Origin: Clostridiaceae bacterium
GTDB lineage: Bacteria; Bacillota; Clostridia; Acetivibrionales; DTU013
Reading direction: 5' to 3'
Length of the DNA: 49,935 nt
Assembly: GCA_012519745.1 (NCBI GenBank)
Contig: JAAYPO010000111.1
Coordinates: 1-49,935, forward strand
This document shows, piece by piece, positions 1-49,935 of the stretch (positions are counted from its first letter, which is position 1; every line of letters begins with the position of its first letter). Position numbers and translations under genes: made by a program. The notes beneath the pieces are model-generated. The model made no database searches and was not told the DNA's origin. It saw only the letters and a list, made by a program, of their open reading frames with translations.

Positions 1-619
1 CCTTCATGAGCTTCTCCAGACCGGTGCCCTTTATGACGAGTACAGGATATATCCTGACCAGCTCAGGTGATAATGAGATGACCTTTTTTGCTGTATCGAT
101 ACACCTTTCCCTTGTATCCCCGGGCAAACCGGTCATTGTCTGGATACCTAGCCTGAAGCCCATCTTCTTTATCAAATCACAGGACCTGTATACACAGCTT
201 GCATCATGTCCCCGACAGCTTGCCTTTAACACATCGTCATCAAGGCTCTGGACACCAAGCTCTATGGTCCTGACTCCGTACTGCCCCAGCATGCCGAGAA
301 TTTCCTCGTCGATAAAGTCAGGCCTGGTAGACAGCCTGATTTCCGAAACCCTGCCTGCTGTCACATACTTATAGGCTTCTTTCAGAAAGCCTTGCTGCAG
401 TCCTTTTTCTATAGCAGTAAAGCTGCCGCCATAGAATGCAATTTCTGCAAAGGCACCCTCATCGATGGTTTTCAGATGCTCCTCAATGATCTCATTGATC
501 CTATCGGTGGTCATATCAGATATCTGTCCGCTTATTTTCTTTTGATTACAGAATATGCAGTCGTTGGGACATCCCTTATGGGGAACGAAAACAGGTATTA
601 TCACATGCTTCATGCTCAT
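1..619 (-). CDS. Elp3/YhcC-like radical SAM protein, 3' end outside window
   Basis: Only the N-terminal ~206 residues are in the window; the C-terminus runs off the left edge. The start is the ATG at 619, which overlaps the rnc stop codon (ATGA arrangement) and has GGTG-type ribosome site just upstream, so it is probably translationally coupled to rnc. Residues 12-19 read CPNDCIFC, a CX3CX2C iron-sulfur motif. YGGSFTA, the EIRLSTRP stretch, LGVQSLDDDVL and GLPGDT follow, all typical of the Elp3-like/HemN-like radical SAM fold. Clostridial homologues downstream of rnc are usually annotated as elongator complex protein 3-like, without a proven substrate. The family call is solid; the function is open because the C-terminal part (acetyltransferase domain or not) cannot be seen. 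Confidence 0.85.
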   Translation of the reverse strand, partial: MSMKHVIIPVFVPHKGCPNDCIFCNQKKISGQISDMTTDRINEIIEEHLKTIDEGAFAEIAFYGGSFTAIEKGLQQGFLKEAYKYVTAGRVSEIRLSTRPDFIDEEILGMLGQYGVRTIELGVQSLDDDVLKASCRGHDASCVYRSCDLIKKMGFRLGIQTMTGLPGDTRERCIDTAKKVISLSPELVRIYPVLVIKGTGLEKLMK

Positions 620-1338
620 TTTTTCACCATGATTTTATCTATCGCAGCCTTGGCGGCATTTTGCTCAGCTTCCTTTTTTGTCCTTCCCTCACCTGTTCCA
701 TATGCCTTGCCCCCGACTGAAAGCTCGGTTATGAACACCTTGTCATGATCAGGGCCCTTTTCGTCGATTATCCTGTAGCTAATATGCTGCTCGCTATGCT
801 TTTGTACTATTTCCTGGAACCGGGTTTTATAATCCCTGAACACTTCCTTATTGTTTATGCTGTGGTGGATGTCCTTCATGGCTCCGAGAATGAATTCTCC
901 GGCTTTCATAATGCCGCCGTCAAGGTAAATGGCCCCTATCAGAGCTTCAAAGGCATCTGAAAGTATGGAGGTGCGTTTTCTGCCCCCTGTGTTTTCTTCC
1001 CCTTTACCAAGATATAAATATTTACCAAGGTTGATTTTTTGGGCACATTTAAACAATGAGAACTCACAGACGACAGCCGCCCTTGTTTTTGTCATTTCTC
1101 CCTCCGGCAGCTCAGGATGGTTGCGGTATATGTAATCACTGGTGATTATATTCAGTACTGAATCACCCAGAAACTCCAGTCTTTCGTTGCTGGTAAGGCC
1201 CTCGGCTCTTCTTTCATTGGCATAGGAGCTGTGCGTAAGAGCCAGCTGCAGCTTGCCTTTATCCCTGAACCGGTAGCCGATGGTATCCTCAAGCTCCCTC
1301 AGCCTGTTGAGTTCATCCGTATCCAATACTTTGCTCAT
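616..1338 (-). CDS. rnc: Ribonuclease III
   Basis: This is a 240-residue double-stranded-RNA endonuclease that processes rRNA precursors and structured mRNAs in the cytoplasm. The RNase III signature ERLEFLGDSVL is at residues 52-62. A second acidic active-site segment (SDAFEALIGAIYLD) is near 125-138. A double-stranded RNA-binding domain fills about 165-235, ending in TKKEAEQNAAKAA. The reading frame extends 16 codons further upstream, but the start at 1338 is chosen because GAGGAG lies seven bases before it and the protein then has the usual length. It follows fabF in the same direction, a common clostridial order, and its stop codon overlaps the start of the radical SAM gene. Confidence 0.97.
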   Translation of the reverse strand: MSKVLDTDELNRLRELEDTIGYRFRDKGKLQLALTHSSYANERRAEGLTSNERLEFLGDSVLNIITSDYIYRNHPELPEGEMTKTRAAVVCEFSLFKCAQKINLGKYLYLGKGEENTGGRKRTSILSDAFEALIGAIYLDGGIMKAGEFILGAMKDIHHSINNKEVFRDYKTRFQEIVQKHSEQHISYRIIDEKGPDHDKVFITELSVGGKAYGTGEGRTKKEAEQNAAKAAIDKIMVKK

Positions 1339-1455
1339 TGTTCGCTCCTCGTATATAACAAAAAACTTAAAGGCAAGGAATACCATCCCCGCCTTTAATA
1401 AATTTTACCTCATTTCTTTTTTTCATGCAAATATCAAATATCAAACCCGGCAGAT

Positions 1456-2694
1456 CTACTCACTGAATTTCTTCAGAACCAGCGCTGCGTTGTGGCCTCC
1501 AAAGCCCAGTGCATTTGACAACGCATACCTGATGTCAGCCTTTCTGCATTTGTTGGGCACGTAATCCAGATCACACTCAGGATCGGGGTTGATGTGATTG
1601 ATGGTAGGAGGCAGTATTCCATCCTTAAGAGCCATGGTCGTAATGACGGCTTCAATTGCTCCTGCAGCGCCCAGCAGGTGGCCGGTCATTGATTTTGTCG
1701 AGCTGACGGCCAGTTTGTATGCATGTTCACCGAAAACACTTTTTATCACTTTTGTCTCTCCCACATCGTTCAATGGGGTCGATGTTCCATGGGCATTTAT
1801 ATAGCCGATTTCTTCGGGCTTTATGCCTGCATCATCGATAGCGTTTTTCATGGATCTGGCTCCGCCTGTGCCGTCAGGTGAAGGAGCTGTGATGTGATAA
1901 GCATCGCATGTGCAGCCATAACCGGCTATTTCTCCCAGAATAACAGCTCCGCGCTTCCTGGCATGCTCGTATTCTTCCAGTACAAGAATCGCCGCACCTT
2001 CGCCCATTATAAAACCATCCCGGTCCTTGTCGAAAGGCCTGCAGGCAGTGGACGGATCAGGATTTGTGGAAAGGGCCTTATTTGAACAGAAGCCTGCGAA
2101 GGACAGAGGTGTGATAGCTGATTCCGCACCTCCGGTGACAATGATGTCGGCATCGCCTCGCTGTATCACCTTGAATGCATCACCTATTGCATTGTTGCCT
2201 GAGGCACATGCTGTCACTACGCATTCATTGAAGCCCTGAAGGTTGTACTCTATTGCTATCCTTCCTGCAGCCATGTTTGCGATCATTGATGTGATAAAAA
2301 AAGGACTGACCCTTCCCGGGCCCTTTGTTGCCAGGATCTGATGCTGATCCTCCAGTGTCTGGATCCCTCCAATACCTGATCCGACGACACAGCCTGCCCT
2401 GAAGCTGTCTTCCTTTTCCATGTCGAGACCTGACATCTCCATGGCCATTTTGGCAGCAGCCAGTGCGTACTGGGTGAAAACATCCATTCTTTTAACTTCT
2501 TTTTTTTCGATATAATCCGTCGGCGCAAAATTCTTGATCTCTGCCGCTACCTTTGCATCATAAGCTGATGTATCGAATTTGGTCACAAGGCTGATGCCGT
2601 TTCTTCCCTCACATATTGCGTTCCAGAAGGTATCAAGGCCCAGACCCAGGGAATGTATTACTCCCATACCGGTTATTACTACTCTCTTTTTCAT
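1456..2694 (-). CDS. fabF: 3-oxoacyl-ACP synthase II (FabF)
   Basis: This is the 412-residue condensing enzyme that elongates acyl-ACP with malonyl-ACP in type II fatty-acid synthesis. The catalytic triad is visible: Cys163 in VVTACASG, His302 in NAHGTST and His339 in [13 protein letters not shown], matching the E. coli FabF spacing. The start at 2694 has a TAGGAGG site; the frame is open ten codons further up without one. It is separated from acpP by 121 bases containing an intrinsic terminator (2788-2817), so fabF expression depends on read-through or on a local promoter I could not place confidently. rnc follows downstream. Confidence 0.97.
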
Positions 2695-2787
2695 CAAAAA
2701 TCCTCCTAGCGGATAACATAACATATTGACCTATATGTGAAATGACGCCATAGTATAACTGACGTGGTTTAAAATACCTGCCGATAT

Positions 2788-2817
2788 AAAAAAAGTCCCT
2801 TTTAGGGGACTTTTTTT
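2788..2817 (-). terminator. Intrinsic terminator between acpP and fabF
   Basis: A symmetrical hairpin (AGTCCC / GGGACT with a 6-base loop) is flanked by seven A and seven T residues, so it can end transcription on either strand. It starts directly at the acpP stop codon. On the minus strand it closes the fapR-to-acpP part of the cluster and attenuates entry into fabF. Confidence 0.85.
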
Positions 2818-3043
2818 ATGTGTTATTTCTAATGTAGTCTACAGCATCTCCTACCGAAGCTATTTTTTCAGCTTCACTATCGGGAATCTCAATGTCAAAT
2901 TCCTCTTCGAGAGCCATGATCAATTCAACGATATCAAGTGAATCTGCACCTAAATCGTCTATGAAGGATGATTCCATAGTAACTTCATCTTCTTCAACAC
3001 CTAACTGCTCTACAATAATTTTTTTAACCTTATCGAAAACCAT
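2816..3043 (-). CDS. acpP: Acyl carrier protein
   Basis: A 75-residue acidic protein that carries acyl intermediates on a phosphopantetheine arm. The attachment site is Ser35 in the [11 protein letters not shown] motif. The start at 3043 follows GGAGGTG by the normal distance; the frame is open six codons further upstream, but that would bury the ribosome site in the gene. It is the last gene before the terminator at 2788-2817, and a hairpin without a T-tract (3093-3125) lies between it and fabG. Together these would let acpP mRNA accumulate separately, fitting the need for abundant carrier protein (inference). Confidence 0.97.
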
Positions 3044-3092
3044 ACGTTCACCTCCTCCCAAAGAGGGTAATAATGTATAATAATAATTCCCT

Positions 3093-3125
3093 GTAAAAGC
3101 TGCGCACTATGTACCTGGCTTTTAC
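3093..3125 (-). other. Intercistronic hairpin between fabG and acpP
   Basis: The arms GTAAAAGC (3093-3100) and GCTTTTAC (3118-3125) form an 8-bp stem around a 17-base loop. No T-tract follows, so it does not look like a terminator. It may protect or process the downstream acpP message; that role is inference. Confidence 0.5.
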
Positions 3126-3137
3126 ATAAAGATATTA

Positions 3138-3881
3138 TTACATAACCAGTCCGCCGTCAATATCTATTACCTGCCCTGTTACATATGCAGCATCATCGGA
3201 AGCGAGAAAGGCGACAACATTTGCCACATCTTCAGGTGTCCCGAACCTTCCGAGGGGTATGTTCTCAAGATACTTTTCCCTGACTTCCTCCGGTAATACA
3301 TCAGTCATTTTGCTTTTTATTATCCCAGGTGCCACAGCATTACAGGTAATTCCCCTTGATGCGAATTCCTTTGCGGTGGTCTTGGTCAATCCGATCAAAC
3401 CGGCTTTTGAAGCGGAATAATTGGCCTGACCCTGATTTCCGTATCTTCCGGCGACGGATGCCATGTTGACGATACGGCCATATCTTTGCCTCATCATTTG
3501 CTTTGCCGCAAATTTAGTGCATATGAATGCGCCTTTCAGATTGATGTCCAATACTGCATCCCAATCTTCTTCTGACATCAAAGCAAAGGGTTTGTCCTTT
3601 GTTATACCCGCGTTGTTGACAAGTATATCCAGACTGCCGAAGTTTTCGACTGCAGCCTTGACCATAGCCTTCACGTCGTCATGGTTTCGCACATCGCCTT
3701 TTGTAACAGCAACATTATATCCTGCTTTTTTGAACTCTTCTGCAGTTTCGTCAAGTGCTTCGGATCCGGGTATGTCATTTAGAACGATATTAGCACCCAT
3801 TGAAGCCAGCTTCACTGCTATCGCCTTTCCCAGTCCCCTTGCAGATCCTGTGATCACTGCAGTCTTCCCTTTAAAAAGCAT
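3138..3881 (-). CDS. fabG: 3-oxoacyl-ACP reductase (FabG)
   Basis: A 247-residue short-chain dehydrogenase that reduces 3-oxoacyl-ACP with NADPH. The cofactor-binding [10 protein letters not shown] motif is at residues 11-20 and NNAG at 89-92. The catalytic triad is Ser142, Tyr155 and Lys159 (YSASK). The start at 3881 has GGGAGGAT upstream. It lies 20 bases after fabD in the cluster fabH-fabD-fabG-acpP, which fixes its role as the fatty-acid reductase rather than another SDR. Confidence 0.97.
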
Positions 3882-3901
3882 TTTTTTGGTATCCTCCCAT
3901 C

Positions 3902-4837
3902 CTACACACCTATTTCCCGCAGAGTCTTTTCCAATGAATTCAAATCCTCTATGTTAAAGCTTCTGGCCTCTTTATTGATTTTCTTCATAAATCCGCTCAG
4001 AACCTTTCCCGGGCCTATCTCAATAAATGTATCTACTCCCTGCTCAAGCATCAGCCTGATGGAATCCTCCCACATAACAGGGCTGCTTACCTGTCTTGCC
4101 AGCAGTTCTCTGATATCGGAGGCGGCTCTTACAGTATCGCCTGTCACATTTGCCACCAGCGGTATATTCAGATCTGAAAAATCTGTTTTTTCCAATTCAG
4201 ACATCAGCTTGTCACCTGCCGGCTTTAACATGCTGCAATGGAACGGTGCGCTGACTGCAAGGGGTACAGCTCTTCTGGCGCCCTTGCCGATGCACAGCTC
4301 CATGGCCTTTTCCACTGCCTTTACTTCACCGGCGATAGATATCTGCCCAGGGCAGTTGAAGTTTGCAGGCTCCACTATGCCAACGACTGATGCCTCCCGG
4401 CAGCACGCCAATACATCCTCCCTTGTCAGGCCAAGTATTGCAGCCATTGTACCAACACCAACAGGTACTGCTTCCTGCATGTATCTGCCTCTCTTCCTGA
4501 CAAGCATCACAGCAGTTTTGAAATCAATGGATCCGGAGGCAACATGAGCAGAGTATTCGCCAAGGCTCAGGCCGGCGGTAAAGTCAGCTGTGATGCCCTT
4601 CTCGAGCAATGGCTGCAGACACGCCACACTAGCTGTTACTATGGCGGGCTGTGTATTTTCAGTTATTTTTAATGTTTCATCGTCACCGTCAAATACCATT
4701 TTCTTCATATCCAGGTCAAGGACTTCCGATGCCTGGTCAAATATATCGGAAGCTGATCTGTATTCAGCTGCGATTTCCTTTCCCATGCCGATATATTGTG
4801 CTCCCTGACCGGGAAATATAAATGCGGTCTTACCCAT
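3902..4837 (-). CDS. fabD: Malonyl-CoA:ACP transacylase (FabD)
   Basis: A 311-residue enzyme that loads malonate from CoA onto acyl carrier protein. FPGQGAQ is at residues 8-14. The nucleophile Ser91 sits in [10 protein letters not shown] and the catalytic His200 in SAPFHCSM, matching the spacing of E. coli FabD. The nucleophile elbow reads GLSLG rather than the GHSLG of the E. coli enzyme. It starts ten bases after the fabH stop and is read with fabG. Confidence 0.97.
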
Positions 4838-4846
4838 ATGTCCCTC

Positions 4847-5857
4847 CTATTTGCTCCATCTTAAAAGCGCAGAGCCCCAGGTGAGGCCGCCGCCGAAACC
4901 GACAAGTACAAGATTGTCACCTTTGTTCAGGTGTTTTTTCCTGTATGCGTCATCCATTGCCACAGGTATGGAAGCGGAAGAAATATTCCCGTATTTTTTT
5001 ATCGTGGTGTAGACCTTCTCAAGAGCAACGCCGAGCCTTTTTACAGCCCCCTCGATGATCCTGCAGTTCGCCTGGTGAGGTATTATGTATTTTACATCAT
5101 CAAGACTGACCTCGGTATTTTCTATGACCCTTTCAGTGGCATAGGGCATGATCTTTACCGCAAATTTGAATACCTCCTGGCCATCCTGCCATAGAGCCAG
5201 CTTGTTATCGTATTCTTCACGGGTTTGTTTGTCCTCCTCGGACATATACAGGCAGGGTATGGTTATATATTTGCCTACTGCACCATTGGCACCTATATGT
5301 GTATTCAGGATACCGTATCCGTCTTCGACTCTTCCGAGTACCACCGCACCGGCACCATCTCCGAAAAGGACACAGTTTTTTCTGTCGCTCCAGTCAAGGG
5401 CTTTGCTCATGCCTTCACAGCTGACAAGGAGAATATTCTTATAATAGCCTGTTTGTATGAACTGCTGTGCAACCGTCATCCCGTAAATAAAGCCGGAGCA
5501 AGCGGCAACAAGATCAAAGGCGGCGGCATTTACCGCCCCTGTTTCTTTTTGTATTATACAGGATGTTGACGGTGTCAGATAATCCGGAGTGGAAGTGGTA
5601 ACAAGTACCAGATCGATATTTTCAGGCTGAAGGCCCGAATCATTTATGGCATGTCTGGCTGCCTCTACAGCCAGTGTATAGACCGGTGTGTCTTGCGAAA
5701 GGATTCTTCTTTGTGATATACCTGTTCTCTTTAATATCCATTCATCTGATGTATCCACCATTTTCTCAAGGTCTGCATTAGTCAGGATCTTTTCTGGGAC
5801 GCAGCTTCCGATACCTAAAATGCCAACGCTTACGTTCCCTTCCTTTTTTCTCGCCAT
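4847..5857 (-). CDS. fabH: 3-oxoacyl-ACP synthase III (FabH)
   Basis: The initiating condensing enzyme, joining an acyl-CoA primer to malonyl-ACP. The triad is Cys120 (VAACSGF), His261 (IPHQAN) and Asn291 (YGNISSASIP), and the length of 336 residues is normal. The ATG at 5857 is chosen because GGAGGT lies nine bases upstream; an earlier in-frame start at 5881 lacks one. With this start the gene overlaps the 3' end of plsX by 80 bases in another frame, a long overlap for adjacent operon genes. Confidence 0.95.
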   Translation of the reverse strand: MARKKEGNVSVGILGIGSCVPEKILTNADLEKMVDTSDEWILKRTGISQRRILSQDTPVYTLAVEAARHAINDSGLQPENIDLVLVTTSTPDYLTPSTSCIIQKETGAVNAAAFDLVAACSGFIYGMTVAQQFIQTGYYKNILLVSCEGMSKALDWSDRKNCVLFGDGAGAVVLGRVEDGYGILNTHIGANGAVGKYITIPCLYMSEEDKQTREEYDNKLALWQDGQEVFKFAVKIMPYATERVIENTEVSLDDVKYIIPHQANCRIIEGAVKRLGVALEKVYTTIKKYGNISSASIPVAMDDAYRKKHLNKGDNLVLVGFGGGLTWGSALLRWSK

Positions 5858-6860
5858 CGATGTTAACCTCCATATTTTCAACGCTGTGCCTTATTTCATC
5901 GAATACTGAGCTTTTTGCTATATTGTATGCCTTCAGTATGACGTTCTTTATGGTTTTGTCATTTGAATTTCCATGGCTTTTTATCACTATGCCATTTACT
6001 CCAAGTATCGGAGCTCCCCCGTCTTCAGAGGGATCCATCATCTTTTTGAATGCTTTCATATCCTTCATTACAAAAAGAGTGGATATTTTTGAGAATATAT
6101 TGCGGGTGAACATGCCTTTGATCAAGCCGTTGAGGAACGATCCGGTCCCTTCCAGGAACTTGAGTACAACATTGCCTACATATCCGTCGCAAACGGCCAC
6201 ATCCACATTCCCCAAAGGGATATCCTTACCTTCGATATTACCCACAAAATTCAAATTGGTGGACTTGAGCAAGGTATATGCCTGCTTTAATATCTCCGTT
6301 CCCTTTTTTGCTTCGGTCCCCATGTTTACAAGACCTACCCGCGGATTCTCCTTGTTGAACAAACCTTTCATATATGCCGATCCAAATATCCCAAACTGTA
6401 TGTAATTGACAGGTTTACATGTCGTATTCAGTCCGGCATCTATCAGCAGGCACTTTCCGGCCTTAGTGGGTACTACAGCTCCCAGTGCAGGTCTGTCAAC
6501 ACCTTTCAGTCTTCCAAGGATGAAGAGTGCTCCGGTAAGAAGCGCTCCCGTACTGCCTGCGGATATGAACACATCACCCTTTTTTTCCTTCAGCATATTG
6601 AAGCCGACAACCATTGATGAATTCTTTTTGCTTTTTATCGCTCTTGTTGGTACATCATCGTTGGTTATAACTTCCTTTGCATGTATCACCTCAAGTCTCT
6701 GACTTTTAAAATTGCGAGACTCAAGTATACGTTCGATCTGGCCGCCATCACCGATCAGGGCTATATCAAATCCATCCTGGAGCTTTAATGCATCTATGCT
6801 GCCGTTTACTATAGCATCCGGTGCATAGTCACCACCCATGGCATCTATTAGTATTTTCAA
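5778..6860 (-). CDS. plsX: Phosphate acyltransferase PlsX
   Basis: Converts acyl-ACP to acyl-phosphate, the first step of phosphatidic acid synthesis with PlsY. The N-terminus DAMGGDYAPDAIVNG and the internal ISAGSTGALL and ALGAVVPT stretches are family hallmarks. I place the start at TTG 6860 (KILIDAMGGD follows) because GGGGTG lies six bases upstream; a GTG at 6869 is the alternative but overlaps that site. The C-terminus is about 30 residues longer than usual, basic (KKGRERKRWHFRYRKLRPRK), and lies inside the fabH reading frame. The gene follows fapR, the usual order in Firmicutes. Confidence 0.94.
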   Translation of the reverse strand: MKILIDAMGGDYAPDAIVNGSIDALKLQDGFDIALIGDGGQIERILESRNFKSQRLEVIHAKEVITNDDVPTRAIKSKKNSSMVVGFNMLKEKKGDVFISAGSTGALLTGALFILGRLKGVDRPALGAVVPTKAGKCLLIDAGLNTTCKPVNYIQFGIFGSAYMKGLFNKENPRVGLVNMGTEAKKGTEILKQAYTLLKSTNLNFVGNIEGKDIPLGNVDVAVCDGYVGNVVLKFLEGTGSFLNGLIKGMFTRNIFSKISTLFVMKDMKAFKKMMDPSEDGGAPILGVNGIVIKSHGNSNDKTIKNVILKAYNIAKSSVFDEIRHSVENMEVNIDGEKKGRERKRWHFRYRKLRPRKDPD

Positions 6861-6872
6861 AGTATTCACCCC

Positions 6873-6918
6873 GTATTTTACTGTTGTTAGTGAATTATCA
6901 CTACTACATATAAAATAC
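6873..6918 (-). other. Two-part hairpin between fapR and plsX
   Basis: The outer arms GTATTTTA and TAAAATAC (6873-6880 and 6911-6918) enclose a second inverted repeat, TAGTGA-ATTA-TCACTA (6888-6903). There is no T-tract. It lies between the fapR stop and the plsX ribosome site, so it could be an mRNA processing or translation-control element, or a protein-binding palindrome. The structure is seen directly; the role is unknown. Confidence 0.5.
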
Positions 6919-7493
6919 TATTTTCCCTGCTGTTTTTCAAGGGAAACAAGTATGAATTTGCCCCTGAACATTTCTGTCTGCTTTTCAAATATCCTGACCC
7001 AGACAATATATTTGCTGCCCCTTACTTGCTTTACTTCAGCTTTTGCTATCAGTTTACAGCCTGCATATGCAGGTATTTTATACTTGATGTTTGCTACGCC
7101 GACCAAGGCGACATGAGCGTCGATCACAGCTATGGCCAGAGATTCTGCCAGTGAGTATATGAAATGGCCTCTGATGATCTTTGTTTTTTCAAAAGCCATG
7201 GAGTCATCTGTTTCCAATATCGATACGCCATATTTGCCCAGGGTGATATCGATCAATTCGCCTACGATCTCTCCGCCCTGCAATGACTTTACCTTGCTGT
7301 AATTGTTCTCCGCCACATTCTTTATTCTTTCTCTGAGTTCAGGTATACCCATTTCAAGTCTGTCAAGCCTTATAGTCGGTACACTGACATTAAACAGCTC
7401 TGACAATTCCTCATCAGTGAGGAATGGATCGCTTTTTATCCTATCTGATAATATCTGCTGCCTTTCTTTTTTTTGCAGTGATGAGCGGCTCAT
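6918..7493 (-). CDS. fapR: Fatty-acid/phospholipid transcription repressor FapR
   Basis: A 191-residue regulator with an N-terminal helix-turn-helix (about residues 10-50, [20 protein letters not shown]). A hot-dog thioesterase-like ligand domain follows (about 70-185, with [19 protein letters not shown] and [19 protein letters not shown]). In the Bacillus family it represses fatty-acid genes and is released by malonyl-CoA. It is first in the operon fapR-plsX-fabH-fabD-fabG-acpP. A good promoter (7555-7583) and an imperfect palindrome resembling a FapR box (7525-7539) lie upstream, suggesting autoregulation. Confidence 0.93.
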
Positions 7494-7524
7494 TAAAACA
7501 CTTCCTAAATTTATATTTATATTT

Positions 7525-7539
7525 TATTACCTGATACTA
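7525..7539 (-). promoter_or_regulatory. Candidate FapR operator
   Basis: Read on the plus strand, the 15 bases TATTACCTGATACTA share a TACCT core and about nine of fourteen positions with the remembered Bacillus FapR box. They form an imperfect palindrome. The site lies just downstream of the predicted fapR transcription start, where a repressor would block elongation. The match is weak. Confidence 0.35.
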
Positions 7540-7554
7540 TATCCTATTACTAGC

Positions 7555-7583
7555 AGTATATAATATTTTTATCAAGTATGCAA
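7555..7583 (-). promoter_or_regulatory. Sigma-A type promoter of the fapR-fab operon
   Basis: On the minus strand the -35 box TTGCAT (7578-7583) and the -10 box TATACT (7555-7560) are separated by exactly 17 bases. It lies 62 bases before the fapR start, just after the pgsA terminator on the same strand. Confidence 0.7.
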
Positions 7584-7597
7584 CATTTTCTTTAAAG

Positions 7598-7631
7598 AAA
7601 AAAAAGCATGTGCCTGATTTTCGGCACATGC
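7598..7631 (-). terminator. Intrinsic terminator after pgsA
   Basis: A 9-bp stem (GCATGTGCC with GGCACATGC) is followed on the minus strand by eight T residues. It closes the rimO-pgsA unit, whose last stop codon is 19 bases upstream. Confidence 0.9.
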
Positions 7632-7649
7632 TCCCTGTTATTGTTTATT

Positions 7650-8267
7650 TCACACGTTGGTATTTATGACATTGAGATTCTTTTTGATATAGTCATACAA
7701 TGAATAGATCGTTACGATAACAGCCAACAGCATGGCATAATCGTCGAATTGAAAATCGGTGATCAAACTGATCGGGAAATTGTTCAACAGCGCAGCTATG
7801 ATGGCAACATCCTGAAGTACTGTCTTCAGCTTGCCCAGTTTGCTTGCCGCTATCACGATGCCCTCACCTGCTGCAACCAGTCTTAGTCCTGTTACGATGA
7901 ACTCCCGTGAAATAATCAGCATTGCTGCCCAGCCGTTTATATCACCACTCTGAACAAGAGCAAGCAACGCAGCTGTTACAAGAAGCTTGTCAGCAATAGG
8001 GTCAAGGAATTTGCCAAATCTGGTCACAAGCTTTCTCTTTCTGGCAATATAGCCGTCTACAGCGTCGGTACTTGAAGCAATGATAAAAATACCGGCAGCT
8101 ATATATCCGCCGAAGGCTCTGATGAATTCATTGAAAACTGTAAGCTGCGGTCTTATGAATCCCAGTATCTCCGCATCAACGATGGCCTGCGGTATTGGGA
8201 TAATAAAGATCATCAGCAGCGGTATCAAAAAGATCCTGGAAAGTGTGATTTTATTTGGAAGGTTCAT
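7650..8267 (-). CDS. pgsA: CDP-diacylglycerol-glycerol-3-phosphate phosphatidyltransferase
   Basis: A 205-residue integral membrane enzyme that makes phosphatidylglycerol phosphate from CDP-diacylglycerol and glycerol 3-phosphate. The CDP-alcohol phosphotransferase motif D-G-x2-A-R-x8-G-x3-D-x3-D is at roughly residues 71-93 (DGYIARKRK...FGKFLDPIADK). Several hydrophobic helices follow. The start at 8267 has GGAGAGGT upstream and overlaps the end of rimO by 17 bases, a pairing common in Firmicutes. Confidence 0.93.
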   Translation of the reverse strand: MNLPNKITLSRIFLIPLLMIFIIPIPQAIVDAEILGFIRPQLTVFNEFIRAFGGYIAAGIFIIASSTDAVDGYIARKRKLVTRFGKFLDPIADKLLVTAALLALVQSGDINGWAAMLIISREFIVTGLRLVAAGEGIVIAASKLGKLKTVLQDVAIIAALLNNFPISLITDFQFDDYAMLLAVIVTIYSLYDYIKKNLNVINTNV

Positions 8268-9591
8268 GCTGTACCTCTCCTGTTATATCATATTCATCGC
8301 TGTCAAGTATTTTTACCTCAACAAAACTGTTCATCTCCAGAGGCTCACTGCTGGTAAAATAAATGAGACCATCTATACCCGGGGCTTCCCGGCTGCTCCT
8401 GCCATAATAGAATATTCCATCCTCCGCAACACCTTCCACAAGCACCCTGTAGCTCTTGCCCAGCCTTTTGGCATTGGATCCGGCTGAAATATCACGCTGC
8501 AGCTTCATCAACCTGTCGTGTCTTGATCTTTTCACCCTGTAAGGTATCTGATCCCGCATCCTGTAAGCAGGCGTCCCTTCCTCTTTAGAATACATAAAAG
8601 CACCAAGCCTGTCAAATCTATATTTCTCAACAAATTGCAGCAGTTGACTGAAATCATCTTCAGTCTCACCGGGAAATCCTACTATCAGTGTAGTCCGTAT
8701 AGTCAATCCCGGTATTTTTTCTCTCAGTGTCTCCAGCAATCTGCATACATCTGCACCGGTTCCCCTTCTCCCCATTCTCTTTAGCACATTATCACTTGAA
8801 TGCTGTATAGGAATATCAAGGTATTTGCATACCTTATCATTGTTTGCTATTTCATTTATCAGCTCGTCATCGATCTCTTCGGGATAGCAATATAGCAGCC
8901 TGATCCATTCAATGCCGCTGACCTGACTCAATTGCCTAAGCAGCTCCACCAGTGACTTTTTGCCATATATATCAACACCATATCTTGTAGTGTCCTGGGC
9001 TGCCAGTATCAGTTCTTTTATACCCAGAGAAGCAAGCTTCTCAGCTTCTTGAACTATCGATCCTATGCTTCTGCTTCTGAATGGTCCCCTTAATGATGGG
9101 ATAATGCAATAGGTGCACTTATTGTCACAACCTTCTGCTATTTTCAGATATGCATATCCTTTTCCCGTCGAAACCACACGTTCCCCTTCCATATATGAGG
9201 TTCCGGTGAGATCCCCGTACCGGGATATGCGTCCGCCTTTATATGCTTCTTCTATGACTGCGGCTATCTCACCGTAGCTGCCTGTCCCAATGACTGCATC
9301 GACCTCCGGTATCTCATCCAGGATCATTTGTCTGTAGCGCTCAGCCATACAGCCGGTAACAATAAGAAGCTCGCATTTATGTTCCTTGAAAGCGGCCATT
9401 TCTATGATAGTATTAATGGATTCCTGTTTTGCACTTTCAATGAATCCACATGTATTTACAATTATGATGTCTGCCTCGTCGCTTTCGCTGACTATTTCAT
9501 AGCCTCCGGTTTTTAAAAGCCCCAGCATAAGCTCACTGTCTACGAGATTTTTAGGGCATCCCAGTGAAACCAGCCCTATTTTTTTATTCAA
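8251..9591 (-). CDS. rimO: Ribosomal protein S12 methylthiotransferase RimO
   Basis: A radical SAM enzyme that methylthiolates an aspartate of ribosomal protein S12. An N-terminal MTTase domain (SLGCPKNLVDSE and NTCGFIESAKQESI) precedes the radical SAM motif CDNKCTYC, which is followed by IIPSLRGPFRSR. A TRAM-type RNA-binding tail fills the last ~65 residues. The start is TTG 9591 with AGGAGG seven bases upstream; a further 17 codons are open but lack a ribosome site. SLGCPKNLVDSE and the S12-type context favour RimO over MiaB. Confidence 0.95.
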   Translation of the reverse strand: MNKKIGLVSLGCPKNLVDSELMLGLLKTGGYEIVSESDEADIIIVNTCGFIESAKQESINTIIEMAAFKEHKCELLIVTGCMAERYRQMILDEIPEVDAVIGTGSYGEIAAVIEEAYKGGRISRYGDLTGTSYMEGERVVSTGKGYAYLKIAEGCDNKCTYCIIPSLRGPFRSRSIGSIVQEAEKLASLGIKELILAAQDTTRYGVDIYGKKSLVELLRQLSQVSGIEWIRLLYCYPEEIDDELINEIANNDKVCKYLDIPIQHSSDNVLKRMGRRGTGADVCRLLETLREKIPGLTIRTTLIVGFPGETEDDFSQLLQFVEKYRFDRLGAFMYSKEEGTPAYRMRDQIPYRVKRSRHDRLMKLQRDISAGSNAKRLGKSYRVLVEGVAEDGIFYYGRSSREAPGIDGLIYFTSSEPLEMNSFVEVKILDSDEYDITGEVQHEPSK

Positions 9592-9630
9592 CTGTGTGCC
9601 TCCTGAGTTCCTTTGTTTTTGACATAGATT

Positions 9631-9659
9631 AATATACACCATAGAATGCTTTTTCTCAA
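9631..9659 (-). promoter_or_regulatory. Promoter of rimO-pgsA
   Basis: On the minus strand TTGAGA (9654-9659) and TATATT (9631-9636) are separated by 17 bases, 40 bases before the rimO start codon. Confidence 0.6.
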
Positions 9660-9681
9660 GAACAATATAACCGGATTAAAA

Positions 9682-9801
9682 CGGCGATGTCGTTTATCCC
9701 GGTTTTGTTTCTAAGTGCTTGCATGTGAATGTCACAAAAATGAAAAACCGGCGATGTCGTTTATTCCGGTTTCGTTTCCAAGCACTTACTGTAGATGTCC
9801 C
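9682..9801. repeat. Two tandem ~53-bp imperfect repeats in the rimO-recX gap
   Basis: Two copies starting CGGCGATGTCGTTTAT (9682 and 9749) recur with a 67-base period and share about four fifths of their bases, including CCGGTTT(T/C)GTTTC. Each can fold as a small stem (AAACCGG with CCGGTTT in the second copy). Two further copies of the CCGGCGATG core lie inverted at about 9920-9950. The 371-base gene-free stretch 9592-9962 holds these repeats and the rimO promoter. The plus-strand frame at 9715-9966 looks fortuitous. Confidence 0.65.
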
Positions 9802-9962
9802 TTAATACAAAAAGTCAGTTTCATTAAGTTGTCCTGTCTCACGGGCATTGCAGTCCCTCCCACACTACTATCTGGTGAGCAGAATGAACAAGGAGCAGGA
9901 AACTCAACCTCCACAAACGGCATCGCCGGTTTTACTGTCGACATCGCCGGTCTTATCCCGGA

Positions 9963-10610
9963 TTAGTCGTCGAGGCTGGTGGAGAGGTCTGAGCCAAAGG
10001 CTTTCAGGGCTTCTTTGATCGTATCTCTCGAGAAGCCCCTGTGGACCAGAAACATATATGCCTTTCTCAGTATTTTCTTATCGCTCATATCATATTTTCC
10101 GAACTTCCGCTTGAGAAGGCTTTCTGCAACGCTGGAATCCTCGACCTTCCAGTCCGCCAGCACCTCGTCCGCAGTTTCCTCCTCAATGCCCCGGGACAGG
10201 AGCTCAAGCTTCATCATCCTTTTAGAGGCTGGCCTCAGCTTGCTTCTGTCAAATAAGTATTTCTGGGCATAAAGCTTGTTGTTGATATAGCCTATGGCCT
10301 TCAGGTCATCAATGACCTTTGTGGTGCAATCAGGATCATAGCCTTGATTGAGCAGCTTTTCACGTACTTCCTTTTCCGTACGCAGTTTCAATGAAAGGTA
10401 TCTGACAGCCTTTGATCTTGCCTCTCTGAAGTTTAGGGTGTCTTTTATGTATTCAATGGTCTCTTCACTTATCTCGGTTTTTTCGTAAAGATTCAGTGTA
10501 AGGTAATCTTCCTCGGAGATGGTGAATGAAAACCTGTCGTCGATGTATATCGACAGACGGTCCTTATTTTTTTTGTTTTTTTCTACAGACGTGATTTTCA
10601 AGCTCACCAT
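9963..10610 (-). CDS. recX: Regulatory protein RecX
   Basis: A 215-residue, charged, mostly helical protein with three tandem RecX three-helix repeats. Clear examples are RSKAVRYLSLKLRTEKEVREKL (about 80-101) and the final FLVHRGFSRDTIKEAL. It modulates RecA filaments. It lies 20 bases downstream of recA on the same strand and shares the LexA-controlled promoter. The start is uncertain: ATG 10610 sits right against GGGAG, whereas TTG 10601 nine bases downstream has better spacing. Confidence 0.9.
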   Translation of the reverse strand: MVSLKITSVEKNKKNKDRLSIYIDDRFSFTISEEDYLTLNLYEKTEISEETIEYIKDTLNFREARSKAVRYLSLKLRTEKEVREKLLNQGYDPDCTTKVIDDLKAIGYINNKLYAQKYLFDRSKLRPASKRMMKLELLSRGIEEETADEVLADWKVEDSSVAESLLKRKFGKYDMSDKKILRKAYMFLVHRGFSRDTIKEALKAFGSDLSTSLDD

Positions 10611-10629
10611 CTCCCGCCAATATCAGCTA

Positions 10630-11679
10630 TCACTTCATATCAAGATCCATTTCCTCGTCATCGTCCTTTTTCGGCTGGGATATACTGTTCGCAAAGGCCT
10701 GATTGTAGTTTTCCCTTATCTTCATCTCGATCTCTTTTGTGATCTCGGGGTTTTCCTTCATATATTGCTTTACATTCTCCCGTCCCTGACCGATCCTCTG
10801 CCCGTTGTATGAGAACCATGAGCCGCTTTTGTTTACTATATCCAGATTGACGCCGACATCGAGCACACTGCCCTCTTTTGATATGCCCTGGCCATAAATG
10901 ATATCAAATTCAGCATCCTTGAAGGGCGGAGCCACTTTGTTTTTGACCACCTTCACTCTTGTTCTGTTTCCTATGACCTCAGTGCCCTGCTTCAAAGACT
11001 CTATCCTTCTGACGTCCAGCCTTACGGATGAATAAAACTTCAGGGCTCTTCCGCCGGGTGTGGTCTCAGGATTGCCAAACATGATACCGACCTTTTCTCT
11101 CAGCTGGTTTATGAATATGGCAGTCGTCTTTGACTTGCTGATGACACCGGCCAGCTTCCTGAGGGCCTGTGACATGAGACGTGCCTGAAGGCCTACATGG
11201 GAGTCTCCCATTTCGCCGTCTATCTCGGCCTTTGGAACCAATGCAGCCACCGAGTCGATGACAATAACGTCGATAGCGCCGCTCCTGACCAGTGCTTCTG
11301 CTATCTCAAGGGCCTGCTCTCCTGTATCCGGCTGTGAAACTATGAGATTGTCTATGTCTACCCCAAGTCTCTTTGCATAGACAGGATCCAATGCATGCTC
11401 AGCATCTATGAATGCTGCATCTCCTCCTGCCTTCTGGGCTTCTGCGACTATATGCAGCGCAACTGTGGTCTTTCCGGAGGATTCCGGTCCGAACACCTCC
11501 ACTATCCTGCCTCTGGGCACACCGCCTACCCCGAGGGCTATGTCAAGTCCGATGGCGCCGGTGGGTATTGTTTCGATATTCATATGGGCATTTTCGCCCA
11601 GTATCATGACGGCTCCCTTGCCAAACTGTTTTTCTATCTGGCCAAGGGCCATCTCCAAAGCCTTTTTCTTTTCGATCAT
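10630..11679 (-). CDS. recA: DNA recombinase RecA
   Basis: A 349-residue ATP-dependent strand-exchange protein and coprotease for LexA. Walker A GPESSGKT is at residues 64-71, Walker [11 protein letters not shown] near 140-149, and [22 protein letters not shown] forms the DNA-binding loop region. The C-terminus is acidic (DDDEEMDLD), as usual. AAGGAGG precedes the ATG. Upstream are a consensus promoter (11729-11757) and a LexA-type box (11709-11722), showing SOS control. Confidence 0.99.
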
Positions 11680-11708
11680 ATCGAGCAGACCTCCTTATTT
11701 TGGATGAG

Positions 11709-11722
11709 CGAACATTTGTTCT
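11709..11722 (-). promoter_or_regulatory. LexA (SOS) box of recA
   Basis: CGAACATTTGTTCT closely matches the Gram-positive SOS box (CGAAC-N4-GTTCG type), differing at the last base. It lies a few bases downstream of the -10 box of the recA promoter, where LexA would block transcription. Confidence 0.85.
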
Positions 11723-11728
11723 AATGAG

Positions 11729-11757
11729 ATTATATATTATTTCTTAAAAAGAGTCAA
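11729..11757 (-). promoter_or_regulatory. recA promoter
   Basis: On the minus strand TTGACT (11752-11757) and TATAAT (11729-11734) are separated by 17 bases, essentially the sigma-A consensus. Confidence 0.85.
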
Positions 11758-11776
11758 TAACTCATATAGCAAATTT

Positions 11777-13357
11777 TTACATTTTTAATCTTCGCCTAAT
11801 ATTTTTCATCAAATATATCGCGTCCTGTGACTTCATCAATAACATCATTATAATATAAATCAGTGCTCCTGCAATGATTTCAAGCAGTAAATACAGTAAC
11901 TGAAGCAGCTTTATTTCCGAATCTGGAACAAATGAGCGGATCAGCAGCAAAAAGGCTGCCATGACAGCGGCCGACGGTATTGTCCGGATCAAAAAGCTTC
12001 CAAGCTTTTGTGCCTGGATCCCCTTCATTTTTTTATTCAGCAAAATCAGCAGCAGGATTGAATTTACCAGACTGATGATGGAATATGACAGTGCCATGCC
12101 TGATGCACCAAGATCCGTATACAGATGGAATACCATACCAAGGAGAATGTTCAGGATGATGGATACAATACCTGCAGCCAGAGGCGTCATAGTATCCTGC
12201 CTGGCGTAATATGCACGGTTCATGATAGCTACTGTTGACTGTGTGATCATTGATATGCAAAACAACGCAAGGATCGATGCCACAAAAGGGACATTCTCTT
12301 CAGTGAATCTGCCGCCCCACTTGAACACTGCTCTTACGATATCTGTCCTCAAAACTATGAAGCCCACAGCTGATGGAACAGCCAGGAACAGCACTGAGGT
12401 GAGTGATTTCATCAGAAGGCTCTTGTACTCCTCATGCTCATCAACAGCATACTTCCTTGACAGTGACGGAAGCACTGCAGTTCCTATCCCCATGGCAAAG
12501 ATGCCATACGGCAGCTGCCAAAGCGTATTGGCATTCCTGAAAGCGGCAAGACTTCCCTCGATAGCGCTGAGGCTGACAAACGCTGTAGATATGATCGAAT
12601 TTACCTGAGTGATGGACGAAGAAAGCAGTGACGGGACAGCATGGCTGAACAGCTTTCTGAAGCCCTTGTCAGAGATGAGGATGACTGGCTTGTAAAATTT
12701 GAATTTGCTGTGTGAAAATAAAAATTGTATAAGAAAGTACAAAAATGCACTCAAAGCAACGAAAATGGCAACCTTTATCATGCTGTCCGGGTCTGCATCT
12801 GCAAAAAGAAATATGCTGAGTGTACATCCTAAGTTATATATGGATGGCCCGAAGGCTGCTGCGGCAAATTTCCTGTATGAATTCAGAACTCCGTTGCAAA
12901 TGCCTGCCATCATGATAAAGGAAACTGAAGGGAACAGTATCCTTGACAGCTTTACTGCAAGCTCCAGAGTCTGAGGGCTCGAGTCTGAAAATCCGGGTGC
13001 TACTGATGGAATTATCTGAGGTGCGAAGACTATACCCAATCCACAGACAATAACCATCCCTAAAAAGACGATGTTTATAAATGTGCTTGCCGCCAGCCAC
13101 CCTTCCTCTTCCTCACACCTTTCAAGCTTCCCTGAGAGAAACGGAACAAGAGCAGCGGATATGGTGCCCCCTACCAGCAGCATATAGACAAGATCCGGAA
13201 CCGTGAATGCAGCCACATATGCATCCTGGACCCAGCTCAGTCCTACTTTCCAGGAAAGTATGGTCTCTCTGAGAAAGCCGGTAAGCCTGCTCAGTATCAT
13301 AGAAGACATTACGATTATGACGGCAGATGACAAGCTGCCGTTGCCGGTCTGTTTCAA
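11777..13357 (-). CDS. murJ: MurJ/MviN-type lipid II flippase
   Basis: A 526-residue polytopic membrane protein of the MviN/MurJ branch of the MOP exporter superfamily, with about 14 predicted helices. The N-terminal SSMILSRLTGFLRETILSW, with the conserved RxxGFxRE, and the later FRNANTLWQLPYGIFAMGIGTAVLP stretch are typical. It would flip lipid-linked wall precursors across the membrane. TTG 13357 is chosen because GGAGG lies seven bases before it. A palindrome (13379-13400, GAGG..CGGTGATCACCG..CCTC) sits between it and cinA. No separate promoter or terminator was seen. Confidence 0.9.
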   Translation of the reverse strand: MKQTGNGSLSSAVIIVMSSMILSRLTGFLRETILSWKVGLSWVQDAYVAAFTVPDLVYMLLVGGTISAALVPFLSGKLERCEEEEGWLAASTFINIVFLGMVIVCGLGIVFAPQIIPSVAPGFSDSSPQTLELAVKLSRILFPSVSFIMMAGICNGVLNSYRKFAAAAFGPSIYNLGCTLSIFLFADADPDSMIKVAIFVALSAFLYFLIQFLFSHSKFKFYKPVILISDKGFRKLFSHAVPSLLSSSITQVNSIISTAFVSLSAIEGSLAAFRNANTLWQLPYGIFAMGIGTAVLPSLSRKYAVDEHEEYKSLLMKSLTSVLFLAVPSAVGFIVLRTDIVRAVFKWGGRFTEENVPFVASILALFCISMITQSTVAIMNRAYYARQDTMTPLAAGIVSIILNILLGMVFHLYTDLGASGMALSYSIISLVNSILLLILLNKKMKGIQAQKLGSFLIRTIPSAAVMAAFLLLIRSFVPDSEIKLLQLLYLLLEIIAGALIYIIMMLLMKSQDAIYLMKNIRRRLKM

Positions 13358-13398
13358 ATCTTTTCCTCCGTGCATGATGAGGTGCGGTGATCACCGCC

Positions 13399-14637
13399 TC
13401 ATTTTATTTTTAAAAGATATCTTCTGAGCATATCGAATACATGGAGACATGTCACTTCTCTGATCCTGGAACGGCTGCCCCACAAATCAAGCTTTTTTAC
13501 GACAGTTCCCTGCTCGTGGGCCAGTGCGGTGTAGACAAGGCCCACCGGTTTTTCCTCTGTCCCTCCGCCGGGGCCGGCAATGCCTGTCACTGATATGCCT
13601 ATGTCAGTGCCTGATACAAGTCTGACCCCCTCAGCCATCTCCCGGGCAGTCTGTTCGCTGACAGCTCCGAAGGCATCGAGAGTTTCCTTTTTTACCCCCA
13701 GCTCTTCTGTTTTGGCATGGTTGCTGTAAGTCACTATAGCCCTGTCAAATACCTGGGAAATACCGGGCATATCGGTAAACTTTGAGGATACCAGGCCTCC
13801 GGTGCAGGATTCTGCAATAGAAAGTGTCTTTTTGCTTTCAATGAGCAGGCCTGATGCGATCTGTTCAAGACTTCTGTTATCATTACTGTATACTGCATCA
13901 CCCAGCCTGCGTCTGATCTCATTTTCCAGAGGCAGGAGCAGATCCTCTTCCGGGCTGTTTTTATCGTACTTTGCTGTTATCCTGAGGGTCACTTCGCCGT
14001 CCCTGGCATATGGCGCTATGGTGGGGTTGGACTGTTTGTCTATGAGATCCAGCAGCATATCCTCCACGGCCGATTCTCCTATACCAAAAATCCTCAGGAA
14101 TCTGGACTCCAGCCTGTACTCGGCTCTGGCCAGGAAATACGGCATCACGGTCTCATCGAACATAGGCCTCATTTCAGAGGGTGGTCCCGGAAGCATAACG
14201 ATGGTCTTGCCGTTTACCTCCATAATACATCCCGGCGCAGTGCCGTTGCTGTTTCTGACTATAGTACAGCCCTCCGGCAGATAAGCCTGCTTTATATTGT
14301 TATGAGTCATCTTTCTGCCGCGTTTTTTGAAGAAATCCTCCATTATATCAAGACTATCCTGATCCAGCACCAGCTTTCGGTTCACCACCGCTGCCACAGT
14401 TTCCTTTGTCAGATCATCCCGGGTAGGTCCCAGGCCGCCTGTAAGTATGACCACATCAGATCGTGAAAGCGCAAGGGAAAGGCTCTGCTTCAGCCTTTCA
14501 GGGTTGTCGCCGACTACGTCATGGTAGTATACTCCTATACCGGCGTCAGGCAATCTTGAAGATATATACTGGGCATTTGTATTTGCTATCTGTCCCATTA
14601 AAAGTTCAGTTCCAACAGCCAGAATTTCAGCTTTCAT
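13399..14637 (-). CDS. cinA: CinA competence/damage protein, NMN amidohydrolase
   Basis: A 412-residue two-domain protein. The N-terminal molybdopterin-binding-like domain (residues 1-170, [40 protein letters not shown]) is the ADP-ribose/NMN pyrophosphatase-type COG1058 part. The C-terminal PncC domain (about 250-405, [38 protein letters not shown]) is the nicotinamide-nucleotide amidase. It recycles NMN produced by DNA ligase. The ATG at 14637 begins the family's usual N-terminus; GGGAG lies 11 bases upstream. A divergent promoter region separates it from ldh. Confidence 0.95.
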
Positions 14638-14700
14638 AAGTGAGTCATCTCCCAAACGTATGTTGATACCCGGTCAAAGAATGGTAATTGCCGTTAAACC

Positions 14701-14730
14701 ATTATATCAATTCCACGATTCTATTGTAAA
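14701..14730 (-). promoter_or_regulatory. cinA promoter
   Basis: On the minus strand TTTACA (14725-14730) and TATAAT (14701-14706) are 18 bases apart, and the -10 box carries an upstream TG (TGATATAAT). Confidence 0.65.
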
Positions 14731-14735
14731 CATGG

Positions 14736-14744
14736 TGGTATAAT
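14736..14744 (+). promoter_or_regulatory. Extended -10 promoter of ldh
   Basis: TGGTATAAT forms an extended -10 element 57 bases before the ldh start. I see no good -35 box. It lies back to back with the cinA promoter, six bases from its -35 box. Confidence 0.5.
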
Positions 14745-14800
14745 AATATGAAAGGACAAATATCCAACACATGTCAAAATGAGTACAAGAGGTGGTATAC

Positions 14801-15751
14801 ATGAGTGAAGGTCTGGTAAAAAAAGTGACAGTCATAGGTGCAGGGTTTGTCGGCTCCACTACAGCATACACACTAATGATCAGCGGACTGGTGTCCGAGC
14901 TTGTACTTATCGATATCAACAGGGACAAAGCCGAAGGAGAGGTCATGGACCTGAACCACGGAATGCAGTTCGTAAGGCCCGTAAGGGTACAGCACGGTGA
15001 TTACAGCGACTGTGCCGGCTCTGACATAATAATCATATCCGCAGGAGCAAACCAAAAGCCCGGCGAGACAAGGGTCGACCTTGTTCACAAGAATACTGCC
15101 ATTTTTAAGACAATAATATCTGAAATAAAAAAATACAATAACGACTGCATACTTCTGGTGGTCACAAATCCTGTGGACATACTCACTTATGTCACCTGGA
15201 AGCTTTCCGGCTTCCCTGCCGGCAAGGTCATAGGCTCCGGTACTGTCCTTGACACCGCAAGGTTCAGGTTCCTGCTGGGTCAGCACGCAGGCATAGATCC
15301 CAGAAATGTACATGCATATATCATAGGTGAGCATGGCGACACCGAGGTAGCTGCGTGGAGCCTCACCAATATAGCCGGCATGTCCATGGAAGAGTATTGC
15401 AACAGTTGTAATCAATGCGATGGTCAGCTCTCAAAATATAAAATATATGATGAGGTCAGAAATGCCGCGTATGAGATAATAGAGAGAAAGGGTGCCACCT
15501 ACTATGCAGTTGCTCTTGCAGTCAAAAGGATCGTTGAGGCAATAGTAAGGGATGAAAATTCCATACTTACCGTTTCAAGCCTCATGGAAAACAAGCATGG
15601 TGTAAGTGATGTCTGCCTTAGCATTCCCACAGTCGTTAATAAGAATGGTGTTTCAAGAGTACTGGATCTTCCCCTTGATGAGCAGGAAATCATCCTTTTC
15701 AGGAAGTCTGCAGAATCCATCAGAAATATAATCAACGATCTTGACATTTGA
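14801..15751 (+). CDS. ldh: L-lactate dehydrogenase
   Basis: A 316-residue NAD-dependent enzyme converting pyruvate to L-lactate, regenerating NAD in fermentation. GAGFVGS at residues 13-19 binds NAD. The substrate-specificity loop reads [11 protein letters not shown] (81-91), where Gln-Lys marks lactate rather than malate specificity. Asp151 and His178 (IGEHGD) form the catalytic pair. The ATG at 14801 follows AAGAGGTGG; an upstream GTG at 14792 overlaps that site. No terminator is obvious after it. Confidence 0.95.
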
Positions 15752-15883
15752 TGATAGTTGAAAAAAAACTACAATTGACCTAAAAATGTCTACTTTCTCA
15801 TTCTCTCCCTGTGTATTATCATTGTATTAAACGAGGCTGTATAAGCACCGTTCAATATAAACAGATCAGGGGGATGTGATTTT

Positions 15884-16840
15884 ATGAACGATTCAGCAGG
15901 TGTACTCAAAAATATAATCGACAATGTGGAGAATGTCATTGTAGGAAAACGCTATGCCATAGAGCTGGCAGCCATATCATTGATCTGCAACGGTCATGTG
16001 CTCATAGAGGATGTTCCGGGTGTGGGCAAAACCAGCCTTGTATCTGCTCTGGCCAAATCCGTAAACGCTTCCTTCAGAAGGGTACAATTCACTCCGGATA
16101 TACTTCCCTCGGATATAACAGGCTTTTCCATATACAATCAAAAGACCGGCGATTTCGAATACAGGCCCGGTGCCGTTATGAGTCAGATAATACTGGCAGA
16201 TGAGATAAACAGGACATCCCCCAAAACCCAGGCCAGCCTTCTTGAGGTGATGGAGGAATACCAGGTCACCGTGGACGGGATAACCTACAAGGTTCCAAAG
16301 CCCTTCATGGTGTTGGCCACGCAGAACCCTGTGGAATATCTCGGCACCTATCCCCTGCCGGAAGCCCAGATCGACCGTTTCTTCATGAAAATATCCATTG
16401 GATATCCCACAAATACAGAGGAAAGCTATATCCTCTCCAAGTTTCAGTTCACAAGCCCTCTCGAGAAGCTGATGCCTGTGGCAGAGAGTGCCGATATAAT
16501 TGCCCTACAGGAGGAAATAAAGAATATCCACATGGATAAGAGCCTCAGCAATTACATCGTTGAAATAGTCAGTCAGACAAGAAGACACCAGGATGTCACC
16601 CTTGGCTCCAGCCCGAGGGGTTCGCTGGCTCTGTTCAGAGCATCACAGGCCTGGGCCTTCTATAACGGACGAAACTACGTACTTCCGGACGACATAAAGA
16701 AAATGGTCATCCCCGTACTGTCTCACAGACTGATGCTGAAGCAGGAAGCAAAGCTCAAGAAAATCAATCCTGAAGAAATATTGAATTCGATCGTATCGAG
16801 GATCAATGTTCCGGTGGTGGTACAACATGAAAAAAAGTAG
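15884..16840 (+). CDS. MoxR-family AAA+ ATPase
   Basis: A 318-residue ATPase with Walker A DVPGVGKTS (residues 43-51), Walker B IILADEINR, the sensor segment LATQNPVEYLGTYPLPEAQIDRF and a C-terminal lid. MoxR proteins act as chaperone-like ATPases for partner proteins. Here the partners are the next two genes, DUF58 and a membrane transglutaminase, the classical three-gene arrangement. GGGGGATGT precedes the ATG. The target is unknown. Confidence 0.93.
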   Translation: MNDSAGVLKNIIDNVENVIVGKRYAIELAAISLICNGHVLIEDVPGVGKTSLVSALAKSVNASFRRVQFTPDILPSDITGFSIYNQKTGDFEYRPGAVMSQIILADEINRTSPKTQASLLEVMEEYQVTVDGITYKVPKPFMVLATQNPVEYLGTYPLPEAQIDRFFMKISIGYPTNTEESYILSKFQFTSPLEKLMPVAESADIIALQEEIKNIHMDKSLSNYIVEIVSQTRRHQDVTLGSSPRGSLALFRASQAWAFYNGRNYVLPDDIKKMVIPVLSHRLMLKQEAKLKKINPEEILNSIVSRINVPVVVQHEKK

Positions 16841-18026
16841 GATACTCTATTTGTGCCTGTTCATTTCCGCATTGATATTCGCCTATTTCAATGGCGGAAA
16901 AATCCCCTACATGATGCTTTATTCCGTCATGCTGCTGCCCGTTGTATCACTGGCCTACATGACATTGATATACCTTCGCTTCAAGTATGGACAGGAGCTG
17001 GACAAGAAATTCGTTACAAAGGGTGACAGGATCAACTTCATTTTCAATATCAATAATGAAGACTTCTTTATTTACCCTTATATAAAGGTTTCTTTTTATG
17101 GCTCCCAAACTATTTTTGAAAATCAGGTCCAGGTGGAAAACTTCTCTCTTACTCCCTTCTCGGGAAGAAACTATTCTTTCGAGCTGAAATGCAATTACAG
17201 GGGGAATTATGAGGTAGGAGTGAACTCCATTGAGCTGGATGACTTTTTTGGTCTTTTTAAGTTCAGATATAATATCTTCGAACCTAAATATGTAACTGTT
17301 TATCCTCGCATCGTATATCTTGAGAAATTCCGGCTGAAGACGGACTATATGTCTGAGGCCCATTCAATGCTGAATTCCAGGGATGAGGATATGACCACCA
17401 TAAGTGACGTGAGAAAATATCAATATGGCGATAACCTAAAGAGGATACACTGGAAGCTGACAGCCAGAGCACAGGAGCTGATGGTGAAAAAATTCCAGAG
17501 CACTTCGGAATCCAACACTCTCCTGCTCCTTGATCTGCGGAAAAACTACTATACTCCGGGGGAGAACATCATAATAGAAGACAAACTCATCGAGGCGGCC
17601 GTAGCTGTCCTTTACTACTGCCTGAGCAAATGGATACCCGTCACTCTTGCTTTCTTCAGCGGCAGACTGCAGTGTATCCACGCCAAGAACCATCAGATGT
17701 TCAATGAGATATATGAGGTGCTGGCAAAGATAAAATTCAGCGACGATGTACCGGTAAAAGATCTGCTAGAGATCTATACCAGCAGCGCCTTGCGAAGCAC
17801 CAGTGTGATACTTTTCACATCAAACCTGGACTATGAGCTTTACAGTCAGCTTCATAAGACCCTGAACTTTGGATATGATATCAGCCTTGTATATATTTCG
17901 CCGGAAAAAATAACCGGTACAAAAAATATCGATACTGAAAACATAATGGATTCATTGCCTGAGATCGGCATCAATTGCTATAAAATCGATTTGGATGACG
18001 ATATCAAGACGATTTTGGAATGCTAG
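16827..18026 (+). CDS. DUF58-domain membrane-anchored protein
   Basis: A 399-residue protein with two N-terminal transmembrane helices (about residues 5-22 and 27-50). A DUF58/von Willebrand A-like domain follows, recognisable from DVRKYQYGDNLKRIHWKLTA and then LMVKKFQ. It overlaps the 3' end of the MoxR gene by 14 bases and is 21 bases from the transglutaminase, so the three are co-translated. GGTGG precedes the ATG at 16827. The family accompanies MoxR ATPases; its biochemical role is unsettled. Confidence 0.88.
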   Translation: MKKSRILYLCLFISALIFAYFNGGKIPYMMLYSVMLLPVVSLAYMTLIYLRFKYGQELDKKFVTKGDRINFIFNINNEDFFIYPYIKVSFYGSQTIFENQVQVENFSLTPFSGRNYSFELKCNYRGNYEVGVNSIELDDFFGLFKFRYNIFEPKYVTVYPRIVYLEKFRLKTDYMSEAHSMLNSRDEDMTTISDVRKYQYGDNLKRIHWKLTARAQELMVKKFQSTSESNTLLLLDLRKNYYTPGENIIIEDKLIEAAVAVLYYCLSKWIPVTLAFFSGRLQCIHAKNHQMFNEIYEVLAKIKFSDDVPVKDLLEIYTSSALRSTSVILFTSNLDYELYSQLHKTLNFGYDISLVYISPEKITGTKNIDTENIMDSLPEIGINCYKIDLDDDIKTILEC

Positions 18027-18047
18027 AGCCATGGGGGGTGCGAAAGG

Positions 18048-20684
18048 ATGTTAAAGACGATACTGAACAAATTACCTGATGTGTTTTTATCCATACTTGT
18101 GGCATTCAGCCTGACTTATGGTCTTACATCATCATCACTGTGCATGGAATATCCACTGGCAGAAATGCTGCTGATCATAGGTCTTTGCATTGCGGTCCTG
18201 AGTTTCTCCTTCTATAACAGGAAAACTTCCTTTGTGTCAGTTATAGTGCTATGTGCCGCATTGGCAGCCGGTGTGGCCTATGTTTTGTTTTTTGAGGGCG
18301 TCGGAAGGTTCGCTTCTTCTGTCAGTAAATACGTACTGTGGCTCTATGATTACATCATGTATCCTTATTACAGTGACCCGCTGTTTGAGAAAATAACAGT
18401 GATACTGGTATGTTTGACGATATCTGTACTGTCATATATCTTCATAATAAAAAAATTCAGATTTTTTATCGTGCTGATTGCAGGAATGGGCATGTTTGGT
18501 TTCCAGGCATCATATAATATAGTTTCGGTCAATACTCCTTTCTATATTTTCCTATTGGCAGTTCTTATGTCATATCTGAAGTATGTGTTCGGCCTTAAGG
18601 CAGCAAAGGGTAATAATGAATATGCAAAGCCTGGCACACTGGTTATGTGGAGTATACCTGTGAGCATACTGATCATTGTACTGTCAATGTCGATACACGC
18701 AAGTGACAGACCTATCACATGGAACTGGCTGGACCGCAAGTTTTTTTCGGTATATAATTACTTCCAAAAAAAATTCGATTATGAGTCCTTTGATTATTTC
18801 TCACTTTCCGCCACCTCCGGCTTTGGAGACGGCAGCAGCTTCCTGGGAGGAAAGGTGAAGCTCGACAGAAAGAGTGTACTGAGTGTTTATTCCAATAAAA
18901 GAGTGTATCTCAGCGGCGCATCAAGAGATGTATATACGGGCAATATGTGGAAAAACAGCAATGAAGAACTGGAGCAGCTGGATGTATACTATAGCGGTCT
19001 TTTTGATGATACCATGGAAATGATGACGGGAATGAAGGTCCTGACCGGCAGAGAAAATTATTTCAGCGATTATTTCGATTCCAGCCAGACATATGTTACC
19101 TTCCTCAGCCTCAAGACGAAATCTCTGTTCAAGCCTTCAAAGGTAAGGGAATTCAACAGTGTTTCCAATGAGATTTCCATGCATTTAAGTAATACTGGCG
19201 ATATTTCATCCAATTCCAGATTGAAGAAAAACTATCAATACCGTATGAAATCATATGTTCCGCGAATGGGTACGGAGTTTGAAGAATTGATGCGAAAAAG
19301 CAAAAAGGGATTGTATGAGGAATACATTCAAAAGCTGCAGTTCCCATCCTATTACGATCCTGAACCGTTCCTCTATAACTTTACAAGCCTTCAGCCGCCT
19401 GAGGAGCCAGCCGGTCAGAGCGACGATTCCGATGACAGTGATACTGATTCTGCTGACGAATCCGGTATCAGGGACTTGGCAAATGAAGGGCAGACTTCCG
19501 ATGACAACGGCCTTATTGTTGACGACATCAATGATAATACCTCAGACAGCGTTGACGATACCGATGCACCGACGACAGTTGTGGTCGTCAATGAGTATCA
19601 GAACAGATATAAGGAGATCAAAAGGGATGAAATGCTGAAGGAACTGGATTCATTAAAGGAACACAGCAGACTGATATACGACAAATATCTGCAGCTTCCG
19701 GAAAACCTGCCCCAGAGGGTGAAGGATCTTTCAGCTTCACTGACTATATCTGCCGACAATAATTATGACAAGGCTAAGGCTATTGAAAAATACCTTGCGG
19801 CAAATTACTCATATAATCTTGATGTCCCGCCTGTACCCCGTGACAGGGATTTTGTAGACTATTTCCTCTTTGACCAGACAGAGGGCTACTGTACATATTT
19901 TGCATCTGCCATGACAGTACTGGCAAGATGTGCAGGTCTTCCTGCGAGGTATGTGGAAGGGTACATGCTGCCTCCGGACCCTGTCGAGGACAGCGGCAAT
20001 ATGTATATCGTGACAAATATGCAGGCCCACGCCTGGGTGGAAATATATTTCGAAGGATATGGCTGGCTGCCCTTTGAACCCACCTCCCCCTTCAGATCCG
20101 CCTTTTATGCAGTCCAAGTGCCTGAACAGGTATCTTACAGTCCCAGTTATGACCCTGCGTATCAGGACTATATGGAAATGATGATGAAATATTATAGCGA
20201 TATATATACATCCGGCGGGATCATCGACATTGGTGCAGTCGAAACCGAAGAAGGCCTTTCTGATACGGTGATCATCCTCATCTGCTTTGGATCCTTCACT
20301 TCCATCATCATTCTGTTGATATTATTCAACATTCTCCGCAACAGGATAAAGTTATTCAGAATAATAAATCTGCCCGTCAGGGAATGCATTATCAGCTCTT
20401 ATGAATACTATCTCAAGGTACTGAAGCTTCACGGCCTTGGACTCACGCCTTCGGAAACACCGCATCAGTATTCCGAAAGGATCGATTCCGCTCTGTTCTT
20501 CAGCCCTGTCAGATTCAAGGCCATCACAGATATTTTCGTGAAATCAAGATACAGTAAAAATGATGTCTCTGAGAAGGAAAAAATGCTGTATTCTGATTTT
20601 TATCATGGATTCCTCAATGAGATCAAAATAAATATGGGCAAATTCAAGTATTTCGTATTCAGATTTATTTTGGGTAAGATATAA
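18048..20684 (+). CDS. Membrane-bound transglutaminase-like protein
   Basis: An 878-residue protein. It has about six N-terminal transmembrane helices (residues 10-235), then a long extracytoplasmic region. A linker rich in Asp, Ser and Glu follows (about 450-520, DDSDDSDTDSADES), then a transglutaminase core. Cys615 is in EGYCTYFASAM and His661 in MQAHAWVEIYF, with WLPFEPTSPF carrying the third acidic position. One more helix near 745-770 precedes a cytoplasmic tail resembling DUF4129. The partner genes and layout match the TgpA-type family. Substrate unknown; cell-envelope protein processing is a reasonable guess. Confidence 0.88.
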   Translation: MLKTILNKLPDVFLSILVAFSLTYGLTSSSLCMEYPLAEMLLIIGLCIAVLSFSFYNRKTSFVSVIVLCAALAAGVAYVLFFEGVGRFASSVSKYVLWLYDYIMYPYYSDPLFEKITVILVCLTISVLSYIFIIKKFRFFIVLIAGMGMFGFQASYNIVSVNTPFYIFLLAVLMSYLKYVFGLKAAKGNNEYAKPGTLVMWSIPVSILIIVLSMSIHASDRPITWNWLDRKFFSVYNYFQKKFDYESFDYFSLSATSGFGDGSSFLGGKVKLDRKSVLSVYSNKRVYLSGASRDVYTGNMWKNSNEELEQLDVYYSGLFDDTMEMMTGMKVLTGRENYFSDYFDSSQTYVTFLSLKTKSLFKPSKVREFNSVSNEISMHLSNTGDISSNSRLKKNYQYRMKSYVPRMGTEFEELMRKSKKGLYEEYIQKLQFPSYYDPEPFLYNFTSLQPPEEPAGQSDDSDDSDTDSADESGIRDLANEGQTSDDNGLIVDDINDNTSDSVDDTDAPTTVVVVNEYQNRYKEIKRDEMLKELDSLKEHSRLIYDKYLQLPENLPQRVKDLSASLTISADNNYDKAKAIEKYLAANYSYNLDVPPVPRDRDFVDYFLFDQTEGYCTYFASAMTVLARCAGLPARYVEGYMLPPDPVEDSGNMYIVTNMQAHAWVEIYFEGYGWLPFEPTSPFRSAFYAVQVPEQVSYSPSYDPAYQDYMEMMMKYYSDIYTSGGIIDIGAVETEEGLSDTVIILICFGSFTSIIILLILFNILRNRIKLFRIINLPVRECIISSYEYYLKVLKLHGLGLTPSETPHQYSERIDSALFFSPVRFKAITDIFVKSRYSKNDVSEKEKMLYSDFYHGFLNEIKINMGKFKYFVFRFILGKI

Positions 20685-20730
20685 AAGACTTCTTCATTGC
20701 TCTCCTCCATAATGACGAGCCTTTGAGAAA

Positions 20731-20757
20731 AGCCGTTCTGCATAGAACGGCTTTTTT
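20731..20757 (+). terminator. Intrinsic terminator between transglutaminase and ACT genes
   Basis: AGCCGTTCT and AGAACGGCT form a 9-bp stem with a GCAT loop, followed by six T residues on the plus strand and a shorter T-tract on the minus strand. It separates two converging units and probably serves both. Confidence 0.9.
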
Positions 20758-20788
20758 CTATAAGTATGTAAGGCTGGCTATATCGATA

Positions 20789-21220
20789 TCAGAGCTTGTA
20801 TACCTGGTCTGACGATAATACATTGATCCCGTTGGCCTTCAATATCTCCTCTGCCCTGTCGGGCTGGCCGGTCTTGAGTATCACTAGGGCCTCGTCATCC
20901 TTTTTGCTTACAAAAGCATACATATATTCTATTTCTGTATTTGCACCGTCGAGCACCTTCAGTGCCTTTGCAAGCCCTCCCGGCTCGTCTTTGACTCCAA
21001 TTGCCAGTACATTGGTGATACTCATTGTAAATCCGTTTTTACGAAGCACTTCTTCCGCTTCTTCAGGCTTATTGACGATGAGCCTCAATATTCCAAAATC
21101 CGTCGTGTCTGCTATGGATAACGCACTTATGTCGATATTACTGCCGCCCAGGATGGATGTGACTTCTGCAAGCCTTCCCGACTTGTTTTCAAGAAATACG
21201 GATATCTGCTTTATAAACAT
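20789..21220 (-). CDS. Tandem ACT-domain protein
   Basis: A 143-residue protein made of two ACT domains (about residues 3-65 and 70-138: ISVFLENKSGRLAEVTSIL and VLAIGVKDEPGGLAKALKVL). ACT domains bind amino acids or related ligands. It is last in the unit iorA-iorB-paaK-ACT, 34 bases after paaK, so it may sense an aromatic or branched amino acid that feeds the pathway (inference). The start at 21220 follows AGGAGGTG; an open ATG nine bases upstream lies inside that site. Confidence 0.9.
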   Translation of the reverse strand: MFIKQISVFLENKSGRLAEVTSILGGSNIDISALSIADTTDFGILRLIVNKPEEAEEVLRKNGFTMSITNVLAIGVKDEPGGLAKALKVLDGANTEIEYMYAFVSKKDDEALVILKTGQPDRAEEILKANGINVLSSDQVYKL

Positions 21221-21254
21221 TGAATCCACCTCCTGATTATTCTTGACCGGTTGT

Positions 21255-22556
21255 TTACAATTTACGCTTGTCTATAACTCTCTTTGCCTTACCCTCACTT
21301 CTTTGAATGGATTTTGGCTCAACAAGCTTGACCTTCACGCTGATACCGAGGGTTTCCTCGACTCTTTTCCTGATCAGCCTTTCCATATCCTCGATTTTTT
21401 TGACCTCGTCGGAGAACAGGGTCTGTGTCATTTCGACCCAAATCTCCAGAGCATCCATTTTTCCTATCCTGTCAACAATTATCAAATAGTGGGGTGCAGT
21501 CTCACCAAGCTCAAGAAGTACGCTCTCAATCTGGCTCGGGAACACATTCACGCCTCTTATTATCAACATGTCATCAGTACGTCCTGTCACCTTGCTCATT
21601 CTGACAAGAGTCCTTCCACAGTCACATTTTTCATAATCAAGGGAAGATATATCCCTGGTTCTGTATCTGAGAAGAGGAAGACCTTCTTTTGTCACTGTCG
21701 AGAATACCAATTCTCCTGTTGAACCCGCAGGAAGAAGTTCTTCGGTATCAGGGTCTATTATTTCCGGTATAAAATGATCTTCCTGTACATGCAGTCCGCA
21801 TTTGCATGGGCATTCAGTCGCTACACCGGGACCGATGACTTCACTGAGTCCATATATGTCTATTGCCATTATACCAAGTCTTCTCTCGATCTCATCTCTC
21901 ATAGCAGCCGACCATGGCTCTGCACCAAATACACCTGATTTGAGCTTGAGTTCACCGGGCTTTATACCTGATTCCTCGAGTTCTTCAGCCATGTAAAGTG
22001 CATATGAAGGCGTGCACGCCAACAGCGTAGTACCGAAATCCTTCATTATCTCCAATTGCAGCTTGGTGTTGCCCCCCGAGATCGGAATGACCGATGCGCC
22101 GATTTTTTCGGCACCGTAGTGGGCTCCGAGACCTCCGGTGAACAGGCCATACCCATATGCCACCTGTATCACAGATTCCTTGACTGCCCCGGCGCTTACC
22201 AGAGTCCTTGCCATGACCTCAGACCATTTTTCCAGGTCATTTCTTGTATAGCCCACTACTGTCTTTTTTCCAGTCGTGCCGGATGAGGCATGTATCCTTA
22301 CGATTTCGCTCAAAGGCGCAGCAAACAATCCATAGGGGTAATTGTCCCTAAGATCCTGCTTATAGGTAAAGGGAAGCTTCGACAAATCCTCGATCCCCTT
22401 TATATCTTCCGGTTCCACACCCTTTGCCTGCATTTTTGCCCTATAAAAGGGCACATTGTGATAAACCCTTTTTACAGTTTTTTTCAGCCGCTCACTTTGA
22501 AGCTTTTGCATCTCCTCTCTGGGCATGCACTCACGCGACTGGTTCCAATACAACAT
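21255..22556 (-). CDS. paaK: Phenylacetate-CoA ligase family protein
   Basis: A 433-residue adenylate-forming enzyme that activates phenylacetate or related arylacetates to CoA thioesters. The phosphate-binding loop [16 protein letters not shown] is near residues 89-104. [10 protein letters not shown] is at the adenylation site, and the C-terminal hinge and lid follow [17 protein letters not shown]. It follows iorB after 125 bases and GGAGGGG precedes the ATG. Next to indolepyruvate oxidoreductase, which makes arylacetyl-CoA, the ligase could run toward arylacetate plus ATP during aromatic amino acid fermentation, or the two could serve arylacetate assimilation. Direction cannot be read from sequence. 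Confidence 0.92.
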
Positions 22557-22681
22557 TCAGAACCCCTCCTTGATTATATTTTATGCCCTTCCATTCTCCC
22601 GCGAGAACAGCTTTCAGGGATTACGGGCAGCCGCCCGCCCCACGCAAAAGCAACAGGCTGAAGTTCTAGTTTGTTTTTATT

Positions 22682-23275
22682 CTATGCCTTCGATGTATCC
22701 TTCGTCCCATTATATCCGGCATCAAATGCCCTTAGATTTACATCTAGTATTTTTTGTGGTATTACCTCCCTCATAGCCTCAAGCCAAACTTCTTTGGCAA
22801 TATTGGAGGTTTTGGCCAGTACTCCTAACAGTACTATGTTTACCGACTTTATATTGCCGCATTCCTTTGCGATTTGCAGCGCGTCGATAACATCCATCCT
22901 GACTCCGCCCTCCCGGAGTCTTTCGATTATTTTCTCGGGATATTTGGCCTTGCCTATAATGACCGGCATCGGGTCGATCTGTTGATCATTTAGTACAAGG
23001 GTCCCGCCATTTTTAAGGTAATCTATCCAGCGTAAAGCCTCCAGATTCTCAAATGCCAGCAGATAATCAGCCTCACCTTTCTCAATTATAGGTGAGTATA
23101 CCTTCTCGCCCATCTTTACATATGTGACGACGCTGCCGCCCCTCTGTGACATGCCATGTACTTCGGATACCTTCACATCAAAGCCCTGCTTCATAGCCAC
23201 ATTACCAAGAAGCCTGCTTGCCAGCAGTGTGCCCTGGCCGCCTACACCTACTATCATGATATTCAGATCAGTCAT
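22682..23275 (-). CDS. iorB: Indolepyruvate oxidoreductase, beta subunit
   Basis: A 197-residue gamma-type domain of the 2-oxoacid:ferredoxin oxidoreductase family. The N-terminus IMIVGVGGQGTLLASRLLG and the motif EVHGMSQRGGSVVTYVKMG are characteristic. With IorA it oxidatively decarboxylates arylpyruvates to arylacetyl-CoA using ferredoxin. Its start at 23275 overlaps the iorA end by eight bases, and GGTGG precedes it. Confidence 0.94.
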   Translation of the reverse strand: MTDLNIMIVGVGGQGTLLASRLLGNVAMKQGFDVKVSEVHGMSQRGGSVVTYVKMGEKVYSPIIEKGEADYLLAFENLEALRWIDYLKNGGTLVLNDQQIDPMPVIIGKAKYPEKIIERLREGGVRMDVIDALQIAKECGNIKSVNIVLLGVLAKTSNIAKEVWLEAMREVIPQKILDVNLRAFDAGYNGTKDTSKA

Positions 23276-25010
23276 TTTTACCACCGGCCTTTACTATAGC
23301 ATTAAAGCTGCACAATTTGGTACAGAGCTTGCAGCCCACACAAAGTGCGCTGTTGATCATTATCTTGTCACCTTTGTCCACTATGGCAGGACATCCTATC
23401 CTAAGACAGCTTCTGCATTTTTTGCAATTTTCGTTTATCATCCGCGGTCCTTCATAGCGTACATTTTTAAGCAGCGCGCATGGCCTTTGTGCGATGATAA
23501 GGGATGGTTCGTCTGCTTCCGTCTCTTCCTTTACGATCCTTTCAAATTCCTTTATTTCAAAGGGGTCCACTACCCTCACCCTGTCGATGCCGACGGCTTT
23601 TGCCAGAAGGGCCAGATCCACCTGCTTTACCGGCTCTCCCTTTATTGTAAAGCCTGTGGTCGGGTTCTGCTGGTGACCGGTCATGCCGGTGATAGAGTTG
23701 TCAAGTATTATGACCGTTGAGCAGCCTTTATTGTAAACGATATCTATCAATCCTGTTATACCGGAATGAATGAATGTTGAATCACCCAGGATAGCCACAG
23801 TTTTTTTGCCGAATTCCCTGCCTCTCGCCTTCTCCATGCCGTGTGCCATGCCAATGCTTGCGCCCATGCATATACAGGTATCCATGGACTCTGTGGGAGA
23901 AAGTGCTCCAAGTGTATAGCAGCCTATATCACCTGTCACAGTAAGCTTGAGCTTTTTCAGTACATGGAACGTCCCTCTGTGCGGGCATCCGGGACACATA
24001 ACAGGGGGCCTTACAGGAGATTGCACATCCACATCGTAGCTTTTCTCAAATGCTTCGTTGAATATTTTCTGTCTCAGTAATGATGCAGAGTATTCTCCGG
24101 TAACCGGCAATATATCCTTTCCTATTACCTTTATGCCCATTTTTCTAATTTGATTTTCGAAGAATGGCTCAAGCTCTTCGATAACATATAGAGTTCCGAC
24201 CTTTGCCGCGAATTCTGTGATGAGCTTATCCGGCAGCGGGTAAACCATCCCCAGCTTCAGATATGAAACATTTCCGAAGGCTTCTCTGGCATATTGATAT
24301 GAAATGCCCGAGGTGATGACTCCTATGTCAGTACTGCCCCACTCTATAGTATTGACCGGTGTTTCCTCGGCAAAGGCTTTCAGTTCCGCCATCCTTTTTT
24401 CAACCGCCAGATGTCTTGCCCTTGCCATAGCCGGCATCATTACATATTTTGCAGGGTCCTTGACGTAGGGCTTCAATTCGTCATTTTGTCGTTTATTTAT
24501 TTCAACTATGCTCTGAGAATGTGCAATACGTGTTGAAAGCCTGACTATCACAGGGCAGTCGAATCTTTCACTTATATCGAAGGCTGCTTTGACAAAGTCC
24601 TTGCACTCCTGGCTGTTTGAAGGCTCAAGCATTGGGACCTTGGATGCCCTGGCATAGAACCTTGAATCCTGTTCGTTCTGAGAACTGTGCATTCCCGGGT
24701 CATCGGCGACCATTATGACAAGTCCTCCGTTGACTCCCGTATATGATACCGTAAAAAGCGGGTCGGCTGCCACGTTGAGACCAACATGCTTCATTGAGCA
24801 AATAGCCCTGGCCCCTGCCACTGACGCACCGATAGCCACCTCAAGTGCCACCTTTTCATTTGGCGACCATTCACTGTACATTTCATCATATTTTGCTATA
24901 TTCTCTGTTATTTCAGTACTGGGAGTGCCAGGGTATGCGGCTGCGACCCTGACTCCTGCCTCGTAGGCCCCCCTTGCAACAGCTTCGTTCCCTAACATCA
25001 ATTTTTTCAT
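23268..25010 (-). CDS. iorA: Indolepyruvate oxidoreductase, alpha subunit
   Basis: A 580-residue thiamine-diphosphate enzyme subunit. The N-terminal pyrimidine-binding part includes AAYPGTPSTEITENIA. The diphosphate-binding region has GDIGCYTLGALSP and GDSTFIHSGITGLIDIVYN. The C-terminal ferredoxin domain has two 4Fe-4S sets: Cys 529, 532, 535, 540 and Cys 557, 560, 563, 567. It oxidises arylpyruvates from Trp, Phe or Tyr transamination. GGAGAGG precedes the ATG, and a promoter is predicted at 25096-25124. It begins the iorA-iorB-paaK-ACT unit. Confidence 0.96.
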   Translation of the reverse strand: MKKLMLGNEAVARGAYEAGVRVAAAYPGTPSTEITENIAKYDEMYSEWSPNEKVALEVAIGASVAGARAICSMKHVGLNVAADPLFTVSYTGVNGGLVIMVADDPGMHSSQNEQDSRFYARASKVPMLEPSNSQECKDFVKAAFDISERFDCPVIVRLSTRIAHSQSIVEINKRQNDELKPYVKDPAKYVMMPAMARARHLAVEKRMAELKAFAEETPVNTIEWGSTDIGVITSGISYQYAREAFGNVSYLKLGMVYPLPDKLITEFAAKVGTLYVIEELEPFFENQIRKMGIKVIGKDILPVTGEYSASLLRQKIFNEAFEKSYDVDVQSPVRPPVMCPGCPHRGTFHVLKKLKLTVTGDIGCYTLGALSPTESMDTCICMGASIGMAHGMEKARGREFGKKTVAILGDSTFIHSGITGLIDIVYNKGCSTVIILDNSITGMTGHQQNPTTGFTIKGEPVKQVDLALLAKAVGIDRVRVVDPFEIKEFERIVKEETEADEPSLIIAQRPCALLKNVRYEGPRMINENCKKCRSCLRIGCPAIVDKGDKIMINSALCVGCKLCTKLCSFNAIVKAGGKND

Positions 25011-25095
25011 AGACCTCTCCTTGTTCTACATGGAAGAATTTATCTGCATTATTCTGAAAGCCAGAATAAATGAAATTTCATTTTCGTCTCGTTAT

Positions 25096-25124
25096 ATTTT
25101 AATCTTTATTATCAATTTTGTAAA
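25096..25124 (-). promoter_or_regulatory. Candidate promoter of the iorAB-paaK unit
   Basis: On the minus strand TTTACA (25119-25124) and TAAAAT (25096-25101) are 17 bases apart, just after the symporter stop codon. The leader carries a small inverted repeat (TTATTCTG / CAGAATAA, around 25048-25068) without a T-tract. Confidence 0.5.
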
Positions 25125-25129
25125 CCAGC

Positions 25130-26632
25130 TCAGGTTTCCGGTTCAAGCTTTACGCCTTCCTTCTCTCCAAATACCCTTGCTATATGCTTCTGGGGCATCT
25201 TTGCCGTAAGCAGACTGACTGCCGGTACAACTATCAGAGATACCACCATTGCTATCGCTCCGATATTAGGGGCTTTGCCTGCATCCATTTTGTATATCAC
25301 AGCTCCGGCCACTGAAACGGCAAAGCCGCTTATAAAGCCTGCCCAGGCGCCTATTTTCGTTGTTCCCTTCCAATAGAGACCGTACAGGAACGGAGCCAGG
25401 AAAGCACCTGCTACTGTTCCCCATGAAAATGACATCAAAGCGAGTATCGAATTCGGTGTCACTGCCACCATGAAGGAAAGTATCACAAATAATCCGCATA
25501 ACGCCCTCATCAGGAGCATTACGTTCTCTTTCTTCATATTCGGGAAAAGTGTCCCTTTGACCAGATCCAATGATATTGCTGAGCTTGAAACAAGAACCAA
25601 AGAAGATAAGGTCGACATGGAAGCAGAAAGCACCAGTATGACAATTATGCCGATCAACGCATCAGGCAGGGCCATTTCCAGTACCATAGGCATAACCATG
25701 TCGGGGTTAGCCATACCGTTTGCTCCAACGGGCATCACATTATCAAGGAAAAGCCTGCCGAAGCCGCCGACGAAATAAGCCCCTCCCGCTATTATCAAAG
25801 CAAATACCGTTGAAATTACAGTCCCTCGTTTCACTGCTTCGTCATCCTTTATTGCATAGAATTTGTGCACCATTTGGGGAAGTCCCCAGGTCCCGAGACT
25901 TGTCAGGACTATAAGCCCTAAGAGGTTCAATGGCTGTGCACTGAACACGCTGACCAGGCCGGGTCCTGCATCCGGTATTTCCGACAGCTTTTGCAATCCT
26001 CCGGACAATCCGCCGACTGAAGGATGTGAAAGAATGAAAAAGATCATAAATCCTACACCGATCAGCATTATTATTCCCTGAATGAAATCATTCAGCGCTG
26101 TTGCAACATATCCGCCAAGCAGCAAATATATACCTGTCAGCAGTGCCATAGCCGCCATACAGAATATGAATGGCACACCGAATGTCCTCTCAAAGAGATA
26201 TCCGAGCCCCTGATATACTGATGCTGAATATGGAACCAGAAAAATAAATATTATCAGCGCTGTAACGATTTTCATCGCCTTGCTGTTATAGCGCTTTTCA
26301 AAAAACTCAGGCATTGTTGACACTCCGAGGTCATGTGTCATTTTCCTCGTTTTCTTTGCCAGCACTATCCATGCAAGCAGACTTCCAAGCAATGCATTTC
26401 CTATACCTATGAAAGTAGAGGAAATTCCGAAGCCCCATCCTATTTTACCTGCATAACCAATGAATATCACTGCGGAGAAATATGTCGTACCGTATGCGAA
26501 CGCTGAAAGCCACGGCCCCATCTGTCTGCCGCCAAGAAAGAAATCCTGTACGTTGGTTACCTTTTTTTTGCTTATGATCCCGACAAGGACCATGATAAAA
26601 ATGAATAGACCTAAAAAGACATACTTGAGCAT
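25130..26632 (-). CDS. Sodium:solute symporter (SSS family)
   Basis: A 500-residue membrane protein with about 13 predicted helices. The sodium:solute symporter pattern is visible in VTNVQDFFLGGRQMGPWLSAFAYGTTYFSA and GGYVATALNDFIQGIIMLIGV, the latter close to the pantothenate/proline permease signature. It lies immediately upstream of iorA on the same strand, with no terminator seen between, so it plausibly imports a substrate of that pathway such as an aryl acid or amino acid (inference). The start is uncertain among three nearby ATGs; 26632 has GGAAGG nine bases upstream. A TATAAT box lies at 26704-26709 without a clear -35. Confidence 0.88.
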   Translation of the reverse strand: MLKYVFLGLFIFIMVLVGIISKKKVTNVQDFFLGGRQMGPWLSAFAYGTTYFSAVIFIGYAGKIGWGFGISSTFIGIGNALLGSLLAWIVLAKKTRKMTHDLGVSTMPEFFEKRYNSKAMKIVTALIIFIFLVPYSASVYQGLGYLFERTFGVPFIFCMAAMALLTGIYLLLGGYVATALNDFIQGIIMLIGVGFMIFFILSHPSVGGLSGGLQKLSEIPDAGPGLVSVFSAQPLNLLGLIVLTSLGTWGLPQMVHKFYAIKDDEAVKRGTVISTVFALIIAGGAYFVGGFGRLFLDNVMPVGANGMANPDMVMPMVLEMALPDALIGIIVILVLSASMSTLSSLVLVSSSAISLDLVKGTLFPNMKKENVMLLMRALCGLFVILSFMVAVTPNSILALMSFSWGTVAGAFLAPFLYGLYWKGTTKIGAWAGFISGFAVSVAGAVIYKMDAGKAPNIGAIAMVVSLIVVPAVSLLTAKMPQKHIARVFGEKEGVKLEPET

Positions 26633-26740
26633 ACCTACCATCCTTCCGTTAATTTGAATAATACCTGCCATATTAACCATTCTGCAAGTCAAAAATCACA
26701 TATATTATACAACAACCATGCATATAAGGAAAGTGTTTTT

Positions 26741-26925
26741 TTCATACCCCACGGGCTAAAGCCCCACGGTGTGTAAAACTTCAAGTTCCGGGCGCTTTTT
26801 CACCGGAATAATGTGAATAGTTCCATGAAAAGGGCACATAATACAGGAATTTTAGAGTTATGAAACTCTTACGTAGTATTATATGCCCAGCGCTTGAAGT
26901 TTTGCACATTATCATTTGGTATGGC
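26741..26925. repeat. Nested palindromic element with IS200/605-like hairpin
   Basis: Outer arms GTGTAAAACTTCAAG (26771-26785) and CTTGAAGTTTTGCAC (26893-26907) pair over 15 bases with one mismatch. Inside are GGGCACATAATAC (26832-26844) with GTATTATATGCCC (26876-26888), then AGAGTT with AACTCT (26854-26869). Next to the left arm is GGGCTAAAGCCC (26753-26764) within CCCCACGG direct repeats, resembling hairpins at IS200/IS605 ends. No coding frame is present. With the symporter leader it fills the 307-base gap 26633-26939. It looks like a small non-autonomous palindromic element; that identity is inference. Confidence 0.6.
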
Positions 26926-26939
26926 AAAGCAGTGTGCTC

Positions 26940-28580
26940 CTACCTTATTATGTCGACGATATATTTCTCAAACTTGTGAAGCTTGTTCATAAGCTCATCG
27001 AGCTCTATATCCTCTTTTTCTGTCCTCAGATCGTCGCGTATGATGGATGAAGCTTCATCGAGTTCATCCTTGAGCTTGTCAAGCATAGACACGATCTCAA
27101 GACGCTTGAAGGCGTATCTTTCTTTCTTTTGCTGCGGAACTGCTGCGATGTCAGTTGTGGATACACCTGCAGCCGTGATCATGAATGATTCTCCACGATC
27201 AGGTATGACCGTTCCTATCCCCAGTTCATCGTAAATCGATTCCGAGAACTCTTTCATGGAGTCTTCCTCACCATGGACCAGGAAAATCTTTCCGGGCTTG
27301 TGTCGGATCGCCTTTATCCATCGGATAAGTCCGTCTCTGTCAGCATGTCCGGAGAATCCTTCTATCATCTCCACTCTTGCGTTTACCGATATTTCCTCAC
27401 CGAAAATCCTGACCTTTTTGGCCCCGTCCACAAGCCTTCTTCCCAGGGTACCCTCTGCCTGGAATCCCACAAATACTATTGAGGATTCCTTCCTCCAAAG
27501 ATTGTGCTTCAGATGGTGCTTGATCCTGCCGGCTTCGCACATTCCGCTGGCTGAAATGATTATCAAGCTCTCCTTGCTGTCATTTAATGCCTTTGATTCA
27601 TCGGCGCTTTGCGTGAAGCGCAGGCCTGGGAAATCCAACGGATTATCTCCGTTCTCAATATATTCCCTGGCCTCTTCATCGTAGCAGTCAAGATTGTTTC
27701 TGAACACCTTAGTGGCGGATACAGCCAGAGGGCTGTCCACATATACAGGTATCTCCAGCAGGTGTGTCAGCCTTTCACCGTATTTTTCACGCTGCTTGAA
27801 CAGCTCATAGAGTATCTCCTGTGTTCTTCCCACTGCAAAGGAAGGGATTATTATATTGCCCCCCTTTTCCATAGTAGAAGTGATTATTTCAACGAACCGG
27901 TCTATCTTGTTTTCCACGTTCAAATGATTTCTGTTTCCATATGTAGACTCGATGAAAAGGTAATCTGCGCTGTCGATTATGCTGGGATCGCGCAGGATAG
28001 GCATATTATTGTTTCCCAGGTCACCGGTAAACACAAGCTTTGTTTCCCTGTTGTTTTCCTTCACCCATATCTCCACTATCGAAGAGCCAAGGATATGGCC
28101 TGCATCATTGAATCTGACTCTTATCTGATCATTGATCCTTATTTCTTCAAAATAATGCACACTGTTGAACAGTCTTATGCAATCTATAGCATCCTGTGTC
28201 GTATAGAGAGGCTTTACCGGCGGCAGACCTGCCCTTTCACGTTTTCGGTTCACCCATTCGTTTTCGAACTCCTGTATATGACCGCTGTCGGGAAGCATTA
28301 TAGCGCATAGATCAGCCGTTGCTTTGGTGGCATATATCAAGCCCTTGAACCCGTCTGTATAGAGCTTGGGGATACGCCCGCTGTGATCTATATGGGCATG
28401 GGTCAAAATCATGAAATCCAGTCTGCCAGGGTTGAAGGGGAATGGACTATGATTGTGTGCTTCATCTGCACTGCTTCCCTGGAACATACCGCAGTCCACT
28501 AGAAAATTGCATGTATCGGTCTCAATGTGGAAACATGATCCGGTCACTGTTTTTGCCGCACCTAGGAAGGTTATTTTCAT
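26940..28580 (-). CDS. Metallo-beta-lactamase/beta-CASP family hydrolase
   Basis: A 546-residue protein. The N-terminal metallo-beta-lactamase domain has THAHIDHSG (zinc ligands around residues 61-66), AGHILGSS and FTGDLG. A beta-CASP domain follows (FIESTYGNR, IIPSFAVGRTQEILYEL), with SASGMCEAGRIKHHL and the C-terminal GFSGHADRDGL and LVHGE. This is the CPSF-like RNA-specificity architecture, so RNA cleavage is likely, distinct from RNase J. The last ~80 residues form a charged helical extension. ATG 28580 follows GAGGTG; an upstream GTG lies inside that site. Confidence 0.92.
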   Translation of the reverse strand: MKITFLGAAKTVTGSCFHIETDTCNFLVDCGMFQGSSADEAHNHSPFPFNPGRLDFMILTHAHIDHSGRIPKLYTDGFKGLIYATKATADLCAIMLPDSGHIQEFENEWVNRKRERAGLPPVKPLYTTQDAIDCIRLFNSVHYFEEIRINDQIRVRFNDAGHILGSSIVEIWVKENNRETKLVFTGDLGNNNMPILRDPSIIDSADYLFIESTYGNRNHLNVENKIDRFVEIITSTMEKGGNIIIPSFAVGRTQEILYELFKQREKYGERLTHLLEIPVYVDSPLAVSATKVFRNNLDCYDEEAREYIENGDNPLDFPGLRFTQSADESKALNDSKESLIIISASGMCEAGRIKHHLKHNLWRKESSIVFVGFQAEGTLGRRLVDGAKKVRIFGEEISVNARVEMIEGFSGHADRDGLIRWIKAIRHKPGKIFLVHGEEDSMKEFSESIYDELGIGTVIPDRGESFMITAAGVSTTDIAAVPQQKKERYAFKRLEIVSMLDKLKDELDEASSIIRDDLRTEKEDIELDELMNKLHKFEKYIVDIIR

Positions 28581-28788
28581 CAATAGCACCTCACAAAGAA
28601 ATATTTATTTAATGGTATAGACATAATTTATATGACACGCTTCATATGCTATTCGACACCAGTTGTCAAATTTCCTTCGTCTGTTCACAGCTGTTCACAG
28701 CTGACTGTCACTGCCTGCAAATTCAGGCATACCGCCTGCTCATAGTCACGCTCCTTAGACAATTGAGAATTTTGACAGAATTCTATAC

Positions 28789-28817
28789 TTGACTTAAGTT
28801 TTCTAATGCTTTATACT
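28789..28817 (+). promoter_or_regulatory. Promoter of the CAU-tRNA and tRNA-Tyr pair
   Basis: TTGACT (28789-28794) and TATACT (28812-28817) are separated by 17 bases, 17 bases before the first tRNA. The rest of the gap 28581-28788 holds only a short direct repeat (CTGTTCACAG twice near 28680). Confidence 0.75.
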
Positions 28818-28834
28818 TGATTTTGTCACTTTGA

Positions 28835-28911
28835 GGGCCTTTAGCTCAGTTGGTTAGAGCAACCGGCTCATAACCGGTTGGTCCGGGGTTCGAGTCCCTG
28901 AAGGCCCACCA
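28835..28911 (+). tRNA. tRNA with CAU anticodon (Ile2 or elongator Met)
   Basis: A complete 77-base cloverleaf with acceptor GGGCCTT/AAGGCCC, D-loop AGCTCAGTTGGTTAGAGC, anticodon loop CTCATAA, T-arm GGTTCGAGTCC and encoded CCA. The anticodon CAU fits elongator tRNA-Met or tRNA-Ile2, in which C34 becomes lysidine. The C4-G69 and C5-G68 pairs and the resemblance to the Bacillus Ile2 acceptor stem favour Ile2, but this is inference. Confidence 0.9.
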
Positions 28912-28915
28912 GTAC

Positions 28916-29000
28916 GGAGGGGTTCCCGAGTGGCCAAAGGGGGCAGACTGTAAATCTGTTGTCAGTGACTTCGATGGTTCAAATCCATCTCCCTCCACCA
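28916..29000 (+). tRNA. tRNA-Tyr (GUA)
   Basis: An 85-base class II tRNA with acceptor GGAGGGG/TCCCTCC, anticodon GTA in ACTGTAA, a long variable arm, T-arm GGTTCAAATCC and encoded CCA. It follows the CAU tRNA after four bases and shares its promoter and terminator. Confidence 0.95.
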
Positions 29001-29001
29001 A

Positions 29002-29032
29002 AAGTCCGAAAACTCAGTTTCGGACTTTTTTG
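29002..29032 (+). terminator. Terminator after tRNA-Tyr
   Basis: AAGTCCGAAA and TTTCGGACTT form a 10-bp stem followed by six T residues. It also lies just beyond the murD stop codon on the minus strand and may serve both directions. Confidence 0.9.
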
Positions 29033-29036
29033 TTTT

Positions 29037-30431
29037 TTATAGTTCCATGACGATCCTCTTAAAATGATTGCCCCGTTCTTCAAAATTCTTATACATATCA
29101 AAGCTTGCACTGGCCGGCGAAAGTAATATCACATCGCCGTAGGAAGCATTTCTATAGGCGCTGTTGACTGCGTCCTCCATCGTTTGGCACCGAACAATTG
29201 GTATGCTGACCTCCGTACCGGTCCTTTCCATATGATCCTTCAGCGCTCTTTCGATTTTCCCGGAAGTCTGTCCGACCAAAACAAGACATTTTACCTTTTT
29301 GGCCATCACCGGCCCCAGCTCATCATATGGCAGGTGCTTGTCGTATCCTCCTGCAATGAGTATCACTTTATCCCGGAAGGCATTTATGCTTGCCATGGTC
29401 CTGGTGGGACTGGAGCCTATGGAATCATTATAAAAGCTGATCCCATCAATGTCTCTTACATGCTCATTCCGGTGTTCCACTCCCCTGAAGGAGCCTGCAA
29501 CAGCCCTAATATCCGAGGACTCAGCAAAATCAACTGTTGCAGCAGCTGCTGCCATATAATTCTCGATATTATGAACACCGGGGATCAGTATGTCATCGGC
29601 ATTCAATATTTCACTTTCATATCCGCCATGACGGTATATGATATTGTTTCCTGAAAGAAAAATCCCCTCGTCCGGTTTGTGTGTCCGGCTGAACATAATG
29701 ACCCTTCCCGGCCCTTCCGGCGCAAAGCCGCGGGTTATTTCATTGTCATAGTTCAGGACCAGGGTGTCATTTTCATTCTGATACAGGAAAATATTTTTTT
29801 TCGCATCTGAGTACTCGCTCATTGAAGTGTGGACATCCAGGTGGTTTGGTGAAAGATTTGTGACCACCGCCGTATGTATCCTGTTCCTCATGGTGTGGAG
29901 CTGAAAACTGCTCAGCTCCAGTACTACCATATCCGTATCACTGATCTCATCTATTCTGTCAAGCAAGGGAGTACCTATATTTCCTCCCAGCCAGCATTTA
30001 TAGCCGTGCTGCTGAAGTATTTTACCGATGAGTGTAGTAGTAGTAGTCTTGCCGTCACTGCCTGTGATACCGAATATCCTGGCCGGACAGAGCTTGCAGA
30101 AAACCTCCATTTCCGATGTTATCTCTACACCTGCCTCTGCCTCTCTCAGCAATTCGGGTATATCAAAGCGGACCTTTGGTGTCTTGAATATGACATCAAA
30201 GCCCCTGAGCTTATCCAAATAACCCGGACCAAGACTATAATGTACATCCAGGCCCTCCAATGATTTCATAACAGGCCCCAGGGCTTCCCTGTCCGCTCTG
30301 TCAAACGCTGTGACAGCCACCCCCATTGAGCTGAGATATCTGATAAGAGGAGTGTTGCTTATCCCTATCCCAAGAACTCCTACCTTCTTGTTTATTATTT
30401 CTTTCTTGAATAATTCAAGCTTATCATTCAA
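29037..30431 (-). CDS. murD: UDP-N-acetylmuramoylalanine-D-glutamate ligase
   Basis: A 464-residue Mur ligase that adds D-glutamate to UDP-MurNAc-L-alanine in cytoplasmic peptidoglycan precursor synthesis. The ATP-binding GITGSDGKTTTTTLIG motif is near residues 120-135. ELSSFQLHTM, NLSPNHLDVH and YNDSIGSSPTRT are typical of MurD. The start is TTG 30431, with GGAGG eight bases upstream; a nearby ATG is out of frame. It stands alone between tRNA genes, away from any division-wall cluster in view. Confidence 0.93.
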   Translation of the reverse strand: MNDKLELFKKEIINKKVGVLGIGISNTPLIRYLSSMGVAVTAFDRADREALGPVMKSLEGLDVHYSLGPGYLDKLRGFDVIFKTPKVRFDIPELLREAEAGVEITSEMEVFCKLCPARIFGITGSDGKTTTTTLIGKILQQHGYKCWLGGNIGTPLLDRIDEISDTDMVVLELSSFQLHTMRNRIHTAVVTNLSPNHLDVHTSMSEYSDAKKNIFLYQNENDTLVLNYDNEITRGFAPEGPGRVIMFSRTHKPDEGIFLSGNNIIYRHGGYESEILNADDILIPGVHNIENYMAAAAATVDFAESSDIRAVAGSFRGVEHRNEHVRDIDGISFYNDSIGSSPTRTMASINAFRDKVILIAGGYDKHLPYDELGPVMAKKVKCLVLVGQTSGKIERALKDHMERTGTEVSIPIVRCQTMEDAVNSAYRNASYGDVILLSPASASFDMYKNFEERGNHFKRIVMEL

Positions 30432-30481
30432 CCTGTATACCTCCAGACAAAAAAGCCATTATTAATTTTATAATTTTCCAC

Positions 30482-30510
30482 TTGCAATTATACAACATTT
30501 CTAGTAGAAT
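30482..30510 (+). promoter_or_regulatory. tRNA-Leu promoter
   Basis: TTGCAA (30482-30487) and TAGAAT (30505-30510) are 17 bases apart and 20 bases before the tRNA. Confidence 0.65.
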
Positions 30511-30530
30511 TAATATTGCCGTTCGAAAAT

Positions 30531-30617
30531 GCGGGAATGGCGGAATTGGCAGACGCGCTAGTTTCAGGTACTAGAGCTCGCAAGGGTGTGCAGGTTCAAG
30601 TCCTGTTTCCCGCACCA
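30531..30617 (+). tRNA. tRNA-Leu (CAG)
   Basis: An 87-base class II tRNA with acceptor GCGGGAA/TTCCCGC, anticodon CAG in the loop between CTAGT and ACTAG, a long variable arm, T-arm GGTTCAAGTCC and encoded CCA. Confidence 0.95.
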
Positions 30618-30618
30618 G

Positions 30619-30647
30619 AAGCTTTCGGAGCATCCGAAAGCTTTTTT
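30619..30647 (+). terminator. Terminator after tRNA-Leu
   Basis: AAGCTTTCGGA and TCCGAAAGCTT form an 11-bp stem with a 3-base loop and a T-tract. It abuts the dinB stop codon on the other strand, so it probably acts in both directions. Confidence 0.9.
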
Positions 30648-31857
30648 ATTTGCTTTTATTGCTGCCATCCAAAAGCTTTGCTCTTTTAAGCTTGTCGCTT
30701 CCAAAGCGCGACCGTATTTCATCCATTGCTTTTTCCAGCTTTTCCTCTTTCTTCACCTCATCGGGAAGCTCACTGTTGACATCAAAAATGGAAATCTGCT
30801 CCGGCATGTCCTCATCTATATTGGCTATTCCGATACCAAGGAGCCTGATAGGCCTGCGGCAGTCCCAATTGTCCATCAGGAGCTCAGCGCCTGTCCTGTA
30901 TATGTCCTTGGTCAAATAGGATGGTACTATGGTTTTCTGACGTGTGATCGTTTTAAAGTCACTGAAACGTATCACTATGGATACGGTCCTCCCACGAAAA
31001 TCATTGCGTCTGGCATCCTCTCCCACTTCCTCAGCCAGCGACAGCAGTACTGTCCTTGCCTCCTCCATATCTGTAATGTCTCTGGATAGGGTCGTCGATC
31101 TGCTGATGGATCTGGTCTCACCTTTGGGAGCAGGATCCACTGGCGAGGGATCTATGCCGTTTGCCAGCAGTTTGAGTTCATGTCCGTACTTTCCAAAGAT
31201 ATCCCCCAATAATTTATCATTGCACGATGCCAGATCTCCAATGGTAATGATACCGACCTCATTGAGCCTCTTCTCAGTCTGTTTTCCGATGCCGTACATT
31301 TCTCTGACTCCAAGGGGCCAGAGCTTTGTCTTTACATCATGAGTCCAAAGCTCTGTGATCCCCAGAGGTTTTTTCATCTCAGAGGCCATTTTGGACAGAA
31401 ATTTGTTTTCAGATATGCCTATGGAGCACCAGAGGTCCAGCTCCTCCATTATTTCCTTCATTATCATTTGAGCTATCTGCACCGGCTCTCCGAAGAGATT
31501 TTCACAGCCCGTCAAATCGAGCCACGCCTCATCGATACTATTTTTTTGAATAACAGGCGTATACCTTGAAAGGATCTGCATGAACTCATTGGATTTGCGC
31601 TCATACAAGCCTCTTGTGGGAGGAACCAGTATGAGCCCGGGACATATTGACAATGCCTCATGTACCAGCATGGTGGTTTTGACTCCGAATGCCCTGGCAT
31701 CATAATTGGCCGCCAATATGATGCCGGACCTGTTTTTCGGATCCCCTGCAACAGCGGCGGGATGACCCTTCAGCTCAGGATTGACGGACATTTCGCAGGT
31801 AATGAAAAATGCATTCATATCTATAAGAAATACTACCCTTCTCATAGACCCTTTCAT
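30646..31857 (-). CDS. dinB: Y-family DNA polymerase (Pol IV)
   Basis: A 403-residue translesion polymerase. LIDMNAFFITCEM carries the first catalytic aspartate, SIDEAWLDLTG the acidic pair, and SIGISENKFLSKMASEMKKP is the palm/thumb signature. A helix-hairpin-helix (YGIGKQTEKRLNEVGI) and a little-finger domain follow. It starts one base after the cheR stop, so translation is likely coupled. I see no LexA box in the intergenic DNA before cheR. It ends at the tRNA-Leu terminator. Confidence 0.93.
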   Translation of the reverse strand: MKGSMRRVVFLIDMNAFFITCEMSVNPELKGHPAAVAGDPKNRSGIILAANYDARAFGVKTTMLVHEALSICPGLILVPPTRGLYERKSNEFMQILSRYTPVIQKNSIDEAWLDLTGCENLFGEPVQIAQMIMKEIMEELDLWCSIGISENKFLSKMASEMKKPLGITELWTHDVKTKLWPLGVREMYGIGKQTEKRLNEVGIITIGDLASCNDKLLGDIFGKYGHELKLLANGIDPSPVDPAPKGETRSISRSTTLSRDITDMEEARTVLLSLAEEVGEDARRNDFRGRTVSIVIRFSDFKTITRQKTIVPSYLTKDIYRTGAELLMDNWDCRRPIRLLGIGIANIDEDMPEQISIFDVNSELPDEVKKEEKLEKAMDEIRSRFGSDKLKRAKLLDGSNKSK

Positions 31858-31858
31858 A

Positions 31859-32635
31859 TCATATATCCCCGTCCTTGATATAAAAGAAGGTTTTAATGGG
31901 AGTAAGCTTGTAACGGCCTGACATTATTATTTGCTCGGTGCTGCCGATAAACAGCACACCTTTGTCCTTCAGAGCCTTGTTGAATTTTGCGTACATTTCC
32001 GCCTTTGCTTCCTCTGTAAAATAAATCAGCACATTTCTGCATACGATAAGATCGCAATCAGACGGATATTTATCCTTCAGAAGATTTATCTTGCTGAATT
32101 CCACGCAGTTTTTCACATCATCATTTACGATAAAGGTGTTCCCGTCCCTTGTAAAATACTTCGCTATATAAGCATCAGGCAGCTTTTCAAGGCTTTTTTC
32201 CGAATAGATGCCGGCTTTTGCCTTTCTGAGTGCTTCATCATCAATATCGGTGGCAAGTATTTTTATGCTGCTCAGGGGCACGTACTGATTGAGGACCATT
32301 GCCAGAGTATACGGTTCATCCCCTGTGGAGCAGGCTGAGCTCCAGATCTTCAGCCTGGAGGAGCTCTTGAGCAGCATAGGCAGTATCTGATCCTTCAGTA
32401 CCTCCCACTGTTCGGGATTACGGTAGAATTCTGAAACGTTTATTGTGAGGTAATTGATGAATTCATTATAAAGATTTTTATCACTCTTGAGCACCTGCAC
32501 ATAGTCCTGATAAAGCTCATAGCCGTTTTTCCTTATCAGTGAATCTATCCTGCGTTTCATCTGCTTTTCCTTGTACAGGCTCAGGTTGATATCCGTCAAT
32601 TTGTAAATCTGCTGTTTGAAGCCTTCATAATCCAT
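31859..32635 (-). CDS. cheR: CheR-type protein-glutamate O-methyltransferase
   Basis: A 258-residue methyltransferase for chemoreceptors. The N-terminal helical domain (about residues 1-75, with RRIDSLIRKNG) precedes TINVSEFYRNPEQW, the SAM-binding ACSTGDEPYTLAM and CRNVLIYF. GGAGGGGCGG precedes the ATG at 32635; the frame is open 22 codons further up but enters the upstream terminator. No other chemotaxis gene is present in the window, and it is paired with dinB, an unusual neighbour. Confidence 0.92.
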   Translation of the reverse strand: MDYEGFKQQIYKLTDINLSLYKEKQMKRRIDSLIRKNGYELYQDYVQVLKSDKNLYNEFINYLTINVSEFYRNPEQWEVLKDQILPMLLKSSSRLKIWSSACSTGDEPYTLAMVLNQYVPLSSIKILATDIDDEALRKAKAGIYSEKSLEKLPDAYIAKYFTRDGNTFIVNDDVKNCVEFSKINLLKDKYPSDCDLIVCRNVLIYFTEEAKAEMYAKFNKALKDKGVLFIGSTEQIIMSGRYKLTPIKTFFYIKDGDI

Positions 32636-32656
32636 GACCGCCCCTCCCCCTCTAAG

Positions 32657-32685
32657 AAAATATTTCCGGATTGTTAAAAATGCAA
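32657..32685 (-). promoter_or_regulatory. Candidate cheR-dinB promoter
   Basis: On the minus strand TTGCAT (32680-32685) and TATTTT (32657-32662) are 17 bases apart. The -35 box lies inside the terminator stem of the preceding operon. Confidence 0.4.
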
Positions 32686-32706
32686 GACAAAAGTCTTGCA
32701 TTTTTG
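32674..32706 (-). terminator. Terminator of the hutP-to-rpsA operon
   Basis: A 13-bp stem (AAAAATGCAAGAC with GTCTTGCATTTTT) and a 4-base loop ends in a T-tract on the minus strand, 34 bases beyond the ispH-rpsA stop codon. Confidence 0.85.
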
Positions 32707-32739
32707 ATCCGAAACCATGTGGTTTACATAATATTATAA

Positions 32740-34800
32740 CTACTCTTTTTCATTCAATGTGCTCAATGCATCGCCGATAGTGTTGGCCAATTCTTCCCTG
32801 TGCTCGTTGGGAACCTCATCTTCAACAGCAGCTTTGACATCGGCAGTCTCAACCGTTTCCTGTGCTTCTTTTTCAGGCACTGTCACAGAAGGCGGGTCGA
32901 TGGGATTGACCTCTTTGATGCTGAGGCTTATCTTTTTGGCTTCAACATTGACCTCAACTATCTTTGCCTCGGTTTCCTGTCCTGTCTGCAATACATCACC
33001 GGGTTTTGCTATCCTCACATTGGATATCTGCGAAATGTGGACAAGACCATCAAGTCCCTTTTCAAGTTCAATGAAGGCTCCGAAGGGAACCAGTCTGACT
33101 ACGGTGCCCTTTACTATATCGCCGACCTTATATTTCTCGGCTGCTTTGAACCATGGATTGTCCTCTTCTTTTTTCATTGTGAGAGATATCCTCTTCTTTT
33201 CCGCATCAAACTCGATGACCGTCACCTCAACCTTGTCACCGACCTTAAGCACATCAGAAGGATGCTTGATCTTAGTCCATGACATTTCAGAAACATGTAC
33301 CAGTCCGTCCACGCCGCCAATATCGATAAATGCGCCGAAATCCATCAGACTTTTGACTATTCCGTCGTATTTCTTTCCTACCTCTATACCGCTCCAGAAC
33401 TGATCAGCTATCTGTTCTCTGTTTTCAGCAAGCACTATTCTTCTGGATCCGACGATCTTTCTTCTCTGCTTGTTGAATTCAACTATTTTCACTGTGACTG
33501 TCTGTCTCAAATATTCATTGAGATCCTTCACATATCTTTCAGATAACTGGGATGCCGGAATAAACACCCGTACTCCATTGACACTGGCAATAACGCCGCC
33601 ATTTGTTGTCTCCACAACCTTGCCCGTAACAGGAGTCTTGTTCTCATAAGCCTGCTCTATTTCGTCGATGCTCTTCATGGAGTCGACCTTTTTCTTTGAG
33701 AGCATGACATTGCCCTCGCCATCGTTTACCCTTACTATAAATACTTCGATCTCATCACCGATCTTGATGCTTGCTTCAGGCTTGAAGTCCGGGTCGTCAG
33801 TATACTCGCTCACAGGTATGATGCCATCGGATTTGTATCCAAGATCAACATAGATTTCGGCATTGTTATAGCCGATTATCCTGCCCTTGACGATTTCTCC
33901 GCTTCTGAGTGTCACTATCGAATTCTCGAAAGCTTCCTCAAAGCTCATCTCATTCTCCTGTTTATTTAATTCATCCATTTTCTCAATAACCTCCTTGATA
34001 GTGCGTTCCGGTGTAGATGCTCCGGCTGTTATTCCCAGCGTGTTTATTTTTTTTATATTTATCGGTGGCAAATCACCGTACGTCTCGATCAAATATGTCT
34101 CTTCGCAGTATTTTTTGCTGATCTCATACAGCTTTTGTGTATTGGAGCTGTTTTTACTTCCTATCACCAGCATAACATCCGACTGGCGAGCAATCCTTCT
34201 TGTCTCCTCCTGCCGATTACTGGTTGCATTACATATTGTATCAAATTTTAATACGTTTTTGCATTTTTCTTTTAATTTATCATAAATACCTTCAAATTTC
34301 TCCTTGGTTATTGTCGTCTGAGCCACCAAACAGCAGGTTTCCTCGGTCTGAGGGAAGCTGTCCATTTCTTCGGGAGTATTTGCAATAAAAGCAGTATTGC
34401 CGCACCATCCGTTGATACCCTTTACTTCAGGATGCTCCCTGTCTCCTGCTATCACTATCCGGCAGCCTTCATTACACTTCTTTTTCACCAGCATGTGTAT
34501 CTTCCTGACATAAGGACAGGTCGTATCTACTACCTGTATATTATTCCGTTTGATAGCCTCATATATGTCCGGAGTGACTCCATGGGCCCTTATTATGACC
34601 TTAGAACCGTCAGGAACGCCGTCTATATCCGAAATGACCTCTGCTCCCCTGCTTTTGAGGTCATCAACGACCTGTTCATTGTGGATGATCGCTCCCAGGG
34701 TGAATATCCTCTCCCCGCCATCCAGCAATTCATAGGCTTTCCTGACTGCATTATCGACTCCGAAACAAAAACCTGCCGTTTCCGCCAGAATTATTCTCAC
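32740..34800 (-). CDS. ispH: Bifunctional HMBPP reductase (IspH) / ribosomal protein S1
   Basis: A 686-residue fusion. Residues 1-280 are IspH, which makes IPP and DMAPP in the last MEP-pathway step; its iron-sulfur cysteines are Cys12 (FCFGV), Cys95 (TTCPYV) and Cys190 (ICNATSNRQ), with His40 and His73. Residues about 295-625 contain four S1 RNA-binding domains, the third with FGAFIDIGGVDGLVHVSEMSW and the fourth with FGAFIELEKGLDGLVHISQ. An acidic tail follows. The fusion is known in Clostridia and is continuous here, with no frameshift. The start is GTG 34800, overlapping the plsC stop (GTGA). Confidence 0.96.
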   Translation of the reverse strand: MRIILAETAGFCFGVDNAVRKAYELLDGGERIFTLGAIIHNEQVVDDLKSRGAEVISDIDGVPDGSKVIIRAHGVTPDIYEAIKRNNIQVVDTTCPYVRKIHMLVKKKCNEGCRIVIAGDREHPEVKGINGWCGNTAFIANTPEEMDSFPQTEETCCLVAQTTITKEKFEGIYDKLKEKCKNVLKFDTICNATSNRQEETRRIARQSDVMLVIGSKNSSNTQKLYEISKKYCEETYLIETYGDLPPINIKKINTLGITAGASTPERTIKEVIEKMDELNKQENEMSFEEAFENSIVTLRSGEIVKGRIIGYNNAEIYVDLGYKSDGIIPVSEYTDDPDFKPEASIKIGDEIEVFIVRVNDGEGNVMLSKKKVDSMKSIDEIEQAYENKTPVTGKVVETTNGGVIASVNGVRVFIPASQLSERYVKDLNEYLRQTVTVKIVEFNKQRRKIVGSRRIVLAENREQIADQFWSGIEVGKKYDGIVKSLMDFGAFIDIGGVDGLVHVSEMSWTKIKHPSDVLKVGDKVEVTVIEFDAEKKRISLTMKKEEDNPWFKAAEKYKVGDIVKGTVVRLVPFGAFIELEKGLDGLVHISQISNVRIAKPGDVLQTGQETEAKIVEVNVEAKKISLSIKEVNPIDPPSVTVPEKEAQETVETADVKAAVEDEVPNEHREELANTIGDALSTLNEKE

Positions 34801-35390
34801 CTGTAGGCCTCCGAAAGTGAATATACTCTTCTGATAATATCTTTACTCAATTCAGACATTTCTTGCTTGGATAATTTTTTATCCTTATCCTTGTTCTCTA
34901 TATAAAACGGATCTCCGAATATGACCTTCATCCTGCTGAACAGCTTATAGCTGCCGCATACAGTGGCAGGTATGATCGGCACTCCCGCATTCACTGCGAT
35001 CATCACTGCTCCCGGCTTGACCCTGACTGTCTCGATATTGGAAGGATCGATCCTTGTCCCATGTGGAAATATCCCGACTAATTTGTTCTCCTCCAATAGC
35101 TTATATGCGCTTTTTATAGAGCTTACATCGCCGGTACCTCTCTTGACAGAGAATGCTCCCAGCTTCTTGAGCACATATGCTGCGACAGGATTTCTGAACA
35201 GCTCTTCCTTTGCCATCCAGTGGATCCACCTCTTTAATCTGAAGCCGAGAAAAAACATGTCCAGAAGCGTATTATGGTTCGCACACAGCAATGCTGGACC
35301 CTCTTGCGGGACCTTTTCAGGATTAATGACGTCGACCCTGAATAGAAGTTTGAAAACGATACTGGTTATTATCCTGGCAGCTCTTCTCAT
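34797..35390 (-). CDS. plsC: 1-acylglycerol-3-phosphate acyltransferase
   Basis: A 197-residue membrane-associated acyltransferase making phosphatidic acid. Motif I is ANHNTLLD (H-x4-D). The third motif reads FPHGTR where FPEGTR is usual, so the conserved glutamate is replaced by histidine. The start ATG overlaps the cmk stop (ATGA), and its stop overlaps the ispH start, giving a tightly coupled cmk-plsC-ispH set. Confidence 0.93.
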   Translation of the reverse strand: MRRAARIITSIVFKLLFRVDVINPEKVPQEGPALLCANHNTLLDMFFLGFRLKRWIHWMAKEELFRNPVAAYVLKKLGAFSVKRGTGDVSSIKSAYKLLEENKLVGIFPHGTRIDPSNIETVRVKPGAVMIAVNAGVPIIPATVCGSYKLFSRMKVIFGDPFYIENKDKDKKLSKQEMSELSKDIIRRVYSLSEAYR

Positions 35391-36070
35391 TTGTCAGCAC
35401 CATCTGTCTCATTATTTTCGATCTTGTCCAGTATGATCCTCAAGACCTCCTGCGGCTCAATACCGGTCGTATCTATCATCAAAGCGTCTGGTGCCTTGGA
35501 CAATGGAGCAAAAGCTCTTGAACTGTCATTTTTATCCCTGAAGGCAATATCCCGCTTTACCTCCTCATAATCCACATCCGGCATGCCCCTGGAAATCATT
35601 TCATCATATCTTCTTTTGGCCCTTTCATCGAGGGATGCGGTCAAAAAGAACTTGAAATTGGCATCAGGCAGCACGTACGTCCCAATATCCCTGCCATCCA
35701 TCACGACATCGCTGCTGCGGGCGATCTCCCTCTGCAGTTCGACCATTTTCATCCTGACTGCAGGAATAACTGCAACGTTTGAAGCACCTATGGATACATC
35801 AGGTGTCCTTATCGATTCCGTAACTTCATCTCCATCTAAAAATATCCTTTGTTCATTATCCTTATATTCTATCTTTATGTCAATATCCTTTACCAGTGCA
35901 GCCAGTCTTTCCCCGTCCCGCGTATCTACACCTGTCCTTATTGCTTTTAGGGCTACGGTACGGTACATTGCACCGGTATCAAGATATATGATGCCAATTA
36001 TCCGGGAAATGGCTTTGGCGATAGTGCTTTTTCCGGCTCCTGCCGGTCCGTCGATTGCGATGTTGATCAT
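35387..36070 (-). CDS. cmk: Cytidylate kinase
   Basis: A 227-residue nucleoside monophosphate kinase phosphorylating CMP and dCMP. The P-loop GPAGAGKST is at residues 8-16, LDTGAMYRTVAL binds the nucleotide, and MDGRDIGTYVLPDANFKFFLTAS with ERAKRR forms the core and lid. It sits between aroH and plsC. The GGAGG site is 14 bases from the ATG, longer than usual. Confidence 0.96.
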   Translation of the reverse strand: MINIAIDGPAGAGKSTIAKAISRIIGIIYLDTGAMYRTVALKAIRTGVDTRDGERLAALVKDIDIKIEYKDNEQRIFLDGDEVTESIRTPDVSIGASNVAVIPAVRMKMVELQREIARSSDVVMDGRDIGTYVLPDANFKFFLTASLDERAKRRYDEMISRGMPDVDYEEVKRDIAFRDKNDSSRAFAPLSKAPDALMIDTTGIEPQEVLRIILDKIENNETDGADK

Positions 36071-36098
36071 TATCGGGTGTCAGTCCTCCGTCTGGTTT

Positions 36099-36458
36099 TT
36101 ATTGAGCTAAATCCGGTCTAAGCCTTTTTGCTTCCCTCAGATAAACATATTTTAGTTCATCATTACCCTTTTCGCTTTGTATATGCATCATCACTCTGAT
36201 GCATTTTTTCAGGCTGCCGGGAACATCTATCTCATATGTACACATCATGGCCGTTTTCGTCCAGCCCATTTGCCTTGCTGCAACGGCAGGGAAAGCGGCA
36301 TTCAGATCCGATGTTACCGAAAAGATTATGCTGACTATGTCATCTGGTTCGATCCCGTTTTGTACGGTCATTTCCTCTAAAAGCTCGGTGGTGGCTGTAT
36401 AAATCTCGTCTGCACTGTTCTCATTGATCGTCGTAGCTCCCCTTATCGCTCTGACCAT
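36099..36458 (-). CDS. aroH: Chorismate mutase, AroH type
   Basis: A 119-residue trimeric-type chorismate mutase converting chorismate to prephenate. VRAIRGATTINENSADEIYTATTELL at the N-terminus carries the active-site arginine and glutamate. DIVSIIFSVTSDLNAAFPAVAAR and the late LREAKRLRPDL complete the family pattern. It lies two bases after the HutP gene, with GGGTGGTG before its ATG, and is co-transcribed with hutP and cmk. Confidence 0.95.
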   Translation of the reverse strand: MVRAIRGATTINENSADEIYTATTELLEEMTVQNGIEPDDIVSIIFSVTSDLNAAFPAVAARQMGWTKTAMMCTYEIDVPGSLKKCIRVMMHIQSEKGNDELKYVYLREAKRLRPDLAQ

Positions 36459-36460
36459 AG

Positions 36461-36889
36461 CTACACCACCCTGTGTCCGAGCCCAATGGCCACTTCGTTC
36501 AAATGCAGCAATCCAATACCAAAGAATATGGAAACACTCACATGGTTCTTATAGCGTGCTATTCCTATTTTCCCGCCTACATTGAGGCCGAGAGCCTTTG
36601 GCATTATCTGTGTCAATGCCTCCCTTGTAGCACCGGCCACCGCGCCTTCTTCTACATGGCATTCCTGTATGACACCTTCTCTTTTTGATGAAACAACGGC
36701 TCTTTCGATTATTTTCATAACGGAATTGCTGAACTCTCCTCCGTAATCGACAGCAGCAGTTCGTATGCCTAGCTTTGAATATTCAGCCTGCAATTGCTTC
36801 TCCTCGGTCCTGTCATATGTAAGTGCGATCTTCATGGAAGCGGCTGCAATGTCTCTGCTGCCGTATTCCCTTGCAATACCGTCTGTCAT
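36461..36889 (-). CDS. HutP-family RNA-binding regulator
   Basis: A 142-residue protein whose C-terminal half (GVIQECHVEEGAVAGATREA, IMPKALGLNVGGKIGIAR, ending HLNEVAIGLGHRVV) matches the clostridial HutP family. Bacillus HutP is an L-histidine- and magnesium-dependent antiterminator of the hut operon, with metal held by histidines; His78 and His139 are candidates here. No histidine-utilisation gene is in view. It starts the aroH-cmk-plsC-ispH operon from a strong promoter (36920-36948), so its target is unclear. The family call rests on remembered sequences. Confidence 0.8.
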   Translation of the reverse strand: MTDGIAREYGSRDIAAASMKIALTYDRTEEKQLQAEYSKLGIRTAAVDYGGEFSNSVMKIIERAVVSSKREGVIQECHVEEGAVAGATREALTQIMPKALGLNVGGKIGIARYKNHVSVSIFFGIGLLHLNEVAIGLGHRVV

Positions 36890-36919
36890 TGTTTTATCCT
36901 TTCAAAAACTTCTTCGTAT

Positions 36920-36948
36920 ATTATATAAGAATCCCACTATTTGTACAA
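36920..36948 (-). promoter_or_regulatory. Promoter of hutP-aroH-cmk-plsC-ispH/rpsA
   Basis: On the minus strand TTGTAC (36943-36948) and TATAAT (36920-36925) are 17 bases apart, 30 bases before the HutP start. Confidence 0.75.
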
Positions 36949-36957
36949 CACTTTTTA

Positions 36958-37035
36958 AAGGGGACATTCCTCGACCAGTTGCATTTGATTTATCAACTGC
37001 AATCAGGAATACCCCTTGCCAAGGAGTGTCCCCTT
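36958..37035. repeat. 78-bp imperfect palindrome with GGGGACA ends
   Basis: The ends AAGGGGACATTCCT and AGGAGTGTCCCCTT pair with one mismatch. The middle (GTTGCATTTGAT and ATCAACTGCAAT) also pairs in 10 of 12 positions. It lies between the RpiR-unit 3' end and the hutP promoter. It could end transcription of the upstream unit, although the downstream T-tract is short, or be a miniature mobile repeat. Confidence 0.55.
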
Positions 37036-37042
37036 ACCTTTT

Positions 37043-37525
37043 TCAACCCTCTGCTACTTTCACTATGCCGCCGCCCACTTCAAAGGACCTGCCAAGCAGC
37101 TCTGATTTGTTGCTGCTGACAGCTGTGATCTGAACATCTGCTGTTACCAACAGTCTGGTTGCATCCAGTTCGACCACGTCTCCTTCCTTCAGCTCCAGCA
37201 GTATCGTATCAGTGAAAAATGCACCTGCCACATCACCGTTGACCATTACCTTCAATTCCGGGCAATAGCTGATATTGCTCAGCGTTAGCTCCATTTTGCT
37301 CGGTTCAAACAGGTAGGCCTCAGATCCCAGGGATACTCCGTCGATCGTTTCTTTGTTATTATAAGCCCTTACGGCAGGGTCCGTCAGTACAGCCTGGGAT
37401 AATACCAGTAAAATGAAGAAGGTCAGAAAGAGGCTTTTCAGAAGTCTTTCAACTCCTTCAGCCAATTTTCCTTGTACTTTTTTCATCTCAGTATTTTTCG
37501 CTGTTTCGGTTGTGTTAGTATCCAT
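37043..37525 (-). CDS. Small membrane-anchored protein of unknown function
   Basis: I do not recognise this 160-residue protein. It has a charged N-terminal segment (about 1-30) and one hydrophobic helix (about 31-48, LFLTFFILLVLSQAVLT). A polar C-terminal part rich in beta-prone residues would lie outside the membrane. The start at 37525 follows GGAGAG; the frame is open 13 codons further up. It lies 58 bases after the FAD-dependent oxidoreductase gene and probably belongs to the same unit. Confidence 0.75.
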   Translation of the reverse strand: MDTNTTETAKNTEMKKVQGKLAEGVERLLKSLFLTFFILLVLSQAVLTDPAVRAYNNKETIDGVSLGSEAYLFEPSKMELTLSNISYCPELKVMVNGDVAGAFFTDTILLELKEGDVVELDATRLLVTADVQITAVSSNKSELLGRSFEVGGGIVKVAEG

Positions 37526-37583
37526 TTCTGCTCTCCAAAAATTACTATTATCTTTAGTATACACTTTAGGAGAGGTATGATAC

Positions 37584-38813
37584 CTAGCAGTTCGATCCGG
37601 CCAGATAACCGGTGGAAAATGCTATTGTAAGATTGAACCCTCCAGTATAGCCATCCACGTCTATAATCTCGCCGGCAAAATACAGCCCTGATATTAGCTT
37701 TGACTCCATAGTTGAAGGATTGATCTCGTCAGTGCTTATGCCGCCTGCGGTGACAATAGCCTCACTGATGGGCCTGGAGCCGCATATTTCCACCGTCAGC
37801 CCTTTGAGAAGCTCCACCAGCTTCCTTCTCTCGGCTCTGGTTATCTGATTTACAGGTTTTTCTGCCTGTATACCTGACAATTCTATTATCACAGGTATCA
37901 GTTTTTGGGGCAGCAGGTCGTCAAGGCTGTTTTTGAACTGCTTTCTTGAATACTTTTCAAAATCCCTTTGTATCCTTGCGTCAAGTGTTTCATCGCTCAA
38001 GGCGGGCTTCAGATCAATGGAGAGGTACACATCCCTGTAGCCGTACTGCATTATGTGTCTGCTGGCGCTTAAGATCACAGGACCTGATACTCCGAAATGC
38101 GTAAAGAGCATCTCCCCGAAATCTTCATATATTTTCTTTTTTCTCTTGTCCACTATGGTAATTGAAATGTTTTTCAGAGATAGTCCCTGAAGTGCGCCCA
38201 CCCATTTCTCCGCTGTGAGCAGCGGGACCAGTGACGGTTTCAGCTCTGTAACGGTATGCCCCAATTGGCTTGCCATCCTGTAGCCGTCTCCCGTTGAACC
38301 GGTGACCGGATAGGAGGCACCGCCGGTTGCCAGTACTACCGAATCGGCTTCAACACACCTGCCGTTCCTCAGTTTGACTCCACAGACGGCTGCGCCTGAT
38401 ACCTCGATAGACTCAACTGCAGAATCGTATCTGATTTCAGCGCCGCCCTTTTGGGCATATCTTACCAGCAGCGAAATAACATCTTTCGCGTTATCTGATA
38501 CAGGAAAGACTCTGCCTCCTCTTTCCGTCTTTATTTCGAGTCCTTCAGCCCGCAGAAGGTTCATCAGATCCTCGTTGGAAAATGTGTAGAAAGAGGAGTA
38601 CAAAAAATTCCCGTTTCCGGGAATGTTCTGGATCAACCCATCGATATCCGTATCATTTGTGATGTTGCAGCGGCCTTTTCCGGTTATCCTCAGCTTCTTA
38701 CCCGCTCTGTCATTCTTCTCAAGAAGCAAAACATCGAGCCCTCGCTCCGCCGCCCTGCCTGCAGCCAACAGACCTGCTGCTCCTGCGCCGATCATTACAA
38801 CTCTTTTTCTCAA
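37584..38813 (-). CDS. HI0933/YhiN-family FAD-binding oxidoreductase
   Basis: A 409-residue flavoprotein. The FAD-binding GAGAAGLLAAGRAAERG is at residues 8-24. The family motif KLRITGKGRCNITND follows near 40-54, with VLATGGASYPVTGSTGDGY, and the C-terminal signature GLYFAGEIIDVDGYTGGFNL is clear. Function in this family is largely undefined. The start is TTG 38813 overlapping the stop of the RpiR regulator (TTGA), with AGGTGG upstream. Confidence 0.93.
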   Translation of the reverse strand: MRKRVVMIGAGAAGLLAAGRAAERGLDVLLLEKNDRAGKKLRITGKGRCNITNDTDIDGLIQNIPGNGNFLYSSFYTFSNEDLMNLLRAEGLEIKTERGGRVFPVSDNAKDVISLLVRYAQKGGAEIRYDSAVESIEVSGAAVCGVKLRNGRCVEADSVVLATGGASYPVTGSTGDGYRMASQLGHTVTELKPSLVPLLTAEKWVGALQGLSLKNISITIVDKRKKKIYEDFGEMLFTHFGVSGPVILSASRHIMQYGYRDVYLSIDLKPALSDETLDARIQRDFEKYSRKQFKNSLDDLLPQKLIPVIIELSGIQAEKPVNQITRAERRKLVELLKGLTVEICGSRPISEAIVTAGGISTDEINPSTMESKLISGLYFAGEIIDVDGYTGGFNLTIAFSTGYLAGSNC

Positions 38814-39706
38814 TAGTCCACCTTCCTGTGAGGTTCAATAATATCATATTTCTCATATACCTGATATTCGTCCCATATTTTTTCAAGCTTCTCAAATATA
38901 TTGTAAACACTTTCCTTTTTTCTCATACCCAAAGCTACAATGAGGGCATTTATAACGCTTAACGGCGCCACCAGCGAGTCCACGAAGGATGCCATATCGC
39001 TTCTGGCAAAAATGCAGTGATCTGCACTCTCCGCCAATGGGGATTCCGGGCTGTCGGTTATGGCGATGACTGTAGCCCCCTGGTCCTTTACGAACTGCAT
39101 TGCTTTAGTTGTTCTTTTTGAGTACCTTGGAAAGCTTATGCCCAGCACCACATCGCCTTCCGACGCTCTGATGATCTGTTCGAACATTTCACTTACACTG
39201 GTTGTGTGGACAAGCCTCACGTTGTCGAATATCAGATTGAAGTAGAAACCGATGAAGCTTGCCAGGGGCGCTGAGCTTCTTACACCAAGTATGTATATTT
39301 TTTTTGCATTCAGAATGCATTCGACTATCGAATTGAATACCTCATTGTCGATCTCTTCCATTGTGATCTTGATTTTTTCCATATCAGACTGCAGCACACT
39401 TTTTAGTATGTTCTCCTCGCTGATCCTGCTTGAAGAGACCTCTATCCTCTGTATAGCCGTCAGCTTGCTCTTGATCATTTCCTGCAGGACCTTCTGCATT
39501 TTGGGATAGCCCTCGTACCCAAGCTCTATTGCAAATCTGACAACAGTGGATTCGCTTACGCCGACAACCTCACCAAGCTTTGCAGCTGTCATGAAAGCAG
39601 CCTTCTCATAATGTCCGGTTATATACGCAGCAATTAGCTTCTGACCCTTGCTCATTTTCTTTTTATTGTTTATCCTGCTGATAAGATCATAGTTTTTGCT
39701 TTCCAT
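38810..39706 (-). CDS. MurR/RpiR-family transcription regulator
   Basis: A 298-residue regulator with an N-terminal helix-turn-helix (about residues 15-80, AAKLGEVVGVSESTVVRFAIELGYEGYPKMQ) and a C-terminal SIS sugar-phosphate-binding domain (about 115-260, KKIYILGVRSSAPLAS, VLGISFPRYSKRTTKAM). Members control sugar or cell-wall sugar catabolism. GGGAGGGCC precedes the ATG at 39706. A TATAAT box at 39731-39736 lacks a clear -35. No sugar gene is adjacent; the gene is coupled to the HI0933-type flavoprotein. Confidence 0.93.
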   Translation of the reverse strand: MESKNYDLISRINNKKKMSKGQKLIAAYITGHYEKAAFMTAAKLGEVVGVSESTVVRFAIELGYEGYPKMQKVLQEMIKSKLTAIQRIEVSSSRISEENILKSVLQSDMEKIKITMEEIDNEVFNSIVECILNAKKIYILGVRSSAPLASFIGFYFNLIFDNVRLVHTTSVSEMFEQIIRASEGDVVLGISFPRYSKRTTKAMQFVKDQGATVIAITDSPESPLAESADHCIFARSDMASFVDSLVAPLSVINALIVALGMRKKESVYNIFEKLEKIWDEYQVYEKYDIIEPHRKVDY

Positions 39707-39882
39707 TGGCCCTCCCAATGACCATCTGTCATTATAGCGTATCATAATCATTGATCATACCATTTAATAGTACAATTTTGCAGGATAAAAATCAAGTCCC
39801 TGCAAAAATCCAGTGCTTGTATCTTTTAACTGCATCATGTCAATGATAGTGGTTATGATACAAACAGCCAAGGGGAGATTAT

Positions 39883-40539
39883 ATGCTTCAAATCGACGAT
39901 GCCGGAAGCGGAAGCTTTGTTGGCGGCACCTGTATAGGCATTTACAGACCTGAGACAAATGAGTATTGCTTTGATATAATTCCAGTTGAATTCTATAACA
40001 AGGAAAATTTCAAGAAGAAGCTCTATCTTGATCAGGTTGTCAATATTGCCTCTGCCGCCATAACATGCCTTAAGCCTTCCAGGGGTGAGATGATCGAAGT
40101 GTGCAGAGGCTATATGTTTGAGCGTTTGAAAATATGGCTGGAAAACAACGGCTATCGCTGGTATTCGACACAGATCACAGGAAGGATACAAGAAATAGTA
40201 GAGAAAAGCTTTGAGCTTTATACGGAAAGACTGGGTCTGCCATGGCAGTATATCAAATACACAAGATATCCTTTCCATTTTCACAAGCTTCTCAGGTGGG
40301 TGTATGCCGATTATGACAACAGGATAAAGCTGTGCAAGGTCGGATGGAAAAGCTGGCAAAAGCTCGAATCCATTGTGCCTGATACAGCATGGGCCAGTAT
40401 GTGTGCTGTATCATTTACATGTATGAAATGCGGCAGACATATAAAGCCACGCAGTGAGGTAAAGGTGATCAGGTTTGTAAGCAACCGTGAAAACTACGTC
40501 TATCTGCACGATAAATGTGATAGCGGAAAGGGGCACTGA
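39883..40539 (+). CDS. Protein of unknown function with zinc-ligand C-terminus
   Basis: A 218-residue protein I cannot assign. The N-terminus QIDDAGSGSFVGGTCIG resembles active-site motif I of RNase HII-type enzymes (DEAGRGxxxG) and may mark an RNase H-like fold, but I find no second convincing motif. The C-terminus has CMKC at about 186-189 and HDKC near the end, a plausible zinc site. The middle is rich in aromatic and basic residues. GGGGAGAT precedes the ATG. It is a single gene between two minus-strand units, and its last codons lie inside a strong hairpin. Confidence 0.8.
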   Translation: MLQIDDAGSGSFVGGTCIGIYRPETNEYCFDIIPVEFYNKENFKKKLYLDQVVNIASAAITCLKPSRGEMIEVCRGYMFERLKIWLENNGYRWYSTQITGRIQEIVEKSFELYTERLGLPWQYIKYTRYPFHFHKLLRWVYADYDNRIKLCKVGWKSWQKLESIVPDTAWASMCAVSFTCMKCGRHIKPRSEVKVIRFVSNRENYVYLHDKCDSGKGH

Positions 40540-40580
40540 TCAACCATTTGATCCTGGTATTGGTTGATCAGTGCCCCTTT
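40527..40580. terminator. Bidirectional 20-bp hairpin between converging genes
   Basis: The perfect 20-base arms AAAGGGGCACTGATCAACCA (40527-40546) and their complement (40561-40580) enclose a 14-base loop. The left arm contains the final codons and TGA of the upstream plus-strand gene; the right arm ends six bases before the stop of the minus-strand gene. The T-tracts are only three bases, so efficiency is uncertain. Confidence 0.65.
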
Positions 40581-40585
40581 GCTGC

Positions 40586-41983
40586 TTAAACTGGATGAGT
40601 GCGGAACTCGTAGTCCACCATATTGCTGTCTATCTTGTACTTCTCTGCCTGGCGCTGCTTGAAGAAATTCTCCGCTACCTGCGGGAACAACGCATATGAG
40701 AGCACATCCTCGTCCTGTTCGATATACTGGCCTATCTGCTTTCTGATGTTGTCCAGCTCAGGCTCTATGAGATCTGCCGGTCTGCAGGTGATCTGCTCCT
40801 CATCTCCGAGGATCTTCTTTTTGATCTCTTCCGGTATGGGGGCGGGAGTCTTTCCGTATTCCCCTTTGACCAGCGCCTTTGATTCCTTGGGAACCATTTT
40901 ATATCTTTCACCTGTTATGACATTCATAACAGCCTGTGTTCCGACTATCTGGCTCGTAGGCGTTACCAGCGGAGGATAACCGAAATCCTCTCTCACTCTC
41001 GGTACTTCCTTGAGCACTTCCTCGAATTTATCCGATTTGCCGGCCTGTTTCAGCTGCGAAACAAGGTTCGACAGCATTCCTCCGGGCACCTGATATATCA
41101 GTGTGTTGACATCTACTCCCATAACCTTTATATCCAGCAGGCCCGATTGTACATATTTTTCTTTTATAGGTCTGAAGTAATCAGCTATCTCACTTAACTT
41201 TTCAAGCTCCAGTCCCGTATCGAATTCCGTATCCTTAAGTGTTGCCACAAGCGGTTCCGTCGGAGGCTGTGATGTCCCCATTGCCATAGGAGATATAGCA
41301 CAGTCCACAACATCAACACCTGCCTCTATACCCTTCAGGTATGTCATTGATGCTACGCCGCTGGTATAATGTGTATGCAGCTGTATCGGTACTTTTACAC
41401 TTTCCTTCAGCGCTTTAATGAGACTGTATGCCGAATAGGGCACCAAAAGTCCTGCCATATCCTTTATACAAATGCTGTCAGCTCCCATTTCCTCCAGTCT
41501 GCGGGCATCCTTTACAAAAAGCTCCAGGCTGTGCACCGGACTTATGGTGTAGCTGACGGTACCCTGGGCATGACCGCCTTCCCTCTTGCATGCTTTTATG
41601 GCTGCTTCAATATTTCGAACGTCATTCAAAGCATCAAATATCCTGATTATATCGATACCATTATAAACAGACTTCTGAACAAAATAACTGACCACGTCAT
41701 CTGCATAATGCTTGTAACCCAGCAGATTCTGTCCTCTTAGAAGCATCTGCAGCTTTGTTTTTTTTGCCTTGGATTTGATCTTTCTGAGCCTCTCCCATGG
41801 ATCCTCATTCAAAAAACGCAGACAGGAGTCAAAGGTAGCTCCTCCCCAGCATTCCAGTGAATGATATCCGATTTCATCCAGTTTTTCAACTATTGGTAAT
41901 ATGTCATCAGTGGACATCCTTGTCGCTATCAGTGACTGATGAGCATCTCTGAGTACGGTTTCAGTAATCTTAACTCTGCCCAT
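40586..41983 (-). CDS. Oxaloacetate decarboxylase alpha / transcarboxylase 5S-like subunit
   Basis: A 465-residue carboxyltransferase that moves CO2 between oxaloacetate/pyruvate and carboxybiotin. Metal and lysine ligands are visible: Asp13 in TVLRDAHQS, Lys174 in ICIKDMAG (the carboxylated lysine) and His203/His205 in QLHTHYTSG. The C-terminal conserved carboxylase region is present, but no biotinyl domain is fused; that is the next gene. The order 12S-like, small protein, biotin carrier, 5S-like matches transcarboxylase. Without a membrane beta subunit in the operon, a sodium-pumping decarboxylase is less likely. AGGAGG precedes the ATG. Confidence 0.93.
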   Translation of the reverse strand: MGRVKITETVLRDAHQSLIATRMSTDDILPIVEKLDEIGYHSLECWGGATFDSCLRFLNEDPWERLRKIKSKAKKTKLQMLLRGQNLLGYKHYADDVVSYFVQKSVYNGIDIIRIFDALNDVRNIEAAIKACKREGGHAQGTVSYTISPVHSLELFVKDARRLEEMGADSICIKDMAGLLVPYSAYSLIKALKESVKVPIQLHTHYTSGVASMTYLKGIEAGVDVVDCAISPMAMGTSQPPTEPLVATLKDTEFDTGLELEKLSEIADYFRPIKEKYVQSGLLDIKVMGVDVNTLIYQVPGGMLSNLVSQLKQAGKSDKFEEVLKEVPRVREDFGYPPLVTPTSQIVGTQAVMNVITGERYKMVPKESKALVKGEYGKTPAPIPEEIKKKILGDEEQITCRPADLIEPELDNIRKQIGQYIEQDEDVLSYALFPQVAENFFKQRQAEKYKIDSNMVDYEFRTHPV

Positions 41984-41995
41984 TGCCCGACCTCC

Positions 41996-42406
41996 TTAAT
42001 TAATTGACGCCAGGAGATCTCCGGCATTTACGGAAGCGCCCCTGTCTACATTGATCGAAGCTACCTCACCATCTGAAGGTGCAACGATCTCGTTTTCCAT
42101 TTTCATAGCTTCCAGTACTACCAGTACCTGGCCCCTCTTGACTTTATCACCGACTGAAGCCACTACCTTGAGTATGGTTCCCGGCATGGGAGCATTGACC
42201 TTGACTGCTCCGACAGTACCACCTGTGACTGCCTTCTTTTCATTGACCGGTGCTGCAGGTGCAGGTGCAGCCGCCTGAACAGGTGCAGCTGCAGGTGCGC
42301 TCACTGCCGGTGCTGCCGGAACATACACAGGAAGGGAACCGTCCCTTATCTCTTCGACCTCGACTTCATACTGATTGCCGTTGACTTTTATCAGAAACTT
42401 TTTCAT
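41996..42406 (-). CDS. Biotin carboxyl carrier protein (1.3S-like)
   Basis: A 136-residue carrier with an N-terminal short domain, an Ala/Pro-rich flexible linker (about residues 29-56) and a biotinyl domain. The biotin attachment lysine is Lys102 in EAMKMENE. It shuttles carboxyl groups between the MmdA-like and OadA-like subunits. It lies 12 bases upstream of the 5S-like gene, with GGGAGGAT before its ATG. Confidence 0.96.
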   Translation of the reverse strand: MKKFLIKVNGNQYEVEVEEIRDGSLPVYVPAAPAVSAPAAAPVQAAAPAPAAPVNEKKAVTGGTVGAVKVNAPMPGTILKVVASVGDKVKRGQVLVVLEAMKMENEIVAPSDGEVASINVDRGASVNAGDLLASIN

Positions 42407-42451
42407 ATATTTATATCCTCCCGACTTTTTAAATTATTGAACGATCTGCAT

Positions 42452-42640
42452 TTATGCATTCAAACTGTTTTGCAGACGCTCCAGCCTGCCTGTTGTATTC
42501 CAGGCCGGCGTTATCTGCGGAACCTGTCTCATGGATCTCACGACCAGCCTGTAGCCCGGCCTTGTTTCCATGGCGGCTATAGCTGCAGCTATAACAGCCA
42601 GAACTTCATTATCGGTATAACTCATTTCATTTTCAGCCAT
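42452..42640 (-). CDS. Small MmdE/OadG-tail-like protein
   Basis: A 62-residue protein with a strong ribosome site (GGAGGTG). Its sequence (NEVLAVIAAAIAAM, YRLVVRSMRQV, PAWNTTGRLERL) resembles the C-terminal segment of OadG/MmdD subunits and the tiny epsilon subunit MmdE of sodium-pumping methylmalonyl-CoA decarboxylase, known to stabilise the complex. It has no transmembrane helix. It sits between the 12S-like and biotin-carrier genes, so an assembly factor role is likely. The family match is from memory. Confidence 0.75.
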   Translation of the reverse strand: MAENEMSYTDNEVLAVIAAAIAAMETRPGYRLVVRSMRQVPQITPAWNTTGRLERLQNSLNA

Positions 42641-42655
42641 GCCTGCACCTCCATA

Positions 42656-44206
42656 TTACAGCGGAATATTTCCGTGTTTCTTCGCCGGTCTGTTTTCCCT
42701 CTTGCCTGCCAGCATTTCAAGAGCATTTATGATCCTGCCCCTGGTAGTGGCCGGGTCGATAACATCATCCACATAACCCCTTGATGCCGCAATGTAGGGA
42801 TTTGAAAACTTGTTCCTGTATTCCTCGATTTTTTGCTCTCGCGCGGCTATAGCATCATCTGCTGCGGCAATCTCTTTGCGGAATATTATATTTGCCGCAC
42901 CATCGGGACCCATTACGGCAATTTCCGCACTGGGCCATGCAAATACTATATCTGCTCCAAGATGCTTGCTGTTCATAGCTATATATGCCCCGCCATAAGC
43001 TTTTCTTACGATGACATTGATCTTTGGCACAGTTGCCTCGGAAAATGCATATAAAAGCTTTGCTCCATGCCTTATCACACCGCTGTATTCCTGTCCGGTA
43101 CCGGGCAGATATCCTGCTGTATCGGTGAAGGTAACCAGCGGTATATTGAAGGAATCACAGAAGCGAATAAATCTTGCAGCCTTGTCAGCCGAATCGACAT
43201 CCAATACCCCTGCCATCACCTGAGGCTGATTTGCGATGATACCGACTGTTTTACCGTTCATCCGACCTAAACCGACCACTATATTCTTGGCAAAATGCTT
43301 TTGGACTTCCATGAAATCGCCGTTATCAAGGATCCTTGTAATTATCTCCTTGATGTCGTACGGCTTGTTTGAATTATCCGGGATCAGATCGAGAAGGCCT
43401 TCCTCTATCCTGTTTAGATCGTCGTTTACCGGCTTCAGCTCCGGATCTGTAAGATTGTTGTCAGGCAGAAAGCTTATAAGCCGTCTTATCTCTTTGAGAC
43501 ATTCCTCTTCATTTGCGTTCATAAAATGTGCGACGCCGCTTTTTGCGTTATGTACCTCTGCTCCGCCCAGCGTTTCAAACGTCACATCCTCTCCTGTCAC
43601 GGACTTGATTACCTGTGGTCCTGTAATAAACATGTAGCTGGTCTTTTCAACCATGAATACAAAGTCCGTTATTGCGGGAGAATAGACAGCTCCTCCGGCA
43701 CAGGGTCCCATGATCACCGATATTTGTGGTATTACACCCGAGGCCAGAGTATTTCTGAAGAAAATATCACCATAGCCGCTCAGGGCATCTATACCCTCTT
43801 CTATCCTGGCTCCGCCTGAATCGTTGATACTGATGAAAGGCGCGCCCACCTTCATAGCCATATCCATCACCTTTGTGATCTTGCGGGCGTGAGCTTCACC
43901 AAGTGAGCCTCCGATGACTGTAAAGTCCTGTGAGGACACGAATACCGGCCTGCCATCGATAGTTCCATAGCCCGTGACGACACCGTCACCAGGGACTTTC
44001 TTTTTCTGCATATCGAAATCGATAGCCCTGGTCTCGACAAAGGCATCCACCTCGACAAAGGAGTCCTGGTCAAAAAGCTTTTCAAGCCTTTCCCTTGCAG
44101 TCAGCTTTCCGGCTTCGTGCTGTCTTGCGATCCTGTCAGCCCCGCCGCCTGCCTCGAGCCCTTGTTTTCGTACGTGGAGGTCATTGATCCTTTCAATTGT
44201 TCCCAT
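42656..44206 (-). CDS. Methylmalonyl-CoA carboxyltransferase 12S-like subunit (MmdA/PccB family)
   Basis: A 516-residue acyl-CoA carboxyltransferase with KLTARERLEKLFD near the N-terminus, the two oxyanion-hole segments SGGARIEEG...GPCAGGAVYSPA, and FTDTAGYLPGTGQEYSGVIRHGAKLLYAF with RKAYGGAYIAMNSKH. It transfers carboxyl between methylmalonyl-CoA or propionyl-CoA and biotin. The start at 44206 follows GGTGG; 13 further codons are open upstream. It is the first gene of the transcarboxylase operon and lies downstream of a manganese-type riboswitch and a second promoter. Confidence 0.93.
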   Translation of the reverse strand: MGTIERINDLHVRKQGLEAGGGADRIARQHEAGKLTARERLEKLFDQDSFVEVDAFVETRAIDFDMQKKKVPGDGVVTGYGTIDGRPVFVSSQDFTVIGGSLGEAHARKITKVMDMAMKVGAPFISINDSGGARIEEGIDALSGYGDIFFRNTLASGVIPQISVIMGPCAGGAVYSPAITDFVFMVEKTSYMFITGPQVIKSVTGEDVTFETLGGAEVHNAKSGVAHFMNANEEECLKEIRRLISFLPDNNLTDPELKPVNDDLNRIEEGLLDLIPDNSNKPYDIKEIITRILDNGDFMEVQKHFAKNIVVGLGRMNGKTVGIIANQPQVMAGVLDVDSADKAARFIRFCDSFNIPLVTFTDTAGYLPGTGQEYSGVIRHGAKLLYAFSEATVPKINVIVRKAYGGAYIAMNSKHLGADIVFAWPSAEIAVMGPDGAANIIFRKEIAAADDAIAAREQKIEEYRNKFSNPYIAASRGYVDDVIDPATTRGRIINALEMLAGKRENRPAKKHGNIPL

Positions 44207-44274
44207 GCATCTTCCACCCCATTTTTTATTTTCTTGATATCGCATTTATTACTATATAATATTACCTGGTACCA

Positions 44275-44303
44275 ATTATATAATGTGTTGCTTTCCATTG
44301 CAA
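44275..44303 (-). promoter_or_regulatory. Second, riboswitch-independent promoter of the mmdA operon
   Basis: On the minus strand TTGCAA (44298-44303) and TATAAT (44275-44280) are 17 bases apart. It lies downstream of the riboswitch terminator and 69 bases before the mmdA start. Confidence 0.7.
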
Positions 44304-44322
44304 CTGATTCAGCTGATATATC

Positions 44323-44366
44323 AAAAAACCTTTAACCTGCCAGTATACACTGAACATGTTAAAGGT
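44323..44366 (-). terminator. Riboswitch-controlled terminator
   Basis: On the minus strand ACCTTTAAC and GTTAAAGGT pair over nine bases around a loop that itself contains CAGT/ACTG, followed by six T residues. The first arm is also the 3' strand of the riboswitch P1 stem, so aptamer folding and termination are mutually exclusive. Confidence 0.85.
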
Positions 44367-44447
44367 CTTGCTTTCACTCCGGAGTATAAAACCAGGCGGA
44401 TCACGCCGGCTGTTGGTTTTATAACTTTAAGCTACTCCCCTCTAATC
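44358..44447 (-). promoter_or_regulatory. yybP-ykoY (manganese) riboswitch aptamer
   Basis: The minus strand has the two hallmark segments: GGGGAGTAGC near the 5' end and AGCAAGACCTTT at the 3' end, as in the Lactococcus manganese riboswitch. P1 pairs TTAGAGG with CCTTTAA and P2 pairs GCTT with AAGC. The P3 arm pairs TATAAAACCA with TGGTTTTATA and carries an inner GGCG-TGATC-CGCC hairpin. P4 is a short ACT-CCGG-AGT hairpin. The 3' strand of P1 overlaps the terminator arm, so metal binding should turn expression on. Downstream is the transcarboxylase operon. With two promoters and a terminator it fills the gap 44207-44512. Confidence 0.85.
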
Positions 44448-44453
44448 GATTCA

Positions 44454-44482
44454 AGTGTACCATTTTGAAATATCATCGTCAA
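44454..44482 (-). promoter_or_regulatory. Riboswitch promoter
   Basis: On the minus strand TTGACG (44477-44482) and TACACT (44454-44459) are 17 bases apart. The expected transcription start is within a few bases of the 5' end of the aptamer. Confidence 0.75.
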
Positions 44483-44512
44483 TCAGATTTACCACAATTC
44501 GTTAAAAATAAA

Positions 44513-45106
44513 TCAAAAAAGCTTCTCTATACAGACTAAAATCGGAGGACAATTTATCTGATTGACGAATTCTGTTTTTGTCACTGTATACTGCTTGTAG
44601 TTTATGGTTCTGATAAAATCAAGTATTTCCTCCTTTTCAGAAAATCCGCTGTCACCGCCATAATAAACTACAATAGTTATAATACCGTTTACCATGAGCA
44701 GTTCCATAGCTTTTTTCACGGCAGCTATGGTAGACTCTCCCCTGGTGCCGATACTGTGGTCGCCGCCTGGGAGATAGCCGAGATTGAACATGACGCATCT
44801 CACTTTTTCCTTCACATACTCATCCATGCGCTCATGAGTGTCATGTATCAGTTCCACCCTGCCATACAATCCTTCTTTTTTCAGTCTGTCCGAAGTGCGG
44901 TCCAGGGCCTCCCTTTGGATATCGAAGGAATATACCTTTCCTCCCTCACCTGTCAAACCGGCCAGAAACAAGGTGTCACCGCCATTGCCGCATGTAGCAT
45001 CTATCGCATGATCCCCGGCCTTTACCACCCTGGCTGTGATTTCATGGGATTGATAAAGTGAATTCTTTATAATGCACGATTCATTTGGACGATCCATTTC
45101 TGCCAT
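44513..45106 (-). CDS. mnmM: tRNA wobble-uridine methyltransferase, YtqB/MnmM family
   Basis: A 197-residue Rossmann methyltransferase of the rRNA-methylase-like YtqB family, whose characterised members (MnmM) methylate 5-aminomethyl-2-thiouridine at the tRNA wobble position. The SAM-binding DATCGNGGDTLFLAGL is at residues 36-51, and the family signature FNLGYLPGGDHSIGTRGEST lies near 108-127. It overlaps the 3' end of rluB by 26 bases; AAGGGAG lies close to ATG 45106, while ATG 45097 is an alternative start. Family call strong; the exact substrate is inferred. Confidence 0.88.
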   Translation of the reverse strand: MAEMDRPNESCIIKNSLYQSHEITARVVKAGDHAIDATCGNGGDTLFLAGLTGEGGKVYSFDIQREALDRTSDRLKKEGLYGRVELIHDTHERMDEYVKEKVRCVMFNLGYLPGGDHSIGTRGESTIAAVKKAMELLMVNGIITIVVYYGGDSGFSEKEEILDFIRTINYKQYTVTKTEFVNQINCPPILVCIEKLF

Positions 45107-45815
45107 ACTCTCCCTTTAGCATATCTGTTTCTCTTTTGCTGAGATTTCTCCACTTGCCCTCTTCAAGTCCTCCTATGGTCACCTGCCCGATAGCAATACG
45201 CTTCAGATGCATCACAGCATGGCCTGCAGCCTCGAACATCCTTCTTACCTGCCTGTTTTTGCCCTCATGTATCGTCAGATCGACAATGGATTCTCTTTCT
45301 TCAGCCTTTATTATCCTTACCATTGCAGGAGCAGTAACATATCCTCCGATATCCACTCCGCTGCTGAGCATTTCGATCTGCTTATCATTGAGCATGCCTC
45401 TGATCACTGCCCTGTAGGTCTTGCTGATCTCATGGCGCGGATGCATCAGTATATTGGCAAACTCACCGTCATTAGTCAGTATTATAAGGCCGGAAGTATC
45501 ATAGTCAAGCCTTCCGACAGGATACACCCTCTCTTTTATATCAACAAGGTCAACTACAGTTTTTCTTGAAAACTGGTCTTTAGCGGATGAAATAAACCCT
45601 ACAGGCTTGTTCAGTAATATGTAGACTTTTTTTGAGCCGGTTTTGACAGATATGCCATTCACACTGATATCCTCTGAACCATCGACCTTGGTACCTGGTT
45701 CTGTAACTACAATACCGTTAACTTTTACGATACCGCCGGCTATCAGTTCCTCACATTTACGCCTTGAAGCGACACCTGCGTCGGCCAGGAATTTTTGAAG
45801 TCTGATCTCGGACAT
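45081..45815 (-). CDS. rluB: Ribosomal large-subunit pseudouridine synthase, RluB family
   Basis: A 244-residue enzyme with an N-terminal S4 RNA-binding domain (about residues 3-60, RLQKFLADAGVASRRKCEELI) and an RsuA/RluB catalytic domain. The catalytic aspartate is in YPVGRLDYDTSGLIILTNDG, and EGKNRQVRRMFEAAGH is the late family motif. It isomerises a uridine in 23S rRNA. The ATG at 45815 has AAAGGAA upstream; five further codons are open before it. Confidence 0.92.
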   Translation of the reverse strand: MSEIRLQKFLADAGVASRRKCEELIAGGIVKVNGIVVTEPGTKVDGSEDISVNGISVKTGSKKVYILLNKPVGFISSAKDQFSRKTVVDLVDIKERVYPVGRLDYDTSGLIILTNDGEFANILMHPRHEISKTYRAVIRGMLNDKQIEMLSSGVDIGGYVTAPAMVRIIKAEERESIVDLTIHEGKNRQVRRMFEAAGHAVMHLKRIAIGQVTIGGLEEGKWRNLSKRETDMLKGEYGRNGSSK

Positions 45816-45924
45816 AACTGTTCCTTTCATCTGTTATAATAATGGACCTGGCTCTTGCCTCTGCAACGCTTCATCCAGTAATGCATGTCCAATACCTTGT
45901 GAATAATATAACATGTTTTTACAG

Positions 45925-45973
45925 AAAAGGCTACATAAAACCGGATCAATATCTCCGGTTGAATGCAGCCTTT
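45925..45973 (-). terminator. Terminator after ytfJ
   Basis: On the minus strand AGGCTGCAT pairs with ATGTAGCCT (one G-T), and inside it AACCGG pairs with CCGGTT, followed by TTTT. It lies 20 bases beyond the ytfJ stop. Confidence 0.8.
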
Positions 45974-45992
45974 GTGATCAAGCTCTTGTTAA

Positions 45993-46457
45993 TTACTCTT
46001 CGGTTTCAGTCAGCTTACTGACAGATATCTTTTTCTTGCACATGCTCTCGATCCTGCACAGTACTTCAGGAACCAGATCCAGAACCTTGTCCACAGTAGA
46101 ATTGATATTGACAGGCAGCAGCTTGATCTGTCCGTTTCCGACGATCATAAAGGCTACCGGATTGATACTGACACCTGCACCGCTGCCTCCGGCAAAGGGA
46201 TATTTGCCGCATCCGCCATCCTTCCCTCCGTTATCGTCTTCACTGTCTTCATTTGCATCAGAATCTTCTTCATCTAAATAAAAGCTATATTCTCCGCCGC
46301 CTGCTGCAAACCCGAAGGTAACCTTTGATATAGGGATTATGACAGTACCATCCGGAGATTGTACTGCGTCACCGACTATTGTATTGACATCGACCATTTC
46401 CTTGATGCTTTGCATTGCAGTCTTCATCAGCGCTTCTATTGGATGTTGCTCAGCCAC
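45993..46457 (-). CDS. ytfJ: GerW-family sporulation protein YtfJ
   Basis: A 154-residue protein of the GerW/YtfJ family, linked to spore germination in Bacillus. HPIEALMKTAMQSIKEMVDVNTIVGDAV at the N-terminus and VIIPISKVTFGFAAGGGEY are typical, as is GGSGAGVSINPVAFMIV. Between them is an acidic and glycine-rich insert (about 62-82, EDSDANEDSEDDNGGKDGG). It starts at GTG 46457, overlapping the DUF2953 gene end by eight bases, with AGGTGG upstream. Presence of this gene is one reason to expect a spore former. Confidence 0.92.
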   Translation of the reverse strand: MAEQHPIEALMKTAMQSIKEMVDVNTIVGDAVQSPDGTVIIPISKVTFGFAAGGGEYSFYLDEEDSDANEDSEDDNGGKDGGCGKYPFAGGSGAGVSINPVAFMIVGNGQIKLLPVNINSTVDKVLDLVPEVLCRIESMCKKKISVSKLTETEE

Positions 46458-47115
46458 TCACTTCACCACCTAACGATTTTTTTGCCCTGATCCTTATCTT
46501 ATTCTTCATGTAGTATATTTTTATCAACACAACTATAATATGGACTAATCTGACATGAAATATGCAGCTGGCATCGACTTCAAACATTCTTTTATTAAAG
46601 CAGGGAATAATGCTGAGATCGCGGCCTGTTATCTTTAGATGACGTGAAATGTAAGAAATCAGTATTCCTGCGGCATTCCACAGCAAACCGCATATGACAC
46701 CTGTCTGAGCGGCATCTCCTGTGCCCTGTTTCAGCTTTATTTTGATTTCGGCATGGATATCATGTTTGTTCAGATACCTTCTTATATCTTCCAAAAGAGA
46801 TTTGTGGTCTTTCAGGTACTTTCTCACACTGTCAAATTTTTTTATTATATCAAAGGGGCCAAGCCTTTCATTCTTTTCAGACCCGCCCTTCATCTCTCTT
46901 GCCTGTCCTTTGACAAGCTTGAACTTGACTTTGCCGTCCTCCTTTTTCACCAGCGGCACCTTGTTTTCATACCTGATCAAGCCTCTGCCGGTATAAAAAG
47001 AAAACTTTATCCACTCTTCCTGCTCATTCCTGGTGTATCTGACAGCAGCCTTTATTCTGACGATGAACAAGGAAAAATATATGACGATAATAAAAAAAAC
47101 AGCTGCATAAAGCAT
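46450..47115 (-). CDS. DUF2953 family membrane protein
   Basis: A 221-residue protein with an N-terminal transmembrane helix (about residues 2-20) and a second hydrophobic stretch near the C-terminus (about 186-204). A basic middle region lies between. Gene position directly before ytfJ and after scpB is the standard setting for DUF2953 proteins in sporulating Firmicutes. Function unknown, with a spore-related role likely by association. GAGGTG precedes the ATG. Confidence 0.82.
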   Translation of the reverse strand: MLYAAVFFIIVIYFSLFIVRIKAAVRYTRNEQEEWIKFSFYTGRGLIRYENKVPLVKKEDGKVKFKLVKGQAREMKGGSEKNERLGPFDIIKKFDSVRKYLKDHKSLLEDIRRYLNKHDIHAEIKIKLKQGTGDAAQTGVICGLLWNAAGILISYISRHLKITGRDLSIIPCFNKRMFEVDASCIFHVRLVHIIVVLIKIYYMKNKIRIRAKKSLGGEVSG

Positions 47116-47199
47116 TTTTCACCTCATAAAGGCATTCGCTCCATAAGCTATTTTTTCCAGTCAGACTGTTATTCATTCAATTTTCTCGACCATGTAGTG

Positions 47200-47772
47200 C
47201 TATTCCCCAGCGGGACTGCTCTCCAAATCTTCGATAGACTTTTTATCATCCCCGGGCATTGTTTCAAGCTCCAGCATCGGCAGGTCCTTCACCGAGCTGA
47301 ATCCGAAGCTTCTGAGAAACTCATCAGTGGTCTCGTAAAGCATCGGCCTTCCAGGAGTGTCCATCCTTCCGGATTCCCTTATCAGATTCCTTTCCAGAAG
47401 CCTTGTGATAGCACTGTCGGAATTGACGCCTCTGATCATTTCTATTCTCGCTCTTGTGACAGGCTGATTATAGGCAACGATGGCCAGCGTCTCAAAAGCC
47501 GCCTGGGACAAGGCCTGCTTTTGCCTGGGCTCCATGAGCCGCCTGATATATTCATGATGCTCAGGCCTTGAGCAAAGCTGATAGCTTCCATCTATCTCCC
47601 GCATCATGATCCCTCTTTTTGAATTTTGCAACGAAACTGTCATGTTGTTCAGAAACAGCCTGGCAGTCTTTCTGTCAAGCTCAAGTATTTCTGCAAGCTT
47701 TTCCAGCGATACAGGATCTCCCGCTGCAAAAAGCAGTCCCTCCACAACAGCTTCCATTTCTTTTATATCCAT
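47200..47772 (-). CDS. scpB: Segregation and condensation protein B
   Basis: A 190-residue winged-helix kleisin-interacting subunit of the Smc-ScpAB condensin. VEGLLFAAGDPVSLEKLAEIL at the N-terminus and LSQAAFETLAIVAYNQPVTRARIEMIRGVNSDSA in the centre are family hallmarks. It lies 40 bases after scpA. Confidence 0.95.
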   Translation of the reverse strand: MDIKEMEAVVEGLLFAAGDPVSLEKLAEILELDRKTARLFLNNMTVSLQNSKRGIMMREIDGSYQLCSRPEHHEYIRRLMEPRQKQALSQAAFETLAIVAYNQPVTRARIEMIRGVNSDSAITRLLERNLIRESGRMDTPGRPMLYETTDEFLRSFGFSSVKDLPMLELETMPGDDKKSIEDLESSPAGE

Positions 47773-47812
47773 AATGGCCGCCTTCCCTGACCAAGTTGCC
47801 TGCCAATCATGC

Positions 47813-48607
47813 TCAGGCCATGTTATCCAGTTTATCCTCTTCGAATTTCATCGATTCGGAGGTCATTTCCACCTTTTTTATATATATCTCGCTAAATGCC
47901 CTTCTCTGTTCAAGCTTGACCCTTTTGAGCTTTGTCAGCTCCAGGACTGCCATAAAGCCTGTTACGATATCGGTAGGCGATTTGGTTTTGAAGGAAAACA
48001 GCTCGCCAAACCCTATCCTGCTTCTTTTTATCAAGGCTCTTATGATTTCCCTCATTTTGCTCTTCATTGAAACCTTTTCATGCTGTATGATCCGGGTCAT
48101 ACCGCTTACATTGGGATTGATCTTCTTTCTGTTCTTTTCCAGAAGTTCAGCATAGACCCTCTTTAATTCGGAGGGTATCAGTTCCAAAATCTCATCCCTT
48201 CGGGCGAAGCTTATGGCTTCGGGCAGCTTCCAGTATACCCTTGACCAATCCTTCTCACGCTGTCTCAATGTATTGGTGAATGCCTTGAACTTCTTGTACT
48301 CCAGAAGTCTGAGCACCAGTCCCTCTCTCGGGTCTTCCTCCTGCTCCATTTCATTCCTGCGTGAGGGAAGGAGCATTTTTGATTTTATGTGCAAAAGAGT
48401 AGATGCCATGACCAGAAACTCACTGGTTACCTCCAGATCAAGCTCCTGCATCGCGAACAAATACTCCATATATTGATCCGTAATGATGTTTATAGGGATG
48501 TCGTATATACTGAACTGGTTTTTTTCGATCAGATGAAAAAGCAGGTCAAAGGGTCCTTCAAAGTTCTCTATTCTTATTTTACAGGCATTGGTAAGCGAGC
48601 TTTCCAA
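47813..48607 (-). CDS. scpA: Segregation and condensation protein A
   Basis: A 264-residue kleisin that bridges Smc heads in chromosome condensation. The N-terminal ENFEGPFDLLFHLIEKNQFSIYDIPI and LVMASTLLHIKSKMLLP are diagnostic, and a C-terminal winged-helix region follows (SPTDIVTGFMAVLELTKLKRV). The start is TTG 48607 with GGGGG seven bases upstream. It follows trpS by 16 bases. Confidence 0.95.
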   Translation of the reverse strand: MESSLTNACKIRIENFEGPFDLLFHLIEKNQFSIYDIPINIITDQYMEYLFAMQELDLEVTSEFLVMASTLLHIKSKMLLPSRRNEMEQEEDPREGLVLRLLEYKKFKAFTNTLRQREKDWSRVYWKLPEAISFARRDEILELIPSELKRVYAELLEKNRKKINPNVSGMTRIIQHEKVSMKSKMREIIRALIKRSRIGFGELFSFKTKSPTDIVTGFMAVLELTKLKRVKLEQRRAFSEIYIKKVEMTSESMKFEEDKLDNMA

Positions 48608-48623
48608 TTATATTCCCCCAGAA

Positions 48624-49610
48624 CTACCAGTCTATTTTCATTGCCTTTCTTACATCCGACATGGTCTTTTGTGCAATATTTCTTGCACGCTCATTTCCGC
48701 TCTCTATCACCTCTCTGATATAAGCGGGCCTTTCCAACAGTCCCTGTCTCTTTTCATATATTGGCGTAAGTGTCTCCGCCATCTTTGAGGCCAGTATCTT
48801 TTTGCACTGGACGCATCCTATACTACCGCTGCGGCATAGGGATCCGATCTCATCGACGCCTTCTTCATTGAACACCTTATGGAAGGCGAATACGGTACAT
48901 ACCTCAGGATGGCCGGGATCGTCCTTCCTTATCCTGGCAGGGTCGGTCACCATGGTCATGACCTTTTTCCTGACTGTTTCAGGATCATCAGACAATGCGA
49001 TGGTATTGTTGTAGCTCTTGCTCATCTTTCTGCCGTCGGTGCCCGGCAATACCTTTGCCTTGGTCAGTTTTGATTCCGGTTCGGGAAATACTTCTTCGAA
49101 CAGGTGATTGAAACGCCTTGCTATCTCTCTGGTCAGCTCCACGTGCGGCACCTGGTCTTCTCCCACCGGCACTGCATCTGCCTTGTACATCAGGATATCG
49201 GCAGCCTGAAGGCATGGATACCCCAAAAAACCATATGTGGTAATATTCTTTTCCTTCAACTGAGAGAGCTGATCCTTATAGGTCGGGCATCTGTAAAGCC
49301 ATGACAGCGGAGTAGACATGGAAAAAAGCAGGTGCAGCTCAGCATGCTCTTTTACCGAGGACTGAAGGAACATGGTGCATTTTTCCGGATCCAGTCCGGA
49401 ACTGAGCCAGTCGATGACCATATTGTCTATATTTGATTTTATATCGGAGGTATCTTCATAGCCTGTGGTCAACGCATGCCAGTCAGCTATAAAATAAAAA
49501 CAGTCGTATTCATCCTGAAGCCTGACCCAGTTTTCCAGGGCCCCGAAATAATTGCCCAAATGAAGCGAGCCTGTAGGCCTCATACCGCTAAGCATAGTTC
49601 CTTTACTCAT
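48624..49610 (-). CDS. trpS: Tryptophanyl-tRNA synthetase
   Basis: A 328-residue class I synthetase charging tRNA-Trp. The HIGH-like SLHLGN is at residues 15-20 and KMSKS at 195-199. Cys238, Cys259, Cys266 and Cys269 form a C-x20-C-x6-C-x2-C pattern, very close to the 4Fe-4S motif known in Thermotoga TrpRS, so an iron-sulfur cluster is probable. GAGAGG precedes the ATG. A consensus promoter (49658-49686) drives it; no T-box leader is seen. Confidence 0.96.
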   Translation of the reverse strand: MSKGTMLSGMRPTGSLHLGNYFGALENWVRLQDEYDCFYFIADWHALTTGYEDTSDIKSNIDNMVIDWLSSGLDPEKCTMFLQSSVKEHAELHLLFSMSTPLSWLYRCPTYKDQLSQLKEKNITTYGFLGYPCLQAADILMYKADAVPVGEDQVPHVELTREIARRFNHLFEEVFPEPESKLTKAKVLPGTDGRKMSKSYNNTIALSDDPETVRKKVMTMVTDPARIRKDDPGHPEVCTVFAFHKVFNEEGVDEIGSLCRSGSIGCVQCKKILASKMAETLTPIYEKRQGLLERPAYIREVIESGNERARNIAQKTMSDVRKAMKIDW

Positions 49611-49657
49611 CTGTTCCTCTCTTTCCGGTAAACCAGCGTTGTTGTTAACTTATACAT

Positions 49658-49686
49658 ATTGTAGATTTAGTGTTTCCGGCTGTCAA
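49658..49686 (-). promoter_or_regulatory. trpS-scpA-scpB promoter
   Basis: On the minus strand TTGACA (49681-49686) and TACAAT (49658-49663) are 17 bases apart, 47 bases before the trpS start. Confidence 0.8.
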
Positions 49687-49692
49687 GTAGTA

Positions 49693-49935
49693 ATGGGGAC
49701 GTTTCTCTGCCGGAGGGCTGTTCTTCACAGCCTGAGATGTGTCAGAACGTGGTAGTGGGACACTTCTGTGCAGGGAGTCAGGCTTTGTGTGCTGAGAAAT
49801 GTCAGAACATGGTAATGGGACACTTCTCTGCAGGGAGTCAGGCTTTGTTTGCTGAGAAATGTCAGAACGTGGTAATGGGACACTTCTCTGCAGGGAGTCA
49901 GGCTTTGTTTGCTGAGAAATGTCAGAACGTGGTAA
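49693..49935. repeat. 60-bp tandem repeat running off the window end
   Basis: Three full 60-base units begin at 49756, 49816 and 49876 (TGGGACACTTCTCTGCAGGG in the last two). Units 2 and 3 are identical, unit 1 differs at three bases, and a diverged copy precedes them (49693-49755). One plus-strand frame stays open through all units, repeating 20 codons (GHFSAGSQALFAEKCQNVVM), but no ribosome site is seen. The array continues beyond the window. There are no spacers, so it is not CRISPR. Confidence 0.9.

Follow-up and report, generated by a model that had tools for sequence, protein, structure and literature searches.

Classical REP sequences and BIMEs are short extragenic palindromes that are tied to Y1 transposases and carry a GT-containing foot. 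In the REPIN, two inverted end units are combined in one hairpin, and in Pseudomonas fluorescens SBW25 near-identical REPINs are described as forming ordered clusters, in which they are repeated in tandem together with flanking sequence (Bertels and Rainey 2011, PMC3116915). TIRYTs, or TIRtrons, are tyrosine transposase genes with flanking inverted repeats that share the motif GGGGWSAS, and the TIR families are reported to occur also off the genes, as dimers or clusters (Di Nocera 2013, PMC3733652). Subclass 2.1 of the TnpA_Y1 proteins corresponds nearly to RAYT group 1 (291 of 292 sequences), and its description states that neither automatic nor manual search revealed REP-like sequences near the genes (Quentin 2018, PMC6006769).

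Here we describe a 60-bp tandem array in a clostridial genome. With considerable confidence, we interpret it as the head-to-tail local amplification of a non-autonomous mini-element of the REPIN/TIR type, presumably moved by a Y1 transposase. Seen in this way, an odd 60-bp repeat offers an opportunity to test the biology of RAYT-type mini-elements in Clostridia.

Structure and Location of the Array

The window, by which we mean the whole stretch of 49,935 nucleotides that was analysed, ends where contig C43 ends, in a genome of 3.07 Mb and 138 contigs. Its last 240 bases (49695-49935) are occupied by four direct 60-bp units (Table 1). TRF assigned the repeat a score of 366 (period 60, 3.4 copies, 95% matches), the next best row in the window reaching 46; this score, the four units and further units in contig C68 confirm the tandem repeat reported in the initial annotation. 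The unit combines an imperfect hairpin of 47 bp, GGGACAC-TTCTC...GAGAA-ATGTC, with a linker of 13 bp, AGAACGTGGTAAT, within which lies the GGTA tag of the family (GTGGTAAT). As plus-strand DNA the hairpin folds weakly (z -1.5). Unit 1, whose core spans 49696-49743, has an identity of 0.60-0.62 to the other units and unit 2 one of 0.96. The identical pair pointed out in the initial annotation is that of the last two units, 3 and 4 in the present numbering; in C43 the 60-bp periodicity is perfect over 126 bp (49810-49935).

Table 1. Coordinates of the array, its neighbours and a solo element in the window
Feature	Start	End	Strand	Remark
Unit 1, diverged mini-element hairpin, GGGGACGTTTCTC...GAGATGTGTC	49695	49743	+	
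Linker 1, AGAACGTGGTAGT	49744	49756	+	holds the GGTA tag preceding unit 2
Unit 2 hairpin	49757	49803	+	
Linker 2, AGAACATGGTAAT	49804	49816	+	
Unit 3 hairpin	49817	49863	+	identical to unit 4
Linker 3, AGAACGTGGTAAT	49864	49876	+	
Unit 4 hairpin	49877	49923	+	array goes on past the contig end in C68:1-98
Linker 4	49924	49935	+	truncated at the contig end
trpS promoter, TTGACA-17-TACAAT	49658	49686	-	array edge
trpS (tRNA-synt_1b, E 1e-71)	48624	49610	-	downstream of the array
Solo mini-element, long-loop form	36961	37032	-	outside the minus-strand ORF 37043-37564

Extension of the sequence to the right, which had been recommended as a check, led to the start of C68, where the same array shows perfect 60-bp periodicity over 96 bp and then ends at an M50 peptidase gene; the last unit closes with TGTCCC, and its final base lies inside the M50 stop codon. 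At the opposite edge, about 8 bp from the first core, lies the trpS promoter, just as first noted. Because M50 and trpS adjoin co-directionally in six relatives, we infer that C68 and C43 are neighbouring contigs. If they join, the perfect runs of 126 and 96 bp would allow at least five units. The position of the array is the place where the short-read assembly breaks.

The site was compared with 20 related genomes by searching with the M50 protein, and trpS was present in 10 of the 20 loci taken; the comparison leaves out G001, in which the region is not readable, and the M50 search gave no match in G002. In G003, G004, G005, G006, G014 and G019, M50 is followed co-directionally by trpS, the aligned ends being 94-331 bp apart; in the remaining four of the 10 loci the two genes are divergent. 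In all six co-directional relatives the end motif is absent between M50 and trpS. The TTGACA-17-TACAAT-type arrangement is present at trpS in G003, G004 and G005, all of which are devoid of the array, and was not found in G006, G014 and G019. Since relatives have the M50-trpS pair without the motif, the array would appear to have been inserted into the stretch that separates M50 from the trpS promoter. Strains may differ in the number of units at this site, and the variable-number locus envisaged in the initial annotation is plausible, because the last units are perfect copies, the array is cut by two contig ends and related species have no array; the comparison covers one genome per species, and some of these genomes are incomplete.

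Other repeats were seen in the window at 40530-40577, a 48-bp palindrome (GGGGCACTGATCAACCA...TGGTTGATCAGTGCCCC) outside the GGGACA family, and at 42254-42298, an imperfect 6-bp tandem repeat of TGCAGG (7.5 copies, 66% matches).

A Dispersed Family of Hairpins

The hairpin was found elsewhere in the same genome and in all four genus mates searched. The palindrome pattern GGGACANTYCT...AGRANTGTC was present in 21 genomes out of 60, among them the present one, and a reversed control pattern gave one hit in all 60 genomes together. A covariance model built from 16 elements, with seeds from the same genomes that it searched, gave 50 matches in the own genome and 22, 39, 45 and 41 in the four genus mates, both strands being counted, where 150 of the 821-1269 first-look candidates per genome were scored and the E-values are rough. 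The search for the unit, likewise proposed at the outset, thus returned further copies dispersed in the own genome, together with an array in contig C51. Direct tandem arrays of the mini-element recur at many sites, with differing periods. Of the possibilities initially considered for the repeat, that of a selfish element is supported, the unit bearing the end motifs of Y1 elements and being both dispersed and tandem in its own and related genomes.

The arms of the mini-element carry the motif GGGACRNTYC, and its general form is a pair of facing terminal motifs, GGGACRNTYCT ... AGRANYGTCCC, with a GGTA tag conserved on the 5' side. Among 57 flanked elements, a set that includes a few nested matches (L120, L125, L139 and L159), a stem mismatch revealed the orientation of 28. 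Oriented in this manner, they have a common foot, AAGGTANG, which is present 5' and absent 3', and the mini-element is therefore asymmetric. The foot of these 28 elements has G in 78% at position -5, T in 78% at -4, A in 64% at -3 and G in 85% at -1; position -2 is free, which gives GTANG rather than the GTAG foot of REP and REPIN sequences.

Individual members of the family are worth recording. A long-loop form of about 72-74 bp, with a second palindrome inside the loop, was found in the own genome as the solo element of Table 1, which is overlapped by two uncorroborated plus-strand ORFs, and at L173-L176. The C51 array (C51:16390-16556, L006:2391-2557) has three units with a period of 58 bp and lies, as judged by eye, a few bases upstream of a putative thymidylate kinase gene. 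A degenerate cluster of the family at C12:53250-53399 (L032:3251-3400) lies directly upstream of a gene start, by eye that of a putative dnaE PHP domain.

Y1 Transposases and the Ends of Their Genes

Two long transposases of the Y1/HUH type are encoded intact in the genome, C134 with 353 aa and C32 with 311 aa. They score 51.1 and 56.2 bits with Pfam Y1_Tnp, above its cut-off of 23, and 37.4 and 51.2 bits with NCBIfam REP_Tyr_transpos, under its cut-off of 80. Bac_DnaA_C matches C134 weakly, under its own cut-off (E 0.0025), and gives no match in C32. In an alignment of nine Y1 proteins NHxH and YIHNN are invariant, and P is present in six of the nine, including both proteins of this genome. 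A search of PDB sequences gave nothing useful. On contig C3 (L028:2448-3535), a Y1_Tnp fragment covering profile positions 69-121 is followed by a putative TnpB/OrfB ORF (by eye); this locus, apart from the long Y1 genes, is probably a decayed element of the IS605 type.

Analysis of 26 long-Y1 loci revealed the motif GGGACRNTYC upstream in sense orientation in 24, downstream and inverted in 20, and on both sides in 19. Wrong-way motifs were found upstream in two, downstream in four and on both sides in one, and with shuffled flanks the motif was obtained in 0.3 and 0.2 loci. These loci, tblastn finds among 30 loci used of 59 matches listed (L025, L063, L064 and L071 were dropped), come from nine genomes, near-identical copies being counted separately; L068, with 90 bp upstream, and L078, with none downstream, are nearly devoid of flank on one side. 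Sufficient flank was available for 69 of the 80 named loci: the motif lies upstream in 35 and is absent there in 34, lies downstream in 31, is found on both sides in 31, and occurs in the wrong orientation on both sides in none. When 21 loci from overlapping genomes are removed, it is upstream in 19 of 53, downstream in 16 of 53, on both sides in 16 and wrongly oriented on both sides in none. Exact sequence matches identify one of the genus mates, G004, as the MAG 'Clostridiaceae bacterium isolate AS22ysBPME_286', L177 and L186 containing L073 and L068. Judged from these flanks, the association between motif and Y1 genes holds, yet among the more distant loci roughly two in three are without the exact motif. 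No GGGACA hairpin was seen close to the three Y1 hits of this genome, nor did the covariance model match any of 30 Y1 loci, because it is single half-motifs, not complete hairpins, that bound those genes.

The elements and the genes also occur in the same genomes. With a cut-off of 300 aa, which was chosen after inspection of the table, a Y1 frame of at least that length was present among the matches listed in 17 of 21 palindrome-bearing genomes and in 2 of the 39 genomes lacking the palindrome (Fisher 2e-9); counted by family, and again among the matches listed, the figures are 11 of 11 versus 2 of 8 (p 0.001). The matches listed contain no long Y1 gene for the element-bearing genomes G003, G006, G018 and G027, which are 83-89% complete.

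The two ends share the variable dinucleotide of the motif in 18 of the 31 pairs from the named loci, versus 6.1 expected, and in 7 of 16 pairs versus 4.1 expected in the non-overlapping set, a borderline agreement that 244 of 5000 permutations equalled. One transposase gene of G029 has three ends whose inner 11 nt agree, at no fewer than 8 of 11 positions, with 14, 17 and 16 of all 31 local mini-elements, whereas of 67 ends taken from other genomes only 4 agree with as many as five. Two other transposase genes of G029 that were tested have ends that match none of the 31 mini-elements, and the inner bases of the G029 ends matched none of ten G015 elements. A recognition code in the variable end bases is only suggested by the dinucleotide agreement. 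The family in the window shares about 12 terminal bases with the local C134 gene (GGGACGCTTCTC against GGGACACTTCTC), and the inner bases differ. The palindromes of G029 (L257-L266, L277-L297) are near-perfect, of the form GGGACGGTTCT...AGAACCGTCCC, and about half of them match the inner ends of one local gene.

Origin of the Array

Because the motif bounds long Y1/HUH genes both here and among related Clostridia, the unit looks like both ends of a TIRYT/RAYT-type element joined without the gene. These features suggest a model in which a Y1 transposase, probably of the C134 type, would recognise the mini-element as single-stranded hairpin DNA, cut it and move it into the gap between M50 and trpS. 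Short matches of the hairpin foot and flank could then have allowed slippage during replication, or unequal exchange, to duplicate the element with its linker head to tail several times, and the perfect identity of the last units suggests that these were copied recently. Both the mobility of the mini-element and the identity of its partner transposase are, in this model, inferred.

In support of such duplication, the linkers of 16 arrays (18 loci, 16 of them forming runs) were more similar to the 5' flank of the array they belong to than to the 5' flanks of the others. The score was 128, versus a permutation mean of 80 and a maximum of 115 (0 of 10,000), and with the window and the two clearest arrays removed it was 89, versus 63 and a maximum of 86 (0 of 10,000). 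The test was carried out on 5' flanks only, the 3' flanks of the window and of G002:C31 being still array. Likeness between linker and flank is clearest in G002:C31 and G004:C350; the flank score of the window array, 6, equals the best obtained with other arrays and is weak alone and not decisive. It became less likely that the window linker simply duplicates the flank at trpS (TGTCAAGTAGTAAT), since its GGTA part is the family tag and its score is no better than with other arrays.

Alternative Explanations

The period of 60 is divisible by three, and the stop-free 20-codon frame pointed out in the initial annotation is real, three of the six frames being open through the repeat; a repeat protein was accordingly among the first suggestions, the coding reading being a repetitive protein or peptide built from units of 20 residues. 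The open frame is uninformative, however, because when the unit was dinucleotide-shuffled 5000 times, one or more frames were fully open in 98% of the products and three or more in 48%. Past the final C68 repeat the plus-strand frame runs straight into a stop (...AEKCP*), the C51 sister array has the 58-bp period given above, and the periods of 16 arrays from the own genome, the genus and the more distant G021 range from about 58 to 68 bp, so that neither openness beyond chance nor periods consistently divisible by three are observed. What recurs between genomes is the palindrome, and a coding function is scarcely credible.

The location of the array, between the M50 stop codon and the trpS promoter, would suit host regulatory hairpins of RNA or DNA that act in M50-trpS read-through or mRNA protection and are kept by selection rather than by mobility. 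As RNA in the direction of the genes, unit 3, in which the C:A mismatch is then a G-U pair, folds with -15.3 kcal/mol (z -3.1), and unit 2 does so more weakly (-11.5, z -1.7); two other arrays lie, by eye, just upstream of gene starts. Against such a function, the motif is missing from the six M50-trpS relatives, three of which retain the promoter, there is no terminator-like tail, a search of five sources gave no Rfam match except tRNAs, and the elements are scattered over many sites. We consider it improbable as the origin of the array, which may nevertheless have a secondary role after insertion. Facing terminal repeats and the lack of a coding region are also what a MITE would have, that is, an element of a classical DDE transposase with terminal inverted repeats and target-site duplication and no relation to Y1 proteins. 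No excess of target-site duplications was detected, however, direct repeats of at least 3 nt being found at 2 of 56 elements versus 1.6 expected, and the same ends stand on both sides of the Y1 gene in 19 loci of the 26-locus set and in 16 of the 53 further loci. This makes a MITE a very unlikely source, more so than a regulatory hairpin.

Amplification of a putatively Y1-dependent mini-element leads to a wider proposal, which we offer tentatively and with somewhat less than even confidence: Clostridia may own a REPIN-like system, in which transposases of RAYT group 1/subclass 2.1 would maintain hairpins of about 48 bp made of their own end motifs, with the variable bases as recognition code, a GGTA foot in place of GTAG, and local head-to-tail expansion. 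Should both the end code and the partner transposase be borne out, candidate DNA substrates would become available for the large and little-studied subclass 2.1, and the fate of such elements after insertion could be read from the head-to-tail arrays.

Comparison with Known Systems

A literature search for a hairpin family of this kind in Clostridia found no published description among the best-ranked titles, and searches with the motif strings returned only unrelated titles among the matches listed. Among the closest described systems are the TIRYTs. The sequence GGGGACAC fits the motif GGGGWSAS as given in PMC3733652 exactly, inverted repeats surround RAYT-like Y1 genes, and the same repeat is found elsewhere as dimers or clusters. 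The main text of that paper contains neither "Clostridi" nor "Firmicutes". Unlike the TIRs as they are described there, the dimers in the present family are compact hairpins, carry an asymmetric GGTA tag and form direct arrays.

The Y1 proteins of the genome resemble subclass 2.1, of which they are candidate members, and are candidate partners of the mini-element. In common with the subclass as characterised in PMC6006769, they have the HUH and Y---NP motifs, a length of about 310-350 aa and flanking repeats of the form GGGG[AT][CG]A[CG], and the weak DnaA-like match of C134 is likewise C-terminal. Unlike subclass 2.1 as published in that account, the genomes analysed here contain dispersed hairpins that share the end motifs of the genes.

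With REPINs the family shares the inverted-end hairpin and its dispersal, a long Y1 gene being present in 17 of the 21 element-bearing genomes among the matches listed. Compared with the SBW25 REPINs, as presented in PMC3116915, the arm is GGGACRNTYC, the unit measures about 48 bp and the host is clostridial. Compared with classical REP sequences and BIMEs, as commonly understood (see PMC2817692 and PMC3733652), the foot is GGTA(N)G and not GTAG, and the arrays are direct repeats instead of alternating in orientation. What is added to an already known kind of element is the clostridial family, together with its GGTA foot and its arrays.
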